From Acidobacteriota bacterium (lineage in GTDB: Bacteria; Acidobacteriota; Terriglobia; Acidiferrales; UBA7541), in contig QHYJ01000165.1 of assembly GCA_003223255.1 (NCBI GenBank), forward strand, positions 23,926 through 87,925: DNA of 64,000 bases, written 5' to 3'. This document shows, piece by piece, positions 1 to 64,000 of this stretch (its first letter is position 1; each line of letters starts with the position of its first letter). The notes beneath the pieces were generated by a model. It ran no database searches, had not been told where the DNA came from, and worked only from the letters and a program-made list of their open reading frames with translations. Both the position numbers and the translations under genes were made by a program.

Positions 1-77
1 ACATTCGGCAAGGCGCGTTCTAAAAGAAACGCGCGGCGGGGCACTATCCCAATAGTTCACAGCGCAGAGGAGGAATC

Positions 78-323
78 ATGGAAGGCCTCATTTATGCGAT
101 TGTGGTGGGCCTGATCGCCGGGTGGCTGGCGGGGCAAGTGATGAAAGGCGGAGGCTATGGAGTTGTGGTAGATATTATTCTTGGGATTTTGGGCGGAATT
201 GTGGGCCGGTGGGTGTTTGGAATAGTGGGCTTGCATGCAGGCGGAATGATCGGATCGATTGTCGTTTCCTTTGTTGGGGCGGTGATTCTGGTGTGGATTA
301 CGCGATTGGTGAAGAAGAAATAA
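78..323 (+). CDS. GlsB/YeaQ/YmgE family small membrane protein
   Basis: This 81-residue protein is almost entirely hydrophobic and glycine-rich. It has three predicted membrane segments and a short basic tail (RLVKKK). The pattern IAGWLAGQVMKGGGYG followed by GILGGIVGRWVFG is the signature of the transglycosylase-associated/GlsB/YeaQ family, small inner-membrane proteins linked to stress responses whose biochemical role is unknown. Length matches the family (about 80 residues). The ATG is preceded by a strong AGGAGG-type ribosome site. It converges with the TPR gene downstream, with a hairpin between them. Confidence 0.9.
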   Translation: MEGLIYAIVVGLIAGWLAGQVMKGGGYGVVVDIILGILGGIVGRWVFGIVGLHAGGMIGSIVVSFVGAVILVWITRLVKKK

Positions 324-398
324 TCGAGGAGGCGACAGGTCGGCAGCGGAAGTGAGTTCCAACAACGGGGAGTCGCGGCGTTCGCTTTCAGAGCTAGC

Positions 399-418
399 GG
401 GCGGGGCAAGCCCCGCCC
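399..418. terminator. GC-rich hairpin between convergent genes
   Basis: A perfect 8-bp stem (gggcgggg / ccccgccc) with a CAAG loop lies between the convergent GlsB-like and TPR genes. There is no clear T-run, so termination is inferred from position and stem strength. The motif also resembles the GC-rich dispersed hairpins common in intergenic DNA of this phylum. Confidence 0.45.
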
Positions 419-448
419 CTACACTGGGATTTATAGAAAAATGCAGAG

Positions 449-1978
449 TTAGTAGTTTGCGTTGCTGGCCTTGCTGTGGGTCGCCAGGAACCATTCGGCT
501 TCGGAGTTGCGATGGTATTTCAGGCAAGTGCGGGCAGCCTCGGCGGCGGCCGCATTTCCCAGTTTTTCTTCGACGGCGGCCAATTGTTGAAGCGCCAGAG
601 GCGAATGCGGATCGGCGGAGAGCCCTTCGGCAGCGTTCTCAAAGTCGCCTTTTGAGGCGGAAAGATAACCGCGCGCAGTCTCGAAATAGCTGCCGACGAG
701 CTGATCTTTTGAAGCGGTAGCCAACGTCTCGAGTTCGGAAAGAGGCTGCGCGGCATCGCCTTGCCGTCCCTGGAGGGACAACACGCGTACACGTTCGCGC
801 AACACCGCGGCGCGCGCGATGCCGCGATCGGATTCGTTCATGCCCGCTAGAGGTTTTTCCACGAACACGGAGAGAGACTTAAGTTGCTCGAGTTCGGATT
901 GTGGGTCGGAGGTGAGCAGGGCCTGCGCCATTCCGACTTGAAATTGCGAATTCGGTTCTTTTTTGCCTGCCGCTTCCTTGGCAAGAGCCGCTAACTCTTT
1001 GCGGCCTTCCACCGGCTGTCGCTCCCAGAAGTAGACGAGCGTCTTCAGGTACTTGACGTACAGCTCGTCCATCCGGTTCCGCGCCATGGGGATGGCGCGG
1101 TCGTACTCCTGACGCGCGCCGGCGAAATCGCCCATCAGCGTGCGCGTGTTGCCAAGTCCGTATTGCGAGCTGATGTACGCCGGATCGATTTTTAACGCCG
1201 CGTGGTAGTGTTCGAGCGAGTCTTGGTCATTGCCTGCTTCGCGCAAAACCTCGCCGAGCGAATCCTGAGGATTGGGAGAAGCGGGTTCCACTTCCGCATA
1301 GCGCTTCAAGGAAGCGACAGCCCTGGCTGGATCAGGATTGCTCGAATCGAGGTACAAATAGCCGAGACGGTTGAGGGCGGCGGGGAAATTGGGATCCACC
1401 TGCAAAGCCGTTTCCAGCAAGGTGCGCGCGCGGTCATCATCCTGCTGGAGGAAAAGCCATTCCCCGGTGACATACAGAATGTGCTTATCGCGGGGATAAC
1501 GCCTCAGCAGGTCGTTCATGCTGACGATGGCGGGAAGAAGATTGTGGTCCTGGATAGCGGTCATCCAGCGAATCAGGAGCCGTTCGTCAGGAGTCGCATG
1601 AGGGAGAAGCGCCTTGGCCTTGGCTAGCGCGGCAGCGTCGGGCATGCCGCGACGGGCAGCGAAAGAAACCAGGGCGCAGCTCAGAGCAGAGTGCGGATCT
1701 TTCTGCGTGGCTTGGCGCGCCAGGTTCGCCGACGGCTCATACATGGCGTTTTCGTACTTGTCCCAGGCAAGCTCCAGCGATTTGCGCGCTTCCTCGGACT
1801 TGGTGGAGAGAGGGATGGCGCCGAAAAGCTGTTGCGCAAGCGGTACGACCGGCGACGCGTGAGCGCCAGAGCGGTTGGAGGCCGGTTCTATGCGGGGAGC
1901 GGCCGTCTGCGCCAAGGCGCTGGCGGCTAGAAAACCGGGAAAGATCAGCAGGAACCAACGCGCAACGAAGCGAGCCAT
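449..1978 (-). CDS. Secreted tetratricopeptide repeat protein
   Basis: The 509-residue product starts with a classic signal peptide (basic MARFVAR, a hydrophobic stretch, then ASALAQ cleavage). The rest is alpha-helical TPR repeats, recognisable by spaced motifs such as ALNRLGYLYLDSSNPDPA and SLEHYHAALKIDPAYISSQYGLG. TPR arrays are protein-binding scaffolds. No catalytic domain is visible. It is probably periplasmic or outer-membrane associated. It stands alone with no obvious operon partner, so its binding partner is unknown. A generic TPR annotation is secure; a specific role is not. Confidence 0.85.
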   Translation of the reverse strand: MARFVARWFLLIFPGFLAASALAQTAAPRIEPASNRSGAHASPVVPLAQQLFGAIPLSTKSEEARKSLELAWDKYENAMYEPSANLARQATQKDPHSALSCALVSFAARRGMPDAAALAKAKALLPHATPDERLLIRWMTAIQDHNLLPAIVSMNDLLRRYPRDKHILYVTGEWLFLQQDDDRARTLLETALQVDPNFPAALNRLGYLYLDSSNPDPARAVASLKRYAEVEPASPNPQDSLGEVLREAGNDQDSLEHYHAALKIDPAYISSQYGLGNTRTLMGDFAGARQEYDRAIPMARNRMDELYVKYLKTLVYFWERQPVEGRKELAALAKEAAGKKEPNSQFQVGMAQALLTSDPQSELEQLKSLSVFVEKPLAGMNESDRGIARAAVLRERVRVLSLQGRQGDAAQPLSELETLATASKDQLVGSYFETARGYLSASKGDFENAAEGLSADPHSPLALQQLAAVEEKLGNAAAAEAARTCLKYHRNSEAEWFLATHSKASNANY

Positions 1979-2222
1979 GTCGAATCACTCCTGTCCGGAA
2001 TTGAACTCAGGATAAGTTCTAGTCCCTGAACCTAGCGCACTCCAGGAGGAGGCCGATACTGACCGGTAGGGCAGGTGGTGCGGAAGGATCAAGAGCGGAT
2101 TGGCGGCACGCGAACGTTGGGGCGAGGCATAAGGTTGGACACACGCCTCAAAAGGGATACTTGCCAAGAGGCGGCGCGACTGAACATACTGCCGGGAAAC
2201 TTGTGCAAAACGAGAGAGGCCT

Positions 2223-2708
2223 ATGAAGTTGCTACGATTCCCGAGAGGATTTCCAATTGCAGCGATTTTGTGGTGCCTTGCGCTCTTGGCCGCGGGGGCG
2301 TTCGCAGGAATCAAGAACATGGCGGTAGTGGTTGCGGCGGGCAGCAAGCTCTCTGACGTTTCCCTTGCAGATTTGGCGAAGCTCTGCAGGGGCACGCAGA
2401 AAACGTGGCCGGACGGCAAGAACTTTACGCTGGTGATCAAGGATCCAGAATCTCCGGACATGCATATCGCCACGCAAAAGCTGTTTGGCGCGGGTCCGGG
2501 TGGAATCAAAGCCATCCTTGCGAGGCTGAACGAATCCCGGCTGACGGTGAAAATCGTGGATAGCGATGAGGATTTGTTGCGCACGGTGGAAACGACGCCG
2601 GGGGCGGTGGGCATTATCGACGTTTATTCGATCAACAGTTCGGTAAAAGTTCTTCGGGTTGACGGCAAGCTGCCCTTTGACGTCAGGTACGCCTTGAAGG
2701 GGAATTAA
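2223..2708 (+). CDS. Phosphate-binding-protein-like (PBP) secreted protein
   Basis: This 161-residue protein has an N-terminal hydrophobic export signal (about residues 10-29). A single domain follows that resembles the first lobe of PstS-like periplasmic binding proteins: VVVAAGSKLSDVSLADLAKLCRG then WPDGKNFTLV, and a later TTPGAVGIIDVYS. In the family this fold binds phosphate or other oxyanions for ABC uptake. Here the protein is much shorter than PstS (over 300 residues), and no ABC permease or ATPase genes flank it. It may therefore be a stand-alone sensor or scavenger rather than a transporter subunit. Confidence 0.7.
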   Translation: MKLLRFPRGFPIAAILWCLALLAAGAFAGIKNMAVVVAAGSKLSDVSLADLAKLCRGTQKTWPDGKNFTLVIKDPESPDMHIATQKLFGAGPGGIKAILARLNESRLTVKIVDSDEDLLRTVETTPGAVGIIDVYSINSSVKVLRVDGKLPFDVRYALKGN

Positions 2709-3234
2709 GCCCGTCATTTCCTAGCCATTGCGAGGCACTTCTCCGCAGTTGGCTCAACTAAAGAGTAATTTTAACTAAGAGGGAAATCAGGCGGGCCCCA
2801 GGCTTCCCTTTGGCCCAATTGGGCCGTCCGCTACCGCCGGAAACTCGACCTCCTGGGCCGGTTTGTATGCGCCAAATGATACGCCAACCGTGGGGGTAAT
2901 CACTACATAGGGTGGGGAAAAGCCCCCTGTACGACAGGACAGGTTTTCCACAAGAGGTACAGGGAAAATCTGGCGAAAACTGTGGCGAAAGTGTATATGT
3001 GTTAAGCTGTTTACTGTAAATGGCTTACATCGTTTCTGGGTAATAAAAGCCGGTACTAGGAGACTCGTTTAGCGCGTAAAATGTAACTTTTGTACCATCG
3101 ATTTTGGTGCGCTCCCAAGTGTCTAATGGTACAGGTCCTGCGGACATGCCCATTCGGGTAGGTCGCAGCATCTAACGTCAGGGTAAGTGCAGGTGAGTTT
3201 AGGGGCTCTTCGAATTGGGGGGTAGGAACGGTCC
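2709..3234. other. Intergenic region without a supported gene
   Basis: About 525 bases with no credible coding frame. The minus-strand 69-residue ORF at 3056-3265 has no recognisable sequence and overlaps the next gene. The region contains a perfect palindrome at 2812-2825 and a TTTTCCACA string at 2944-2952 that is one base from a DnaA box, but only a single copy is seen. It probably carries the promoter of the small membrane-protein gene that follows. Confidence 0.5.
2812..2825. repeat. Perfect 14-bp palindrome
   Basis: GGCCCAATTGGGCC is self-complementary over all 14 bases. It lies about 100 bases downstream of the binding-protein-like gene. It could be a regulator site or a short hairpin. 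There is no T-run, so terminator function is unsupported. Confidence 0.4.
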
Positions 3235-3564
3235 ATGAGTGCGGATGGTAGTCAAGTAAAGGCAAAAAAGAGGGACCAGGATCGAAAGTGGATGTGGTGG
3301 GTACTCGGCACCATTGTCGCGCTGCAACTTTATTTTGTGCAGGAGCTGTTGGCGGCGTTTGCCCTATTTGCGATGGCGTTTCTGGGCATGGCCGGCGTGG
3401 TCATCAGCGCATATACGCTGCACCGGGTTTGGGTTGTGACGGTGGACCGAGTTGCCGACAGCCAGCATCCCGTCGTGGCTGCCGTGCGTCATGGGATTTA
3501 CAGCATTGAAGATTTGGCGCGCCGGCCGTTCCGGCGCCCAGGTTCCGCGCAGCCCGCGAATTGA
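3235..3564 (+). CDS. Small two-segment membrane protein, unknown function
   Basis: The 109-residue product has a charged N-terminus (KAKKRDQDRK), then two adjacent hydrophobic segments (WWVLGTIVALQLYFV and ALFAMAFLGMAGVVISAYTL). The cytoplasmic-looking tail ends in basic and proline residues. I do not recognise a family. Spacing of the segments suggests a helical hairpin in the inner membrane. It is followed closely by a strong intrinsic terminator, which supports it being a real monocistronic gene. Confidence 0.6.
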   Translation: MSADGSQVKAKKRDQDRKWMWWVLGTIVALQLYFVQELLAAFALFAMAFLGMAGVVISAYTLHRVWVVTVDRVADSQHPVVAAVRHGIYSIEDLARRPFRRPGSAQPAN

Positions 3565-3656
3565 GAGATTGAGTTTCTGGTCTCAGCCAGAGCACACGCA
3601 GAACTGTTCCTCTTGCCTCCTTCAGGAGTGACGCAGGTTCTGCAATCAGGGAAAAG

Positions 3657-3697
3657 AAAAAGGCCAGCCGTGCTAAGAGAGAGCGGCTGGCCTTTTT
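3657..3697. terminator. Strong bidirectional intrinsic terminator
   Basis: A 14-bp perfect inverted repeat (aaaaaggccagccg / cggctggccttttt) with a 13-base loop ends in a T-run on the plus strand. An A-run lies on the other side, so it can stop transcription both ways. It sits between the convergent small membrane-protein gene and the PilZ/coiled-coil gene. Confidence 0.92.
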
Positions 3698-3723
3698 CTT
3701 TTCGGAACGATCTCTATGCCGTC

Positions 3724-5301
3724 CTAATGGGTGAAGGGATCGCTATCCGGCGCAGGGAGGATCTCCGGACCTTCGGCATCCGCGGGGCCGTTGCCCTCAC
3801 GAGCTTGTTGCAAGGACTTCCCGTTGTCCTTGGTGAGGCTCTCCAGAGTGGCTTTTGAGTGCTCGTCGACGGCGCTCACCGCCGCAACGAGGCAGGAGTA
3901 GAGAAACGCTTTCATGCCTTTGCGGAATTGGTCGGTGGAGCGTTCGGAGGCGCGCGTCACTTCGGCTTCGAGCGCCTGGCGGTGGGCCTCGCAAGCCGCG
4001 CGGCCTTCCGCGTCAAGAGAGGAGATGGCTGAGGCAGCGCGGTCTTTCGTTTCCGAGAGAATCGCGTTCATTTGCGATTCCGCCTGCCGCTGAAGGTTGG
4101 CGAGAGTAGCGTTCACAGAGCTCTGCACGAGAGCTTGCACCTCCGCCGAGCGGGCGTCCAGTTTCAGCAGCGCCTCTTGTACCACCGACTGCGTGCTCTC
4201 CAGGAGGCGTTCAAAGCGGCGATCCATAATTCGGGCGGCTGCGCCATCGAAATCGGCAGACACGCGGCCAACCGCCTCATTGAGCCGCGCCTGAGCCCGA
4301 GGTTCCAATTCGTTGTTCATTTTCCCCCAAAATTCCTGGCAGCGGTCGAGCTCTCGTTTCAGTTCCGCGGCCTGGTTTGCAAGCCGCTGCGTCAATTCTT
4401 CCGCGTGGGCGCGATACTTCTCCATCTCTTCTTTCCAATGGGCCGCGATCACCGAGGCGGTTACGGCGGCGATTTCATCTTTTGTGGCGAGGCCGCCCGC
4501 GGCCGCTTCAGAGCGAGACGGCAGAAGCTGTTGAACTTCGCGAATGCTGGCCTGGCGGATATCGTCGATGGTAGCCACAGCCTTGCGCACGGCTTCGTCC
4601 AACTGTTTTGCGATGGCGGTTTGCACGGCTCTCTCGGCGGCTTGTTGCAGCCTTTCCTGGAGCGCGTCGATGAGTCCATTCGGAGTGATCACGATACGCT
4701 GCGGTTTCGGAGCTTCGGTGAGCATGGGAGCGGGAGGCCTGGAAGCTACCGGGGGGGAAGGAAAAGTGGCGACCTCGGCGAGTTTGTGCTCGGGTGAAGG
4801 CGGCTCTGCTGGCTCTCGTAGCTCATCTGCTTCCGCCGCTTCGGTTTCGATCGGGGGAGTTTCGGGCTCAGACCCGGCAACGGCCGAGGATTGAGGCGCG
4901 AAAGTCGCAATCTCTCCGAAACTGAGCCAGTCCTGGGGCGGCGTGACGACGCCCCACACGTTCCCCGGCTTTTCCAATTCCACGCCGACCTGCTGCAACT
5001 CGCGCGTGTTTTGGGAAGGATGAATCGACCGCACTCTGGCGCGAATAGCGGGCGGCTTCGGCTCTACGTTCAAGCCCACTACTTGCAACGTCACGCAAGT
5101 CCCCACGCCATAATCGTGCCGCGAAGGATACCGGCAGCCATGCAGATTGACACTGGTCGAGACGGTCCTTTCGACGAACGGCTCCCCCAGACGGTTTTGG
5201 CCGAAGACGATCAGTGGAACGGAACGGTCGAGGCGCGTGCTGCGCCGCGACTCTTCCTTCACAAAATTATCAGGAGTCCCGGCAAGAGACGATTGACTCA
5301 C
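3724..5301 (-). CDS. PilZ domain protein with long coiled-coil tail
   Basis: The N-terminal part looks like a PilZ domain: an RRSTRLDR start motif, a VNLHGCRY turn and QVGVELEKPG strands, which in this family bind cyclic di-GMP. A proline/glutamate-rich linker follows, then about 300 residues of alanine/glutamate-rich helix with heptad character (for example YRAHAEELTQRLANQAAELK), so an extended coiled coil is predicted. I chose the GTG at 5301 because AGGGAG lies just upstream. The track's ATG at 5445 adds 48 low-complexity residues. No membrane segment or enzyme domain is visible. It could be a c-di-GMP-controlled structural or polarity factor; that is inference. Confidence 0.75.
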   Translation of the reverse strand: MSQSSLAGTPDNFVKEESRRSTRLDRSVPLIVFGQNRLGEPFVERTVSTSVNLHGCRYPSRHDYGVGTCVTLQVVGLNVEPKPPAIRARVRSIHPSQNTRELQQVGVELEKPGNVWGVVTPPQDWLSFGEIATFAPQSSAVAGSEPETPPIETEAAEADELREPAEPPSPEHKLAEVATFPSPPVASRPPAPMLTEAPKPQRIVITPNGLIDALQERLQQAAERAVQTAIAKQLDEAVRKAVATIDDIRQASIREVQQLLPSRSEAAAGGLATKDEIAAVTASVIAAHWKEEMEKYRAHAEELTQRLANQAAELKRELDRCQEFWGKMNNELEPRAQARLNEAVGRVSADFDGAAARIMDRRFERLLESTQSVVQEALLKLDARSAEVQALVQSSVNATLANLQRQAESQMNAILSETKDRAASAISSLDAEGRAACEAHRQALEAEVTRASERSTDQFRKGMKAFLYSCLVAAVSAVDEHSKATLESLTKDNGKSLQQAREGNGPADAEGPEILPAPDSDPFTH

Positions 5302-5546
5302 GTCTTCTCCCTGAAAATGCGCCTTCGATTTCCCATGGTAATCGGAGCGGCTCACTCCGCCCGGGGAAGTTCTGCCGCTCCCTGGACCTATCGCGCTAAT
5401 GCTAGCCGAACCGTGCCTCGTTGTCGAATGCTTCCCGCATGGCATGGCGCGCCGTGGCGAACCGCCGGGGGCCCGTAAGCGCTTTTGAAGGCGACGAAAT
5501 GAACGGGTCTTTGATAGGCTTGCGGCTCTGAAGGGAGGAAATTCCT

Positions 5547-6830
5547 ATGCGCCGTTTCCTTGCTTTTGTTCTGGCGGGCCAGCTGACACCCGTTTTCGCG
5601 GTGGGACAAGCTCCGCACCGCATGGTCATCCGCGCGGGCAAATTGATTGATGGAAAAAGCGACAAGCCGGTGGAGAACGCGCTCATTTTGATTGAAGGCG
5701 AGAAGATCACCTCGGTCACACCTGGCGGGAGGGCGCCAACCGGCGCGGAAATGATCGACTTGTCCAAACAGACGGTGCTGCCGGGATTCATGGATGTGCA
5801 CACCCACGTTCTTTTGCAGGGGGATGTCACGGCGGCGGAATACGACGAACAGTTGCTCAAGGAATCGATTCCGTACCGTGCGATTCTTGCCGCGCGCAAC
5901 GCGCAAATTGCGCTGTCGCACGGGTTCACGGCGATGCGCGACCTGGAAACCGAAGGCGCGATGTATGCCGTCGTGGACGTGAAGACCGCCATTGCCAACG
6001 GCGAAGTGCCCGGCCCGCGCATGCAAGTGGCCACGCGCGCGATGACCCCGACCGGGATGTATCCGCTGCTCGGTTTCTCGTGGGAGCTGAAGGTGCCCAC
6101 GGGCGTGCAATACGTCGACGGCGTGGAGGGCGCTCGCAAAGCGGTGCGCGAGCAGGTTATGTACGGCGCGGACTGGATCAAGTATTACTCCGACCGCCGC
6201 TACCACTTTGAGGGGGATGGCGTCTTGCACAGCATGGTAAACTTCACCGACGAAGAAGCGAAGGCCATTGTAGATGAGGCGCACCGGTGGGGAAAGAAAG
6301 TGGCTGCGCATGCCATCGGCAGCGAGGGGATTGCTGCGGTGCTCCGCGCGGGCGTGGAAACGGTCGAGCATGGCGACGGCCTGACGGACGCGCTGATGGA
6401 CGAGATGGTACGCAAGGGAGTGTATTGGGTGCCGACGCTCACCGTCGGCTTGTACGTGGCTCCGGGCCGCGGTGGAAATTGGCAAAAGATGGCGGACTTG
6501 CAGAGAGAGAATTTCGCAAAGGCCGTCAGGAAGGGCGTAAAGATTGCGCTGGGCACGGATGCCGGGGGCTTTGACTGGAAAAAGGTAAATCAAGCGAAAG
6601 AGTTTGAATACTACGTGCAGTACGGCATGACGCCAATGCAAGCGATTCATACTGGCACGTCGACCGCTGCGGAATTGCTAGGCTGGAGCGACAAAACGGG
6701 AACCGTCGAAGCAGGGAAATGGGCGGATCTCGTGGCGGTCTCCGGCGATCCGTTGAGAGACATCACCGAGTTGCAAAAAGTGAAGTTCGTGAGGAAGGGT
6801 GGAGCAGTCTTCAAGAACGAGCTGCACTAG
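5547..6830 (+). CDS. Secreted amidohydrolase, imidazolonepropionase-like
   Basis: The 427-residue product has a signal peptide (cleavage near residue 20) and a metal-dependent amidohydrolase fold. H85 and H87 in the MDVHTHV motif, later AHAIG and VEHG histidines, and the GTDAG aspartate match the binuclear metal site. The C-terminal SGDPLRDITELQKVKFVRKGG segment returns to the small beta-sandwich typical of the family. Relatives hydrolyse amide or lactam bonds, including Xaa-Pro dipeptides. Export suggests extracytoplasmic substrates, perhaps peptides. A strong GGGAGG ribosome site precedes the ATG. It is divergent from the PilZ gene. Confidence 0.88.
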   Translation: MRRFLAFVLAGQLTPVFAVGQAPHRMVIRAGKLIDGKSDKPVENALILIEGEKITSVTPGGRAPTGAEMIDLSKQTVLPGFMDVHTHVLLQGDVTAAEYDEQLLKESIPYRAILAARNAQIALSHGFTAMRDLETEGAMYAVVDVKTAIANGEVPGPRMQVATRAMTPTGMYPLLGFSWELKVPTGVQYVDGVEGARKAVREQVMYGADWIKYYSDRRYHFEGDGVLHSMVNFTDEEAKAIVDEAHRWGKKVAAHAIGSEGIAAVLRAGVETVEHGDGLTDALMDEMVRKGVYWVPTLTVGLYVAPGRGGNWQKMADLQRENFAKAVRKGVKIALGTDAGGFDWKKVNQAKEFEYYVQYGMTPMQAIHTGTSTAAELLGWSDKTGTVEAGKWADLVAVSGDPLRDITELQKVKFVRKGGAVFKNELH

Positions 6831-7025
6831 CCTATTTACTTGCGGCTGTTCTGGCAGTGCGTCTTGGAGCCTCCCGTACTCTAAGCAGTGGGCGACAGCC
6901 CGCGTCAAAGACCCTCGTAAATCAACAAATTGAAATTCAGAAAGCGTCCAAGAGAGCAGTGCGTATCTGGCTTCGCTCCATTTTACCATTATCGCGAGGC
7001 GTCCCATTGCATGACGTTGAGGATA

Positions 7026-7817
7026 TCAGTAGAAGGCCACGCCGCCGTCGACGTTGATGGATTGTCCGGTGATGGCGCTGGACTGCCCCGAACACAGGAA
7101 CAACGCGGCGCGGGCGATTTCTTCGGCGGTTTGCGCGCGGCCTTGCAGAAGGCTGTTCAGAAAGGCCGCCAGTTGCTCTTGTTCGCTAACGCCAACCCGC
7201 TTTGCCAAGTCTGCGGCTAATTCTTTGGACATATACGTCTCCGTGACCGGTCCCGGACAGATGGCGTTCACGCGCACGCCCTTGCGTGCGCCTTCTGCGG
7301 CGGTAACACGCGTCAGCCCAAGTAACCCGGCTTTGGCCGCGGCATACGCCGAACCCCACGCGTAAGCCGCTTTCGCCGAGAGGCTGGAAATATTCAGAAT
7401 TACGCCGGAGCTGCGCGCATACATCTCCGGCAGAACCAGTTGGGAAAGCAAAAACGCCGCGCGCAGATGTACGGCGATGACTTTGTCGAACTCCGCGAGA
7501 GGATACTCTTCCACCGGAACGACCGGACCATAATGTCCGGCATTGTTCACCAAAATGTCGACGCGGCCGAACTTTTCGCGAACGGCAGCCACGACGCGCG
7601 TGCACGCAGCTTCTTGCGTCAAATCGGCCATTGCGTACTCCGCACGCCCGCCGTTCTCTGCGATTTCCTTTGCGACCGCGCCTAGTTCTTTCTCAGTACG
7701 CGCGGTAAGAAAGGCGGAGGCGCCTTCTTTCGCGAAAAGATGAGCGATGGCGCGACCGATTCCCCGGCCCGAGCCCGTGATTAGCGCAACTTGATTTTTC
7801 AGCAGCATGGGGACCAT
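7026..7817 (-). CDS. Short-chain dehydrogenase/reductase (SDR)
   Basis: A complete classical SDR of 263 residues. The NAD(P)-binding glycine motif TGSGRGIG is near residue 14, NNAG is in the middle, and the catalytic Ser with YAAAK (Tyr-x-x-x-Lys) follows. The NVDGGVAFY ending is typical of FabG-like enzymes. The protein should be a cytosolic NAD(P)-dependent oxidoreductase of unknown substrate. The first ATG (7817) and a second at 7808 are both possible starts; neither has a strong ribosome site. No obvious operon partner is present. Confidence 0.9.
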   Translation of the reverse strand: MVPMLLKNQVALITGSGRGIGRAIAHLFAKEGASAFLTARTEKELGAVAKEIAENGGRAEYAMADLTQEAACTRVVAAVREKFGRVDILVNNAGHYGPVVPVEEYPLAEFDKVIAVHLRAAFLLSQLVLPEMYARSSGVILNISSLSAKAAYAWGSAYAAAKAGLLGLTRVTAAEGARKGVRVNAICPGPVTETYMSKELAADLAKRVGVSEQEQLAAFLNSLLQGRAQTAEEIARAALFLCSGQSSAITGQSINVDGGVAFY

Positions 7818-8042
7818 GAGAATAGAAGGTAAACCGCCGCTGACGCAAGGAGCGTGCCGCGCTCATTTCCAGAGTGCTCCGGCGATGCCTCGTTGACAGG
7901 CACAGTACACGGGTGTTTGCCATTATCGCGGTAAACAACAATTCTACAAGTTTCTACAAGAGACTGCCGTTAACGCAACAGCCTCTTTCCGTCATTTGCA
8001 GTGAGTTTTCCCAGCCACTAAACTTGACCTGAAGGCGTGGTG

Positions 8043-9665
8043 ATGTCGCGATTTCGCTTTCTTTCTTGGACTGCATTTCTCTGCGCAGCTCTTCTGCCCG
8101 CGGGCTGCGGCAGTTCGTCGAGCCCTGCCCTTAACGGTAAGCCCCCGGGGCCGTCGCCGAGCACCGATGTAATCACCTATCATTACGACAACCAGCGCAC
8201 GGGGCAGAATCTGAACGAAACGACATTGTCGCCTGCGAACGTGAACTCCACGAAGTTCGGCAAACTGGGCGAATTTGCCGTGGACGGCAAAGTGGACGCT
8301 CAGCCGCTCTACCTTTCTACTGTCAATACTTCGAGCCAAGGCACAAAGAATGTGCTCTACGTGGCCACGGAGCACGACAGCGTTTATGCGTTTGACGCGG
8401 ATAGCGCCGGGGCTGGCGCTCCGATCTGGAAGGTATCCCTGCTCGGCGTAGGCGAATCACCGAGCGACGATCACGGCTGCGGGCAAGTGACGCCGGAGAT
8501 TGGCATCACCTCGACGCCAGTCATCGACCGTACTCGCGGCGCCATCTATGTCGTTGCCGTTTCCAAGAACGGCAGCGGCCAATACTTCCAGAGGATTCAC
8601 GCGCTGGGCTTAACTACGGGCCAGGAACTTTTCGGCGGGCCGAAGACGGTCACTGCGTCCTATCCGGGAACAGGCGCGGGCAGCTCGGGAGGAAACGTGG
8701 TCTTTGTTCCCGGCCAATATCTCGAACGGCCTGGACTGCTGGAAATCAGCGGGACCATTGTGACGACCTGGGGATCCCACTGCGACCAAGGACCCTACAC
8801 CGCCTGGGTCATGACCTTCAGCGCGGACACCCTCGCGCAGGCCAGCGTTCTGAACCTCGTACCTAATGGCAGCGAGGGCGGCATCTGGATGTCTGGAACG
8901 GCGCCTGCCGCGGACGTTTCCGGCAACATCTTCTTTATATTAGGAAATGGCACGTTTGACGCCATCTTGGATGCCGACGGGTTTCCAACGAACCACGATT
9001 GCGGGAACTGCTTCGTGAAGCTTTCTTCGACCGTGCCAATGAGCCTGACCGACTACTTCACGCCTTCCAACACCGTCTCGGAGTCTAACGCCGACCTCGA
9101 TTTCGGTTCCGGCGGGCCGCTGCTTTTACCGGACATGACGGACGCGAGCGGAAAAACGCGACATCTTGCAGTAGGCGCGGGGAAAGACGCAAATATTTAC
9201 GTGCTTGACCGCGACAATATGGGCAAATTCAACGCGTCGCAAAATCAAATCTACCAACAGATCAGCGGACAACTCGCCGGCGGCGTGTTTTCCAAACCGA
9301 GCTATTTTAATGGGACGGTTTACTTTGCCGCCGTGGGAGACGCGCTCAAAGCCTTCCCTATTGCCAGCGCAAAACTAGCGACCGCGCCGTCCTTACAAAG
9401 TTCGCACACGTTCAGCTATCCGGGAGCCAGCCCCAGCATTTCCGCGAACGGCGCAACGAACGGCATCGTGTGGGCCGTGGAATATAGCGGCGCGTCGTTG
9501 CACGCCTTCGATGCGACCAATCTCGGGAACGAACTCTATGACTCCAGCACCACTGGCGGGCGCGACAGCTTTAGCGGTAACAAATTCATCACGCCGGTGG
9601 TGGCCAACGGCAAGGTGTACGTCGGCACGCCCAACAGTGTCGCGGTGTTTGGCCTGTTGCCCTAG
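8043..9665 (+). CDS. Beta-propeller lipoprotein (PQQ-like repeats)
   Basis: The product carries a lipoprotein signal with lipobox LPAGC. About 500 residues follow containing propeller-type repeats such as NVLYVATEHDSVYAFDADS, GAIYVVAVSKNG, NIYVLDRDN and GKVYVGTPNSVAVF. These match the PQQ-like/quinoprotein beta-propeller fold. The bona fide PQQ-binding residues of alcohol dehydrogenases are not evident, so it is probably a structural or binding protein on the outer membrane. I prefer the ATG at 8043, which has GAAGG seven bases upstream. The track begins two codons earlier at a GTG. Confidence 0.75.
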   Translation: MSRFRFLSWTAFLCAALLPAGCGSSSSPALNGKPPGPSPSTDVITYHYDNQRTGQNLNETTLSPANVNSTKFGKLGEFAVDGKVDAQPLYLSTVNTSSQGTKNVLYVATEHDSVYAFDADSAGAGAPIWKVSLLGVGESPSDDHGCGQVTPEIGITSTPVIDRTRGAIYVVAVSKNGSGQYFQRIHALGLTTGQELFGGPKTVTASYPGTGAGSSGGNVVFVPGQYLERPGLLEISGTIVTTWGSHCDQGPYTAWVMTFSADTLAQASVLNLVPNGSEGGIWMSGTAPAADVSGNIFFILGNGTFDAILDADGFPTNHDCGNCFVKLSSTVPMSLTDYFTPSNTVSESNADLDFGSGGPLLLPDMTDASGKTRHLAVGAGKDANIYVLDRDNMGKFNASQNQIYQQISGQLAGGVFSKPSYFNGTVYFAAVGDALKAFPIASAKLATAPSLQSSHTFSYPGASPSISANGATNGIVWAVEYSGASLHAFDATNLGNELYDSSTTGGRDSFSGNKFITPVVANGKVYVGTPNSVAVFGLLP

Positions 9666-10141
9666 CTTTTTGTTGACGTTGATTCGCGTCGCCGGATGTA
9701 AATAAACTTCTCTACGCGCGCGCAGACGGTTCCAGAGGCATCCGTCAATTCCACGATATAGCTGCGGTCCACGGAACGCTGTGCGTTCAGGGCCGCACGG
9801 ATGGCGGCCAACTCGCCGTCGTTAATTACGAATCGCGCGTGCAAGGTTTCTCGGCCGGGTTTCAGAAATTCGATCTTCGCGGCTTTGTCCCACACGATGA
9901 AATCCGGCCCCAACCGGCGAATCAGCATGAGCATGTAAATGGGATCAACCGCCGAATAAATGCTGCCGCCAAAGATTGTTCCCACGTAGTTGCGCGTGCG
10001 CCAGGAAAGCGGCAGCTCCAGCAGCACTTCGCTCCAGTCCTCGGCGATATATTTCAGCTGGCCGCCGGTCCCCCGGTAGCAGCCAAAAAGATAGAAAGAC
10101 CAGCAGCGGAGCTTGTTGGAAATGGTTGCTGGCAAGTGCAT
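9662..10141 (-). CDS. DUF4442 hotdog-fold thioesterase-like protein
   Basis: About 159 residues with the DUF4442 pattern: SFYLFGCYRGTGGQLKYIAEDWSEV, RNYVGTIFGGSIYSAVDPIYMLML, then an antiparallel strand set. This family is related to hotdog-fold acyl-CoA thioesterases and acts in the cytosol, with poorly known substrates. The track's longer start (10267) would overlap the end of the upstream SDR gene, so I use the internal Met at 10141, which gives the usual family length. It lies directly downstream of the frameshifted SDR on the same strand. Confidence 0.75.
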   Translation of the reverse strand: MHLPATISNKLRCWSFYLFGCYRGTGGQLKYIAEDWSEVLLELPLSWRTRNYVGTIFGGSIYSAVDPIYMLMLIRRLGPDFIVWDKAAKIEFLKPGRETLHARFVINDGELAAIRAALNAQRSVDRSYIVELTDASGTVCARVEKFIYIRRRESTSTKS

Positions 10142-10214
10142 GACAACGGCATCATATCTGGGAAGGGGGAAGTCTCTAACTGGAAATGAAGCGCTGCTCA
10201 AAAAGGATGCAAGC

Positions 10215-11107
10215 CTATTTGGCAATACCCCCAGGCGCTTTGAATTTTGCCAATCCCGTGATGCCAAAAGCTTCTAGAAGCTCAGCTTGAATTTCGTCAG
10301 TCAGCGCGTTGATGCGCCCGACTCCTGGGCCGCCGGGTCCAATGCGATACCGGAGGTTTCGTTGTGCGGACGGCGTTAGGATGATTTCCAGCACTTTGTG
10401 CGCAATTTCTTGCGGGTTGGCGCGCGAGCTTCGGATCCTCTGCAGGATTTTTGAAGGGCCTTGCGCCATTTCCCCATGCCCGGTCCTGCGTTCGGGGTCC
10501 TCTCCGGCTTCGAGCTTGTCCGCAATCGCCCTCATGTAAGCGCCCGGCTGCAGGATGACGGAATCAATTCCCTGCGAGGCAAGCTCGTAGCGGTACGTTT
10601 CGGCAAGCGCCTCCATCGCAAACTTGCTGGCGCAGTACAGGCCCATCCCGGGAATCGCCAGGCGTCGCGCGCCGCTTACGTGCAAAAGCAGGCGCTTCCC
10701 TGGCGTTTCATTGTTGGCAGCACCGCGCGATTCATGCGCACAACGCCAAAGAAATTCACGTCCAATTGCCGTTGCGCCTGCGCCAGCGTCACCGTCTCGC
10801 ATAAATCCATGATGCCGTAGCCCGCGTTGTTGATCAGCACGTCGATGCGGTCGCACTTGGCAAGGACTTCGTCCACGGCGCGCTCCACGGAAGCATCCTG
10901 GGTGACGTCCAATTCGAGCACTTGTAAATCGGGCGATTCTCGCTTGGCCACTTGTTCCCATTCACGCGCCGCCTCCGCGTTTCGCGTCCTGGCATGCCGC
11001 ATGCGTGCGAAAACATAAAAATTCTTGCGTGCCAGCGTTTCCGCCATCAGCCGCCCGAAGCCGCTGCTTGCCCCGGTGATCAGAACAACTTGTCCGCCGT
11101 TAGACAT
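10215..11107 (-). pseudogene. SDR family oxidoreductase, single frameshift
   Basis: Two overlapping frames together encode one full SDR. The first (from 11107) has TGASSGFG, an NNAGYGIMD motif and VNFFG. The second carries GMGLYCASKFAMEALAE with the catalytic Tyr and Lys and runs to 10215. Around 10,690 the sequence reads GGAAGCGCCTGC; one additional G (GGAAGCGGCCTGC) restores QGSGLLLHVSG in a continuous frame. The catalytic Ser-to-Tyr spacing is normal after correction. It is therefore either a recent pseudogene or a one-base sequencing error. It lies upstream of the DUF4442 gene, perhaps co-transcribed. Confidence 0.85.
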
Positions 11108-11241
11108 GGAGCTAGACCATAGAGAGGAACGGTCAGAACGTAAATAGGGCTAATTTCCAGCGCGCGACGAGTTCTTTGATGGAAACGAAGACCGTTTATT
11201 CGCCGGGAACCGAGGAATGTAAAGAGGAAGTCCTCCAAATC

Positions 11242-11901
11242 CTACCTAGTTCTCAGGTCCCTCAAGAGATGATGGACGAGGCCATTGATATCGCCCTGCG
11301 TCAATGTGAAGGTGTTGTAGCGCACGCGCTTCTCGCCCACCGCGCGATAGACGAGGTGCTTGGTCGATTGCTGGATGAAATCGAAGACAATGGTTCCTTC
11401 GCGGAAACGGATGTGTTCATACCCGACTGCCGCAGGCCCCCAGCCCCAGCTATTCCAGCAGCCGTACGGGCCGCAGACCACACCCGGATAACCGCCATAG
11501 GCAACCGGAACCGTGAAGTTGCGGCGCGCCACGGCAAAGTGGTAATCCACCAGGAAATCGGCCGCCGCGGGATCGCTGATTTGATTGAGGCCCTTGGAGG
11601 CCAGCGTTTGCTCAATGGCCGTCTTTACACGCTGGCGAACCTGTTCGTTATTGGCGTTGTTGTCGCGCTCGACGGTTTCACCACGAGAAATCGCATCGCG
11701 AGAAACGACGGGGCGTGAATCGCGCGGCTTACCTTGCTCCGGAGCCGGCCGCCACGCCCAGGTGGCGAGCTTGCGAATGGGGACGTCGGGATCGCGCGTG
11801 ATTTGCACATAGTCGTCGCAGCCCGCCAGCAAGAGCCCACAAAACAGGGCTGCAACTGCCAAGCGCGATAAATTTCTAAAGCCTATTGTCGAGTGCCTCA
11901 T
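11242..11901 (-). CDS. DUF4136 domain lipoprotein
   Basis: From the ATG at 11901 the protein (about 219 residues) begins with a lipoprotein signal whose lipobox is LLLAGC, so it should be membrane-anchored. The body matches the DUF4136 pattern: a strand-rich start, VKTAIEQTLASKGLNQI, DFLVDYHFAV, a Gly/Tyr/Trp-rich loop, then EGTIVFDFIQQSTKHLVYRAVGE. Such proteins are widespread periplasmic lipoproteins of unknown role. GGAG nine bases upstream supports this start over the track's 12072, which would run into the PilZ gene. Confidence 0.85.
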   Translation of the reverse strand: MRHSTIGFRNLSRLAVAALFCGLLLAGCDDYVQITRDPDVPIRKLATWAWRPAPEQGKPRDSRPVVSRDAISRGETVERDNNANNEQVRQRVKTAIEQTLASKGLNQISDPAAADFLVDYHFAVARRNFTVPVAYGGYPGVVCGPYGCWNSWGWGPAAVGYEHIRFREGTIVFDFIQQSTKHLVYRAVGEKRVRYNTFTLTQGDINGLVHHLLRDLRTR

Positions 11902-11999
11902 GGGAGCGTCCTCCGAGCCGACACCATTACCACTCTGTTGAACACTGGGAAAGGAAAAGAGTTGCGGCCACTTTGCAGGTGCCTGGCGCTGGAACGGTG

Positions 12000-12374
12000 C
12001 TACTGCACGCTTTTCTCGGAGGGGCCCGGCGCGGGAGCATGCCAATCTTCCGGCGGAAAGACGACCGGCCAAAACTTCGGGTTGGGGCTGTCAAACTCGA
12101 AAGCCACGGCGAAATCGCGCTCGGCGGTGTCGTCTACGCGAACCACCCTGCACCTTTGCTCGACCTTGTTCTGCGGGTTAACGAGCACCATTGGCTGACC
12201 TACATGCAATTCCATCTGCATCCTCATGAGTCCGCCGTGGGCGTTGACCACCTGCGTCAGGGCCTCCACCTGCTGGGGTTTGCGGGCCGTGTCTTCCGCA
12301 TTCACCGTGATACGCAGGCGCAGCATCACGCGCTCGCTGCGGCGGCGATTGATCGGGTTGGAGGAACTCGCCAT
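12000..12374 (-). CDS. Short PilZ domain protein
   Basis: This 124-residue protein is essentially a single PilZ-type domain. It has an arginine-rich NRRRSERVMLRL start, the HGGLMRM turn, HVGQPMVLVNPQNK and a final RDFAVAFEFDSPNPKFW strand. The RxxxR element is the usual c-di-GMP contact, but the second motif (D/NxSxxG) is changed to NAHGG, so ligand binding is uncertain. It sits 98 bases upstream of the DUF4136 lipoprotein gene on the same strand. It is one of three PilZ proteins in the window. Confidence 0.75.
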   Translation of the reverse strand: MASSSNPINRRRSERVMLRLRITVNAEDTARKPQQVEALTQVVNAHGGLMRMQMELHVGQPMVLVNPQNKVEQRCRVVRVDDTAERDFAVAFEFDSPNPKFWPVVFPPEDWHAPAPGPSEKSVQ

Positions 12375-12530
12375 AACCGTCTTTCGATGTTGAACTGCCG
12401 GCTCCCTGCGATGACTGACCTTAACTCGTAGCCAATTCTACCGTGGGAGGGGCTCGGCCAATGCTGCCCCGATGGGCAGGCGTTGCGTAAAAGACAGAGC
12501 CGAAACTTGGCGCATCGGGCCCGAAAGCCT

Positions 12531-13142
12531 TCAGCGCTCCGCGGGATTTAGCATCGTCTCGAGGCGAGCTTTGACGCTGGGCCATTCCGAGCCAACGCAG
12601 CTGAAGTAAACCGTGTGCCGGATGCGCCCGCTCGCCGTGATCATGTGGTTGCGGAAGATGCCTTCTTCGCGCGCGCCAATCCGCAGAATCGCCGCGCGTG
12701 AGCGCTCGTTGAGCGAATCCGTTTTCAATTCCACGCGAATACAGCCCAGCGTTTCGAACGCATGCTTGAGCAGCAAATATTTCGCTTCGGTGTTGACCGC
12801 CGTTCGTTGCCATTCGCGCGCCAGCCAGGTCCAGCCGATTTCCACGCGCCGGTGCGTGCAATCGATATTGCCGTAGCGCGTGCTTCCGATCAGCCGTCCC
12901 GTCCGCGGTTCTACCAGTACGAAGGGCAGAGACTTGCCTTGCTCTTGTTCCTGGAGCGCCGTTTCAATATACCCCGCCATTTCCTCGATCGTTCGCACTG
13001 GCGTGGGAACCCAGCGCCACAATTCCGGATCCAGGCCGACGGTCGCAAGCCCAGCAAGGTGCGTTTCCTCGAGCGGCTCCAGTCGTACGTGTTCGCCTTC
13101 CAAGACAACGGGGCCAACAACCATTTCCGTGACCATGGCCAC
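12531..13142 (-). CDS. GNAT family N-acetyltransferase (RimJ/RimL-like)
   Basis: The 203-residue product matches the ribosomal-protein-acetyltransferase-like GNAT subgroup. It shows EGEHVRLEPLEETHLAGL at the start, a central RLIGSTRYGNID strand, EIGWTWLAREWQRTAVNTEAKYLLLKHAFE covering the acetyl-CoA loop region, and ELKTDSLNERSRAAILRIGAREEG. It should transfer acetyl from acetyl-CoA to an amine of an unknown substrate in the cytosol. The track start is GTG; ATGs two and six codons later are equally possible. Confidence 0.88.
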   Translation of the reverse strand: MAMVTEMVVGPVVLEGEHVRLEPLEETHLAGLATVGLDPELWRWVPTPVRTIEEMAGYIETALQEQEQGKSLPFVLVEPRTGRLIGSTRYGNIDCTHRRVEIGWTWLAREWQRTAVNTEAKYLLLKHAFETLGCIRVELKTDSLNERSRAAILRIGAREEGIFRNHMITASGRIRHTVYFSCVGSEWPSVKARLETMLNPAER

Positions 13143-13229
13143 GGAAGTTTATGCCGGCCCGCAAAAACAGCCAGCGCCAATTTGGACAATTCAGCTTATG
13201 ACGGGATGAAGTGGAGACGGCCGGCCTCG

Positions 13230-14175
13230 TTACGCGTAGTAGGAAGCCAGCATGGACCTGCCGCGTATCGGAGAGGAATCGGCCGAGTGGCTGATTCGCG
13301 AGAATTTCCAAACCAGCGAAGCGTCGAGCCAGCCATAGGCACCTTCCTGACGGAGGATTTCCAACGCTTCCTCCCAGGTAAGGGCTTCCCGGTACGGGCG
13401 GTTATTAATCAACGCATTATACACATCGGCGACCTGCAAAATGCGCGCCTTCAGTGGGATTTCCCCGCCGTACAAGCCGTCGGGATATCCTGTTCCGTCC
13501 ACTCGTTCATGATGGTGCCGGATGATGGGAAGGATGGGCCGGAGGGATTTGAGCGGCGCGCAGATTTGTTCTCCCGTAACGGGATGCTGCCGCATGATCT
13601 CAGCTTCCTGCGCATTCAAGCGCCCCGGCTTGAGAAGGATGCTGTTCGGCACCGCCACTTTCCCGATGTCATGAAGCAGGCAGGCGAGCCGCAATTCCTC
13701 CAAATCTTCTTCCGTCATCCCCAGGCTCTCTCCCAGTTGCGCAGCGTGGTCTGCCAAACGGTCGAAGTGCCCGTCCGTTAACGAATGCTTCGCTTCGATG
13801 CTGCGCGCTAGAGTAAGGATCACGGATTTTACCTGCTCATCGATATAGCTCTTGAGCCGCAAAAGCGACTGGATGCGGCCGAGCCCCTCCCCCAGCGAGG
13901 CGGGCATGCCCCAGAAGTCGTCGGCGCCTGCTTCGGACCACCGGCGTGAGTTGATTGAGGGGGTCTTGTTTCAGGCGCCGGCAAAGTTCAGAACCTCGAA
14001 CTTGTGGAAGGTGGTCATAGAGTAGGACCAGGTCAGGCTGCAGGCGCAGGCAGAGTTGCCTCGCGGATTCCGGGTGTTCCGCGGTGAAAACGTCGTACTT
14101 TTGATTTTCCAAGAACGCCTTCCAATTTTCGCGTTCCGCCGAAGCTGCGTCCACAAGCAAGATGGTAGGGTTCAC
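13230..14175 (-). pseudogene. Response regulator with HD-GYP domain, frameshifted
   Basis: A receiver-like N-terminus (NPTILLVDAASAERENWKAFL, from a GTG at 14175) is followed in another frame by an HD-GYP phosphodiesterase: LLHDIGKVAVP with the HD pair, RHHHERVDGTGYPDGL and DVYNAL. HD-GYP domains degrade cyclic di-GMP. The frames join near 13,930, where TPVV shifts into SEAGADDFWGMPASLGEG; one extra or two missing bases explain it. The receiver is also atypical: the usual phosphoacceptor position reads LVLLYDHLP. It may be a recent pseudogene or a sequence error in an active gene. It heads the minus-strand group that contains a PilZ gene. Confidence 0.8.
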
Positions 14176-14648
14176 TGAGTCCTCTGCTCAATTTTATTTT
14201 CTTGCTGGAGGCTGGATTTGCGGCGAACTCCAATCCCGGCCCTCAGGGCCTTGGGAACCTCCGAATTATTGGGGACAAGGAGACTTGAGGTAGCTCGGCT
14301 CAGTTAGGTGGTGCTATTGAAAGGCCAAAGGCGGGGGCTTGTAAGTGTCCGAGAATTCGTATCTTGCGAGTGGATGCACAAAAATAACGCGCTTGCACGG
14401 GAGAGGAATTTTCACGGGGCCGGTAAAGTTTACTTGAAACGAGGCACGCTTTCGCCCTTTTTTCGACACGTTTTCGCTCCTTCCTGCGGAATCGTTAACA
14501 AAATTATCATCTTTTGGACGAGTGCCGCGCCTTCCTCAACCGTAATATTCTTTGTGAACTCAGAGGCCACGGAATTCACATGGAATCGCAGTGCTCTCTG
14601 GCGGAGTCGTAAGGTATGATAGAGTCCCTGGGATCACACTAAGCTAGG
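14176..14648. other. Divergent intergenic region upstream of ispH
   Basis: About 470 bases between the divergent HD-GYP and ispH genes. The only plus-strand ORF (14308-14619) has no recognisable content. A TATGAT string at 14615-14620 could be a -10 element for ispH, but no convincing -35 is at the right distance. Confidence 0.4.
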
Positions 14649-15620
14649 GTGCTCATGCAGAACACAAAAAATGCGAAGGTCTTGCTTCGCGTGGGGCCGC
14701 GCGGTTTTTGCGCAGGCGTGGTTCGTGCCGTGGACATCGTCGAATTGGCCTTGGAAGCCTACGGCTCGCCTGTCTACGTGCATCACGAAATTGTTCATAA
14801 CACGTACGTGGTCGAGCAGTTGCGGCGCCGCGGTGCTATTTTCGTCGAAGCCATCGAGGAAGTGCCACACGGTGCGGTATTGGTATTTAGCGCCCACGGC
14901 GTGCCTCCAACCGTCCGCGATGAAGCCAAAGCCCGTGAGTTGAAAGTCATTGACGCCACCTGTCCGCTGGTCACCAAGGTTCATCTGGAAGCCCTCAAAT
15001 TTGCCCGCGAGAAGCGCACCATTATCCTGATCGGCCATAAAGATCATCAGGAAATCATCGGCACCTCCGGCGAAGCTCCCGACCGCACGCTGGTAGTGGA
15101 TTCCGTCGCCGCCGTGGACGCGCTCGAAGTCGAGGACCCGTCCAAGCTCTCCTTCCTCACGCAAACCACTTTGAGCCTTTACGATACCCAGGAAATCGTG
15201 GCCCGGCTTCGCCAGAAATTTCCCGCGATTCAGGGGCCGGCCAGCGATGACATTTGCTATGCCACGCAAAACCGTCAGGAAGCCGTCGAACAAGTGGCCA
15301 AGGACGTGGACCTCATCCTGGTCGTCGGCTCGCCGAATAGCTCGAACTCTAACCGCCTCGTGGAAGTGGCGCAGCGCAGCGGCGTCCAGGCCAAACTCAT
15401 CGATTCGGCATCCGATATCGACATGCGTTGGCTCGAAGGCGTTTCGCGCGTGGGCCTGACGGCGGGCGCCTCCGCTCCGGAAGTCCTGGTCGAACAGGTT
15501 AGCCAGCGTTTGGCCGAACTCGGCTTTACCGATCAGCGCGATTTGGATCTAATCCGGGAGGACGTGCGCTTTACCCTGCCTCCGGAATTGGCGACTATCG
15601 CGCCCGCGCCTCGCCGCTGA
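14649..15620 (+). CDS. ispH: 4-hydroxy-3-methylbut-2-enyl diphosphate reductase
   Basis: IspH catalyses the last step of the MEP isoprenoid pathway, reducing HMBPP to IPP and DMAPP with a [4Fe-4S] cluster in the cytosol. All hallmarks are present: the three cluster cysteines in GFCAGV (residue 21), ATCPLV and DICYATQNRQ; histidines in HHEIVHN, FSAHGVPP and GHKDHQE; and VVGSPNSSNSNRLVEVA near the C-terminus, with LTAGASAPE. At about 320 residues, length is normal. The start may be the GTG at 14649 or the ATG two codons later. The next gene follows on the same strand after a 170-base gap. Confidence 0.97.
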   Translation: MLMQNTKNAKVLLRVGPRGFCAGVVRAVDIVELALEAYGSPVYVHHEIVHNTYVVEQLRRRGAIFVEAIEEVPHGAVLVFSAHGVPPTVRDEAKARELKVIDATCPLVTKVHLEALKFAREKRTIILIGHKDHQEIIGTSGEAPDRTLVVDSVAAVDALEVEDPSKLSFLTQTTLSLYDTQEIVARLRQKFPAIQGPASDDICYATQNRQEAVEQVAKDVDLILVVGSPNSSNSNRLVEVAQRSGVQAKLIDSASDIDMRWLEGVSRVGLTAGASAPEVLVEQVSQRLAELGFTDQRDLDLIREDVRFTLPPELATIAPAPRR

Positions 15621-15790
15621 GAGTTTTGCCGTTGTAGGGGCGCGCTTTAGCCCAGGGATGTCGCGAACTGCTGTAGGGGACATTCGAGCAGGGCCGCGCA
15701 GGACCGGAAAATCTCACCCTGTGGACTTTTTCCGTTCCGGTGATGGTAATACGCGCGCGGCGGTCAGAAACTCTGTACAAGGAGTCTGCC

Positions 15791-16795
15791 TTGGCGGTCA
15801 AGATCGTCCGTCAGCCGAAGAAGATTGCCTTGATTGGCTCGCCTTCCAGCGCCGCCGCCTTTTCCCTCGGCAGTGAAAAAGCTCCCGCCGCCTTGCGCGC
15901 CGCCGGGCTTGTCGAACGGCTCCAGGGCGCCGGTTACGAGGTCATTGACCACGGCGACTGCGTGCCGCGCCTCTTTGCCGATGATGAGGAGCACCGCCGT
16001 GCGCGCAATCTCTCCGAAATCGTCGCCGGTCTCAACGATCTAAAGCTGCGCGCGGAATTAGCCGTGAAGAGCGGCGCCCTGGTGCTGGTCCTTGGCGGCG
16101 ATTGCGCGCAAGTGATTGGCCTCCTGGCCGCCGCCCGCCGTTACCATCACCACCTGAGTCTTGTGTGGGTCGATCGCGATGCCGATCTGAACACGCCCGC
16201 TTCCACGCCCTCCGGCCGTATCGACGGCATGGTCGTCGCGCACATTCTGGGCAAGGGCGCGCCGGAACTCGTCCGTTTCTGGGGAGAGCCGCCGCTGGTG
16301 CGCGAACCCGACGTGACGCTTTTCGGCCTCGAACGGCTCGATCCTCCGGAACAGGAGTATTTGGCCAAGTCCCCCATGCGCCACAACTATGCGGGAGACA
16401 TTCAATTCAAGGGCGGCGCCTGCGCGGCGCAGGATACTCTTTCGCACATGCATGCCGACGCGCACGATTTTGTGCTTCATCTGGACGTCGACGTCATCGC
16501 GCAGGAGGATTTTCCTGCCGTCAATGTTCCCGGCAGCGGCGGTCTGCGCTTCGAAGATGTTCGCTCGGCGCTCCTCGAATTCGCGAAGCACAAGAATCTG
16601 CTGGGCCTCGACGTCGCCCAGTACAATCCCGAAAAAGACCCCGACGGCAGCGGCGCAAAAAAACTCGTCGACCTCCTAACCGAGATTCTCGCCGCGCGCC
16701 TCCAAGCCTTCGAGACTCTCGCGCCCGAACCCGCCCCCGGCGCCAGCGGCCCAGCTGGCCCCACCGAAGTCTCCTCCTCCGGCTCCGCCGCGTAG
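15791..16795 (+). CDS. Arginase/ureohydrolase-fold protein with altered metal ligands
   Basis: The fold is clearly arginase-like: LGGDCAQVIG, WVDRDADLNTPASTPSGRIDGM, LHLDVDVI and a GLDVAQYNP segment in the right order. Key positions differ, however. GGDHS is GGDCA (Cys105), DxHxD is D128-R-D130-A-D132, and the late Glu of VEVNP is Gln. In arginases the two histidines bind the manganese pair, so activity as a normal ureohydrolase is doubtful. I chose the TTG at 15791 because AAGGAG lies six bases upstream; the track's ATG at 15740 has no such site. The C-terminus is a Pro/Ala/Ser-rich tail. Confidence 0.8.
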   Translation: MAVKIVRQPKKIALIGSPSSAAAFSLGSEKAPAALRAAGLVERLQGAGYEVIDHGDCVPRLFADDEEHRRARNLSEIVAGLNDLKLRAELAVKSGALVLVLGGDCAQVIGLLAAARRYHHHLSLVWVDRDADLNTPASTPSGRIDGMVVAHILGKGAPELVRFWGEPPLVREPDVTLFGLERLDPPEQEYLAKSPMRHNYAGDIQFKGGACAAQDTLSHMHADAHDFVLHLDVDVIAQEDFPAVNVPGSGGLRFEDVRSALLEFAKHKNLLGLDVAQYNPEKDPDGSGAKKLVDLLTEILAARLQAFETLAPEPAPGASGPAGPTEVSSSGSAA

Positions 16796-16824
16796 CGGGG
16801 GGCTTCAGCCGGGTATTTTAGATT

Positions 16825-16846
16825 GCGGCGGCTCGACGCCGCTTTT
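16825..16846 (+). terminator. Intrinsic terminator after the arginase-like gene
   Basis: GCGGCG and CGCCGC form a 6-bp stem around a GCTCGA loop, which can extend slightly. TTTT follows directly. It lies 30 bases past the stop codon on the plus strand. Confidence 0.65.
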
Positions 16847-16860
16847 GCCCACCGCAGTGG

Positions 16861-16876
16861 CGGGTCTTCAGACCCG
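16861..16876. repeat. Short GC-rich hairpin element
   Basis: CGGGTCTTCAGACCCG forms a tight stem-loop just after the terminator. Similar hairpins are scattered through intergenic DNA of related genomes, so it is likely a REP-like element rather than a gene-specific signal. Confidence 0.45.
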
Positions 16877-16924
16877 TGCTCTTTTGTGCCCTCTCTTTTG
16901 TATCGGCGGCCTTCCCGCCCGCGG

Positions 16925-16952
16925 TGTCATTCCGAGGGCAGCGAGAAATGCC
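16925..16952 (+). repeat. Dispersed intergenic repeat, copy 1
   Basis: TGTCATTCCGAGGGCAGCGA and the next few bases match the element found inverted at 24134-24161 and a shorter piece near 25017. It lies in the gap before the VapC remnant. Such sequences recur in acidobacterial intergenic regions. No coding or transposase link is visible. Confidence 0.6.
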
Positions 16953-16966
16953 TCTTCATCCAGCCT

Positions 16967-17278
16967 TCACTTCGTCCAATCCTCCGCCTTCAACTTCAAT
17001 CTCTTAATCCGCCCAAACGCATGGTCATTCGTAATCAGAATCAAATTCAGCGCGAGCGCATGCGCTGCAATCATCACCGCTAGGCTCCCCATCAGCCGGC
17101 CCTCGCGCTCGAGCGAAAGATCTCCAACTAACCACTCTGTTTTCAATCGGTTCCGCACATGATTCTCGAGCAGCTTGAGCTTGATTCTCTTGCCCAACCG
17201 GGCCATCACCACCTCTTCGCTACCAATCACTTCCACACCCTTTCTCGTGCAACGGCGGGCGTGCCTTCTTTTCTGCAT
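16967..17278 (-). pseudogene. Remnant of PIN-domain toxin (VapC-like)
   Basis: Only the C-terminal half of a PIN domain can be read. EREGRLMGSLAVMIAAHALALNLILITNDHAFGRI aligns with the end of VapC ribonucleases. The N-terminal acidic motif (usually LLDTN) is absent, and the conserved acid before IAAHA is replaced. No antitoxin gene is next to it. It is best read as a decayed toxin gene without activity. Confidence 0.6.
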
Positions 17279-17648
17279 TCCGCCTTCTGCAATCGTCCTT
17301 CTTGCTTAACTCCCCTATCTGCTTTACTTCCAATGCCTTCCGCATTGTTCCATTTTACGTAGGGTTTAGTTATTCTTTCCTTGCACCTTCTTAAGAAGAC
17401 TACGGGTTTGGCACACAGGTCACGGGACGTCCATCCCATCCCAGATCACGTTCCAGCCAGAGAGGAGGATACTCTCCGCGCGCGACCACGGTTGCATTTT
17501 GCGGCGGCCCGTCCAACAATGAACTAGTAGCTCAGTCCGGAACCTACTCCGAGTAGTTGGGTCACCTGGTAAGTGCGTTTCTCAGGATTTGAGTTTCGAT
17601 GTTCCATTTTCGAGTCTCCAATTTCGCCTTTTTGTACGAGGTTCCACC
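17279..17648. other. Intergenic region upstream of the thiolase
   Basis: About 370 bases without a supported gene; ORFs here are short and low in complexity. The stretch just before the thiolase is rich in TTTCGA/TTTCGCC-like words, resembling the CT-rich spacer upstream of rmuC. The missing N-terminal half of the VapC remnant is not recognisable in any frame. Confidence 0.4.
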
Positions 17649-18860
<1,212 letters not shown>

Positions 18861-18873
18861 TAGATTTACAAAT

Positions 18874-19104
18874 ATGAAAGGAGCGTGGTTCGAACGCTTT
18901 TCACAGGACTATGTGCTGCCTCGCGTGCACGGCTCCGCGGCGAAAGGCAAGTTCCTATTCAAAGTTCCCGGGGGTGCGGTCTACCAAGGTTTCATCTTCG
19001 ACAGTTCGGGGTTCAGCAAGGAGCATTTTTATCCGCAAGTTTACGTTCAACGGAGCACCAGTGAAGCTGGCGCATCCTCCATCTCGATGGGCGGACTCTC
19101 CTAG
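18874..19104 (+). CDS. Hypothetical small protein, possibly a fragment
   Basis: A 76-residue frame begins 13 bases after the thiolase stop with an ATG and an internal GKFLFKVPGGAVYQGFIFDSSGF segment that looks protein-like. A second frame (18911-19210) continues with plausible sequence (YSLAFVGENDQEFEAARMTG), so one frameshift may split a roughly 110-residue gene. I do not recognise the family. Confidence 0.35.
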   Translation: MKGAWFERFSQDYVLPRVHGSAAKGKFLFKVPGGAVYQGFIFDSSGFSKEHFYPQVYVQRSTSEAGASSISMGGLS

Positions 19105-19212
19105 TGTGCAAGAGGTCACTGCGTACTCCCTCGCGTTTGTTGGAGAGAATGACCAAGAATTTGAGGCTGCCAGAATGACCGGCAAACGCTGTCTAATGAA
19201 CAACCAATAGCG

Positions 19213-20808
19213 CTAGAGTCCGAACACGTACAAGACGCGGTCGGCGGCGATGGCGATGCATTGATGGCCGTCGATGGTGAACGAAACCGGATTGGCGCCA
19301 ATCGCGCCGCCGGTCTGAAAATCCCACAACGGTTTTCCGGTGCGCGCATCGAGCGCGTAGAAATTCCCTTCGTCGGAGCCGGAGAAAACCAGGCCACCTG
19401 CGGTCGAGAGCACACCAGCCCACGGCGGTGAGTGCAGCTTAAACTCCCATCGCAATTCGCCAGACTCGGCCTGAAGCGCTTTGATCGCGCCCCAGGCGTC
19501 GTCGGAAGTAAGCTCTTCTTCGCCGCCACCAGCGAAAAACGTTCCGACCTTGTAGGGAGTCTCGCGCTTGAAATAGCGGGCTCCGATTTCGCGCGTGGAG
19601 ACGTATACGAGGCCGGTTTGCGGATCGTAGGATGGGCTAAACCACACGGTCGCGCCATTCAGGTTGGGCCAGATGAGATTTCCTTCTTTGGAAGGCTCAT
19701 TATTCGCCGCAGGAATGGGGCGGCCTTTGGTGTCGAGACCCTTGGCCCAGGTTTGCTTGGCATAGGGCTTGCCCGCGAGGAATTCTCCCGTGCCGCGGTC
19801 GAGCACGTAGTAAAAAGCGTTTCGGTTCGCGACGGCGCTGAGTTTGCGCTTTGTGCCGCCAACTTGCGCGTCGAAAGCATGGGCACATGGGTGGCGTCCC
19901 AATCGTGCGTGTCGTGCGGCGAGAACTGGAAATACCAGCGCAATTTGCCGGTCGCGGCGTCGAGAGCAACGAAGGAGCAAGTATAGAGATTGTCGCCCGG
20001 ACGAACGTCGCCATTCCAGTCCGGACCGGGATTGCCGACGCCCCAGTACACCAGCTTCAATTCGGGATCGTAGGCGCCCGTAACCCAAGTGGCGCCGCTC
20101 CCCGTTTTCCATGCGTCGCCGGACCAGGTCTCGTGGCCAGGCTCGTTGGGACCGGGGATAGTCCAGAAGCGCCAGGCTTGCGCACCGGTTTTCGCGTCGT
20201 AGGCGTCGATGAATCCGCGAATGCCGGCTTCGCCGCCACTAACGCCGACGACAACTTTCCCGTCGATAGCCAGCGGCGCCATGGTCATGCTGTAGCCGAG
20301 CTTGTAATCGAGCACTTCGGCCGACCAGCGTTCGGCGCCGCTCTTCAGATCGAGCGCCAAAAGATGGCCGTCGAGAGTAGCAACAAAAAGTTTGTCATCC
20401 AGAACGGCGGGGCCACGATTGGTGTGGCCGAAGCCGATGGAGTGATAGTCCGAAGGAATCGGACGCCTGCAAGTCCAGAGCGCGGCCCGTGCGGCCATCA
20501 AGCGCGGCGGCGGAGTTGGGGCCGGTGATGTAAAGGACGCTGTCGATAACGATGGGGGATACTTCCGTACGGTCATCCGGAAACTGGAACGCCCATTTCA
20601 CTTTGATTTGGGAAACGTTTTGCGTATTGATTTCGGTGAGTGGCGAAAAGCGGTGGCCCTGTAGATCGCGCGAATACGTCAGCCAATTGCCGGGTTCTTT
20701 GTCCGCGTTGACGATGCGCTCGAAAGGAACTTGCGCAAAAGTAGCGGGGCACGAAAGAAGAAAAAGCGGGAGAAGAAATATCCACAGCCTTTGCTCCAGG
20801 CGTTTCAT
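19213..20808 (-). pseudogene. PQQ-dependent dehydrogenase, two frameshifts
   Basis: Three overlapping frames make one quinoprotein dehydrogenase. It has a signal peptide (SCPATFAQ), the NWLTYSRDLQGHRFSPLTEI start, propeller motifs with SIGFGHTNRG, DPELKLVYWGVGNPGPDWNGD and FSPHDTHDWDATHVPML, and VSTREIGARYFKRE onward to the C-terminus. Relatives oxidise alcohols or sugars in the periplasm using PQQ and pass electrons to cytochrome c. The frames join near 20,470 and near 19,870; the second is fixed by TTTT in place of TTT. The stop-start overlap with the upstream cytochrome c gene (20805-20808) shows an operon. Either recent decay or sequence error. Confidence 0.82.
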
Positions 20809-21598
20809 GGTTTACCTCTCTGGGACGCAAGAAAATGAATCAGGTCGTCCAGATCCGCGGGGGAAAGAACGGAACCGTAGGGGGGCATGGGGGTTTCGCC
20901 GCGAAGTTTCTTCAAATCGCGCAGTTCGCTCTTGCGGAAGCTGTAAAAGCGGCCTTGCTGGTCTTTGAGCTGGATTGTGAAGCTGTCTTCATTGAGGCGA
21001 ATGCCGCGAATGGTCTGGCCGGAAGGAGTGGCGGCCTCCACGAAAAGGAATTTTTCCGGGATGGTTTTTGTAGGATTCTGCAAAGTCTCGCGAAGGCGCG
21101 CCGAGCCGCGGCGCGCGCCGGCGTCGGTAAGTTCTGGGCCGTAGCCTGAGCCTTCTCCGTCCAGGATATGGCACGCGGAGCAGCCGTTGCGCGCGTAGAT
21201 CGCTTTGCCGCGAGCGGGATCGCCGGGGAGAACTTCAGGCACAACATTGCCAAGGCGGCGAACGTAAGCGGCGACGCTGGCGATTTCCTCCTGAGACAAA
21301 TACCAGGCCTCCGGCATATCCGGAGGGATACCGTTCTCGATGACGGACTTGAGCGCTTCATCGTTCGCAGCTTGAACGAGCTTTGGCTGGCGAAGCGACG
21401 GGCCGCGGCCGCCGCCGCCGTCGATGCCGTGGCAAAGAGCGCAGTGACCTTCGAAGATGAGCTTGCCTGCGGCAGGATCCGGCTGCGCAGAAGCCTGCGT
21501 CGGTGAAGGCGGAGATTGCGGAGAGGCCTGCGAAGGCGATGCGCTGCGCACAAAGCAGAGGAGAAAACTACAAGCACAATGGCAGCGAATGGGCGCAT
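20805..21598 (-). pseudogene. Secreted diheme cytochrome c, frameshift in signal region
   Basis: The main frame (20805-21551) has two c-type heme motifs, CALCH in the first domain and CSACH in the second, plus a conserved C-terminal segment MPPYGSVLSPADLDDLIHFL. The export signal lies in another frame from the ATG at 21598 (MRPFAAIVLVVFSSALCA), with a ribosome site upstream. The two join near 21,548, so one or two bases are missing or extra there. The protein would accept electrons from the PQQ dehydrogenase encoded immediately downstream, with which it shares a 4-bp overlap. Confidence 0.8.
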
Positions 21599-21761
21599 GA
21601 AAGCCTCACAGGAATGGTCTGGCTGACGAGCAGCAATGTGCGGAGAAGCGTAACTGGCTAGCGGAGTGCTGTCAATCGGTTGAGCCGAGTTGAGCCGTAG
21701 GTCTATACTTCCGTGCGGCGACTGGCTTTTGCGCCGCCGGCGAAGCAAGCCTGGAGAACAA

Positions 21762-23147
21762 ATGTCTGCGCAGATCGTTTTGTGTCTGGCCATTCTCGCC
21801 TTCTCTTGCGGTCAAGCGCACGGGCAAGAGTACTCTTGGCCGCAGAACTCTCTCGTGGGGCGCATTGACGCGTATCTGAAGCCATATGTACAGACCGGAA
21901 ATTTCAGCGGCGTAGTTCTCGCGAAACAAAATTGGAAACTGCTTTTCTTGAATGGGTACGGCTTCGCCGATCGCAAAGACAAAATTCCCAGCACCTTTGA
22001 GACGCGCTTCCACATCGCTTCACTGTCCATGCAGTTCACGGCGGCTGCTGCCTTGCGGCTTGTCGATGAGGGCCAGCTGAGCCTCGATACCTCGGTGGGG
22101 GAATTCGTTCCCGGGATCAAGGGGGCGGAGAAAATTACGGTGCGTGATCTGCTTACCGAGCGCTCCGGACTGCCGGACATCAACGGTCTCCCCGACTACA
22201 ATGACATTCTTCGGCAGCATCAAACGCCTGCCAGCCTAATTGCGAAAATCGATGGGAAGGAGCTGCTGTTCGAGCCGGGAACGAAATTCCTGCACGAGGA
22301 ACATTCCGCCTACAATCTGCTTGCGCTCATCGTGGAGAAGAAGACAGGTTTGCCGTTTGCCGCAGCGGTGGAACGTTTGGTTTTCCGGCCCGCCGGCCTG
22401 CGAGCTTCGGGAGTCGATGACGATTCCATACCCGCTGACAAAAAAATCGCGGTTGGCTATCGGCCGGAAGGAGTCTACGGACTGAGCCGCGCCCCGGCGA
22501 TTCACTGGTCTGGAAAAACCGGCAACGCCTCGGTGGTGACGACGGTCATGGACGAATCTGCATGGGTGGACAGGTTGTTTGGCAGGAAATTTTTGAGTGC
22601 GTCTTCGCGGGAAGCGCTGCTCGACAGCTCGTTGGAAGTCGGATATGGATGGTTCAAGCGGGTCAACAAACGATTCGACGAAATGACGTATTCCATGAAC
22701 GGCAGGGCGCCGGGATTCGCGTCTTTTGTTCTGTATCTGCCGCGCGAGAAGGTGACCGTCGTGGTGTTCAGCAATATTTATTCGTCGGCGACAACGGCCA
22801 TTGGGTATGACATCGCGGCCATCGTGCGCGGCTTGCCTTACGAGACGTTTCATACCAGCGATCCGCCGCCAAGCGCCGCAGAGCTCGGGACCTGTACCGG
22901 CACCTTTCAATTCGGCCGGGATTTCTATCAGCCGAATGCTCAGGTGGCACTCGTCACGGAAGGACATGAACTTACGCTTCGCTGGCCCGAAGGCAGCCTT
23001 TCACCACTCATTCCGGTTGGGAGGGATCAATTCGTGGATCGCGCTTATTGGGAGCAAGTCAAAGTGGAGCGCGACGCGAAGGGCGAGCCCATGGGTCTCG
23101 CCTATGGAAGCTTTCACGGAAGCGCCGTTCGCGACGCAGCAAATTGA
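21762..23147 (+). CDS. Secreted class C beta-lactamase-like protein, catalytic motifs degenerate
   Basis: The 461-residue protein has a signal peptide (ending near QAHG) and the overall serine beta-lactamase/transpeptidase-like fold: FHIASLSMQFTAAAALRLVDEGQLSLD, VRDLLTERSGLPD, NLLALIVEKKTGLPF and a C-terminal lipocalin-like region. The active-site SxxK, which follows as SxSK in relatives, reads S87-L-S-M90, so the lysine is Met. The YxN loop reads HEEHSAYN, and the later HxG motif is NGRAPGF. It may therefore bind rather than hydrolyse substrates. The ATG at 21762 has GGAG upstream; the track start adds 24 unlikely residues. Confidence 0.8.
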   Translation: MSAQIVLCLAILAFSCGQAHGQEYSWPQNSLVGRIDAYLKPYVQTGNFSGVVLAKQNWKLLFLNGYGFADRKDKIPSTFETRFHIASLSMQFTAAAALRLVDEGQLSLDTSVGEFVPGIKGAEKITVRDLLTERSGLPDINGLPDYNDILRQHQTPASLIAKIDGKELLFEPGTKFLHEEHSAYNLLALIVEKKTGLPFAAAVERLVFRPAGLRASGVDDDSIPADKKIAVGYRPEGVYGLSRAPAIHWSGKTGNASVVTTVMDESAWVDRLFGRKFLSASSREALLDSSLEVGYGWFKRVNKRFDEMTYSMNGRAPGFASFVLYLPREKVTVVVFSNIYSSATTAIGYDIAAIVRGLPYETFHTSDPPPSAAELGTCTGTFQFGRDFYQPNAQVALVTEGHELTLRWPEGSLSPLIPVGRDQFVDRAYWEQVKVERDAKGEPMGLAYGSFHGSAVRDAAN

Positions 23148-23197
23148 ACGGATGCATGTTTACTAGCCCCCTGATGTGGACCTGGAACCTTTTTGGC

Positions 23198-23227
23198 TTG
23201 ACCGGGGTCTAAGAATCAGGGAATATA
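23198..23227 (+). promoter_or_regulatory. Candidate promoter of the padR unit
   Basis: TTGACC at 23198-23203 and AATATA at 23222-23227 are separated by 18 bases and lie just upstream of the padR start. The palindromic operator begins seven bases after the -10, consistent with autorepression. No transcript data, so this is inference from position and sequence. Confidence 0.4.
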
Positions 23228-23233
23228 GCGTTA

Positions 23234-23247
23234 TACGACATGTCGTA
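23234..23247. promoter_or_regulatory. Palindromic operator, likely PadR site
   Basis: TACGACATGTCGTA is a perfect 14-bp inverted repeat ending nine bases before the padR start codon. PadR repressors bind inverted ATGT/ACAT-type sites and often regulate their own operon, which makes this the natural candidate. Confidence 0.6.
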
Positions 23248-23256
23248 CGGAGATAT

Positions 23257-23571
23257 ATGGAGATCAGCGAGCCGGTCCTGCTCATCCTTCTGAGCCTTGC
23301 CGAACAACCGCGCCACGGCTACGCCATCCTCCAGGACACCGAGAGGATGAGCGAAGGACGGGTGCGGCTCAGCACCGGCACGTTGTACGGAGCGTTGAGC
23401 CGCCTGCTGGAAGAGAAGTGGATCGAGCGCTTCAAGGAAGAAGATACATCGCGCGGAAGGCAAGCGTACCGGCTCACCGCGGCCGGGCGCCGGAACCTGC
23501 AAATGGAAGTGAGCCGGCTGCAGCATCTGACCCGCGTGGCTGCGCTGCGCGTAGCGCGGAAAGAGACGTGA
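23257..23571 (+). CDS. PadR family transcriptional regulator
   Basis: The 104-residue product is a winged-helix PadR repressor. It shows EPVLLILLSLAEQPRHGYAI, then SEGRVRLSTGTLYGALSRLLEEKWIER (recognition helix and wing) and RQAYRLTAAGRRNLQ. I start at the ATG at 23257, which has GGAG five bases upstream; the track's earlier start would place the operator and promoter inside the gene. It is followed after three bases by a membrane-protein gene, so the two form an operon. PadR proteins in this phylum often control orphan MacB-like permeases. Confidence 0.92.
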   Translation: MEISEPVLLILLSLAEQPRHGYAILQDTERMSEGRVRLSTGTLYGALSRLLEEKWIERFKEEDTSRGRQAYRLTAAGRRNLQMEVSRLQHLTRVAALRVARKET

Positions 23572-23574
23572 GCC

Positions 23575-24111
23575 ATGCTGCCGCTCTATCAGGCACTTTT
23601 GTCCCTCTATCCCGCCGCTTATCGTTGCGAATATGGCGAAGAGATGATGGAAGTTCTCTCGGAAGTACAGGCGGAAATTCGTAAACAGAGCATCCTGGCG
23701 CGGGTACTTTGTGAGATGCGTGAAGCCGGCGGCTTGCTGCATGGCGCGCTGCGAGAACATCTTCGGAGCATCAACGGTCCTTATGATTTGTTTTCACGAA
23801 GGAGGTTTGCGATGCGATCGGAATTCCGGTTTCCGAAAGCCACGGTAGTGCTGATGCTGGTCATCCTGGCCGCGGTGATGTTTACGATTGAAAAGGCCAA
23901 GGCGATATCGGCTTCGATACCCCACGCAAATCCGCCGGTCGGTCCCATCCAGCCGGCGCAAATGGGGATTGTGCCTTCGCTGTTGGTGGCCATGATTAGC
24001 GCCCTTGTGGTTGGCGTGATTGGTTGGGCCATTCTCTACGCGCTGCGACGCTCTGGCGTGCAACAACTTTCGGAAATGAATCCGCCGGCTGGGAATCGCC
24101 CAAGTAAATGA
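23575..24111 (+). CDS. Membrane protein partner of PadR
   Basis: The 178-residue product starts with LYPAAYRCEYGEEMMEVLSE, an N-terminal module also seen at the start of acidobacterial orphan ABC permeases and PadR-linked proteins. Two membrane segments follow (VVLMLVILAAVMFTI and LLVAMISALVVGVIGWAILYAL) and a short tail. Its role is not known. It is presumably the membrane target or effector of the PadR regulator, being only three bases downstream. Another PadR-type effector gene is not adjacent. Confidence 0.65.
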   Translation: MLPLYQALLSLYPAAYRCEYGEEMMEVLSEVQAEIRKQSILARVLCEMREAGGLLHGALREHLRSINGPYDLFSRRRFAMRSEFRFPKATVVLMLVILAAVMFTIEKAKAISASIPHANPPVGPIQPAQMGIVPSLLVAMISALVVGVIGWAILYALRRSGVQQLSEMNPPAGNRPSK

Positions 24112-24133
24112 AGATTTTCTCAACTTAGCAAAA

Positions 24134-24161
24134 GCAGATCCCTCGCTGCGCTCGGGATGAC
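24134..24161 (-). repeat. Dispersed intergenic repeat, copy 2 (inverted)
   Basis: GATCCCTCGCTGCGCTCGGG and flanks are the reverse complement of the element at 16925-16952, with a few differences. It sits between the convergent PadR-operon and VOC genes. No open frame is involved. Confidence 0.6.
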
Positions 24162-24177
24162 TATCCGGGCAAGGCTA

Positions 24178-24663
24178 TTAGGACTTGGCTTTCCAGAGGC
24201 CGACGGTGTTGCCTTCGGGATCCTGCATCCACGCGAAAGTACCGGTGGGAATGTCCACGGGCGGAACGAGCATCTTGGCACCCAGCGCTTTTGCCTTTTC
24301 GAGATAGCCAGCCACGTCATCGACGCTGACGTAGAAAATCGTGTAGTGCTCCGGTTCATGGCCGAGGGAGGTAATGTGGCCGCCGATGCCGCCGGTTTCC
24401 GCAGCGATCATCGCCGCAGGCCCCATCGCTTCGATTTTCCAGTCGAAAAGCTTTTTGTAAAACTCCGTGGTTTTGGCGCTGTCCCGGCAGCCGATTTCGA
24501 AATGCACGACGGCGTGGGGCATGGGTGTCTCTCCTGTACCAGGATTTTTCTGCTTCGGGGAAACGGGATTTTTGTTTTCCAGCGACGCTCCCGGCGTCAA
24601 CGGAGGAAAAACCAACGTGGCAGCGGTGCCGGCAGTTACGTTGAGGAAGGTTCGTCTCTTCAT
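24178..24663 (-). CDS. VOC family protein with Tat-like export signal
   Basis: From the ATG at 24663 the 161-residue product has a twin-arginine-like start (MKRRTFLNV), then one vicinal-oxygen-chelate (glyoxalase/bleomycin-resistance) domain: HFEIGCRDSAKTTEFYKKLFDWKIE, GGHITSLGHEPEHYTIFYVSVDDV, KALGAKMLVPPVDIP and FAWMQDPEGNTVGLWK. The VOC fold binds a metal with His/Glu ligands, and the first His is present (HFEIG). The function of exported VOC proteins is unclear. The track's start at 24858 adds 65 residues with no fit. Confidence 0.8.
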   Translation of the reverse strand: MKRRTFLNVTAGTAATLVFPPLTPGASLENKNPVSPKQKNPGTGETPMPHAVVHFEIGCRDSAKTTEFYKKLFDWKIEAMGPAAMIAAETGGIGGHITSLGHEPEHYTIFYVSVDDVAGYLEKAKALGAKMLVPPVDIPTGTFAWMQDPEGNTVGLWKAKS

Positions 24664-25016
24664 GGTTTTCTCAGACGTGAAGAATAGTGGGGCGCACTCT
24701 ACCACATGCGCGGGGAAATTAGTAGGTTTGAGAAACTTCCAACAAACTTCCAAAGGATTGTTGAAAAATCCGAACTCTGGAAGTGCGGAAATCAAACCAG
24801 GATTTCCGCAGATCACCAGTGGAGGAAGGAGCCACCCAATGTAGTCATCGGTTGACATGGTAGCTGACGAGCGACCCTCGCGGTTATTCCTAGCGAGTAG
24901 CCGGTTGGGTCGAGTGAGTGTAGAAACGGAGCATGGTACAGCTAGTGAGGCCCTCTCAGAGGAAACGCAGAGACGGATAGGCCGTACCTAACTCACCGCG
25001 CTACACTTCGACTCTA

Positions 25017-25034
25017 CCTCCGCTCGGAATGACA
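25017..25034 (-). repeat. Dispersed intergenic repeat, partial copy 3
   Basis: CCTCCGCTCGGAATGACA matches the end of the element at 24134-24161. It is a short, diverged copy 20 bases past the end of the peptidase remnant. Confidence 0.4.
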
Positions 25035-25054
25035 ATGAAAACTGAAAGCCGCGT

Positions 25055-26676
25055 TTAGTCGGGGGCGTAGCGGCGGAAGAAGGAATCTTGCTTCCACTGC
25101 GGACGAGCGCCGTCGTTGGCAGTTTCAAGGAGCAAGCGGCGCGTGAACTCTTCGTAGCCGGCGGCGGTTTGCAGATCGACGGGCTGGTTCACGTCATCGG
25201 AAGGGGCGTGATAGCGCTTGGTGAGCCAGTCCTTGAAGATTCTCTGTTCGGGCGTGCCGACTTCGAAGCCGACATCGACTTTGACCGAGGGGACGCCCTT
25301 CTTGATGAAGCTGTACTGATCACTGCGGATGAAGCGGTTGCGCAAGGGCTCGGGATCGGCGATCGGCTTGATGCCCATGGATTGCGCGATGGCGGCGGCA
25401 CGCGTACCGAGGTCGGATTCGTCGATGCCCTGGATGGTCAAGATCTTCAGCGGAACGATGGGAAGAAACATGTCCACGTTGACGTCGGCCACGATGGATT
25501 TGATCGGCACGGTGGGATGCGCGGCGAAATATTTGGAGCCGAGAAGACCTTTTTCTTCGGCGCTAACGAGAAGGAAGAGAACCGAGCGCTTCAGAGTTTC
25601 CGGATGCGCTTTCAAGCTCACAGCCATGTCGAGAACCAGCGCGCTGCCGGAGCCGTCGTCCATCGCTCCGTTGTAAATGCGGTCGCCGTTGATGGGAGCG
25701 CGGAAAGCACGACGTATTCATTTTTCAGCGTGGGATCGGAACCGAGAAGTTTTGCGACGATGTTGGCGGACTCGATGGGAGTGGTTTGGATGGCGGCTTG
25801 GGTACTGAGCGAAACGGCCAAGGGAAAATGCGGGAGCGGCTTGCGGTCTTTGCCGAGGGCGGCGATTTCCGCGAAGGTGTGGCCGGAACCGGCGAAGAGT
25901 TTTTCCGCGGAGGCGGGATTAAACGCCACGCCGATTTGCTGGCCGGGCGTCTCCTCGAACTCGGAACCGGCAAGGTCCATCGAGGGCTCATTGCCGTTTG
26001 CGGAAATGCGCGACCAGGGAATGTCCATCGAGGCGGGATTGAAAATGGTGACGACGCCGAGGACGCCCGCGGCGTGAAGAGACTTCCAGCGCTCGCCGGC
26101 AGTCTGATAGTGCGAAGCGAGAGCGGTGGGAATGTCGGCGGGAGAGCCTGCGAGATAGACGACCACCTTGCCGTTTAGATTGAGGCCGGCGAGTTCATCG
26201 AGATTCTTTTCGGGAATTTTCAGGCCGTAGCCGATGAAGACCAGGGGCGCTTGGAGATAAACGGTAGCGCGCGTGGAACGGGAGTTGAGGAATGCGTCGT
26301 CGGCGAAAGAGAGAGGTTCGGCTTTGCCTTTGGACACCAGGGCGAGCGAAGATTTCGATTCGTCCACTTGAAATTGGTTGAAGTGCACGGGCTGATAAAA
26401 GCCGTTGACGCCGGCGGGCTCGAGGCCGGCTTTCTGGAACTGTTCGACGGCGTAGGCCTGGGCTTTACGGAGACCTTCGCTGCCGGTATTGCGGCCTTCG
26501 AGGGAGTCGTCAGCGAGAAATTTGACGTGCGCCCACCAGGAGTTGCCGTCGAAATGGGATGCAGGCGATGCCGCGTGGCTGTCGCCCTGCGCAACAGAAG
26601 TTTGCTGGGCGGTAGCGGCAAGGGAAACAAGCAGTGCGGGCAAAAAGAGTAAGACAGATCTGCGCACGGAATTCAC
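25055..26676 (-). pseudogene. M28 family metallopeptidase, deleted metal-site segment
   Basis: The N-terminal frame (from 26676) has a signal peptide, HVKFLADDSLEGRNTGSEG, a PA-domain-like region with SPADIPTALASHYQT, and reaches KNEYVVLSA. The C-terminal frame (from 25663) carries GAMDDGSGSALVLDMAV, LVSAEEKGLLGSKYFA, a YSFIKKGVPS segment and the end. M28 aminopeptidases need an HxD just after VVLSA. Here VVLSA is followed directly by PINGDRIYNGAMDD in the shifted frame, so the HxD and a few residues are missing along with the frame. This is a true deletion rather than a one-base error, and the product should be inactive. Confidence 0.82.
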
Positions 26677-26921
26677 CTCAGAGCGAATTGGGGATAAAAG
26701 GATAGCAGGGAGTAAGCAGCAGAGTCACGTCCAAGTGGCTCTCGTCGCTTCTAGCTACGGAGTCTATACCGTGAAAACTTAACGGTGTTTACTGGGGGAG
26801 ACGGGTCGGGTAAAATGGGGTGCATGAGTTTTGTTCTGCGGTAATGGATTTTGCTGTGCATTGCGACTCACCTTTTGAGTAAAAACCCCAAAACACGGGT
26901 CCCCAACTAGGAGAAATCAAG

Positions 26922-28721
26922 ATGGCCACCGTGACTCTGACGAAGCCTGCAGCGAAGGGAGGGAGCTTCCTCCTGGAAGCACCGCAGGCGAGCGATATAT
27001 TTACTCCCGCAGATTTGAGCGACGATCAGAAGCTGATCGGGCAGACGGCGGAAGAATTTGTGGTGAAGGAAGTGTTGCCGCTGGTGAAGGACCTGGAGAA
27101 CAAGAAGCCCGGGCTAATGCCGGAATTGGTGAAAAAAGGCGGCGAAGTGGGCCTGATGGGCGGCGGCGTACCGGAAGAATTCGGCGGCGCGGGGCTGGAC
27201 AAGATCGCGACGACCGTGCTGACGGAAAAGCTTTCGATTTACGGCGGGTTTGCGGTGACGCATGGCGCGCACGCGGGCATCGGGACGCTGCCGATCGTGT
27301 ACTTCGGCACGGAAGCGCAGAAGAAAAAGTATTTGCCGAAGCTGGCGACGGGCGAGTGGATTGGCGCGTATTGCCTCTCCGAACCGCAAGCGGGATCGGA
27401 TGCGCAGAATGCGCTGACGCGCGCGGAACTGAACAAGGACGGCACCCACTACATCTTGAACGGGCAGAAGATGTGGATCACCAACGGCGGGTTCGCGGAC
27501 GTGTATATCGTCTTCGCGAAAGTAGGCGGCGAAAAATTCACGGCGTTCATCGTGGAGCGCACGTTCCCAGGATTCAAGCCGGGCAACGAAGAGCACAAGA
27601 TGGGGATTCACGGCAGCTCGACGACGCCGATTTTCCTGGAAAACTGCAAAGTGCCGAAGGAAAACGTGCTGCACGAAATCGGGCGCGGGCACATCGTGGC
27701 GTTCAACATTTTGAATGCGGGACGGTTCACGCTGGGCGCGTCGTGCGTGGGCGGTTCGAAACACGTGCTGGCGACGGCGTCGAAGTACTCGAAGGAGCGC
27801 AGGGCGTTTGGCAAGCAAATTGGCGACTTCGGGATGATGAAGGAAAAGCTGGCGGAGATGGCCGTCCAGATTCTCGCGGTCGAGTCGATGGTGTACCGCT
27901 CGGCGGGGAATATCGAAGGGGCGATGCACGCGGCCGCGGGCTCCGGCGATAAGATTCAGAACACGATGAAAGTGCTCGAAGAGTACGCGATTGAAAGCTC
28001 GATTGCGAAGGTGTATGGCAGCGAAATGCTGGATTTCGTGGTGGACGAAGCGGTGCAGATTTTTGGCGGCTACGGGTTCCACGAGGAGTATCCGGTATGC
28101 CGCGCGTATCGCGATTCGCGGATCAACCGCATTTTCGAGGGGACGAACGAAATCAACCGCATGCTGATTATCCAGATGTTGATGAAGCGCGCGATGGGCG
28201 GGCAGTTGCCGCTGATTCCGGCGGCGATGAAACTGGCCGACGAAATTCTTGCGGGGCCGTCATTTGAAGAGACGCCTGAAGGCGTGCTGGGCGATGAGGG
28301 GCGCGTGGTGGCGAACGCAAAGAAAATGTTTTTGCAGGCGGCAGGCGGTGCGGTTCAGAAATATCGCGAAAAACTGGCCGACGAGCAGGAATTAATCGGC
28401 GCGCTTTCGAACGTGGTGATGGAGATCTACGCCATGGAGTCGTGTTTGCTGCGCGCGCAGAAATCTGCAGCGAGCAAGGGCGAAGCGGCGTCGCAGACGA
28501 TGATTGATGCCGCGAAAGTGTTCATCAACGATGCGGCGGAGCGCGTCGAGCGCGAAGCGCGGCGGGCCATTGCCGCGGTGCATGAAGGCGATATGCTCAC
28601 TACACAAATGGCGGTGCTGAAGCGCTTTGCCAAGCGCACGCCGGTGAATACCATCGCGCTGCGGCGGCGCGTGGCCGCGGCCGTACAAGCACAGGACCGC
28701 TACCCGTTCGAAGGGCGCTAA
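26922..28721 (+). CDS. fadE: Acyl-CoA dehydrogenase (VLCAD/FadE-like)
   Basis: An intact 599-residue FAD enzyme for the first step of beta-oxidation. The N-terminal helical domain leads to AYCLSEPQAGSDAQNA and KMWITNGGFADVYIVFAKV (FAD-binding strands), GRFTLGASCVGGSKH, QIFGGYGFHEEYPVCRAYRDSRINRIFEGTNEINR with the catalytic acid region, and a C-terminal extra domain (GALSNVVMEIYAMES). That extension is typical of very-long-chain acyl-CoA dehydrogenases. AGGAG precedes the ATG. The next gene downstream (histidine kinase) starts after a 167-base gap and is probably separate. Confidence 0.92.
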   Translation: MATVTLTKPAAKGGSFLLEAPQASDIFTPADLSDDQKLIGQTAEEFVVKEVLPLVKDLENKKPGLMPELVKKGGEVGLMGGGVPEEFGGAGLDKIATTVLTEKLSIYGGFAVTHGAHAGIGTLPIVYFGTEAQKKKYLPKLATGEWIGAYCLSEPQAGSDAQNALTRAELNKDGTHYILNGQKMWITNGGFADVYIVFAKVGGEKFTAFIVERTFPGFKPGNEEHKMGIHGSSTTPIFLENCKVPKENVLHEIGRGHIVAFNILNAGRFTLGASCVGGSKHVLATASKYSKERRAFGKQIGDFGMMKEKLAEMAVQILAVESMVYRSAGNIEGAMHAAAGSGDKIQNTMKVLEEYAIESSIAKVYGSEMLDFVVDEAVQIFGGYGFHEEYPVCRAYRDSRINRIFEGTNEINRMLIIQMLMKRAMGGQLPLIPAAMKLADEILAGPSFEETPEGVLGDEGRVVANAKKMFLQAAGGAVQKYREKLADEQELIGALSNVVMEIYAMESCLLRAQKSAASKGEAASQTMIDAAKVFINDAAERVEREARRAIAAVHEGDMLTTQMAVLKRFAKRTPVNTIALRRRVAAAVQAQDRYPFEGR

Positions 28722-28888
28722 AGCCAGTCAACAGCTTACAAACTTGCGATAGCACTATCTCGTGCTGGCGCTTGAACCGATTCACATCCCCGTATCGGCC
28801 AGAGCACACCCGCTAAAGGTGTGTATAAATGCCGCACGCCGCCCTCATAAAATAAATTTAAGCGAGAAATTCAGAATCGAACGCGAGA

Positions 28889-31753
28889 GTGCGACCAGGT
28901 ATGCGCCGGAAGCCCCTGATCCTTGCCGCTGTCATTGTCGCGCTGCACCTTCTTGAAGCAGCGACACTGGGAACTTCCACGACGGGATCCTTTCTTGCAA
29001 ACCTCCTGCAGATCTTTGCCTGCGGCTTTGCTGCGGTCATGGCCTTTGGAGCGTCCCGCCGCGGACGTGGCCTGAGCCGACCCTTCTGGCTGCTTACCGG
29101 AATGGGCATTTCAATGTGGGGCATAGCGAACCTCGGTTGGATGTACCACGAGGTGGTGCTACACAGCGAACCTCCCCTGACCTCTGGCGTGCGATTTCTG
29201 TTTGGCTTCGAGGACGTGCTCATCGCCATGGCCTTGTTTTTGGACCAGGGCAAGGATTCCTCGCGGATCGATGTGGAAGCCATTCTCGACTTCGTTCAAA
29301 TTGGCATCGTCTTCTTTTTTATTTTTGTGGAATTTTATTTCTTGCCTGCGCATCGGCTGGACGAACACACGGCGTTCCTGCGGGAGATGCGCGTGGAGAA
29401 CCTGGAAGATGTGATGGTCGCGGCGCTCGCCGGCTTTCGAGCTCTGACGGCGCGGAAACAACTTCTGCGGAAACTCTACGGAGGCCTGGCCATTTATTTG
29501 TCGTTCGTGACGGTGTTCGCAGTCATCGCCCAGCATCTGCAGAGTGTTCAGTCAACGCCGACGGGGACACTGCGAGACCTACTGTGGACTTTGCCTTTTC
29601 TCGCAGGAGCTTTGTGGGCCGCACAATGGCAACCGAGCACCAGCGAGGGGAGCGGGCCGCAAGTGCCGCGGAAGTCCCTTAGCGAACTCCTGGTAACCAA
29701 CGGCACACTGGCCCTGGCCCCGTTGATCATCCTCTTCGAAGTATCGCAGCTACAAGTGGAGTGGCGGCTGCTTCGTTTTTCGCTCCTCGGACTTTCCATC
29801 GCTTGTTTCGCGGCGCGGCTGGGAATCAGCCAATTCCGCGAGGCGACAAGCGCAAACGAAGCGATGATTCACGCGCTGGCGATGGATTCTGCGGTGGACG
29901 GAATATCGATCCTGGGGAAGGAGGGCGAGCACCTTTATGTGAATTCGGCATTCGCGAAGATGATGGGATTTGAGCCGGCGTCCACAATGGTAGGGAAGAG
30001 TTGGCGTGAAGTCTATGACGAGAGAGACGTCGCGCTGCTCGAAGATCATATTCGAAACTCGCTGAAGCAGATGGGCAAATGGTCGGAGCAAGTTTCCCTG
30101 AGCCGGCAAGACGGCTCGCGAATTCCCGTGGAGATGGCGGTTACGGCGATGCCTCAGGGCGGGGTCGTGTGCGTTGCCCGGGACATCAGTGACCGCGTGA
30201 GAGCGGAGAGGGCGCACTCCGAGACCGAAGCCAAGTACAAAATGTTCGTAGAGCAAGTAGCGGCGGTCAGTTATATCGCGGAAGTGGGCGTGCACGGCAA
30301 ATGGCATTACGTAAGCCCGCAGGTGGAAACGATTCTGGGTTATACCCAGGAGGAATGGCTGGCCGGTGCAGAAAATTGGATTCTTCATGTATGGGAAGAA
30401 GACTACCCGATCGTCGAAGCCGCGGAAGAGAATTTCATGCAGGCCAGGTGTTTTCAGGCGGAGTACCGGCTCAGGCACAAAGACGGCCGGATCATTTGGG
30501 TGAGCGATAATGCGGTTTTCGTGCCGGGAAGCGAAAGCCATCCGTTGATGGAAGGGATTATCGTCGACATAACGGAAAGGAGGTTGCTGGAGAACCAATT
30601 ACAGCAGGCGCGGCGAATGGAAGCGGTGGGCCGGCTCGCCGGAGGAGTGGCACATGATTTCAATAACCTGCTGACCATCATCAAGGGCTACGTGGAGCTG
30701 ACTGTGAGCCGCGTGGCGGCGCATCCCGAGCTTCGCGGAAACATTCAGCAAATCGCGGACGCTGCCGACCGGGCCGTGACCCTGGTACGGCAACTGCTGG
30801 CGTTCAGCCGCAAGCAAGTCTTGAAACCCAAGGTGCTGGACTTGAACAGCATCGTTCTGAACATGGATAAGATGGTGCGGCGTCTGATGAGTGAAACCAT
30901 CGAGATAAGAACCCAGGTCGATAAAAACCTAGGTGCGGTGAAGGCGGACCCGGGCCAAATTGAGCAGGTAATTTTGAACTTGATCGTCAACGCGCGCGAC
31001 GCCATGCCCGACGGGGGCAAATTGTGGATTGAGACCAAGAACGTCGAACTAGACTCCGCTGTTACTCACGACCAGGCACCTATTAAACCCGGACCTTACG
31101 TGATGCTCAGCGTAACGGATACTGGCGTGGGAATCAGCGCCGACACGCTCCCGCATATCTTTGAGCCTTTCTATACGACGAAGGAGAGCAGCCGCGGGAC
31201 AGGGCTGGGCCTTTCGACGGTATATGGCATCGTCAAGCAGAGCGGCGGGCACATCTGGGTCAACAGTGAGCCGAGGAAAGGCGCTACGTTCCAGGTGTAT
31301 TTGCCCCGCGTGAAACATCCCGTGCAGGCTCAACAGAAAGTCGAGTGGACCGAGCCAGTCAACGGAAAGGGCAAGGAAACGATCCTGCTTGTCGAGGATG
31401 AACCGGCAGTGCGCGAACTCGCCCGCATAGTCCTTTCCGAGCAGGGTTACACCGTCATGGAAGCGGAAGATTCCGCGGAGGCCGTGCGGCTGGCGGGAAG
31501 GCACGGCTCGGAAATCCATCTGCTTTTGACCGATGTAGTTATGCCGGGAATGAGCGGTCACGATCTAGCCAAACATCTGACGGCGCTTTACCCGAACCTT
31601 CGTGTGCTTTACATGTCGGGCTATACGTACAACGTGATGGGGGAAAACGGTGCGCTCGAAGAAGGGCACTTTTTCCTGCAGAAACCTTTTACTCCCCGAG
31701 CCCTCTCGCAACGCGTGCGAGAGACACTCGATCGGCCGGTGCCTGCGGAGTGA
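28889..31753 (+). CDS. PAS-domain hybrid histidine kinase
   Basis: The 954-residue protein begins with roughly seven membrane segments over the first 320 residues, then two PAS domains (about 335-445 and 450-570). A histidine kinase core follows with GGVAHDFNNLLTIIKGYVEL (phosphoacceptor His near residue 588) and ATPase motifs NLIVNARDAMP, DTGVGIS and GTGLGLSTVYGIVKQSGG. A C-terminal receiver domain (from about 830) has LLVEDEPAVRELA and LLLTDVVMPG. It should sense a membrane or cytosolic signal and phosphorylate its own receiver. No separate response regulator is next to it. The start may be GTG at 28889 or ATG at 28901. Confidence 0.92.
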   Translation: MRPGMRRKPLILAAVIVALHLLEAATLGTSTTGSFLANLLQIFACGFAAVMAFGASRRGRGLSRPFWLLTGMGISMWGIANLGWMYHEVVLHSEPPLTSGVRFLFGFEDVLIAMALFLDQGKDSSRIDVEAILDFVQIGIVFFFIFVEFYFLPAHRLDEHTAFLREMRVENLEDVMVAALAGFRALTARKQLLRKLYGGLAIYLSFVTVFAVIAQHLQSVQSTPTGTLRDLLWTLPFLAGALWAAQWQPSTSEGSGPQVPRKSLSELLVTNGTLALAPLIILFEVSQLQVEWRLLRFSLLGLSIACFAARLGISQFREATSANEAMIHALAMDSAVDGISILGKEGEHLYVNSAFAKMMGFEPASTMVGKSWREVYDERDVALLEDHIRNSLKQMGKWSEQVSLSRQDGSRIPVEMAVTAMPQGGVVCVARDISDRVRAERAHSETEAKYKMFVEQVAAVSYIAEVGVHGKWHYVSPQVETILGYTQEEWLAGAENWILHVWEEDYPIVEAAEENFMQARCFQAEYRLRHKDGRIIWVSDNAVFVPGSESHPLMEGIIVDITERRLLENQLQQARRMEAVGRLAGGVAHDFNNLLTIIKGYVELTVSRVAAHPELRGNIQQIADAADRAVTLVRQLLAFSRKQVLKPKVLDLNSIVLNMDKMVRRLMSETIEIRTQVDKNLGAVKADPGQIEQVILNLIVNARDAMPDGGKLWIETKNVELDSAVTHDQAPIKPGPYVMLSVTDTGVGISADTLPHIFEPFYTTKESSRGTGLGLSTVYGIVKQSGGHIWVNSEPRKGATFQVYLPRVKHPVQAQQKVEWTEPVNGKGKETILLVEDEPAVRELARIVLSEQGYTVMEAEDSAEAVRLAGRHGSEIHLLLTDVVMPGMSGHDLAKHLTALYPNLRVLYMSGYTYNVMGENGALEEGHFFLQKPFTPRALSQRVRETLDRPVPAE

Positions 31754-31768
31754 AACGCTACCCTGCGG

Positions 31769-33346
31769 CTATTGCGGCTTGATGGGAGTTTCCGGAGCCG
31801 CCTCCGCGCCTCTAGGTTTTGCGATGGTCGAAAGCGTTTCCACATTGAATGTTCTGTAATCGGAGTAGCGCGTTGAGAAGCTCATCTTGAAACCCTTGAG
31901 CAACAAGACCCGGGCGCCAATGTGAGCTTCCATATAGGTCGGCAGCCATACTTCGTTGTTGATAAAGGCCTGTTCGAAGACAAAGCTGGTTCCCTTTTGT
32001 AAATTGGCGAGCAAACCCCCTGCAATTTTCACGTCGCCAAAGAAGTACGCTTCCAGCCGTGCGACGTCAGGGGCTTTCTCGTCGATCCAAACCACGCCGC
32101 GGAGTTTCTGGACAACTTTTTCTTCCAGCTTGTGCGGCCTGAACTCGGGGATTGGGCTCGAAATCGGAAACCAGGACGTCCTGGCCACGAAAGCGCTCGC
32201 GGCGCGGATTCACGAACTGGCACGCTCGCAGTAAGACCTCAATTCCCGGCTCATCTCTGTCCTCGTTCTTTCCTTGCTCCTTGGCTTTTTCCTTTTTGGC
32301 TTCCTTTTTGGCCTGCCGCTTCTGATGCTCCGCGATGCGCTTCTGGACGCGTTCGTTTTCTTTTCCTGCTCTTTTCCGCTCAGGGGCTTGCCGTCTTTTT
32401 TCACCAGTGTGGTGATTTCATCGCCGTCCAAATAGAAGAAAGTCGATTCACGCGTCTCGCGCTTCTTCACTCTTCCGTCGCCATCGTATTCGGTTTCTTC
32501 TTCTGTTTCCGTGCCGGCGTAGTTTCCTTGATTTTGTCGATGACCTTCTGATTGTCGTCAATTTCTTTGAAGAGGGCTTTGACGTCTGGCAGTTTGACCT
32601 GGGACTTGATCGGGAAATCGAAAACGCGCTCGCCGATCGTGCCATTGATGATGGCGCGGGTTACAGTAATGTTGTACTTTGCATCGCCGCGGTGCAATTC
32701 GATTTTGTCCGGAAGCTTGACACCCTCCAACGCTCGGTAGTCGTCGCAAAGAATTTCTTCTTCCACACCGCCACGGTAGCAGTTTCTTTCACGATCAGGT
32801 GGCTCTGTTAATCGAAGAATACTTGCCGTTTTGTGTCATTCGTACTGGTCAACTCGAGTTCGAAGGGATCTTTACCGCGGACATGCGCATTGCCCACAAA
32901 GGCTAGCACGATCTTTTCCTTCTTTGGATTCACGAGCCGCGAGTTGTAATCCTGGGCCGCCGCCTCCAGTTGCATGCCATCGGAGCCGACCAATGTTGTG
33001 AGCTCTCCCATCGCATCCCGGTTCCAGGCGGACTTACCGTTGTAGGCTTCAATAAAGTTTTTGATGGCCCACCAGCAATTCCATGTAGTAGCGATTTGGC
33101 ACTTTGCTATCCCGTGTGCAGGTGCCGGATTTTCCGTCGTCCGTGGTAAATGTGCCTTCCAGCGAAAGGGTGCGGATCTTAGACAGTGCGTGGCCGCCGC
33201 CCTCTGCGTTGACATACTATTCCACGATTTTCACCGGCTCTTGGGCGCAAGCAGGGTAGGGCGCGGGAAGGAAGCAAGCAAGGAAACGCTGCGCCTAGGC
33301 CCTAGGAGATGGACTACGTAAAGGCGACGAGACCTAAGTGTTCCCA
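31769..33346 (-). pseudogene. LolA-like outer-membrane lipoprotein-sorting protein, multiply disrupted
   Basis: Pieces in several frames reconstruct one gene. A signal region (RFLACFLPAPYPACAQ) leads to SKIRTLSLEGTF and NRYYMELLVGHQKLY, then YNGKSAWNRDAMGELTTLVG, EKIVLAFVGNAHVRGKDP and RQVFFD. EEEILCDDYRALEGVKLPDKI and VFDFPIKSQVKLPDVKALFKEID follow, then RETRESTFFYLDGDEITTLV, a K/E-rich helix, EVLLRACQFVNPRRERF and EKVVQKLRGVVWIDEKAPDVARLEA. This matches large acidobacterial proteins with a LolA-like fold. It has an in-frame TAG near 33,210, a stop at 32,808 and at least five frameshifts. The coordinates are approximate. Confidence 0.75.
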
Positions 33347-33495
33347 TGGGATTCTTTTTATACAACGCACTTTGCCCCAAAAAAGTTGCTGAAAAATGGA
33401 GGAATTCCCTATTTGTCCCACAATCGGAGCTTAAGGAACCGGTTGCCAGGTTGAAAACGGTGAAATCGCCAAAGCGTACAGGAAGGGAGGAGAGC

Positions 33496-33932
33496 ATGCC
33501 AAAGGGCCAGAGAGTCGATCCTTACTCGAATTTCCGGTTCCACGTGGAGATTGATGGTATCCGGCAGGCCGGGTTCATGGAGTGTACAGGCCTAGGTTCG
33601 CAGGTCGAGGTCGTTGAGTATCGTGAAGGTGGCGACCCGGCCTCGGTTCGCAAGCTGGCGGGGAGGGTTTCTTACCGGATATTGTTCTGAAATGGGGCAC
33701 CACCGACTCGCAGGAGCTCTATCAGTGGCATTTACAGGTGATCCAAGGAAACCTAGTGAGGAAGAATGGGTCCGTCGTGCTTCTGGACTCCCAGGGAAAC
33801 GAGAAGCTGCGTTGGAACTTCTTCAGTGCTTGGCCGAGCAAGTGGACAGGTCCAACCCTCAACGCCAAAGGGAGCGACGTGGCGATCGAGGAGCTGACGC
33901 TTACTTGCGAGCGCCAGGAGCAAGCCTCGTAG
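33496..33932 (+). pseudogene. Phage/contractile tail-tube-like (gp19) protein, one frameshift
   Basis: The first frame reads DPYSNFRFHVEIDGIRQAGF, GLGSQVEVVEYREGGDPASVRKLAG. The second continues DIVLKWGTTDSQELYQWHL, NGSVVLLDSQGNEKLRWNFFSAWPSKWTGP, LNAKGSDVAIEELTLTCE. Together they match the T4 gp19-like tail-tube family found in phage tails and contractile injection systems. The join is near 33,677, where CCGG would restore the frame in place of CGG. No sheath, baseplate or other tail gene is nearby. A strong GGGAGGAG site precedes the ATG. Confidence 0.78.
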
Positions 33933-33980
33933 ATGCGGCGCCACGCCCGCAAGCTCTGGTGAGACACTAGTTTCGGCTAT

Positions 33981-35345
33981 TCAATTCGAGGCTTTCGGCC
34001 GGTTCAAATACTTCTCATACAAGCGACGGTGTTTGTTTTCCAGCGGAGTGAGCTGGCCTTTGATGAACAAATACTTCACGTCAGTCGTCAATTCCAGTGG
34101 GTCGCCGTTGGTAACGATAAGGTTGGCGATTTTGCCTTGCTCAAGTGTGCCAATCTGGCTCCCTAATCCCAAAATCTGGGCCGGATTAATGGTGACGGAG
34201 CGTAGTGCTTCCTCATAGGAAAGGCCATGTGCGACTGCGTTGGCGGCATTTTGTCCCAGACGGCGCGCGAAGGAGTTATCGAAGCTGGCGATGGCAAATT
34301 TCACGCCGGCCGCCGCTAGTTCGGCGGGCTGCGTAAGTTCGCGGTCGTACGGATCGTCCTCGTCGGGAGGAAAGGAGAGCATGGGACGAAGAACGACGGA
34401 GATATCCTTTGAGCGGAGGACGTCCTTCGCCTTGTAGGCTTCTTCCCCTCCGGCTAGGATCATTTTCAACCGTTGCTTGTCGCAGAATTCGACGGCGTTG
34501 CGAATGTCCCGCGCGCGATTGGCGAACACCAGGACGGGCAATTCGCCGCGAATGACCGGGGCTAGAGCTTCGAGCTTCAGGTCGCGATCATATTTCGAGA
34601 CGGAGCCCTTTTCCATCGCTTGCGCGTAGTGGCGGGCGCGATCCAGCCAATCGGTGAGTTCCTTGACCTGCCTATCGTATTCCTGCTTGGCTTCGGTGTA
34701 CGGTTTTTCCCTGCGCGAGAAGGTGGCGAAGTCAAAAGTTTCAGTTTGGATTTGCGGCCAATTGAGCACCATGGCGGCGCTCTTCTTGATTAGCATTTCA
34801 TCGATGGTCCAGCCAGCCAGATGAATCGCGGAAGCCTGGCCACCGGGCGTTCCCGGGCCGCCGCCAAAGTCAAACCCGCCGCTGGCAGGAACGGCCAGCA
34901 CTTCGGTGATGCCGGAAGCGCGGGTGACGGGAATGTGCTCGCTCGAAGGCGAAACAGCGGTTGCGGCGACGACATCGGGATTGTAGCTCCCGGTTTCCGC
35001 AGAGTCGACGGTGGCGTTGACCGCGCTGATTTCGCTCAGACCCATTTGCGTCACGGCATCGAACAGCCCCGGATAGACTTGCAGCCCTTGGGCGTCAATT
35101 ACTTGCGCGCCAGCGGGAACTTCGACGGCCGCGCCAACCGCAGCAATCTTGCCGTCGCGCATGACCAAAGTTCCGTCTTCAATCGGAGAGCCCGCGAGCG
35201 TGAAGATCTTGGCGTGTGTGATCGCGTAGACGGAAGGCGGCTGCGATTGCGCGCCTGCAGCAGGGGCGGAAAACAAGCAAACAAAACAAAGGAAGTTGAA
35301 GAAGTAAAGGGGCGTGCGGAGACGCGTGGCACTTCTTTTTCTCAC
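33981..35345 (-). CDS. Amidohydrolase-like protein C, metal ligands lost
   Basis: The 454-residue product has a signal peptide (ending SAPAAGA) and the full amidohydrolase scaffold: AKIFTLAGSPIEDGTLVMRDGKIAAVG, YPGLFDAVTQMGLSE, VLVFANRARDIRNAV, SVTINPAQILGLGSQIGTLEQGKIANLIVTNGDPLE. The HxH after PGLID is V98-T-Q100, and the later histidine (VHANR type) is Phe, so a binuclear metal centre cannot form as usual. It is likely non-catalytic or a structural subunit. It overlaps the upstream gene by 4 bases, consistent with translational coupling. It is the last gene of a three-gene secreted amidohydrolase operon. Confidence 0.85.
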   Translation of the reverse strand: MRKRSATRLRTPLYFFNFLCFVCLFSAPAAGAQSQPPSVYAITHAKIFTLAGSPIEDGTLVMRDGKIAAVGAAVEVPAGAQVIDAQGLQVYPGLFDAVTQMGLSEISAVNATVDSAETGSYNPDVVAATAVSPSSEHIPVTRASGITEVLAVPASGGFDFGGGPGTPGGQASAIHLAGWTIDEMLIKKSAAMVLNWPQIQTETFDFATFSRREKPYTEAKQEYDRQVKELTDWLDRARHYAQAMEKGSVSKYDRDLKLEALAPVIRGELPVLVFANRARDIRNAVEFCDKQRLKMILAGGEEAYKAKDVLRSKDISVVLRPMLSFPPDEDDPYDRELTQPAELAAAGVKFAIASFDNSFARRLGQNAANAVAHGLSYEEALRSVTINPAQILGLGSQIGTLEQGKIANLIVTNGDPLELTTDVKYLFIKGQLTPLENKHRRLYEKYLNRPKASN

Positions 35346-36770
35346 CGCACACCTCCTTGAGTGGCCGCCCCTTGGGCGGCCGTGGGAGTTGGAGTGGGTG
35401 CAGGCGGCTTGGGCTTTTCTTCGGGCTTTTTTTCTGGTGCCTTCTTTTCTTCCGGTTTCTTCTCGGCTTGCTTCAGCTTCTCGGTGAGCGCCTTCTTCTC
35501 TTTCTCGATTTCGGCGCGGTTTGCAATATCTTTTTCGCGATCGAAATAGACGCGGCCGTCGATCAGCGTTTTCTGGACCACAGCGTACGCGCTGAGCGGA
35601 TCGTGATTGTAGACTGCCAGGTCGGCATCTTTGCCGACGTCGATGCTTCCGACGCGCTTGTCGATGCCAAGCTGAATCGCCGGATTCAACGTGACCAGTT
35701 TCAGCGCCTCGTCGTGCGAGAGGCTGCCGTACTTCATGCTCTTGGCCGCTTCCTGGTTGAGGTGCGTGGCTTCTTCGGCATCATCCGAATTGATGGAAAC
35801 AATTACGCCGCGACGGGTCATCAGCGCCGCGTTGGACGGGATGGCGTCGTAGGCTTCGACTTTGTAGGCCCACCAGTCGGAAAACGTGGAAGCACCAACG
35901 CCAGCCGACGCGAGCTCATCGGCGACTTTGTACCCTTCGAGGACGTGCTGAAAGGGGCGGACTTTGAAGCCGAATTCCTTGGCCACTCGGAGAAGCATGA
36001 GGATTTCGTCTTCGCGGTAGCAATGCGAGTGCACGTAGCGCTTGCCTTCGAGTACTTCGACAAGGGGCTCGAGTTTCAGATCGCGGCGCGGCGGAATGAG
36101 ATTTTTTTCGCCCGCGGCAACGCGCTTGTTGTAATCGTCCCAAGCCTTCTTGTAATCGCGGGCCTCGCTGAACGCGGCACGAATGGTTTCTTCGACGCCC
36201 ATGCGAGTGGCGGGATAACGCCGAGGCTGGCCGGGAATGCTGAAGTTGGAGCGCTTGGGGTTCTCACCGAGGGCGAACTTGATGCCGGGCATAGCGCCTT
36301 CAAACGGAAGCTTTGAGGCAGGCTGACCCCAGCGGAGCTTGATCACCAAGGTCTGCCCGCCGATGGAATTGGCGGAGCCGTGAAGAATGTTGGCGGAAGT
36401 GACGCCGCCGGCAAGATCGCGATAGATGTCTATGTCGTCGGGATCGAGAACTTCCTCCATATTCACCATCGAGGAAACCGAGACGCTGCCTTCATTGATG
36501 GCCTCAGCGGCAATGTGCGAATGGCAATCGATAATTCCGGGAATCACGAACTGCCGCGAAGCGTCGATGACCTGGGCGCCTGCCGGAGCTTTGATGGATT
36601 GCCCGATTTCGGCGATTTTTCCATCCCTAATAAGGATGGAACCATGCTCGATCGTTCCGTGAGAAACGGTTAGTACGGTAGCGTTTTGAATCAGGATAAC
36701 CGGTGCAGCGTCGGGTGGAGTTGCTGCAGAAACGGAAAAAGGGAGGTAAAGGACGCAAAGGAGTTCTCAT
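35342..36770 (-). pseudogene. Secreted amidohydrolase B with intact active site, frameshift in signal peptide
   Basis: The enzyme body retains the metal residues: IPGIIDCHSHIA (HxH), YVHSHCYREDE, FQHVLEGYK and SINSDDAEEA. The track starts at a GTG at 36547, but the same frame continues upstream with DAAPVILIQNATVLTVSHGTIEHGS to the signal region. The natural ATG at 36770 forms an ATGA overlap with the preceding gene's stop. Within the signal peptide one base change separates MRTPL from VLYLPFSVSAATPPD, so the gene is nearly whole. The C-terminus is a 60-residue Lys/Glu/Pro-rich tail. It is the only chain of the three with a complete metal site. Confidence 0.8.
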
Positions 36771-38455
36771 TGCGCACCTCCGAGGGCGGCCGTGGTAGAT
36801 GCAGCATTACCGGGTTTGACGCCGGTGAAATCGAGCGACATGCCCAGCACGGTGATGGAGCCTTTCAACGAATTGCCGTCAAAGGTGCCGGTGAACATGA
36901 CGTCGGTGGGGCCCTGGTCGAGAACGATGTTGCTGGTGAGGCTGAATTTGTCGGCGCTGAGGTAGCCGCTGATGATGTTGGCGGTGCCACGATGGCTGGT
37001 GATCGTGCCGGAAATCGTGCCGTCCTTGTCCATCATGAGGTCGGCGGTGGATTCTTCAGGGCCTTCCGGGGTGGTGTAGGACAGCTTCCATTTTCCAGTG
37101 ATGTCTCCCTCCGACGGATCCTTGGGTTTCTCGGGTTCGTGCGCTTCAAACAGGCGGCCGTCCACGAAAGCCATTTTGATTTTGGTTTTTTCCCCGAAAA
37201 GATCGCCGTCGGTTACCACGAGATTCGCAATTTTGCCGTTCTCGATGGAGCCCAGGCGGTCGGCCACGCCAAAAATCTCTGCTGCGGAAAGTGTGAACGC
37301 GCGTAGCGCAACATCAGGAGAAAGCCCCGCGTCAATAGACTTCTTGGCTGCCTTGAGAATGTTTTTCGGAGCCGTAATACTGCTAGAATAAAAGGCGAAC
37401 TTCACCCCCGCCTTGGCGAGCGCCGCCGGCGTAGAAGGCGAGCGGTCGCGGAACCGCAGCGTGCGCAGTGATGGCTTGGATTCCGGATCGGCGTCTTTCT
37501 CCGCGTCCGGCCACTTCAAATCAACCAGCACGGGAAGTTTCTTTGCTGCAATTTCCGGAGCGACTTCGTAACCCATCTGGCCGCCGTAAATGGCGCCCTT
37601 GACCTGCCAGCGTTCAATGAGCTCAATCGCGCGGCGGAGCTGCACGGTGTTATTCGCCGGAATGAGGACCAGCGCGTGGTTCTCGAGTGCCTCCGCAAGG
37701 GTCGCTTCGGTGCGGTCATAGCGAGGCCGAGCCACGCCGCGGGGATTCTTTTCGTAAAGGGCCTGTGCCTTTATGCTCCAATCCGTGTCGAGCCAGACCT
37801 GGCGAATATAGGCCAGCACGCCGAGAAGAGAATCCGGGAAGCCGCCGCCAAAGCCCCCGGACGTCTGGAACGAAAGAGGAATGGCAACAGGCGATTTGAC
37901 GACGAGATCCCCGGCACGTTCTCCTGCGAGGTTCAGAACCGCGGCCTCCCCCGGAAAGAAACCGCCTTTCGGAGCGCAAATCACAGTGGTGAAGCCGCCG
38001 TTGCGCCAGCTTTCAATGCGCTTGTCACTGAGATTGACTTCGTCGGCGCCGCTGCGCCAGGGAGTGGAAGCGGGACGATCTTGCGGACCGCGCGCTTGTT
38101 CCTGCGACCGGCGCGGGCCACCGCCTTCCCCGCCGGAAGGTGGCGCAGCGGGAATGCCGACATCGGCAAAGGCATCCACGAGTCCGGGGTAGACGGTCAG
38201 GTCTTTTCCGTCGATCACGCGGGCTTCGGGCGGGATGGCCGCGTCTTTCGCGACCGCGGTGATGATGCCGCGAGAAACGACAATGGTCGCGTCTTCGATA
38301 GGCGGTCCGGAGACGGGCACGACTTTTGCGCCGCGAATGGCGAAGTATTGCGGCTCACCGCCCTGTGCACGAACCAGCGGCAGGCGGACCAGGAGCAATA
38401 AGGAAGTGACCATGCACAGTGCGAACGCACATCTACGGAACAGTTTTAAGCGCAT
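36767..38455 (-). CDS. Amidohydrolase-like protein A with C-terminal beta domain, metal ligands lost
   Basis: The 562-residue protein has a signal peptide (to about residue 30), then an amidohydrolase scaffold: AIRGAKVVPVSGPPIEDATIVV, VYPGLVDAFADVG, FTLSAAEIFGVADRLGSIENGKIANLVVTDGDLFG. The HxH is replaced by F96-A-D98, and no later histidine replaces it, so normal catalysis is unlikely. About 110 C-terminal residues form a separate beta-rich domain (GKWKLSYTTPEG onward) not found in the other two. It is the first gene of the operon, overlapping gene B by ATGA. Confidence 0.85.
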   Translation of the reverse strand: MRLKLFRRCAFALCMVTSLLLLVRLPLVRAQGGEPQYFAIRGAKVVPVSGPPIEDATIVVSRGIITAVAKDAAIPPEARVIDGKDLTVYPGLVDAFADVGIPAAPPSGGEGGGPRRSQEQARGPQDRPASTPWRSGADEVNLSDKRIESWRNGGFTTVICAPKGGFFPGEAAVLNLAGERAGDLVVKSPVAIPLSFQTSGGFGGGFPDSLLGVLAYIRQVWLDTDWSIKAQALYEKNPRGVARPRYDRTEATLAEALENHALVLIPANNTVQLRRAIELIERWQVKGAIYGGQMGYEVAPEIAAKKLPVLVDLKWPDAEKDADPESKPSLRTLRFRDRSPSTPAALAKAGVKFAFYSSSITAPKNILKAAKKSIDAGLSPDVALRAFTLSAAEIFGVADRLGSIENGKIANLVVTDGDLFGEKTKIKMAFVDGRLFEAHEPEKPKDPSEGDITGKWKLSYTTPEGPEESTADLMMDKDGTISGTITSHRGTANIISGYLSADKFSLTSNIVLDQGPTDVMFTGTFDGNSLKGSITVLGMSLDFTGVKPGNAASTTAALGGAQ

Positions 38456-38563
38456 GCGAATCCCCTAGCTGCAAAACTTTGAAGGACACCGAGACCTATC
38501 GGGTAGACGCATGAGGCTAGTGCGAAGTTTCTATAGAGTCAAGACAAAGCGATGAGAAACGCC

Positions 38564-40245
38564 CTATGGTTTTTTCTTTTTGAAGAGCCCCGTGAGCGCG
38601 TCGACCGGATTCGCAGGCGCCGCGTTGGGGTTCGCTTGCGACCCCGCACCCGCGGTCGTGCTTCCGGCTCCCATGCAACCCAGTTTCGACTTGAACATGT
38701 CAGCCGCCAGCCTGCCAACATCCGGAACAAATTTGGGATCGGCCGTGGTGCCCTTGATCTGGAATGGGACGCTCAAGCCGCTCTTGCACCCACCGCCGGT
38801 AACTTTGCCCAAAAGACCGCTGAGGCCTCCACCGGTGCCAGCTGATGCGCCGTTGCTCGCGGCTTGCGAACTATTGAGTGTTGCCACCATTTTAAAATCC
38901 AGGTTGTTCTTGGCATCAGCCGTGCCCGCGCCGGTGAGATTGCCGAGCTGTGGAAGAACCGCAATGAAATTGTCGGCCTTCAATCCCTCGGGCGCCATGC
39001 GCACGTCCGACGTGAGTTTGTCGATCAAAAGATCGCTGCCCGTCTTGATTCCCGTAAGGGCAGTAACCTCGGACATTTTCGAGCCAAGATCAAAACCAGC
39101 CAGCTTTCCATGGAACAGGCCGACGTTGCCTGTAATAACGAGCTTGTTCGTGGGACCGGTGATGTTGAGATCGGAATTCAGCGTGCCGGCCGCAAGCGAG
39201 GCGCCTTTAGGCAGATTGATGCCGAGCGCAGGAAGAAATGCCTCCAAATCTTTTGCCGGCATGTCCTTGGCGTCGAGATTGATTTTGACGACAGTCTCCT
39301 CCCCTGAGGTATCGTACGTCCCGCCGAGATGTGCGGCAGCGTTGCCTATTTTCAGAACGGACGGGTTCAGCACTCCTGCGTTTTTGCGGAGATTGTATTT
39401 GGTGCCGAAGTTGATGGTGACGGGAACGCCCGCAGGCGAGCCGCCCGCAACCAGAAGAGCTTTAGAAAGTTTTGCGTCCCCTTTGGTTTCCGCTTGTCCC
39501 CTGCTCGAAGCTACGGTGCCGTCCAAATCGATAATGCCGCCGAGACCCGCCGAGGAATCCAGGAAGCCGGTCGAAGCAAGATTCAACGAGTTAATCGTAA
39601 GCTTGGCATTGAGCGGAGTGAGCGAGGTGTCTTCTTGATCCACCGGGCCGGCCGTGCCCTCGAGTTTGAACTTGCCGCCGTCCGGCAGGACTGCTGTGAC
39701 GGCGACAGGAAACTTCGCAATCATCGAGAAGTCGGAAGCGGTGATATTGAGATCGTCGTAGGTACTGCGCTTTCTGGAGCCCGTCCCGCCTACGATGATC
39801 TTTCCGTTCTTCAGCTCAAGCTTCTTGATCGACAGGTCGGCGGCAGTCGACGTCTTTCCGGCAGGAGCCTGCTTGGCTTGCGCTTTTGCTGCTGAGCCGC
39901 CGAGTGAAGAGAAATTCCACTCCTCGGCAGGATTATGCAACAGCGTGACCTGCGGCGTGTCAATGGTGATGCCCGTAATGTTTAGGGTCTTGGAAAAAAT
40001 CAGCGGCATGAGCTCGACGCCTACTTTCAGAGCTTTGGCGGTGAGAAAAGGCGAAGAGCTGAACTTGGGATCATCGCCAATGGAGAGGTTTTCGGCGGAT
40101 AGCGAGCCACTGAGGAGCGAGAGGCTGAGGTTTCCAAGCTGCACTTTGCGTCCCAGAGCCGCGGAAGCTTTTTCTTCAAGGCGATGAGCACCAGAACGGC
40201 CAAAACACCGACAACAATGAACGCAATGCGGAGTGTACTTCCCAT
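38564..40245 (-). pseudogene. AsmA family protein, one frameshift
   Basis: The gene begins at ATG 40245 with AGGAGG upstream and an N-terminal membrane anchor (LRIAFIVVGVLAVLVLIA). It continues in the next frame with LEEKASAALGRKVQLGNLSLSLLSGSLSAENLSIGDDP and a long beta-rich AsmA-like domain: TGITIDTPQVTLL, FPVAVTAVLPDGGKFKLEG, SLAAGTLNSDLNITGPTNKLVITGNVGLF. The tail is Ala/Pro-rich and basic. AsmA-like proteins span the inner membrane and periplasm and affect outer-membrane lipid transport or assembly. The frames join near 40,178: one C missing in a CCC run explains it. Confidence 0.82.
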
Positions 40246-40438
40246 AAGGGACCTCCTGTGGGGAAGGGATAGTTTGGACGGAGAAACTGCATAATAACAT
40301 AGCCGGCGTTACCGCTTCAGTGATTCGCTCGGAGGTTTTGGACGCTACGGAGCAGTGTACAGCCCTGAGAGAGAATGGATATTCGTGACTCTCGTGCATC
40401 TCCTTGTGGAGTTGCGTTATCCTAAAGCGGTGAACTTT

Positions 40439-40972
40439 ATGACCAATTTGATTGCCCATTCGCCGGCACACGGTTTTCGTGTGAAAAGGCAAGTCGCGTC
40501 ACCGCGTCGCGTCCATAAGAGGGTCGAAAGAGGCATCACTCTTCTCGAGCTGATTATCGCGACGTCCATCCTTTTGGTACTTGCCACTGCCGCCTTGCCG
40601 GTGGTTCGCATGACCGTGGTCAGGACCAAGGAAGCGCAGCTTCATAAAGCCTTGCGCGAGATTCGCGACGCCATCGATCGTTACAAGGACTATTCAGATC
40701 GCAACCTCATTCGTGTGGAAGTGGGCAGCGAAGGGTATCCCCCGGACTTGGAAACGCTTGTGAAAGGGGTTCAGATCGGAGCGGGTTCCGACCGCAAAGT
40801 CCGCTTCTTGCGCCGCATCCCCGTGGACCCTATGACAGGGCGGGCGGAGTGGAATTTGCAGTCCGTCCAAGACGATCCGGATTCCACCTCCGGGGGCGGT
40901 AATAATGTTTTCTACGTGCACTCCAAGTCCCAAGGCACAGCGCTCGACGGAACTAAGTACGCGGACTGGTAA
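40439..40972 (+). CDS. Type II secretion/type IV pilus-like pseudopilin
   Basis: From the ATG at 40439 (about 177 residues) the protein has a basic leader followed by a prepilin cleavage site and helix: VERG then ITLLELIIATSILLVLATAALPV with Glu at position 5. The C-terminal half ends NNVFYVHSKSQGTALDGTKYADW, the pattern of GspG-type pseudopilins. It should be processed by prepilin peptidase and join a pseudopilus in the inner membrane. No other gsp or pil gene lies beside it. The track start at 40355 is possible but adds 28 residues of uncertain character. Confidence 0.85.
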   Translation: MTNLIAHSPAHGFRVKRQVASPRRVHKRVERGITLLELIIATSILLVLATAALPVVRMTVVRTKEAQLHKALREIRDAIDRYKDYSDRNLIRVEVGSEGYPPDLETLVKGVQIGAGSDRKVRFLRRIPVDPMTGRAEWNLQSVQDDPDSTSGGGNNVFYVHSKSQGTALDGTKYADW

Positions 40973-41122
40973 AAGCGAGTTTGACCTCGTACCTCTCGTG
41001 CTCACGGCTGGACCTTACGTCTTACAATAACGTCTTAAGTTCCTTGCAGGTCCCCTCGCTCGCTTACCAGCTCTTTATCTACTCCGTTTGCGGGGACACG
41101 GGCCGTATTACAATGAAGGAGC

Positions 41123-41199
41123 GGGGCTGTAGCTCAGATGGATAGAGCAGCAGTTTCCTAAACTGCGTGTCGGGAGTTCGAATCTCCCCAGCCCCACCA
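41123..41199 (+). tRNA. tRNA-Arg (anticodon CCT)
   Basis: A 77-nt cloverleaf with the CCA end encoded. The acceptor stem is GGGGCTG/CAGCCCC, followed by a D-loop, anticodon stem GCAGT/ACTGC with loop TTCCTAA (anticodon CCT, reading AGG), and a T-loop GTTCGAATC. It is the only RNA gene I can see in the window. Confidence 0.96.
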
Positions 41200-41384
41200 G
41201 TTTTTTGCTTTCGATTGAATGACTCGGTGGCCTTTCGTGCATCTTTCGAAGACGCCTAATCAACCGCGTGCAGTGATAGAGCGAGCGACGTGGCCCACGT
41301 TAAGAAGCTAGCCTTCTTGTTGTCTCAACCTGTTGCTGCTGCCAATTGAGTGGCGCGTGAGGCGCTGCTGAAGGGTCTCAGAAA

Positions 41385-41750
41385 CTAGCGGGCTTTTTTC
41401 TTGCGTTCGCCTACCTTGTGAGCGAACGCTAGCAAGACCTGTCGGTCGCGTTCGTCCATTTTTCCTAGCAAGCCCATTAACTTGCGCAAAAAACGTCCAT
41501 CCTTTCCCCTGCTTCCCCATGCAGTTTCGTGCCTCCTATCCTTTGTAGGGATAAGCGGTTCCGGTACTTTCTCCCCCTCGTAAAAAAGCTGGTACATAGG
41601 GACCTCAAACGCACGAGCTATCTTCTCCAGTGTTTCGATTGCTGGGACCGTGTGCCCATTCTCTACCCGTGAGAGATAGCAACGCTGCAACCCCGTTCGT
41701 TTCTCCACGTCTCCCTGCGACATTTTTTTCTGCTCTCTGATTTCGCGCAA
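41385..41750 (-). CDS. XRE-family helix-turn-helix regulator
   Basis: This 121-residue protein is a single lambda-repressor-like HTH (KKMSQGDVEKRTGLQRCYLSRVENGHTVPAIETLEKIARAFEVPMYQLFYEGE) with a short helical tail rich in Lys/Arg. The start is a TTG at 41750; an upstream in-frame ATT would extend it slightly (IIGDLLREI). It probably binds DNA as a dimer. It lies downstream of tRNA-Arg on the opposite strand in a gene-poor region, which is a common position for regulators of mobile islands. Confidence 0.82.
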   Translation of the reverse strand: MREIREQKKMSQGDVEKRTGLQRCYLSRVENGHTVPAIETLEKIARAFEVPMYQLFYEGEKVPEPLIPTKDRRHETAWGSRGKDGRFLRKLMGLLGKMDERDRQVLLAFAHKVGERKKKAR

Positions 41751-42345
41751 CAGGTCTCCGATAATTAAGATTTACTCCCTTTAAATAAAGTAGCGAAGGT
41801 CCAGATTTTCCCGTTACTGTACCTCCGAAGAATCACACGTCGTGCGTGTACTGGTCGTTGCGCTAGGCTAGGGCAGACTACATTGAATAGAGCGAAGAAG
41901 GCCGAACCTCTCCAGAAATGTTTGGAGATGCCGACGCACGCGTTCTCCTCCGCTTCGCGAGGACAACTGCTACCCGCACATTCGGCGCGTCGAGAATCCT
42001 GAAGAGGTAATCACCGGGAACGGGCTTGGACGCACCAGCATAAAGGAACGGTTGAAACTAGTGAGCGGTCAGCTTTCTACCGAATCGAAGGTGCAGAGCG
42101 GAACAACTATTCATGCTTGCGTGCCTCTCAAGTCCCCAAGGAAGTCTGCAGGCTCCGTCGGATAAATGTCGGCATCTCCGCCGACCATGACTTCAAGGAC
42201 CACCTGTATTGTGCCGAGGGTATAGTCACCAGCGGCATTCACACTAATCAGTTGCCTCTTGTTCCCTGCTTTGCGACAACGACGGGCGTCCGCCTCCCGG
42301 AATACCTTCTTGACGGGAAACTAACTGCAGTAATGGAGACAGAAA
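41751..42345. other. Gene-poor, possibly decayed region
   Basis: About 600 bases with only weak ORFs, such as 42117-42491, whose translation (LTAVMETENVEKARSLSHQLAAVSDAGLVQKDSGQ) looks partly protein-like but matches nothing I recognise. No repeat, terminator or RNA gene is obvious. It is flanked by the XRE gene and further doubtful frames. Confidence 0.4.
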
Positions 42346-42696
42346 ATGTCGAAAAGGCGCGGAGCCTCAGCCATCAGCTTGCCGCTGTCAGCGACGCTGG
42401 ATTGGTGCAAAAGGACAGCGGGCAGATGTTGGCGTGGCGTGTGCGGAATTGTATCGTCCGTTACGAATGGTCGCGGAAACGATCAATTTGAAGTTGCGCG
42501 ACTGACCAAAATCAGGCGCCCGTTACAGGTAGATTCTTGCGAGGAGGGCCGTGAACTCAAGGAATTCATCAAAGCAGTGAGCATTGGCGACCGCGTTCGA
42601 GTGCTATGCGATGACGGAGTGCTTGTGGCAGAGAAAATATCCCATACGCAATTCAAGTTAATCGATTCCCAAGTGATGTCGAAATTCATCCACTAG
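42346..42696 (+). CDS. Doubtful hypothetical protein
   Basis: The final 60 residues (SCEEGRELKEFIKAVSIGDRVRVLCDDGVLVAEKISHTQF) look like a folded protein, but the first half is Cys/Arg-rich and unconvincing. It may be the end of a frameshifted gene that begins in the 42117-42491 frame. I do not recognise it. Confidence 0.3.
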   Translation: MSKRRGASAISLPLSATLDWCKRTAGRCWRGVCGIVSSVTNGRGNDQFEVARLTKIRRPLQVDSCEEGRELKEFIKAVSIGDRVRVLCDDGVLVAEKISHTQFKLIDSQVMSKFIH

Positions 42697-42894
42697 TTGA
42701 ACCGTTCCTGCGGGCAAAAGGAGAAGACTGCGACTCGCAACAAGAAGTCACACATGTTCTCCGTGAGCGCGCCCAACGTCAGTGCTGCCGTCTGTTGGAT
42801 CTGTCATGGGAGTCGGGTTCCCCTGTGCTTTGCGCAAAAGCGGCGGCATCGTTTGAAGCAATGCGGCAGATCCGCAGCGTGTTAGCATGACTAA

Positions 42895-43728
42895 ATGTGT
42901 TACGGCTCCTGGGCTCTGCGACTCGGTCTGATTTTGCTTCTCACCGGCGAAGCGGTGGCAGCGCAGCAAGAAGCGAAGCCGAAGGAACTTCCCGAAATGC
43001 CAGCACCCAAGGAGGAGCAGACTCGCCAGAAACACAACAGCCGCTTCCATTCGACCTTTCAAGTTTTAGGTCGGCGGTCCATTTTCTTCCCGGACTTGGC
43101 GGCAAGCCCGGGTGCTCTCGGCACCAGGCAAGAATGGGAACTCTTTGCTGGTAAGAGCCTGGCGCCCTCGCGCTTCCTTTCTTCCGCTCTTGGCGCAGGC
43201 ATCGGCCAGGCACGCGATTCCCTCCCAGGCTATGGCCAGGGAATGGAAGGATACGGCAAGCGCTTCGGCTCGTCGATGGCTACCGCCACGTCGGCCGATT
43301 TCTTCAGGACATTTCTGTTTTCGTCACTGCTGCGCCGGGACCCGCGATACTTTGTAAGCTTGCGCGGCAGCCCGTGGCGTCGGATGGGCTATGGCCTCAG
43401 CCGTTTGGTTGTCACTCGCACGGATGCAGGAACGGAAGGCGTTAATTGGCCCGGGATGCTTGGGCCTATCTTCGCTGAGAGCCTGGCGAATAGCTATCTT
43501 CCGGTGAAAGAACAAACGGGCGGGCAAACTTTCCGCCGCTACGGCGTGCGGCTCGGGTTCACCGCGAGTGCCAACCTCCTCAAGGAATATTGGCCGACCA
43601 TCTTCCGGAGTCTACGCATCGCGAAGATCGCTCCGGGCTTAGGCCCCAATTCCTCACCCGGCGCATCCGGCCACCCATGGCGCCGCCTCTCCTGCCCTGA
43701 CGACGGGCGAATTAGGTGGCCGACTTGA
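42895..43728 (+). CDS. Secreted conserved acidobacterial protein, unknown function
   Basis: The 277-residue product has a signal peptide (LGLILLLTGEAVAAQQ) and Gly/Arg/Tyr-rich repeats: LGAGIGQARDSLPGYGQGMEGYGKRFGSSMAT, LLRRDPRYFVSL, RRMGYGLSRLVVTRTDAG, FAESLANSYLPVKEQT. Similar proteins occur in many Acidobacteria, often near TonB-type or carboxypeptidase-regulatory proteins, with no assigned role. The C-terminus may be basic and disordered. It is the last intact gene before the decayed malic enzyme. Confidence 0.6.
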   Translation: MCYGSWALRLGLILLLTGEAVAAQQEAKPKELPEMPAPKEEQTRQKHNSRFHSTFQVLGRRSIFFPDLAASPGALGTRQEWELFAGKSLAPSRFLSSALGAGIGQARDSLPGYGQGMEGYGKRFGSSMATATSADFFRTFLFSSLLRRDPRYFVSLRGSPWRRMGYGLSRLVVTRTDAGTEGVNWPGMLGPIFAESLANSYLPVKEQTGGQTFRRYGVRLGFTASANLLKEYWPTIFRSLRIAKIAPGLGPNSSPGASGHPWRRLSCPDDGRIRWPT

Positions 43729-43749
43729 CGTCTTCCATGCACCAAGACT

Positions 43750-44283
43750 CTACATCGGATGCGCGAAAAACATGCCGTCAGTCACGCGCGAAATGCGCAT
43801 TTTGCGTCCTTTGTAAGCGACGTCCGGAGAGGGAGAGCCCGTGGCGATCAGCGCGCGCCCATCGGTCCAGCGAAGCAGGTCCTCGGGAACGGCTTCTGCT
43901 TTCGACGTGGGGTTGGACAACGGCAGGATGATCGGCCGCTCACACTTGCGCGCCATTTCGTGAACGATGGATTCCGTGAATGCGCCCGGCAGAGTCAATA
44001 AGCCGATGAGAATGGTCGCGTCGATTTTGTGAATCACATCGCTCAGGTCAATCCGATGGTTTTCGAGGGTCCGCGGAAAATTGGCAACACGATCCGCCGG
44101 CTGGGCGTATCGCCGCTGCTCTTCGGACAAATCCGTGCGCTCGGAATGCAACAACCCACCGCTATTGATGAGCCAGAAGCGGGAGCGCGCTTCGGTTTCG
44201 GACAAATCGTCGGCCACAAGAGCTTCCCAGAGCGAATCGGCAACCCCGATCCCGGCGGAACCCGAGCCCAGCGCCGCTCGATG
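43750..44283 (-). pseudogene. Truncated NADP malic enzyme, 3' half only
   Basis: The readable frame carries SETEARSRFWLINSGGLLHSERTDL, GLLTLPGAFTESIVHEMARKCERPIILPLSNPTS and EAVPEDLLRWTDGRALIATGSPSPDV, all from the C-terminal NAD(P)-binding region of malic enzyme. The preceding glycine motif reads GSGSAGIGVADSLW. The whole N-terminal catalytic half is missing, and the last residues jump from KMRIS to RVTDGMF, an internal deletion. Its broken 5' end abuts the broken cydB at about 44,284. It cannot encode a working enzyme. Confidence 0.8.
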
Positions 44284-44907
44284 CCAGCGGCTTTTTCTTC
44301 GAGCCGCTGTGGACCAATTTCCAACGGGGAGAGGAAACCGTCATCTTGGATTGGTACACGATTCTTGTCGGCATCCTGGCCTTGCTCGCGCTGGTGATGC
44401 ACGGCGGACTCTGGGTACAAATGAAAGCGAGCGGCGAGGTGAGCTCGCGCGCTGGAAAATTGGCCGCCCAGACGTGTTGGGGCGTGGTGGTGCTAACGGC
44501 GCTAGTAACCCCCGTAACTTTCCGCGTGCAGCCTCAAATCCTGGCAAATTTCTCCACCTGGCCGTGGGGCTTTGTCTTTCCTTTGCTTGCCGTGGCCGGG
44601 CTCGCGGGGGTTCTTTTGAGATGCGAAAACGCGACGAACGCAGAGCCTTCTTTGCCTCTTGCGCCTATTTGACTGGCATGCTGACCAGCGTGGTCTTCGG
44701 CGTTTATCCCCTGGTGCTCTGCCCGCCCGGAATCCCCTGTACTCCCTGACCGCTGGCAACGCCAAGGCAGGCACCTATGGCCTCAAGATTGGGCTCGTCT
44801 GGTGGGTCCTCGGCATGATCCTAGCCGCAGGCTACTTCACGTTTGTCTACCGCTCCTTCGCTGGTAAAGTAGCCGTGGACAAGGACTCCCACGGCTACAG
44901 CGACTAG
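44284..44907 (+). pseudogene. Truncated cytochrome bd oxidase subunit II (cydB), 3' half only
   Basis: The frames read FFFEPLWTNFQRGEETVILDWYTILVG, MHGGLWVQMKASGEV, CWGVVVLTALVTPVTF, FSTWPWGFVFPLLAVAG, then in a second frame ASCAYLTGMLTSVVFGVYPLVL and in a third NPLYSLTAGNAKAGTYGLKIGLVWWVLGMILAAGYFTFVYRSF. This is the C-terminal half of CydB. Two frameshifts split it and the N-terminal membrane segments are gone. No cydA lies nearby. It begins right where the malic-enzyme remnant ends. Confidence 0.82.
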
Positions 44908-45229
44908 CGCAACTCCTACGCCCCTCGAGCAAAGCCTCCATTTCGTTACGGAACTGTTTTCCACGCGATCTTCTCGCCCGCCCAAACAGCCAAGTATCGA
45001 GTCCGAAACACTGGTACCCCAGTAGCGTTGACCGGCAGAAATTCCGGTGGGTACTGTGCAAAGTAGGGCGCCCGGGTGCCCGCGGAGACGTGTCCACGAG
45101 AAGAACGTCAGGCGAAAGAAAATACCAAGGTCCGGCAGCGTAGACCCTTAGCCCTGACGGGGTGCGGTCTGCCCGGGCGAATTCGGGGAATTTGTGCGGT
45201 GCCGGTCTCCAGCAGGCGCCCGCTCGAAG
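44908..45229. other. Intergenic region upstream of the Ser/Thr kinase
   Basis: About 320 bases with no supported gene. The minus-strand ORF 44837-45385 overlaps the kinase gene and has no recognisable content. It presumably holds the kinase promoter, but I see no clear -35/-10 pair. Confidence 0.4.
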
Positions 45230-47533
45230 ATGGAAACGGTAACAAAAGCCGGAAGATACGAGGTCGTCGGCGAAGTGGGCCGCGGCGCTATGGGTATTGT
45301 GTACAAGGCCGTGGATCCGGTCATTGGTCGCACGGTCGCGGTAAAAACCATCCGGCTTAGCGAAGAAGGCACTGGGCTTAAACACGCGGAGCTAGTGGCG
45401 CGGTTTCAGACAGAAGCACGCGCCGCCGGTTTGCTCACCCATCCCAACATCGTGGTGGTCTACGACGCCGGCGAAGAAGACGGCCTCTACTACATCACCA
45501 TGGAGTTGGTGGAAGGCAAGAGCCTGCAAGCTCTTTTGGATGGCGGACATTCCTTTCCCCTGCCCCGCACGCTGCGCATCATGGACCAGACCTGCAGCGC
45601 GTTGCAGTACGCCCATGAACGCAACGTTGTTCACCGCGACATCAAGCCCGCCAACCTGATGCTGACCGCCGACGACACCGTCAAGATCACGGACTTCGGC
45701 ACTGCCAAGATTCTTCAGTTCGGCGGCACCCAGCAAACCTCGCACGTCATGGGCACGCCCAGCTACATGTCTCCCGAGCAGGTGAAGGGGCGCGCGGTGG
45801 ACGGCCGCAGCGACATTTTTTCGCTGGGCGTCATGCTCTACGAAATGCTGACCGGCGAAAAGCCCTTCCCCGGCCAGAACATCACCACGGTCATCTATAA
45901 AATTGTCAATGAAATTCCTGTCCCGCCGCGGCAAATCGATCCGTCCATCCATCCTGGCATAAGTACCGTAGTGATGAAGGCCCTGGCAAAAGAGCCGGAG
46001 CAGCGCTATCAAACCTGCCGCGAGATGCTGGAAGATTTGCGCAATTACCGCGCACAGAGCGTCGCTGGGGGCAACCCGAATTTGACCATGGTTATGGGTG
46101 GTGGTTCTCCCGCGGCGACTGTGGTGTCTGGCAATGCGGACGGCCAGGGCCCGGCAGGGCATGGATCGGCGGGAGATGACCCTACCTTCATAGCGACAGC
46201 TCGCTCCCTCAGCGTACGCGCGGCTTCGCCGGGACAAACTCCTGTCGTACGCCGCACCGGCACTTTTACGGCGCCTCCTGTCGAGCCACCCAAGAAGAAA
46301 AGCGTCGTGGGCACCATTTTCGCGGCGCTGCTTTTGATTGGCGGCATCATCTATGGCGCAAACAAGATCAAGCCCGTCTTTGAGGCGGCGCGCGCTTTGC
46401 ATAGCGCCCAGGTCAAGGAATCCCGTTCAGCCACTTCCGCAGGACCCGCAACGGAAGCGGCTTCTGACCATTCCGCTGCAAATTCTAGCTCCAGCGATGC
46501 CTCGCAGAGTTCCAATGAGCCTGCATCAGGCGCGGGGGATGCTGTCGCTGAGCCAAAAGCGGTAGATCCGGCTCCGGAAAAAGCCGTTCCAAAGAAAGCG
46601 GAAAATTCCCTCGCTCCCAAAGCGGTGGAATACAAAGGCCGCATCGAAGAAGCCATTTCTGAGAAAGGATTTGCTGGACGCGCGAAAGTTCAAGGTGCCG
46701 GCAACACGTTGACCCTGGCCGGCAAACTCCGCCCCTCCGAGCACGGCGAACTCTTGAAGTTCCTGCGCAATGCGCCGCCGAGCGTGCACGTCATCGATCA
46801 TATCGAATACGACGATACAGCCGTAAGCAAGGCGAACGGCGCTGATGACAGCAGCCATCCGGTTCCGGCCGCAGGCCGGGGCGCCATTCACGTGGTCACC
46901 GACGTGATCGCTGCAACCGCCGTTCTCCACGGGTCGGCGGGCCATGTCTTGGGCAAGTGCGAGACGCCTTGCAGCTTCAACAATCTCAATCCGCAGCGCT
47001 ACAGTCTGGAAGTACAAAAAGAAGGTTATCAGCCTCTCCAAACCGCCTTGCAGGTCAAAGGCGACGAGGCGCAGGACCAGAAGCTCAACCTCGAACCGCT
47101 CGCCAAAGGCATTTTCATCAGCACGCAGCCGCCGGAAGCCGATGTGTTCATCAACGGCGCTAAACAGTCGGGGCAAACTCCCGTCGTCCTGCCGCTCGCG
47201 CCGGGGCAATACAACCTGGTCTTGAGACTCCAGGGCTACGAACCCTACTCCGGAAGCATTCAAGTGAAGGATATCCAGACGCCGCTCAATGTCGAGCTGA
47301 CGGAAAGGTCCGCTACCCGAGTCGCCTGGGCGCAGGTCAACAGCAATCCCAAGGGCGCAGAAATCATTGTGGACGGAAACTCCACCGGGCAGTTCACGCC
47401 TTCGCGTGTGCAGATACCTTCGGGGATACACACGATAACTCTCAAGCTCGATGGGTACGAAATCGCGAAGCGGACGGTACAGGCCAGCGAAGGTGGCACA
47501 GTCCCCATTAACGAGACGCTACGGCAAAAATGA
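45230..47533 (+). CDS. Membrane Ser/Thr protein kinase with PEGA repeats
   Basis: The 767-residue protein starts with a complete Hanks-type kinase: GEVGRGAMGIVYKA, VAVKTI (Lys), VVHRDIKPANLML (His-Arg-Asp near residue 135), ITDFGTAK, SPEQVKGRAVDGRSDIFSLGVML. A Ser/Ala-rich linker and one membrane helix follow (VVGTIFAALLLIGGIIYGA, about 358-380). Next come a BON-like segment (AGRAKVQGAGNTLTLAGKL) and about three PEGA-type domains (CSFNNLNPQRYSLEVQKEG, FISTQPPEADVFINGAK and NSNPKGAEIIVDGNSTGQ). PEGA modules often face the periplasm or cell surface. The ATG at 45230 fits the kinase start better than the track's 45194. The HEAT-PilZ gene follows 182 bases on. Confidence 0.92.
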   Translation: METVTKAGRYEVVGEVGRGAMGIVYKAVDPVIGRTVAVKTIRLSEEGTGLKHAELVARFQTEARAAGLLTHPNIVVVYDAGEEDGLYYITMELVEGKSLQALLDGGHSFPLPRTLRIMDQTCSALQYAHERNVVHRDIKPANLMLTADDTVKITDFGTAKILQFGGTQQTSHVMGTPSYMSPEQVKGRAVDGRSDIFSLGVMLYEMLTGEKPFPGQNITTVIYKIVNEIPVPPRQIDPSIHPGISTVVMKALAKEPEQRYQTCREMLEDLRNYRAQSVAGGNPNLTMVMGGGSPAATVVSGNADGQGPAGHGSAGDDPTFIATARSLSVRAASPGQTPVVRRTGTFTAPPVEPPKKKSVVGTIFAALLLIGGIIYGANKIKPVFEAARALHSAQVKESRSATSAGPATEAASDHSAANSSSSDASQSSNEPASGAGDAVAEPKAVDPAPEKAVPKKAENSLAPKAVEYKGRIEEAISEKGFAGRAKVQGAGNTLTLAGKLRPSEHGELLKFLRNAPPSVHVIDHIEYDDTAVSKANGADDSSHPVPAAGRGAIHVVTDVIAATAVLHGSAGHVLGKCETPCSFNNLNPQRYSLEVQKEGYQPLQTALQVKGDEAQDQKLNLEPLAKGIFISTQPPEADVFINGAKQSGQTPVVLPLAPGQYNLVLRLQGYEPYSGSIQVKDIQTPLNVELTERSATRVAWAQVNSNPKGAEIIVDGNSTGQFTPSRVQIPSGIHTITLKLDGYEIAKRTVQASEGGTVPINETLRQK

Positions 47534-47715
47534 AAGCTCTGGCCTTGGCCAAGCTACGTTTATTCTAAGCATTTCTAGGCGGAAGACGCACGCAGAGCTG
47601 CCTACCTAAAGTGTAACAATTCGTTACATGTACTGGCTTCTCGGCACTGAAACTTTCGTTCTTCTCCCATGAATCTAAAGAACTTAGCTGTTCTGCAATC
47701 AGGAGAGACAGTTGC

Positions 47716-50463
47716 TTGAGTACGGGGGTAAGGCGTGTCCGGCTTCATCGGGTAGAAACTACCCTTGCCCCAATCCCAAAAAACGGGGAACGAAGCCAGC
47801 CACAGCGAAGCAATCAGGAGCCGTCTTTGGCATTTCGGGTCACATTGCTAACTAATGACGGGGAGCGCGGAGCGCAGTCCAAGCCGGCTGCTGGCGATAT
47901 TTCCAAAGCCGCCGTGCCTGGCGTCGTAACTCCCCTATCCACCTCTTTCTCGGCGGGCTCGGATCATAAAGCGATCGAGGTCCATCGCGCGCTTCGCCAC
48001 TTTCATCTGCTCCTGCGTTCCGAACGCCTCTACGAAAAGAATCACCCGTGCCGGCTGGATAGCCTCGACAGTGCGTACGATTCCTTGCGCCAAATCACAG
48101 AGTCCTTGGAGGGACTCGAAATTCGAGTGGAACGCGGCGGAATCGTGGTTCCCAACGTCGGGAATGGCCATCTGCCGGATGCCCGCGGAGAGATGCAACT
48201 GCTAGCCGCGGATTTGCAGCGTGTGGGCATCTGGTCCCTGGTCTTCTCCAGAAAATTCCATGTCGGCGAACTTGACAGTTTGGCGCGACTCATGAGGGAG
48301 TCACTGCTAAAATCGGAGGAAGCGGCAAGCGATGCCGGCACCCCGTGGTGGCCAGCCCGGCTGGTGGAGAACCGAGTGGAAGGCATTTCAGTCAATACAC
48401 AAACCGAGCGCAAAGTGGACACCGTCTTGGCGAGCCTGATTGGCGCCTTGGTGGCTTATGGCGGCCACGGCCCTCGCGAAACCAGCGATTCGCCGATCAA
48501 AGCGCCGGACTTTGATGATCTGACGGCCACGCTTCGCCTGCTGGCGCGCCTCACTCCACCGCTCGAGACCGCGCGCGGCCTCTCTCCGGAAGAAGCGGCG
48601 CGCGCGATCCACGGCGCCATGGAAGAGGCTAGCCGGGAGAGCGTGCGCATGCTGCTTCACTCCGTGTCGCAATATGCTCCGCGCGATGGCGAGCAGCCGC
48701 TTCCTTACCTGCTGCGTCTCTCTGAGAACATCATTCTGGAATTCTTGAGCGCGGAGTTTGCGAGTGGTTCGCTGACCCCTCCTGGGATAAGTCCGGCTTT
48801 TTATCGTCTGGCAGACGTAGTCGTGGAATCCGGCGCGTACAGCGGTCCCCACGCCTCGCAACACCTTTCCTCTTTGGCGGTCACTTGGGCCACGGACACC
48901 TATCGCGAGCAGCTGATCACCCGTTTCTGGCTGGAATTGCCCCCGCGAGAAAAATCCGCGGTCGTGCGCGGGTCGGAAGTCTGGTGTGTTCCTGTGACAG
49001 CCCTGCGGCAGACTCTCGGCCAACTCGTCGATGCTGGCGCGGACGCTCCGCGCCGCGAAGCGCGAAACATCGTGCTGAATTATTTGCGCTGCCTGGAAGT
49101 TCCTGACGGTTCGGCGAGGCGCTCGGTCGCTGCCGGACTTAATGAGCTGGTCCCCATTTTGGAGTCCCTGTGGCCGAACCAGCTGCCGGAAGACTTCAGT
49201 CGCAACGCCATGAAAGCTCTTCAGTCGGAAACCGCGCCGGAAACTGCGGCGCTGCTCGCTGCGCTTGTGGAAGCTCTCGGGCGCATTGCCGTGAATCGCG
49301 CTGACTATGCCGGGTTCGAGTCCATCCTTACAAGCCTCGAAGGTGCGCCGCGGGACCAAGAGCACGAGCATATGAGCGCCCTTGCGAACCGGCTCGTTGC
49401 GCAAGATCGCTGGTACTTGCTGGTCGACGCTTCTCTGGCCAAACGGCCGCTGGACCCGGTCCTCCCCCGGCTCCTCCAGCGTGATCCGGAGCGTTTGTTG
49501 GACCGCTTGACGCTGCTAATGACCGAACCCCGCGGCGCAGAGATGCTGCAGGCGATGGCCCGCCTGCTGCGAACGATCGGCGTGCCCGTCCTCAACTTGC
49601 TCGAGACGCGGTTGTATGAGGCCCGGCGCCAGCGCGTGACTGCTGCCATCAAGCTGCTGGCCGCCGCCGATCCTGAGCGATTGCTCCGCGGCCTCGCGCG
49701 TGCCATCGGGAGCTGGGAATGGAACCTTCAGGATTTGGCGGTGAGCGAGCTTGCGCGCCCTGCCAACTTCGGCTCGGCGCAGAGCGCGGCCTTCGTTTTT
49801 TCAGCAATTCTTGCTGATGCTCACCCCATGGTCGTGCCCATGATGATCGACCAAATCGGATTGGCACAGGAAACCACTGCGGTTTCGCAGCTCCTGGAAA
49901 TTGCCGCAGGCGAGCACGAGGTTTTGCGCGACCAGTTTGTCCGCATTAAGGCCATCGAAGCGTTGGGGCGTATGCGCTCTGCGGACGCCGCCGAACTCCT
50001 TCGCACTCTTGTGGAAAAGCGCGAGGGCCTCGCCTATGCAGAACCTGCGGGCTTGCGTGCCGCGGCTGAAGATGCCCTCGCGCTAGTCGAAAATCGCCCC
50101 TCGTTCAAGCAAGCCGCCGCCGCGTTCGGCGCGCCCGCTCAATCCAGCTCCGGATACCTCATTCCGCGCCGCTACGTGCGTGTGCCACTGGAATCGCCGC
50201 TGCGCGCTCAGATTGCAGGAACGCCTGCCGGTCTGGCCCGCGTCAAGACCATCAGTCTGGGCGGCGCTTATCTCGAGTCTTCCCAAAAACTCACCGTGGG
50301 CGACTCGATTAAACTCGAAGTGCGCGCCGGCCTTCGCAAGATCAATTTCACCGCCGTGGTTCGCAATATCGGCCAGGATGGTACCGGCGTCGAATTCGTG
50401 CACATGGGCGACGAAGACCGTGAAAGGCTCCGCAAGTTAGTCCAACGCCACCTTCAACTCTAG
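47716..50463 (+). CDS. HEAT-repeat protein with C-terminal PilZ domain
   Basis: A 915-residue cytosolic-looking protein. Its long N-terminal and central part is helical with HEAT-like repeats (DQFVRIKAIEALGRMRSADAAELLRTLV) and many Ala/Leu/Arg-rich helices. The last 100 residues form a PilZ domain: RRYVRVPLESPLRAQI, TISLGGAYLES, GVEFVHMGDEDRERLRKL. The RxxxR and the SLGG element of c-di-GMP binding are both visible. The TTG start has AGGAGAG upstream. HEAT repeats usually bind partner proteins. A link to the kinase just upstream is inferred from proximity only. Confidence 0.82.
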   Translation: MSTGVRRVRLHRVETTLAPIPKNGERSQPQRSNQEPSLAFRVTLLTNDGERGAQSKPAAGDISKAAVPGVVTPLSTSFSAGSDHKAIEVHRALRHFHLLLRSERLYEKNHPCRLDSLDSAYDSLRQITESLEGLEIRVERGGIVVPNVGNGHLPDARGEMQLLAADLQRVGIWSLVFSRKFHVGELDSLARLMRESLLKSEEAASDAGTPWWPARLVENRVEGISVNTQTERKVDTVLASLIGALVAYGGHGPRETSDSPIKAPDFDDLTATLRLLARLTPPLETARGLSPEEAARAIHGAMEEASRESVRMLLHSVSQYAPRDGEQPLPYLLRLSENIILEFLSAEFASGSLTPPGISPAFYRLADVVVESGAYSGPHASQHLSSLAVTWATDTYREQLITRFWLELPPREKSAVVRGSEVWCVPVTALRQTLGQLVDAGADAPRREARNIVLNYLRCLEVPDGSARRSVAAGLNELVPILESLWPNQLPEDFSRNAMKALQSETAPETAALLAALVEALGRIAVNRADYAGFESILTSLEGAPRDQEHEHMSALANRLVAQDRWYLLVDASLAKRPLDPVLPRLLQRDPERLLDRLTLLMTEPRGAEMLQAMARLLRTIGVPVLNLLETRLYEARRQRVTAAIKLLAAADPERLLRGLARAIGSWEWNLQDLAVSELARPANFGSAQSAAFVFSAILADAHPMVVPMMIDQIGLAQETTAVSQLLEIAAGEHEVLRDQFVRIKAIEALGRMRSADAAELLRTLVEKREGLAYAEPAGLRAAAEDALALVENRPSFKQAAAAFGAPAQSSSGYLIPRRYVRVPLESPLRAQIAGTPAGLARVKTISLGGAYLESSQKLTVGDSIKLEVRAGLRKINFTAVVRNIGQDGTGVEFVHMGDEDRERLRKLVQRHLQL

Positions 50464-51124
50464 ATTTCTCCTAACGCGCCTCCTTTCTCTTGTTGCTTTT
50501 GAGAGGTGACCTTTGCCGGGCTCCGCGCCCTCCAGTCCGCTTTTAGTACAATAACCGGCTATCGAGAGGTCCCTCAGGGAGGTCTGTCACAATGTTTTTC
50601 AGGCAATCGGCAGGATTCTGGCATCAACCAATGCGCGCATACCTCGGCCTTACTCGCTCTGTCCTTAGCCATTTCGGTTCTTGAGTCGCCGGCGCTAGGA
50701 ATGTCACAGGCTGGGCGTGTTTCAGCGGCAGGACTAAAGGGGAAGAACGTGGAGGAACCTAGGTTACCTAGGTAGGTGATTTTAGGTCCGCGCACCAGAC
50801 TTTTTTGGCCTGCTGCTGCGATCTGCTGCTTGCTCGACACAGTAGCTACGTTGCGATGACTCCCAAGAACGACAAAAAGCGACATTGCCTCGATTCGGGG
50901 TCATTTCTCGTCTTGTCGCTTGCCAGAAGCCCGCAATGGCGTCATGCTCCTCCGCCAACGAGAAGCATGACTTCCAAGACGTGGTAGTAAGAAGTTTTCA
51001 GTTGAAAGCCGGGCTACATTGCAGTAAAAGCCCTGTATTCAATTGTTTCAGGTGCAAAGCGGCAGGCCAGCCCGCCACCGCTAGGGGTAGCGGTAGATTC
51101 TCTGAGGCCACAGGAGGAAGACTC
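50464..51124. other. Long 5' region of the TonB receptor gene
   Basis: About 660 bases between the HEAT-PilZ and TonB receptor genes. The track's ORF 50885-55090 begins inside it but only because the frame stays open; its first 80 residues do not resemble the family. No promoter, RNA gene or repeat is convincing here. Confidence 0.4.
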
Positions 51125-54100
51125 ATGCAACGCAGGCAGGGGGTGTGTGCTTTAGCCGCATGGCGGCCAATATTCACAGGAGTGTTGTTCATTTTGTTGG
51201 TACTCGGGAATACCGCGATCTCTTCGGCGCAAGTCAATACGGCTTCGCTTTCAGGAACAGTTCTCGATCCTCACAATCTCGCCATTAAGGATGCCAAGGT
51301 CACGTTGACCAACGCCGCCACAGGCGCAACGCGAACCGCGGTCAGCGACGACAACGGCCGTTACAACCTCGTGGGCATTCCTCCTGGCCAGTACAAGATG
51401 ACCGTGGGCGGCGGCGCCAACCTTGCCCTCTATGAAAACGCCTCGGTGGTGCTGACGGTTGGCGAGAGCGCCACGTTTGACCCGCACCTGGAACTCAAGG
51501 GCATGACGCAATCGGTGACCGTCTCAGCGGAAACGGCTCCGATCGAGACCACCAAAACGGAAGTCTCGGACACCGTCGAACAGCGACGCATCGAGAACTT
51601 GCCCATCAATGGTCGCAACTACATCAACTTTACGCTAACGAATTCGCAGACCACCCGCGACGTTTCTCCCACCATCGGTCCCGCGCCCAATAGCGGTCTG
51701 AGCATCGGCGGCGCGCGCGCCCGCGGCAACATGGTCAGCGTCGACGGCGCGGACGCCGGGGACAACTCCGTCAACGGCATTCGCTCCACCATTTCCCAGG
51801 AAGGCGTGCAAGAATTTCAGCTTATCCTGAGCAACTACAATGCGGAGTACGGACGCGCTACCGGCGGCGTTGTCAACATCATCACCAAAAGCGGCGGCAA
51901 TGAGTTCCACGGCGACGCTTTTGGCTACCTCCGTAACAAAGCGTTTCAGGCGCGCAACGCCTTTTCCGGCGAAATCGATCCGGTCACCGGCGCCCTTGAT
52001 CCCGTCAAACAGGCCTACACCCGCACGCAGAGCGGGCTGACGTTCGGCGGGCCCTTGAAGAAAGACAAGAGCTTCTACTTCTTCTCTTACGAATACACGC
52101 AACGCGAGGAAACCGGATTTTCCAGCATCGGCATCGGCAATTTCGGGATGGTCCCGGTGACATTGCCTCCCGCTGCCGGCGGGATTACCGTGCAATTGAC
52201 TCCAGACCAAGCCACAGCCGTGAATGCTCTGTTCGCAGCTTCCCAGGCTACCGGTAACCCGCAACTCGCACAGCTAGCCGCGAGTTACGCCGTCTTCATG
52301 GGTTCGGCTTCCAGCGTTGCGCTAAACCGCTTCGATTTTGGCGCGGTCGCCAACGGCTTCTATCAACAGCATGGCATTCCATTAACGGCTACACCGGGAG
52401 CCCAATTCCCGATCCCCGTGGCCTGCCCCGCCAGCCAGGCGGTAAACAACGGTGCTGCTTGTTCGCAATTTGGCGTGTATGTTGCGCCGCTGCCGGCATC
52501 CTACGTCGGCCTGAATTCCATCCGCGGGAATTATCCGGTTAGGGAGAAGACTAGCCTTTGGTCCGCACGCCTCGATCAGCGCTGGGGCAATCACAATACT
52601 TCCTTTGTGCGCGTGGGCGCGTCTCCATCGCTCGTCACCGGTCTTCCTTCCACTTCGCAGAACCAAGTCTTTGGTCAAAATTCAGGCTCCCGCGCCGGCT
52701 ACAACCAGTCCCGGGACTTAAACGCCGCCTTCCAGCACGACACCATCGTCACCGACAAAATCTTCAACCAATTCCGCGCGCAAATCGCGCGCCGCGGCTT
52801 GCACTTTGGGTACTCTCCGCTTCCAGGCGGCTCCGACATCGGCGTCAACATCCCCGGGTTTGCTTATTTTGGGCGAGAGCCCTACTCCACCGTGGACCGC
52901 ATCGAGCGCCGCTTCGAATTCACGGACCATCTGACGCTCGTTCGCGGCGGCCACACTTTCAAAATCGGCGGCGATTACAACCTCATCCAGCTGCGCTCCA
53001 AAAAGGCGCAGATCTTCGAACTCGACTTCGGTGGCGACGTGAATTTTGGCGGCTTCGCCGCATCGACCTTCGGTTTTCCTGACAATGTTCCTGGCGTCAC
53101 CGCGCTGCCTGGCACAACTGCCTTGCAATCTTACGGCCTGGGAGTTCCCACTTCTTACATCCAGGGCATTGGAAATTCCAACAACCCTTTCAATAACATC
53201 CCCATGGGTTTCTTTGCTCAGGATAGTTGGCGCTTGAACCGCCATCTCACCGTCAATTACGGCGTGCGTTATGACGTAGAACTCACCAGGCTCTTCGCAC
53301 CAGCCACGGCTGTGAACGCGGCTGCGGAAAAGGCCCTCGGCGTCGTCGAAGGCATTCCGCGCGATTACAACAATGTGGGTCCCCGCTTCGGCTTAGCCTG
53401 GGATCCCTCGGGAAAGGGCAAGACGGTCGTTCGCGCTGGCTACGGCATGTTCTATGACCATCCGCTTCTGGCCACCGCGTTCGACTCTGCGACCGCCGAT
53501 GGTGGCCGCTCCGTGCAACTGCTCTCCACAGGCGGGACGCCATCGGCTTGCGGCCTAGTCACAACAGTTTGCGGGAGCGGCTTGGACACTCCCGCCAACC
53601 TGAATGGCTCTTCCATCTTCCAAGGTGTGTTGAACGCGCTGCCCAACATGTTTTACTTGCCCAATCAGCAGCGTTTCGATCCACTCGCTTCCGGTTCCAT
53701 CTTCGCCAATCAAGCGTACCTACAAGCAGGATTCCCGCTGCCGATTTTGCCGTTTACACTTCCGCTCTCAAAGAACTTCGTCTACGCCTACGCGCATCAG
53801 GCGAATCTCACCATTGAGCGCGAACTTGCAGCCTCCTGGAAATTCAGCCTTGCGTACCAGTGGACCCGCGGTTTGCATCTGAACCGTCCGGTGGACATCA
53901 ATTCCACAGATCCCCAACTGCTGGCACAAAATGCGTTTAATGCCGCCGCTTCCGGACTCAGCGTAAGCAATCCGCTCACTGTGGTCGTACCCAGCGGCGC
54001 ACCCAATTCGTGCGTCAACGTGGGCTCTGGCAGCATTTTCCTGCTTGCGCCGGGCGCGCTGGGCCAGGGCTTTGCTGTGCCGAACTGCCCCGGACCCGGC

Positions 54101-55090
54101 CCCGCCCTCGTTGGTTTTGTAGGCACGCCCGCATTCTTTAATTTCTTCCGTCGTTCCGGACCAAACCCGTCGTTTGCCACCGGCGTAGGCTTGGCTTCGC
54201 CCCAGTGCGCGGGCTCCAATCCGTTCACCTGTGGGTACGGCGTGCAACAAGCCCTTGCCCAGGCCGCCGGCTACCCCGTTGGCTTCGGCGCTCCTGTGCC
54301 TTGGAACAGCGTCGACGCGCAGCTCTCCGATGGCAATTCTTCGTATAACGCTCTAACCTTCAATCTCTCGAAGCGCTTCTCGAAGGGTTTCGAGCTGCTG
54401 TCCAGCTATACCTTCTCTCATTCGATTGACGACTCGACGGATCTGCAGTCGCCGCTCGAACCGCAAGACAGCCGCTTCCCCAAACTCGAGCGGGCCAACT
54501 CCGTGAACGACCAGCGCCATCGCTGGGTGACCAGCGCCGTTCTGCAATCGCCCAGCGGCAAGTCCGGTGACGGGTTCTTCAAGCGCTTCTTTGGCGACTT
54601 TACGCTTTCGCCCATCGTGGAGTTTTCCTCCGGCCGGCCGTTCAATGTCATCACCGGCGAGGACACGCGCCTGGATCTTGGCGCGTCCCAGGCTCGTCCT
54701 TCCATTACCGCGAGCGGCAGCGGAACGACTTCGACATTCATTCCCGGGGTCGTCTTTGTTCCCGCGAATGTCTGCTTAACCAATAGCGGCAGCGCCTTCA
54801 CGGTCCCGTTCATTGCCCCGCCCGCAGGCTGCGTGGGCAATCTCGGCCGCGACCGCTTTCTCATGCCCAATTTCTTCCAGTGGGATATGCGTCTCTCGAA
54901 GGCCATCCCCTTTGGCGAGCGCGTCAAGTTGGACATCATCGCCGATGCCTTCAACCTCTTCAACCGCCTGAACGTCGCGGCCGTCAACCAGCTTTGCGAC
55001 CCGCTCGCTGGTACGACGTGCTTCGCCGGTCAGCCGACCGCTAGCTACGACGCGCGCCAGTTCCAGTTCGCACTGAAGCTGAACTGGTAG
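51125..55090 (+). CDS. TonB-dependent outer-membrane receptor, Oar-like
   Basis: From the ATG at 51125 (AGGAGGAAG upstream) the protein has 1321 residues. A signal peptide (SSAQ cleavage) is followed by a carboxypeptidase-regulatory-like Ig domain (SGTVLDPHNLAIKDAKVTLTN, DDNGRYNLVGIPPGQY), then the plug (RIENLPINGRNYINFTLTNSQ, IGGARARGNMVSVDG, GGVVNIITKSGGNEFHGDAFGYLRN). A very long beta-barrel ends FQFALKLNW with a terminal aromatic residue. Such Oar-type receptors import or sense large ligands, often glycans, with TonB energy. No SusD, TonB or glycanase gene is beside it, so the substrate is unknown. Confidence 0.92.
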   Translation: MQRRQGVCALAAWRPIFTGVLFILLVLGNTAISSAQVNTASLSGTVLDPHNLAIKDAKVTLTNAATGATRTAVSDDNGRYNLVGIPPGQYKMTVGGGANLALYENASVVLTVGESATFDPHLELKGMTQSVTVSAETAPIETTKTEVSDTVEQRRIENLPINGRNYINFTLTNSQTTRDVSPTIGPAPNSGLSIGGARARGNMVSVDGADAGDNSVNGIRSTISQEGVQEFQLILSNYNAEYGRATGGVVNIITKSGGNEFHGDAFGYLRNKAFQARNAFSGEIDPVTGALDPVKQAYTRTQSGLTFGGPLKKDKSFYFFSYEYTQREETGFSSIGIGNFGMVPVTLPPAAGGITVQLTPDQATAVNALFAASQATGNPQLAQLAASYAVFMGSASSVALNRFDFGAVANGFYQQHGIPLTATPGAQFPIPVACPASQAVNNGAACSQFGVYVAPLPASYVGLNSIRGNYPVREKTSLWSARLDQRWGNHNTSFVRVGASPSLVTGLPSTSQNQVFGQNSGSRAGYNQSRDLNAAFQHDTIVTDKIFNQFRAQIARRGLHFGYSPLPGGSDIGVNIPGFAYFGREPYSTVDRIERRFEFTDHLTLVRGGHTFKIGGDYNLIQLRSKKAQIFELDFGGDVNFGGFAASTFGFPDNVPGVTALPGTTALQSYGLGVPTSYIQGIGNSNNPFNNIPMGFFAQDSWRLNRHLTVNYGVRYDVELTRLFAPATAVNAAAEKALGVVEGIPRDYNNVGPRFGLAWDPSGKGKTVVRAGYGMFYDHPLLATAFDSATADGGRSVQLLSTGGTPSACGLVTTVCGSGLDTPANLNGSSIFQGVLNALPNMFYLPNQQRFDPLASGSIFANQAYLQAGFPLPILPFTLPLSKNFVYAYAHQANLTIERELAASWKFSLAYQWTRGLHLNRPVDINSTDPQLLAQNAFNAAASGLSVSNPLTVVVPSGAPNSCVNVGSGSIFLLAPGALGQGFAVPNCPGPGPALVGFVGTPAFFNFFRRSGPNPSFATGVGLASPQCAGSNPFTCGYGVQQALAQAAGYPVGFGAPVPWNSVDAQLSDGNSSYNALTFNLSKRFSKGFELLSSYTFSHSIDDSTDLQSPLEPQDSRFPKLERANSVNDQRHRWVTSAVLQSPSGKSGDGFFKRFFGDFTLSPIVEFSSGRPFNVITGEDTRLDLGASQARPSITASGSGTTSTFIPGVVFVPANVCLTNSGSAFTVPFIAPPAGCVGNLGRDRFLMPNFFQWDMRLSKAIPFGERVKLDIIADAFNLFNRLNVAAVNQLCDPLAGTTCFAGQPTASYDARQFQFALKLNW

Positions 55091-55126
55091 CAAGAATTCA
55101 AAGCCAAGGTGTACAATTAAACGCGA

Positions 55127-55153
55127 AGAAGGATCTGCTGAGCAGGGCCTTCT
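55127..55153 (+). terminator. Weak hairpin after the TonB receptor gene
   Basis: AGAAGG/CCTTCT and CTGC/GCAG form a stem with a small internal bulge about 35 bases past the stop. A strong T-run is missing, so it may be a Rho-type or processing hairpin instead. Confidence 0.3.
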
Positions 55154-55381
55154 CCCTTCTCAGAATCCTCCTCGCAGCCACGCTTTTTTCTCTACGGCTC
55201 TTTTGACTTTTGGCCATCTAACTTTTCGATCTGCGTTTCCCTGTTTCCCTTTTCAATTCTCGACCTTCGACCTCTTAATCGCCTCCGGCTCCCTTTGTTT
55301 TTCTTTTTCAACTTTCAACCTTCGACTTTCGACCTCTGCTAGAGTAAAGGAACCGTTTCCCGTCATGACCTTGGAGAACCA

Positions 55382-56536
55382 ATGACTGGAGTCCTCATCG
55401 GCGTAGCGATCATGGTGGCCCTGGCAGTCCTCTGGTTGGCTTTGCAGAGTCTGCAAAGCCGCCAAAAAAACGAAGCTCTCGAATCCCAGATGAACGAATT
55501 GCGGCGCGACCTGCAGACCATGGCCACGGCCCAAGCCAAGAGCACCGGCCAGCTGGAAGCCATCGCCAAAGGCGTTGCCCAACGGCTCGACAGCTTTACC
55601 CCGGCCCTGCAGGAAGCCGTCAAGAACTCCGCCCAGATTACCGGCCAACTGGCCACGGACGCGCAAGCCCGCATGACCGAGGAACTCAAGAACGCGCGCG
55701 ATCAAATCAGCCAAATCCAGCGGCAGCTCGGCGAAGTGCACCAGGCCGGCGTGCAATGGTCGCAGGCCGCCCAGACCATCGAAGGCATCCTGGGTGGAGC
55801 GAAGTCGCGCGGCTCGCTCGGCGAAATCACTCTCGAGCGTCTTCTTGAAGATTCTTTGCCTTCCGGCCTCTACGCCACGCAGTACCGCTTCTCCAGCGGC
55901 GAAGCTGCCGACGCGGTCATTTTTCTCCGCGACAAAAAACTGATGGCCATCGATTCCAAATTTCCGCTCGACGCCTACCGCCGCATCGCCACGGAAGGCG
56001 ACGAAGCACGGCGCGCCTTGGCCACGGCGGTGAAAGGCCATGCCGACGCCATCGCCAAAAAATACATCGTTCCCGAGGAAGGCACGCTCGATCTCGCGCT
56101 CATGTTTGTCCCCTCCGAAAGCGTTTACTACGAACTTCTCATGACCGCCGACGCCAAAGGCCAGCCCTTGGACGCCTACTGCCGCGAAAAGCAGGTCATC
56201 GCCGTTTCTCCCAATACGCTCTACGCCCATCTTTGCGTGATTGCCATGGGGCTGCGCGGAATGCAAACCGAGGAAAATGTCGGGCGTCTGCTGGGAAGCC
56301 TTTCCGGCCTCGAAAAGCAGGTCGACAAATTCACCGAGAAATTCGGAATTCTAGGCACGCATTTGAAAAACGCCGCCCAGAGCTACGGCGAATCCGACAA
56401 GCTGCTGGAAAAAACGCACGATGCGCTGCAAGGCATGCTCGCGCCCGCGGCCGCTGAGCCTGCGCTCGAAAACGGCCAGAGCCAACTCGGCTTCACCGCC
56501 AAAGCTACCGCCGCCACCGCCAAAAAATCCGCCTAG
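55382..56536 (+). CDS. rmuC: DNA recombination protein RmuC
   Basis: The 384-residue protein begins with one membrane segment (VLIGVAIMVALAVLWLALQSL), then a coiled coil (to about residue 130). The RmuC domain follows: SRGSLGEITLERLLEDS, VIFLRDKKLMAIDSKFPLDAYRR, DLALMFVPSESVYYELL, QVIAVSPNTLYAHLCVIAMGLRGM and EKFGILGTHLKNAAQSYGES. RmuC limits recombination at inverted repeats in bacteria; the domain is related to restriction-type nucleases. The upstream spacer is CT-rich. It is probably monocistronic. Confidence 0.92.
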   Translation: MTGVLIGVAIMVALAVLWLALQSLQSRQKNEALESQMNELRRDLQTMATAQAKSTGQLEAIAKGVAQRLDSFTPALQEAVKNSAQITGQLATDAQARMTEELKNARDQISQIQRQLGEVHQAGVQWSQAAQTIEGILGGAKSRGSLGEITLERLLEDSLPSGLYATQYRFSSGEAADAVIFLRDKKLMAIDSKFPLDAYRRIATEGDEARRALATAVKGHADAIAKKYIVPEEGTLDLALMFVPSESVYYELLMTADAKGQPLDAYCREKQVIAVSPNTLYAHLCVIAMGLRGMQTEENVGRLLGSLSGLEKQVDKFTEKFGILGTHLKNAAQSYGESDKLLEKTHDALQGMLAPAAAEPALENGQSQLGFTAKATAATAKKSA

Positions 56537-56673
56537 CCCTCAGGAGTTCCGACGTTTCGAACAAACGTGAGAAATCGCTCTTCGCTCCTTTTCGGCAGGC
56601 TGGGCCCGCGCAGGCAAACTAGCTTTATCCTGTCCTAGCGCGTTTGGCTGACGGACCACTCGCGAGCAGACGG

Positions 56674-59139
56674 TTATTCGTATCGAAGGGCGATCAGCGG
56701 ATCGATGCGCATGGCACGCTGCGCCGGAATCCAGCACGCCGCCATGGCTACAAAAACGAGCAGCGTCGCGGTAGCCAGGAAGCTCGGCGCGTCGAACGAG
56801 CCGATGCCGAAAAGCAAGCTGTTCATCGCCCGAGCGAGCAAGGTCGAAAATCCCAGCCCGGCCGCGACGCCGGTCGACACCATGGCCAAACCGCTCGCGA
56901 GGATCAACTGGCGAACGTCACGCGCCTGCGCGCCAAGCGACAGGCGGATGCCGATTTCCTGCGTGCGCTGGGTGACCGAATACGACATCACGCCATACGT
57001 TCCGATAGCGGCAAGAATCAACGCGAGCAGGCCGAACGTGCCGAGCAGTTCGGCGCCGATGCGCGGGGCGGTCAGCGACTGCACCATCGTCTGTTCCACG
57101 GTCTGCACGTTGGTCAGCGGAACCGTTGGAACCATTGATTGCACCGTGCTACGGATGCTGGCCAGCGCTTTCTCCGGATCGTCCTTGGTGCGCACATACA
57201 CGGTCACGGCCGGCGCGTAGTGTTGTTTCAGCGGCACATAAACGAGTGCTTGCGGAGGTTCGCCCAGTGTCAGGTACTTGACGGTGTTCACTTCACCGAC
57301 GACAGCGATGTCCCAGCTCTCGCCGAGAAAATGAATGTGCTTGCCGATGGGGTCTTGGCCGGGCCAGAAATTCTCCGCCATGGCCTTGTTGACGACTGCG
57401 ACCATCGCGCCGTTTTCGTTGTCCTGGTCGGTGAACGCACGGCCGCTGAGCAACGAGATGCCTGCGGTGCGGAAGAATCCAGGAGTGATCGCGATCAGAG
57501 GTGTCAGCTTGCCGTTGCGCGGATCGGTAATGTCCACGCCGTCGGTGAATGTAGTTCGTTGCAGGCCTCCGGTGAAGGGCGCGGAATCGGCGATGCTCGC
57601 GCCGGCGACTACGGGTAACGTCTGCAGGCGTTCGACGACGTCGCGATGAAAAGCTTCCCCCTGGGCTTGCGGATATTGTGCGGCGCCAAGGTTCACGAAC
57701 ATGATGAGTTCGTGCTTTACCTCAAAGCCCGGATCGATTTGCTGCGCGTTGCGCAAACTGTGGATGAATAGTCCGGCGCCCGCGAGCGCCACCAGCGAAA
57801 GCGCCACCTGCACCATGACCAGGACGCCGCGAAGGCCGTACCAGCGCGCGCTGCCTCCCGGCGCGTTGGTGCGATCCTTCAGCGCGGCCATGCGATCCAT
57901 GCGCGAGGCCTGCAGCGCCGGGACCAGGCCGAAAAGAATCGTGGCGACCAGAGCCAGACCGAGCGTGTAAATGAGCACGCGGCCATCCAAGCTGAGATTC
58001 AAGTTGCGTGCGAGGCCCGGCGGCAGAAGCGAAGCGAGCACGCTTTTGCCCCAGAAGCCGAGCAGAATTCCAAACGCGCCTCCGAGGAGCGCCAGCATCA
58101 GGCTCTCGGTGAGCAACTGGAGGATCAAACGCATGCGTCCCGCGCCCATGGCCAAGCGCACGGCGATTTCGCGCTGCCGTTGCGTGGCGCGCGCCAGCAG
58201 CAAATTCGCGACGTTGGCGCAGGCGATGAGCAGCACCAGACTGACAATCAACATCATCAAAGCGCCGGCCTTCGCAAACACACTGTGCAATTGCGGCGGA
58301 ATCGTAGTTTCGTTGATGGGCACCAGCATTTCGCTGCGGCCACCATTTTGCTTCGGATACTCTTTCTCGAGCTCATCGGCCAGCGCGCGCACGGCGATTT
58401 GTGCTTGTTTGACGTTCACTCCCGGCTTGAGCCGCGCCACCATCGCGGCCATCCGGAATCCGCGGTCATAGAGCCACTGCTTTTGCACGCCGTCGAGCAT
58501 CTGATCGCGCATGGAGACGGAAATCCACAGGTCGGGGTTGCCCAGGTTACCGACGTTGTGCAATTCGCGAGGCGCTACGCCAATTACGGTAAAGTCCAAC
58601 TGATTCAGTTGGATCGTTCGGCCGAGAATACCCGGGTCAGCGCCAAATTGCGTGTTCCACAAAGCGTAGCTCACCACTGCCACTGGACTCGGCGAGGCGT
58701 CCTCCGCTTGCGAAAATCCACGGCCAAGAAACGGCTGCACGCCGAGTACGTCAAAGAAATTTCCATTCACCAACTCGGCGAAGAGCTGCTGCGTTTTCTT
58801 GCCAGAAATTACAAATTTGACGCCTGTGAAAATGGCGATGGAGGATCCCGCAAACACGTTCGTCTTTTCGCGGTAGTCCACGGCGTTGAGGTAGGGCGTC
58901 GGGAGGTATTCCTGCGGCGGGCCCTTGCGGCTCTGCGCGTTCGAATAAAGACTGACGACGCGCGCCGGATCCTTTACAGGTACGGATTCCAGAAAAAACG
59001 CCTTGGCCAGCGTGAAAATCGTCGTGTTCGCGCCGATGCCCAGCGTCAGCGAGAGCACGGCCACGGCCGTAAACGCCGGCGCCTTACCTAGCAGCCGGGC
59101 CGCGTATTTCAGGTCTTGGAGAAGCAGTCCCATCTGCAT
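56674..59139 (-). CDS. Orphan MacB/FtsX-type ABC permease (acidobacterial duplicated permease)
   Basis: From the ATG at 59139 (AGGAGG upstream) the 821-residue protein has an N-terminal membrane helix, a MacB-like periplasmic domain (NTTIFTLAKAFFLES, YLPTPYLNAVDYRE, FFDVLGVQPFLGRGF), an FtsX block of three membrane helices (LMMLIVSLVLLIACANVANLLLARATQRQREIAVRLAMGAGR), then a second periplasmic domain and FtsX block (GLLALILAAIGTYGVMSYSV, QEIGIRLSLGAQ). The duplicated layout without an ATPase gene is the ADOP pattern common in Acidobacteria. Its cargo is unknown. A PadR-type regulator occurs 33 kb away but is not adjacent. Confidence 0.9.
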   Translation of the reverse strand: MQMGLLLQDLKYAARLLGKAPAFTAVAVLSLTLGIGANTTIFTLAKAFFLESVPVKDPARVVSLYSNAQSRKGPPQEYLPTPYLNAVDYREKTNVFAGSSIAIFTGVKFVISGKKTQQLFAELVNGNFFDVLGVQPFLGRGFSQAEDASPSPVAVVSYALWNTQFGADPGILGRTIQLNQLDFTVIGVAPRELHNVGNLGNPDLWISVSMRDQMLDGVQKQWLYDRGFRMAAMVARLKPGVNVKQAQIAVRALADELEKEYPKQNGGRSEMLVPINETTIPPQLHSVFAKAGALMMLIVSLVLLIACANVANLLLARATQRQREIAVRLAMGAGRMRLILQLLTESLMLALLGGAFGILLGFWGKSVLASLLPPGLARNLNLSLDGRVLIYTLGLALVATILFGLVPALQASRMDRMAALKDRTNAPGGSARWYGLRGVLVMVQVALSLVALAGAGLFIHSLRNAQQIDPGFEVKHELIMFVNLGAAQYPQAQGEAFHRDVVERLQTLPVVAGASIADSAPFTGGLQRTTFTDGVDITDPRNGKLTPLIAITPGFFRTAGISLLSGRAFTDQDNENGAMVAVVNKAMAENFWPGQDPIGKHIHFLGESWDIAVVGEVNTVKYLTLGEPPQALVYVPLKQHYAPAVTVYVRTKDDPEKALASIRSTVQSMVPTVPLTNVQTVEQTMVQSLTAPRIGAELLGTFGLLALILAAIGTYGVMSYSVTQRTQEIGIRLSLGAQARDVRQLILASGLAMVSTGVAAGLGFSTLLARAMNSLLFGIGSFDAPSFLATATLLVFVAMAACWIPAQRAMRIDPLIALRYE

Positions 59140-59197
59140 AGAAGTCCTCCTGGAGAGATGGAAAAAACCAAATCCGCCCTGGACCCTTTCCGTCGAG

Positions 59198-60343
59198 TTA
59201 ATCCGGGAATGCCTTCCGGTCAATTCCCAGCACGAGTTTCAATGCGTTCTTGTAATAGATTTTTTTCAACACTTCGTCGGGCACTTGGAAACCGTAAATG
59301 CGCCAGAAGGCATGGCGCGGGCGGTAATACTCGAAATATTCGTCGCGGGTTTCGAGCGCGCGGAAATACCACTTGTATTCGTTCACGTCGTAGATGTCTT
59401 TGCCCATCAGCACGCGATCCTGATACTTTATCAGGAAATCGTGGGCGGAATAGGGCTGGCGGCCGAGTTCGGCAAGCACCGCGGCGATGTCCACGTACAT
59501 GTTCGGCAGGGAGTCGAGAGTTTTCCCGAGGCGTTCGAGATCGTTGCCGTAAAACGCCAGGTGCGCAGCGATGAAATTGGTTTTCGGATGCTTAGCGAAG
59601 AGATGGTTGCGCTCGGCAACCAGCGTTTCAAATGGCGCATATTTTTCCGGCGGCCGCGCGCGTTGCGGAAATTGCTTCAGCTCGAGCCAGCGCTCGTTGT
59701 GATAGTCCCAGGGATCGAAAAAGGGCGACGGCTCCGCGGTGTGAATGAGCACGGGAATGCCAAGCTCAGCGCACTTCTGCCAGACGGGATCAAATTCGGG
59801 ATCGTCCACGTGGACGCGCTCGCCGTTAGAGTACTTCACGTCCATGCCGAAGTTCTTGAAGATTTTCAGGCCTTGAGCGCCATTCTTGACGTCCTGCTCG
59901 AGCCTGGCTGCCGCACGCTTTCCGTAGCCAGGCGTGTTCAGGTCGTCGTAATTCAGATTGGCGAAGACCACGAAGCGGTCGGGGTAACGGCCTTTCATGG
60001 CGGCGACGGTTTGGCGCAATTGATCTCCGGTGCCACCACTGAGATTCACAATCACGCGAAGGTTGATGGTGTCCATTTCTTTCACGAGCTGATCGACGTG
60101 CTCGGGCGTGGGATTCCAGTGATGGCTGTGAATGTCAATGAACGGGAATTTCGCGCGGTCGATCTTGTGCTCTTTGGTGACCAGTGTGGATTTGGGCTGA
60201 TATTCCTCGATGGTCGGCGTTTGCGAGTACTTCTTCGAGGATTGGTTCTGTGCGGCGAGCCGTCCCAGCGTGCGCGCGAGCAACAAGGATAGTATTCCGG
60301 CAGGAAGTACAAACGCGAAGACGAGTGTACGCGTGAGTTTCAT
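59198..60343 (-). CDS. Exported TIM-barrel metal-dependent hydrolase (amidohydrolase 2 type)
   Basis: The 381-residue product has a signal peptide (to about residue 30) and an ACMSD/amidohydrolase-2-like barrel. FIDIHSHHWNP holds the first two histidines, GIPVLIHTAEPSPFFDPWDYH a third, FIAAHLAFYGNDLERL a fourth, and VLMGKDIYDVNEYKWYFR the aspartate. The family does decarboxylation or hydrolysis of small acids; the actual substrate here is unknown. It is divergent from the small membrane-protein gene and shares the strand of the permease downstream, 58 bases away, possibly as one unit. Confidence 0.85.
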   Translation of the reverse strand: MKLTRTLVFAFVLPAGILSLLLARTLGRLAAQNQSSKKYSQTPTIEEYQPKSTLVTKEHKIDRAKFPFIDIHSHHWNPTPEHVDQLVKEMDTINLRVIVNLSGGTGDQLRQTVAAMKGRYPDRFVVFANLNYDDLNTPGYGKRAAARLEQDVKNGAQGLKIFKNFGMDVKYSNGERVHVDDPEFDPVWQKCAELGIPVLIHTAEPSPFFDPWDYHNERWLELKQFPQRARPPEKYAPFETLVAERNHLFAKHPKTNFIAAHLAFYGNDLERLGKTLDSLPNMYVDIAAVLAELGRQPYSAHDFLIKYQDRVLMGKDIYDVNEYKWYFRALETRDEYFEYYRPRHAFWRIYGFQVPDEVLKKIYYKNALKLVLGIDRKAFPD

Positions 60344-60557
60344 GGGCCTCCGCAGAGCTAACTAGTGTAGGACTCATCTTCCCACAGCAGGGTTAGCAGG
60401 CGTTCAGGAATCCTTTAGGAACGGGGATGAACGGGGACGCTTCGCGCCGCCGCCTCCCTAACATTTGCAGTTTCGCGGAATTGGGGAGTTTCGCAGAGAG
60501 CAACCGGGCCCAGTTCCGTTGGTGAGAGAAAAAGGAACCACCCTAAAATGGAACGTG

Positions 60558-60848
60558 ATGCTGCAAAACCGACTCCTTCGCAACGTGCTTCTTGGAGGGC
60601 TAGGCCTGCTGGCGGGCTTTCTGGCGCTGGCCGTTGCTGTGGCCCTTGAGCCGCAAGTTCCGATGCCGCTGCTGGTGCTGCTGTCGCCAGGATTGAAAAT
60701 CGCCGAACTCATTATGCCCGACACGCACGGGTCGCTGGCGTGGACGTTTGGCTGGTTCCTGCGCATTGCCATCATAGGGAACGCAGCGTTTTACTACGGA
60801 ATCTTTGCTCTGTTCGCGCACCTTCTGCCACGGCGCCACACAGGCTAG
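60558..60848 (+). CDS. Small membrane protein, unknown function
   Basis: From the ATG at 60558 the protein has about 96 residues with a first membrane segment (VLLGGLGLLAGFLALAVAVAL) and a second one (WFLRIAIIGNAAFYYGIFALFAHLL), linked by a Pro-rich loop. No family is recognised. The track starts at 60465 with 31 additional residues that look non-coding. Confidence 0.55.
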   Translation: MLQNRLLRNVLLGGLGLLAGFLALAVAVALEPQVPMPLLVLLSPGLKIAELIMPDTHGSLAWTFGWFLRIAIIGNAAFYYGIFALFAHLLPRRHTG

Positions 60849-61154
60849 CGGGCGGCCGCGGCTCCCCCGGGGCGTGCAGCTGCCGTCCCGTCAAAGCGCA
60901 AAAAAAGAGCAGGCAATTGCTCGCGTAGCGTGAGGCTAAGGATGGGCCGAGAAATAACTCTCTCAAGAAATGGCTCCGCCTATAGACCCACGAACCCATG
61001 GGAAAGGGCCGGAGGCACGGGGTAAGAAAAGAGGCCAGTTCCTATGACTTGAGATCGACAGAATAGTGAGGCCCCGCCGGCAGATTATTTCATCCTGTTT
61101 GCGTTTCGAGTCGCATACGGGAGAAAGCCCCGCACGCTTGGCGAGTTCGTTATA
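60849..61154. other. Intergenic region between convergent genes
   Basis: About 300 bases with GC-rich hairpin-like sequence just after the small membrane-protein gene (gggcggccgcggc) and no supported gene. Confidence 0.4.
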
Positions 61155-62057
61155 TCAGCGTGAAGCCAGAAACGTGCGCGGCAATTCCTTGGACTCCACT
61201 TCGACGCGGCAAACGTGCAGCACGTCCAAAGTGTTCTGCCTGGATCTGCCTTCGTAGTCGTCCTGATCCTGCGGCAGAAGATCAATCACGTGGCCGAATT
61301 CATGCAGAAGCGCGAGTACCTGGGCGCGGAAGGAGCCGCCGGCATATGGCCCAACCTGGATCGCACGGGCACCGCTAAACTCAACTGGTCCACCGTCCAG
61401 AACGCCTCGCAGAACGGTCGCCACCGGCAGAAAAAACGCGCCGTGTGGATTGATGGTGACGGTGGAGTTAGGTCCCGCGCCTTGCAGTACGCGGGCAACG
61501 TAGGGATTGCGGATCAGTTCCACGCCACCGGACTCAGGGAATTTCCGGATATAGACTTCCCCCTCGCGGTCGAGTGCGAAAGTGAGTGTTCGAAAACTAG
61601 CAGCGGGATCGGAATCCTTGGTGCGATACCAGGCGCTGCAGGCGTTTTCGGCTTGCAAGATTTCGAGAACTTTGTCGCGCGCGCGAAGGATCGTGTGTCC
61701 TTGCTTTCCCATGGTGTTGAGGTCGTCGCGCACGGAGTCCGGCGACGCAGAGCACGGGCTGGTCGCTTGCGTTGATAGATTGCAGGGGGCTACCGGTAGG
61801 GGAGCGGAAGTTCTGGACAACGAATGATCACAAGACGAAAGTGCCGTGTCGCTGGCGAAGGCCTCTCCACGGGCCACCGCCAGGGATCGAGCTGAATTCG
61901 TCGCGCATGCAGTAGAGGGCAAGGAAGGACGGGGAAGATGGAGAGGACGCGCCTCCAGATTCAGGAACTGCGCCGATTGCGAAAATGCGAGCGGGCTGCA
62001 GAAACTTGCCGACAAGAGTAGGACGACGGTCAGAACGCTCCTGCGAGCGGTAAACAT
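61155..62057 (-). CDS. Secreted zincin-like protein with HEFGH motif
   Basis: The 300-residue product has a signal peptide (to about residue 27), a low-complexity Ser/Cys/Pro-rich region, then a compact domain. TLTFALDREGEVYIRKFPESGGVE, TVTINPHGAFFLPVA and AQVLALLHEFGHVIDLLPQDQDDYEGRSRQNTLDVLHVCRVEVE are the main blocks. H252-E253-F-G-H256 is a zinc-metalloprotease type HExxH. The third ligand may be in the downstream E/D-rich helix, but it is not certain. I recognise no family. It could be a peptidase or a zinc-binding adaptor. Confidence 0.65.
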   Translation of the reverse strand: MFTARRSVLTVVLLLSASFCSPLAFSQSAQFLNLEARPLHLPRPSLPSTACATNSARSLAVARGEAFASDTALSSCDHSLSRTSAPLPVAPCNLSTQATSPCSASPDSVRDDLNTMGKQGHTILRARDKVLEILQAENACSAWYRTKDSDPAASFRTLTFALDREGEVYIRKFPESGGVELIRNPYVARVLQGAGPNSTVTINPHGAFFLPVATVLRGVLDGGPVEFSGARAIQVGPYAGGSFRAQVLALLHEFGHVIDLLPQDQDDYEGRSRQNTLDVLHVCRVEVESKELPRTFLASR

Positions 62058-62339
62058 CTAGGTCTCCCGCCCGGACGTGTAACGCACCACAGACCGCTCG
62101 GGAGGTCCTCCTGATGGCCGTCAACCGGAGGCTGCTCAAGGAGCGGTTGAACCTCGATCCGGGACTAAAGCGAAAGACGAAGCAAGCGGGGAAGAATCAC
62201 CTCAAACTTTTCTAGAAGAATTCTCAGGAGATACTTAAGCCGTAAGCAGTCAAAATCCAACAGAAACAGGCATTTTTTCGAGGGACGGGGGAACGGTAAC
62301 TTTGTTAAATTTAGAAACCCTTTTGAGGGCGGGGACGAC

Positions 62340-62369
62340 GTACGGGTGGGCTTGTACGGGTGGGCTTGT
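62340..62369 (+). repeat. Tandem 14-bp duplication upstream of a promoter
   Basis: GTACGGGTGGGCTT occurs twice in direct tandem and ends just before a TTGACA -35 element. It may be a regulator-binding site or a replication slip. Confidence 0.55.
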
Positions 62370-62370
62370 C

Positions 62371-62399
62371 TTGACAGAGCGTGACAGACAACCTAGGCT
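62371..62399 (+). promoter_or_regulatory. Sigma-70-like promoter of the CocE gene
   Basis: TTGACA at 62371-62376 and TAGGCT at 62394-62399 are 17 bases apart, leaving a roughly 40-base untranslated leader before the ATG at 62443. The -35 is consensus; the -10 matches partly. Confidence 0.55.
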
Positions 62400-62442
62400 G
62401 CGAAACTCACGAAGAAAATGTGAGGTATGCGGGAGGGAGTTC

Positions 62443-64000
62443 ATGCGGCAAATACGAGAAAGAATCTCAAGCGTGGTCAAGAAAAGAGTTGTGGTTGCTT
62501 TCTTTTTTGCGGCTATAGCGTCGCAGCTCGCGCCAGAAAGTCAAGCGGACACGGAGAAATATGAAGTGACGGTGCAACGCAATATCCCTGCGAAGATGCG
62601 CGACGGTGTGACGCTGCGAGCCGATATTTACCGACCAAAAGCCGACGGAAAATTTCCCGTATTGCTCGTGCGCACGCCGTATGACAAGACGGGAATCCTA
62701 AACTTTGGGTTGCGAGCAGCGACCCGCGGGTACGTAGTGGTGGCGCAGGATGTGCGCGGGCGGTTCACGTCTGAAGGAGAATGGTATCCCTTCAAGAACG
62801 AATCGCTGGACGGCTACGACACGGTGGAGTGGGCGGCGGCGCTGCCGGATTCGAATGGAAAAGTCGGGATGTTTGGCGGCTCCTACGTGGGCGCGACCCA
62901 GTACCTCGCGGCGATTTCCAAACCGCCGCACCTGGCGGGGATTTGTCCCACGGTGACGGCGTCGAACTATCACGATGGGTGGACCTACCAGGGCGGCGCA
63001 TTTGAACAATGGTTCAATGAGTCGTGGTCCTCTGGACTGGCGCACGACACGATGCGGCGGCGCTCGGAGAACAATATAAAACCGCTGGAAGGCAGCAAGG
63101 TCTTGCCGCTGCTTTCCTACCCGGTGCTAGAACCGCCTTCTTCGACGGATATCGCGACGTATTTCACGGATTGGCTGGCGAATCCGAACTATGACAATTA
63201 CTGGAAACAAATTTCGATTGAAGACCACTACGCGGATATCCAGGTGCCGGTTTTTGGAATTGGCGCGTGGTATGACATTTTTCTCGGCGGAACGCTGCGG
63301 AACTACATTCGAATGAAAACGGAAGCGGGAACGGAGGCGGCGCGGCGCGGCCAAAGACTGGAGGTCACGGTCGGGGGGCACGCGGGCGGCGGGAGAAAAG
63401 TTGGCGCAGTGGACTTTGGAGAAAAACTGCAGCTGGATGACGAGGATGTGATGCTGCGTTGGTACGACTGGCTGCTAAAAGGCGAGGCCAATGGGGTCGA
63501 GAAAGAGAAGCCGGTAAGGATTTTCGTCATGGGGAAGAATGAGTGGCGCGACGAAGACGACTGGCCGCTGGCACGCGCGAAAAGCACGCGGTATTACCTG
63601 CATTCCGCGGGAGCCGCGAATGGTTTGGGCGGGAATGGTACGCTCAACACGATCGTGGCTGCGGAAGAGAAGGCCGACCAGTATATTTACGATCCAAGTG
63701 ACGCGGTGCCGACAATCGGGGGGCCTTTGTGCTGTCAGGCGCTGCCGACAGGAATCGGGCCGCAGGACCAGAGGCCGGCCGAGGAGCGCAAAGACGTTCT
63801 GGTGTACACAACGGCGGCGTTCGCGAAGGATACCGAGGTAAGCGGGCCGGTCTCGCTCGACTTATACGCGAGCAGCTCGGCGGTGGACACAGATTTTGCC
63901 GGAAAGCTTGTAGATGTTTGGCCAGACGGGTTTGCGCAGAACTTGACGGAAGGAATCCTGCGACTGCGCTACCGCAATTCGCAAGAGAAGCCGGAATTGG
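62443..64000 (+). CDS. CocE/NonD family hydrolase (X-Pro dipeptidyl-peptidase type), 3' end cut
   Basis: The frame starts at ATG 62443 with a GGGAGGGAG ribosome site and runs out of the window after about 519 codons, so the C-terminus is missing; the track does not list it. It has an export signal (VVVAFFFAAIASQLAPES) and the S15/CocE fold: MRDGVTLRADIYRPKADGKFPVLLVRTPYDK, QDVRGRFTSEGEWYPF, GMFGGSYVGATQYLAA (nucleophile Ser), VFGIGAWYDIFLGG, then the start of the jelly-roll domain (GPVSLDLYASSSAVDTDFAGKLVDV). Family members hydrolyse esters or X-Pro amides. Confidence 0.9.
   Translation, partial: MRQIRERISSVVKKRVVVAFFFAAIASQLAPESQADTEKYEVTVQRNIPAKMRDGVTLRADIYRPKADGKFPVLLVRTPYDKTGILNFGLRAATRGYVVVAQDVRGRFTSEGEWYPFKNESLDGYDTVEWAAALPDSNGKVGMFGGSYVGATQYLAAISKPPHLAGICPTVTASNYHDGWTYQGGAFEQWFNESWSSGLAHDTMRRRSENNIKPLEGSKVLPLLSYPVLEPPSSTDIATYFTDWLANPNYDNYWKQISIEDHYADIQVPVFGIGAWYDIFLGGTLRNYIRMKTEAGTEAARRGQRLEVTVGGHAGGGRKVGAVDFGEKLQLDDEDVMLRWYDWLLKGEANGVEKEKPVRIFVMGKNEWRDEDDWPLARAKSTRYYLHSAGAANGLGGNGTLNTIVAAEEKADQYIYDPSDAVPTIGGPLCCQALPTGIGPQDQRPAEERKDVLVYTTAAFAKDTEVSGPVSLDLYASSSAVDTDFAGKLVDVWPDGFAQNLTEGILRLRYRNSQEKPEL

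Follow-up and report, generated by a model that had tools for sequence, protein, structure and literature searches.

The question raised by this locus is why three consecutive genes encode proteins of one enzyme fold, of which a single one has kept the ligands of the catalytic metals. The genes lie in a window of 64,000 nucleotides (the whole stretch of DNA that was analyzed: positions 23,926 to 87,925 of contig QHYJ01000165.1, assembly GCA_003223255.1) from an Acidobacteriota bacterium. A preliminary description had read them as a secreted amidohydrolase operon in which two ligand-less members support or regulate the active one. The reading that we favor, with a probability of about three in four, is that the exported metallohydrolase B forms a hetero-complex with the pseudoenzyme C, which was later joined by A.

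Gene organization and fold

The three open reading frames follow one another on the minus strand and are transcribed in the order A (38455-36767), B (36766-35342) and C (35345-33981). The relevant features are the following:

36767-38455, minus strand: gene A, exported-type ligand-less amidohydrolase paralogue of 562 amino acids with a C-terminal beta domain (open reading frame, profile, ligand columns)
35342-36770, minus strand: gene B, exported-type amidohydrolase with a complete metal-ligand set (open reading frame, profile, ligand columns)
35342-36766, minus strand: open frame of gene B, 474 codons
33981-35345, minus strand: gene C, exported-type ligand-less amidohydrolase paralogue of 454 amino acids with a GTG start (open reading frame, profile, ligand columns)
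36767-36770, minus strand: ATGA, stop of A overlapping the presumed start of B (the ATG is not in the frame of B here)
36777-36781, minus strand: GGAGG, ribosome-binding-like, ahead of ATG 36770 (sequence)
35342-35345, minus strand: GTGA, stop of B overlapping the start of C (sequence)
35352-35356, minus strand: GGAGG, ribosome-binding-like, ahead of GTG 35345 (sequence)
36515-36523, minus strand: HxH motif of B, H82-S-H84 (P0002 numbering)
38162-38170, minus strand: equivalent residues of A, F96-A-D98
35046-35054, minus strand: equivalent residues of C, V98-T-Q100
36770-37117, minus strand: C-terminal beta domain of A, about residues 447-562 (no Pfam family; no credible or significant solved-structure match)
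35345-35506, minus strand: Lys/Glu/Pro-rich tail of B (its position is that of the low-confidence linker in natural B-C fusions)

All three products scored above the gathering cut-off (25 bits) of Amidohydro_1 (PF01979), with 44.3 (A), 64.2 (B) and 48.4 bits (C), and for each the best solved-structure match was 3ooq, an amidohydrolase of Thermotoga maritima (E-values of 6e-19, 4e-55 and 6e-37, respectively), in agreement with the preliminary assignment of three amidohydrolase-fold genes. Family models searched for a function gave weak matches, far under their cut-offs. As read from the sequence, A and C start with signal-peptide-like stretches and the frame of B starts inside one, and the three proteins would all be exported.

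The preliminary description further had the genes overlapping by four bases each. The overlap stands for B and C (GTGA, preceded by GGAGG); the ATGA between A and B exists as well, also with GGAGG, but it is not a working start of B here. ATG 36770 does not belong to the frame of B, whose earliest in-frame ATG, GTG or TTG is GTG 36547, within the domain, and A, its TGA and B form one frame. That B is without an in-frame start in this assembly is at odds with our reading. B of a near relative (L009) shows 91% identity, and there the ATG of this ATGA does lie in the B frame. ATG 36770 is probably the natural start, and a short indel, either natural or an assembly error, likely explains the shift; this is the simplest account because of the in-frame ATGA of the relative and because the gp19 gene beyond C is split as well. 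The indel would leave the remainder of B, the frame of which is conserved, untouched. The shared frame, which has no other stop than the TGA, would also fit a read-through by which A and B become one chain, like the A-B fusions that are common in relatives. We consider such read-through very improbable, as the junction has a good GGAGG and ATG, B has another frame and its own start in the nearest relatives, short frameshifts occur elsewhere in the region and a shared frame arises by chance in one case out of three.

The gp19 gene encodes a T4-like tail-tube protein (PF06841; 33496-33929, plus strand) and is split over two frames, the halves matching profile positions 2-51 and 55-132. The neighboring stretch 31769-33215 (minus strand) resembles one exported-protein gene that is fragmented into several short frames; two of its pieces had no Pfam match.

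Metal ligands

B carries the sequence PGIIDCHSHI, with the HSH following PGIID as originally described, and has kept the later His, His and Asp; the aligned site reads F-A-D in A and V-T-Q in C, and both lack the later ligands. This division extends to the relatives. In a first set, all 81 B sequences had HxH and the later His, His and Asp, whereas HxH was found in none of 75 A and 76 C sequences, which carry substitutions at the later sites. A wider joint alignment (about 120 loci) showed the set H,H,H,H,D in 121 of 122 B-type copies, the sole exception being a ligand-less paralogue in locus L089 that was scored as B, and in none of the A (0/97) or C (0/118) copies. Thus, in neither alignment did any relative of A or C have all of the ligands. 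In addition, a glutamate (E168, in GEN) was invariant in the 21 B sequences of alignment A1 and is also present in 3ooq, which shares the set H,H,E,H,H,D with B; E168 is a putative ligand, as its spacing to the other ligands recalls the Glu of NagA-type sites. NagA of Escherichia coli is active without HxH, so that a protein lacking just this motif need not be inactive; the case of A and C is stronger because every ligand is missing from both.

The number of columns conserved in at least 90% of the sequences was 127 for B, 52 for C and 38 for A. Since some of those in A and C are polar, the two proteins might be thought to have gained a different, metal-free catalytic activity. This is improbable in our opinion: both have fewer strictly conserved residues than B, no known catalytic arrangement was recognized among these, and every ligand was lost rather than merely one.

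Occurrence of the gene set across genomes

A search of public genomes recovered 80 loci. Within the limits of its contig, each has A ahead of B and C behind it, all on one strand (the contig of L027 stops before C). The synteny on which the preliminary description had hinged was thus conserved in every locus with enough flank. The record titles name Acidobacteria, Gemmatimonadetes, Bacteroidetes, Planctomycetota and Shewanella, next to a few odd ones (Actinomycetota, Betaproteobacteria) that may be mis-binned; the A-B-C set, or B with one ligand-less look-alike, recurs in at least five phyla.

We then determined co-occurrence in samples of three phyla. Among 119 Acidobacteriota genomes (B threshold of 375 bits or more), C was present in 50 of the 50 that have B, and B and C in 40 of the 41 that have A. 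The lone A (G080) adjoins a contig end and was rejected as a case of A without B. In ten genomes B and C occur but A does not, and B has a lower score there; because such lineages exist, A is not generally needed. In one genome (G025) A resides on a different large contig from B-C. B was found in 42 of 80 Bacteroidota genomes and C in the same 42, in two of which (G169 and G185) about 1 Mb of the same contig separates B from C. The apparent occurrence of B without C in G133 was discarded, as the partial B runs into a stretch of N. For the 200 Pseudomonadota genomes, B-type matches were obtained at 17 places in 16 genomes, with a C-type gene adjacent at each of the 17, arranged either as a B-C pair or as an A-B fusion plus C. 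Even for distant B-like genes (250-300 bits) a C-like gene comes next in the loci examined; its HxH site reads, for instance, DAHST or DAHTV, the second His being lost.

Two arrangements were recorded besides. Loci L102-L104, L108, L128 and L161 belong to a more distant paired family of an active B-like and a C-like protein, the latter having kept the first His of HxH and mostly lost the second. Locus L089 (3170-10867, plus strand, genome G006) holds six amidohydrolase domains in a row, HxH-bearing and HxH-less largely alternating, including one two-domain fusion.

Selection and evolutionary history

The dN/dS ratios with respect to seven relatives were 0.07-0.13 (A), 0.04-0.09 (B) and 0.05-0.11 (C), values that are rough as synonymous change is partly near saturation. 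A and C are under purifying selection. Local decay, in which A and C would be functionless pseudogenes or recent duplicates, could be suspected from the frameshifts in the region (at the start of B and in the gp19 gene). It is ruled out for practical purposes by the full-length open frames, the low dN/dS and the absence of the same ligand residues in relatives of at least five phyla.

In a tree of 125 sequences (IQ-TREE, quick mode, so that the branch order involving long rows is less sure), all A sequences grouped together (100) within the clade of ligand-less C, the C proteins of B-C lineages fell outside the A/C split (SH-aLRT 98-99), and B formed the other side. The lineages branch in the same order in the B and the C trees, and A keeps step with both. 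From the nesting of A in C it follows that A would have arisen by duplication of a C that was already ligand-less. The history then reads as a single active enzyme whose duplication gave B, which stayed active, and C, which lost the ligands, after which C was duplicated to A. The preliminary description had spoken of ligand loss in two of the three genes; on the tree A becomes a duplicate of ligand-less C, and the losses are probably one ancient loss. Two independent losses were rejected on the basis of the nesting and the SH-aLRT values of the enclosing branches. In lineages that have only B-C, C keeps remnants of the site, for instance at the positions of the second His, the Glu, the third His and the Asp in L092, and also in L091 and L095, as expected if C descended from an active enzyme.

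Natural fusions and structure models

Fusion of proteins in different pairings is a classical sign that they work together. We found full-length fusions of A-B (42), B-C (15) and A-B-C (1), counts from which the number of independent cases is slightly lower because in a few instances the same contig was reached twice (L048/L110 and L075/L133). Cultured relatives that carry an A-B fusion together with C include Psychroflexus sediminis and a Shewanella. The A-B-C fusion is a single frame of 1419 residues (L105, 2222-6196, minus strand, genome G041).

Two natural fusions were folded with AlphaFold2, both of them from relatives and not chains of the window: a B-C fusion of 888 residues (L046; mean pLDDT 86, pTM 0.86) and an A-B fusion of 883 residues (L056; mean pLDDT 85.8, pTM 0.86). 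In the former the pTM is reached in spite of a disordered linker of 57 residues. Both models resembled 3ooq (TMt 0.87-0.90, aligned over one domain) and, judged on these relatives, the fold is a composite of a beta-sandwich and a TIM-barrel. Freely oriented domains would be expected to yield a pTM of around 0.5, and therefore defined A-B and B-C interfaces are predicted, with the caveat that the predictor readily packs paralogues in the manner of a homodimer.

The beta domain of A (~110 residues) and the tail of B, which had been proposed as contact or surface-binding modules, do exist. A necessary role in contact is not supported, as both are missing from many complete sets. The beta domain is found in about two thirds of the A proteins, fused or unfused, and occurs at the A/B junction in several phyla; the length of the tail varies from 0 to 68 residues between relatives, and its position coincides with the disordered linker of the B-C fusions. 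Neither of the two looks essential in this comparison.

Co-retention and fusion may also reflect consecutive steps or shared regulation, which counts against a hetero-complex. In a rival reading A and C form no complex with B but are exported on their own, as members of one pathway that use the dead enzyme fold to bind the substrate or product of B. A, B and C are indeed all of the exported type and kept together, polar residues that could bind a ligand are conserved in C (E105, D114, E117, R142, D334 and R361), and linkage is lost between B and C in some Bacteroidota and for A in G025. Nevertheless, the fusions in several combinations and the confident inter-domain placement in two fusion models favor contact, and no transporter or other pathway gene was conserved beside A-B-C: the clusters of neighboring genes were limited to a few loci each and none was found across phyla. 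We therefore regard separate binding proteins as unlikely, while granting this explanation more than any of the other alternatives. Upstream of A in the window lies a DUF748 (AsmA-like) gene (38564-40492, minus strand), which adjoins A-B-C in close relatives only.

Comparison with known systems

The closest solved relative of A, B and C by sequence, and of both fusion models by fold, is 3ooq, which differs from them in being a single complete enzyme chain; its structure was solved without a described function, and no paper on it was found in the open-licence literature. In pairs of M16B peptidases the inactive partner has lost the metal-site motif, and the CRMP proteins are not enzymes. Both offer a parallel, as do two other systems: i) in the ATCase of Pseudomonas aeruginosa a pseudo-dihydroorotase (pDHO) without zinc ligands is inactive and yet required for the partner enzyme (PMC7053772), which likewise places a ligand-less subunit of the amidohydrolase superfamily alongside a live enzyme, albeit a cytosolic transcarbamoylase of unrelated fold and not, as here, an exported-type amidohydrolase paralogue; ii) the M16B peptidases TTHA1264/TTHA1265 and SPH2682/SPH2681 are encoded by neighboring paralogous genes and form an active heterodimer (PMC12731061), whereas their fold and family are unrelated, there is just one inactive partner, and the complex of A, B and C is predicted only; iii) in NagA, the N-acetylglucosamine-6-phosphate deacetylase, the opposing subunit of the dimer provides Arg-219 to the active site (PMC6016474), which makes this amidohydrolase dimer a model for a dead partner serving a live one, although NagA is a cytosolic homodimer with both subunits active; and iv) the CRMP or dihydropyrimidinase-related proteins have the amidohydrolase fold and hetero-oligomerize (PMC4051505), but are cytosolic proteins of animals without an active exported partner.

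The inactive paralogues A and C are genetically coupled to the active B, as in the enzyme-pseudoenzyme complexes of ATCase-pDHO and M16B. The principle is already known; what sets this case apart is that the live and dead subunits are all amidohydrolases, are of exported type and number up to three. The open-licence literature yielded no paper describing a secreted amidohydrolase with a ligand-less partner, where absence is unproven as subscription journals mostly fall outside it.

Proposed working of the A-B-C system

We propose that A, B and C constitute one exported enzyme system in which B would be the catalytic subunit and the sole one with a metal site. C, a ligand-less paralogue of ancient origin, would be the partner of B, and A, which was probably copied from C at a later stage, would have entered the B-C pair and may provide most lineages with another dead subunit. 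The B-C pair, and likewise A-B, would most likely be a pseudo-homodimer, the dead subunit replacing the second subunit of an ordinary amidohydrolase dimer, stabilizing B and probably shaping the mouth of its active site or its choice of substrate. By analogy, the residue that the opposing subunit contributes in NagA suggests a concrete route by which a dead partner could matter. What we infer is physical association and its stoichiometry, an influence of A and C on catalysis and a dependence of B on A or C. Of the hetero-complex originally suggested, the maintained ligand-less partners withstood the refuting conditions attached to it and remain (backed by synteny, fusions, purifying selection and the two models with a pTM of 0.86), whereas two separate losses and the accessory parts as necessary contacts are not supported. 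Very probably, then, the ligand-less A and C are working partners of a live B.

Implications for the amidohydrolase family

A wider and more tentative proposition, to which we give slightly less than even odds, is that we are dealing with a family of exported amidohydrolases in at least five phyla that works only as a hetero-complex: B would never occur without C, C would complete or gate the active site of B, and many lineages would add A to yield a three-part enzyme with one active site. Annotation usually proceeds gene by gene, and A and C bear the same 'amidohydrolase' label as enzymes, yet cannot bind the metals. If the proposition is true, thousands of such annotations would be predictably wrong and assays of B alone would fail or mislead. 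The natural series of single enzyme, B-C pair, A-B-C triplet and two- and three-part fusions would then trace the making of an obligate enzyme-pseudoenzyme complex.
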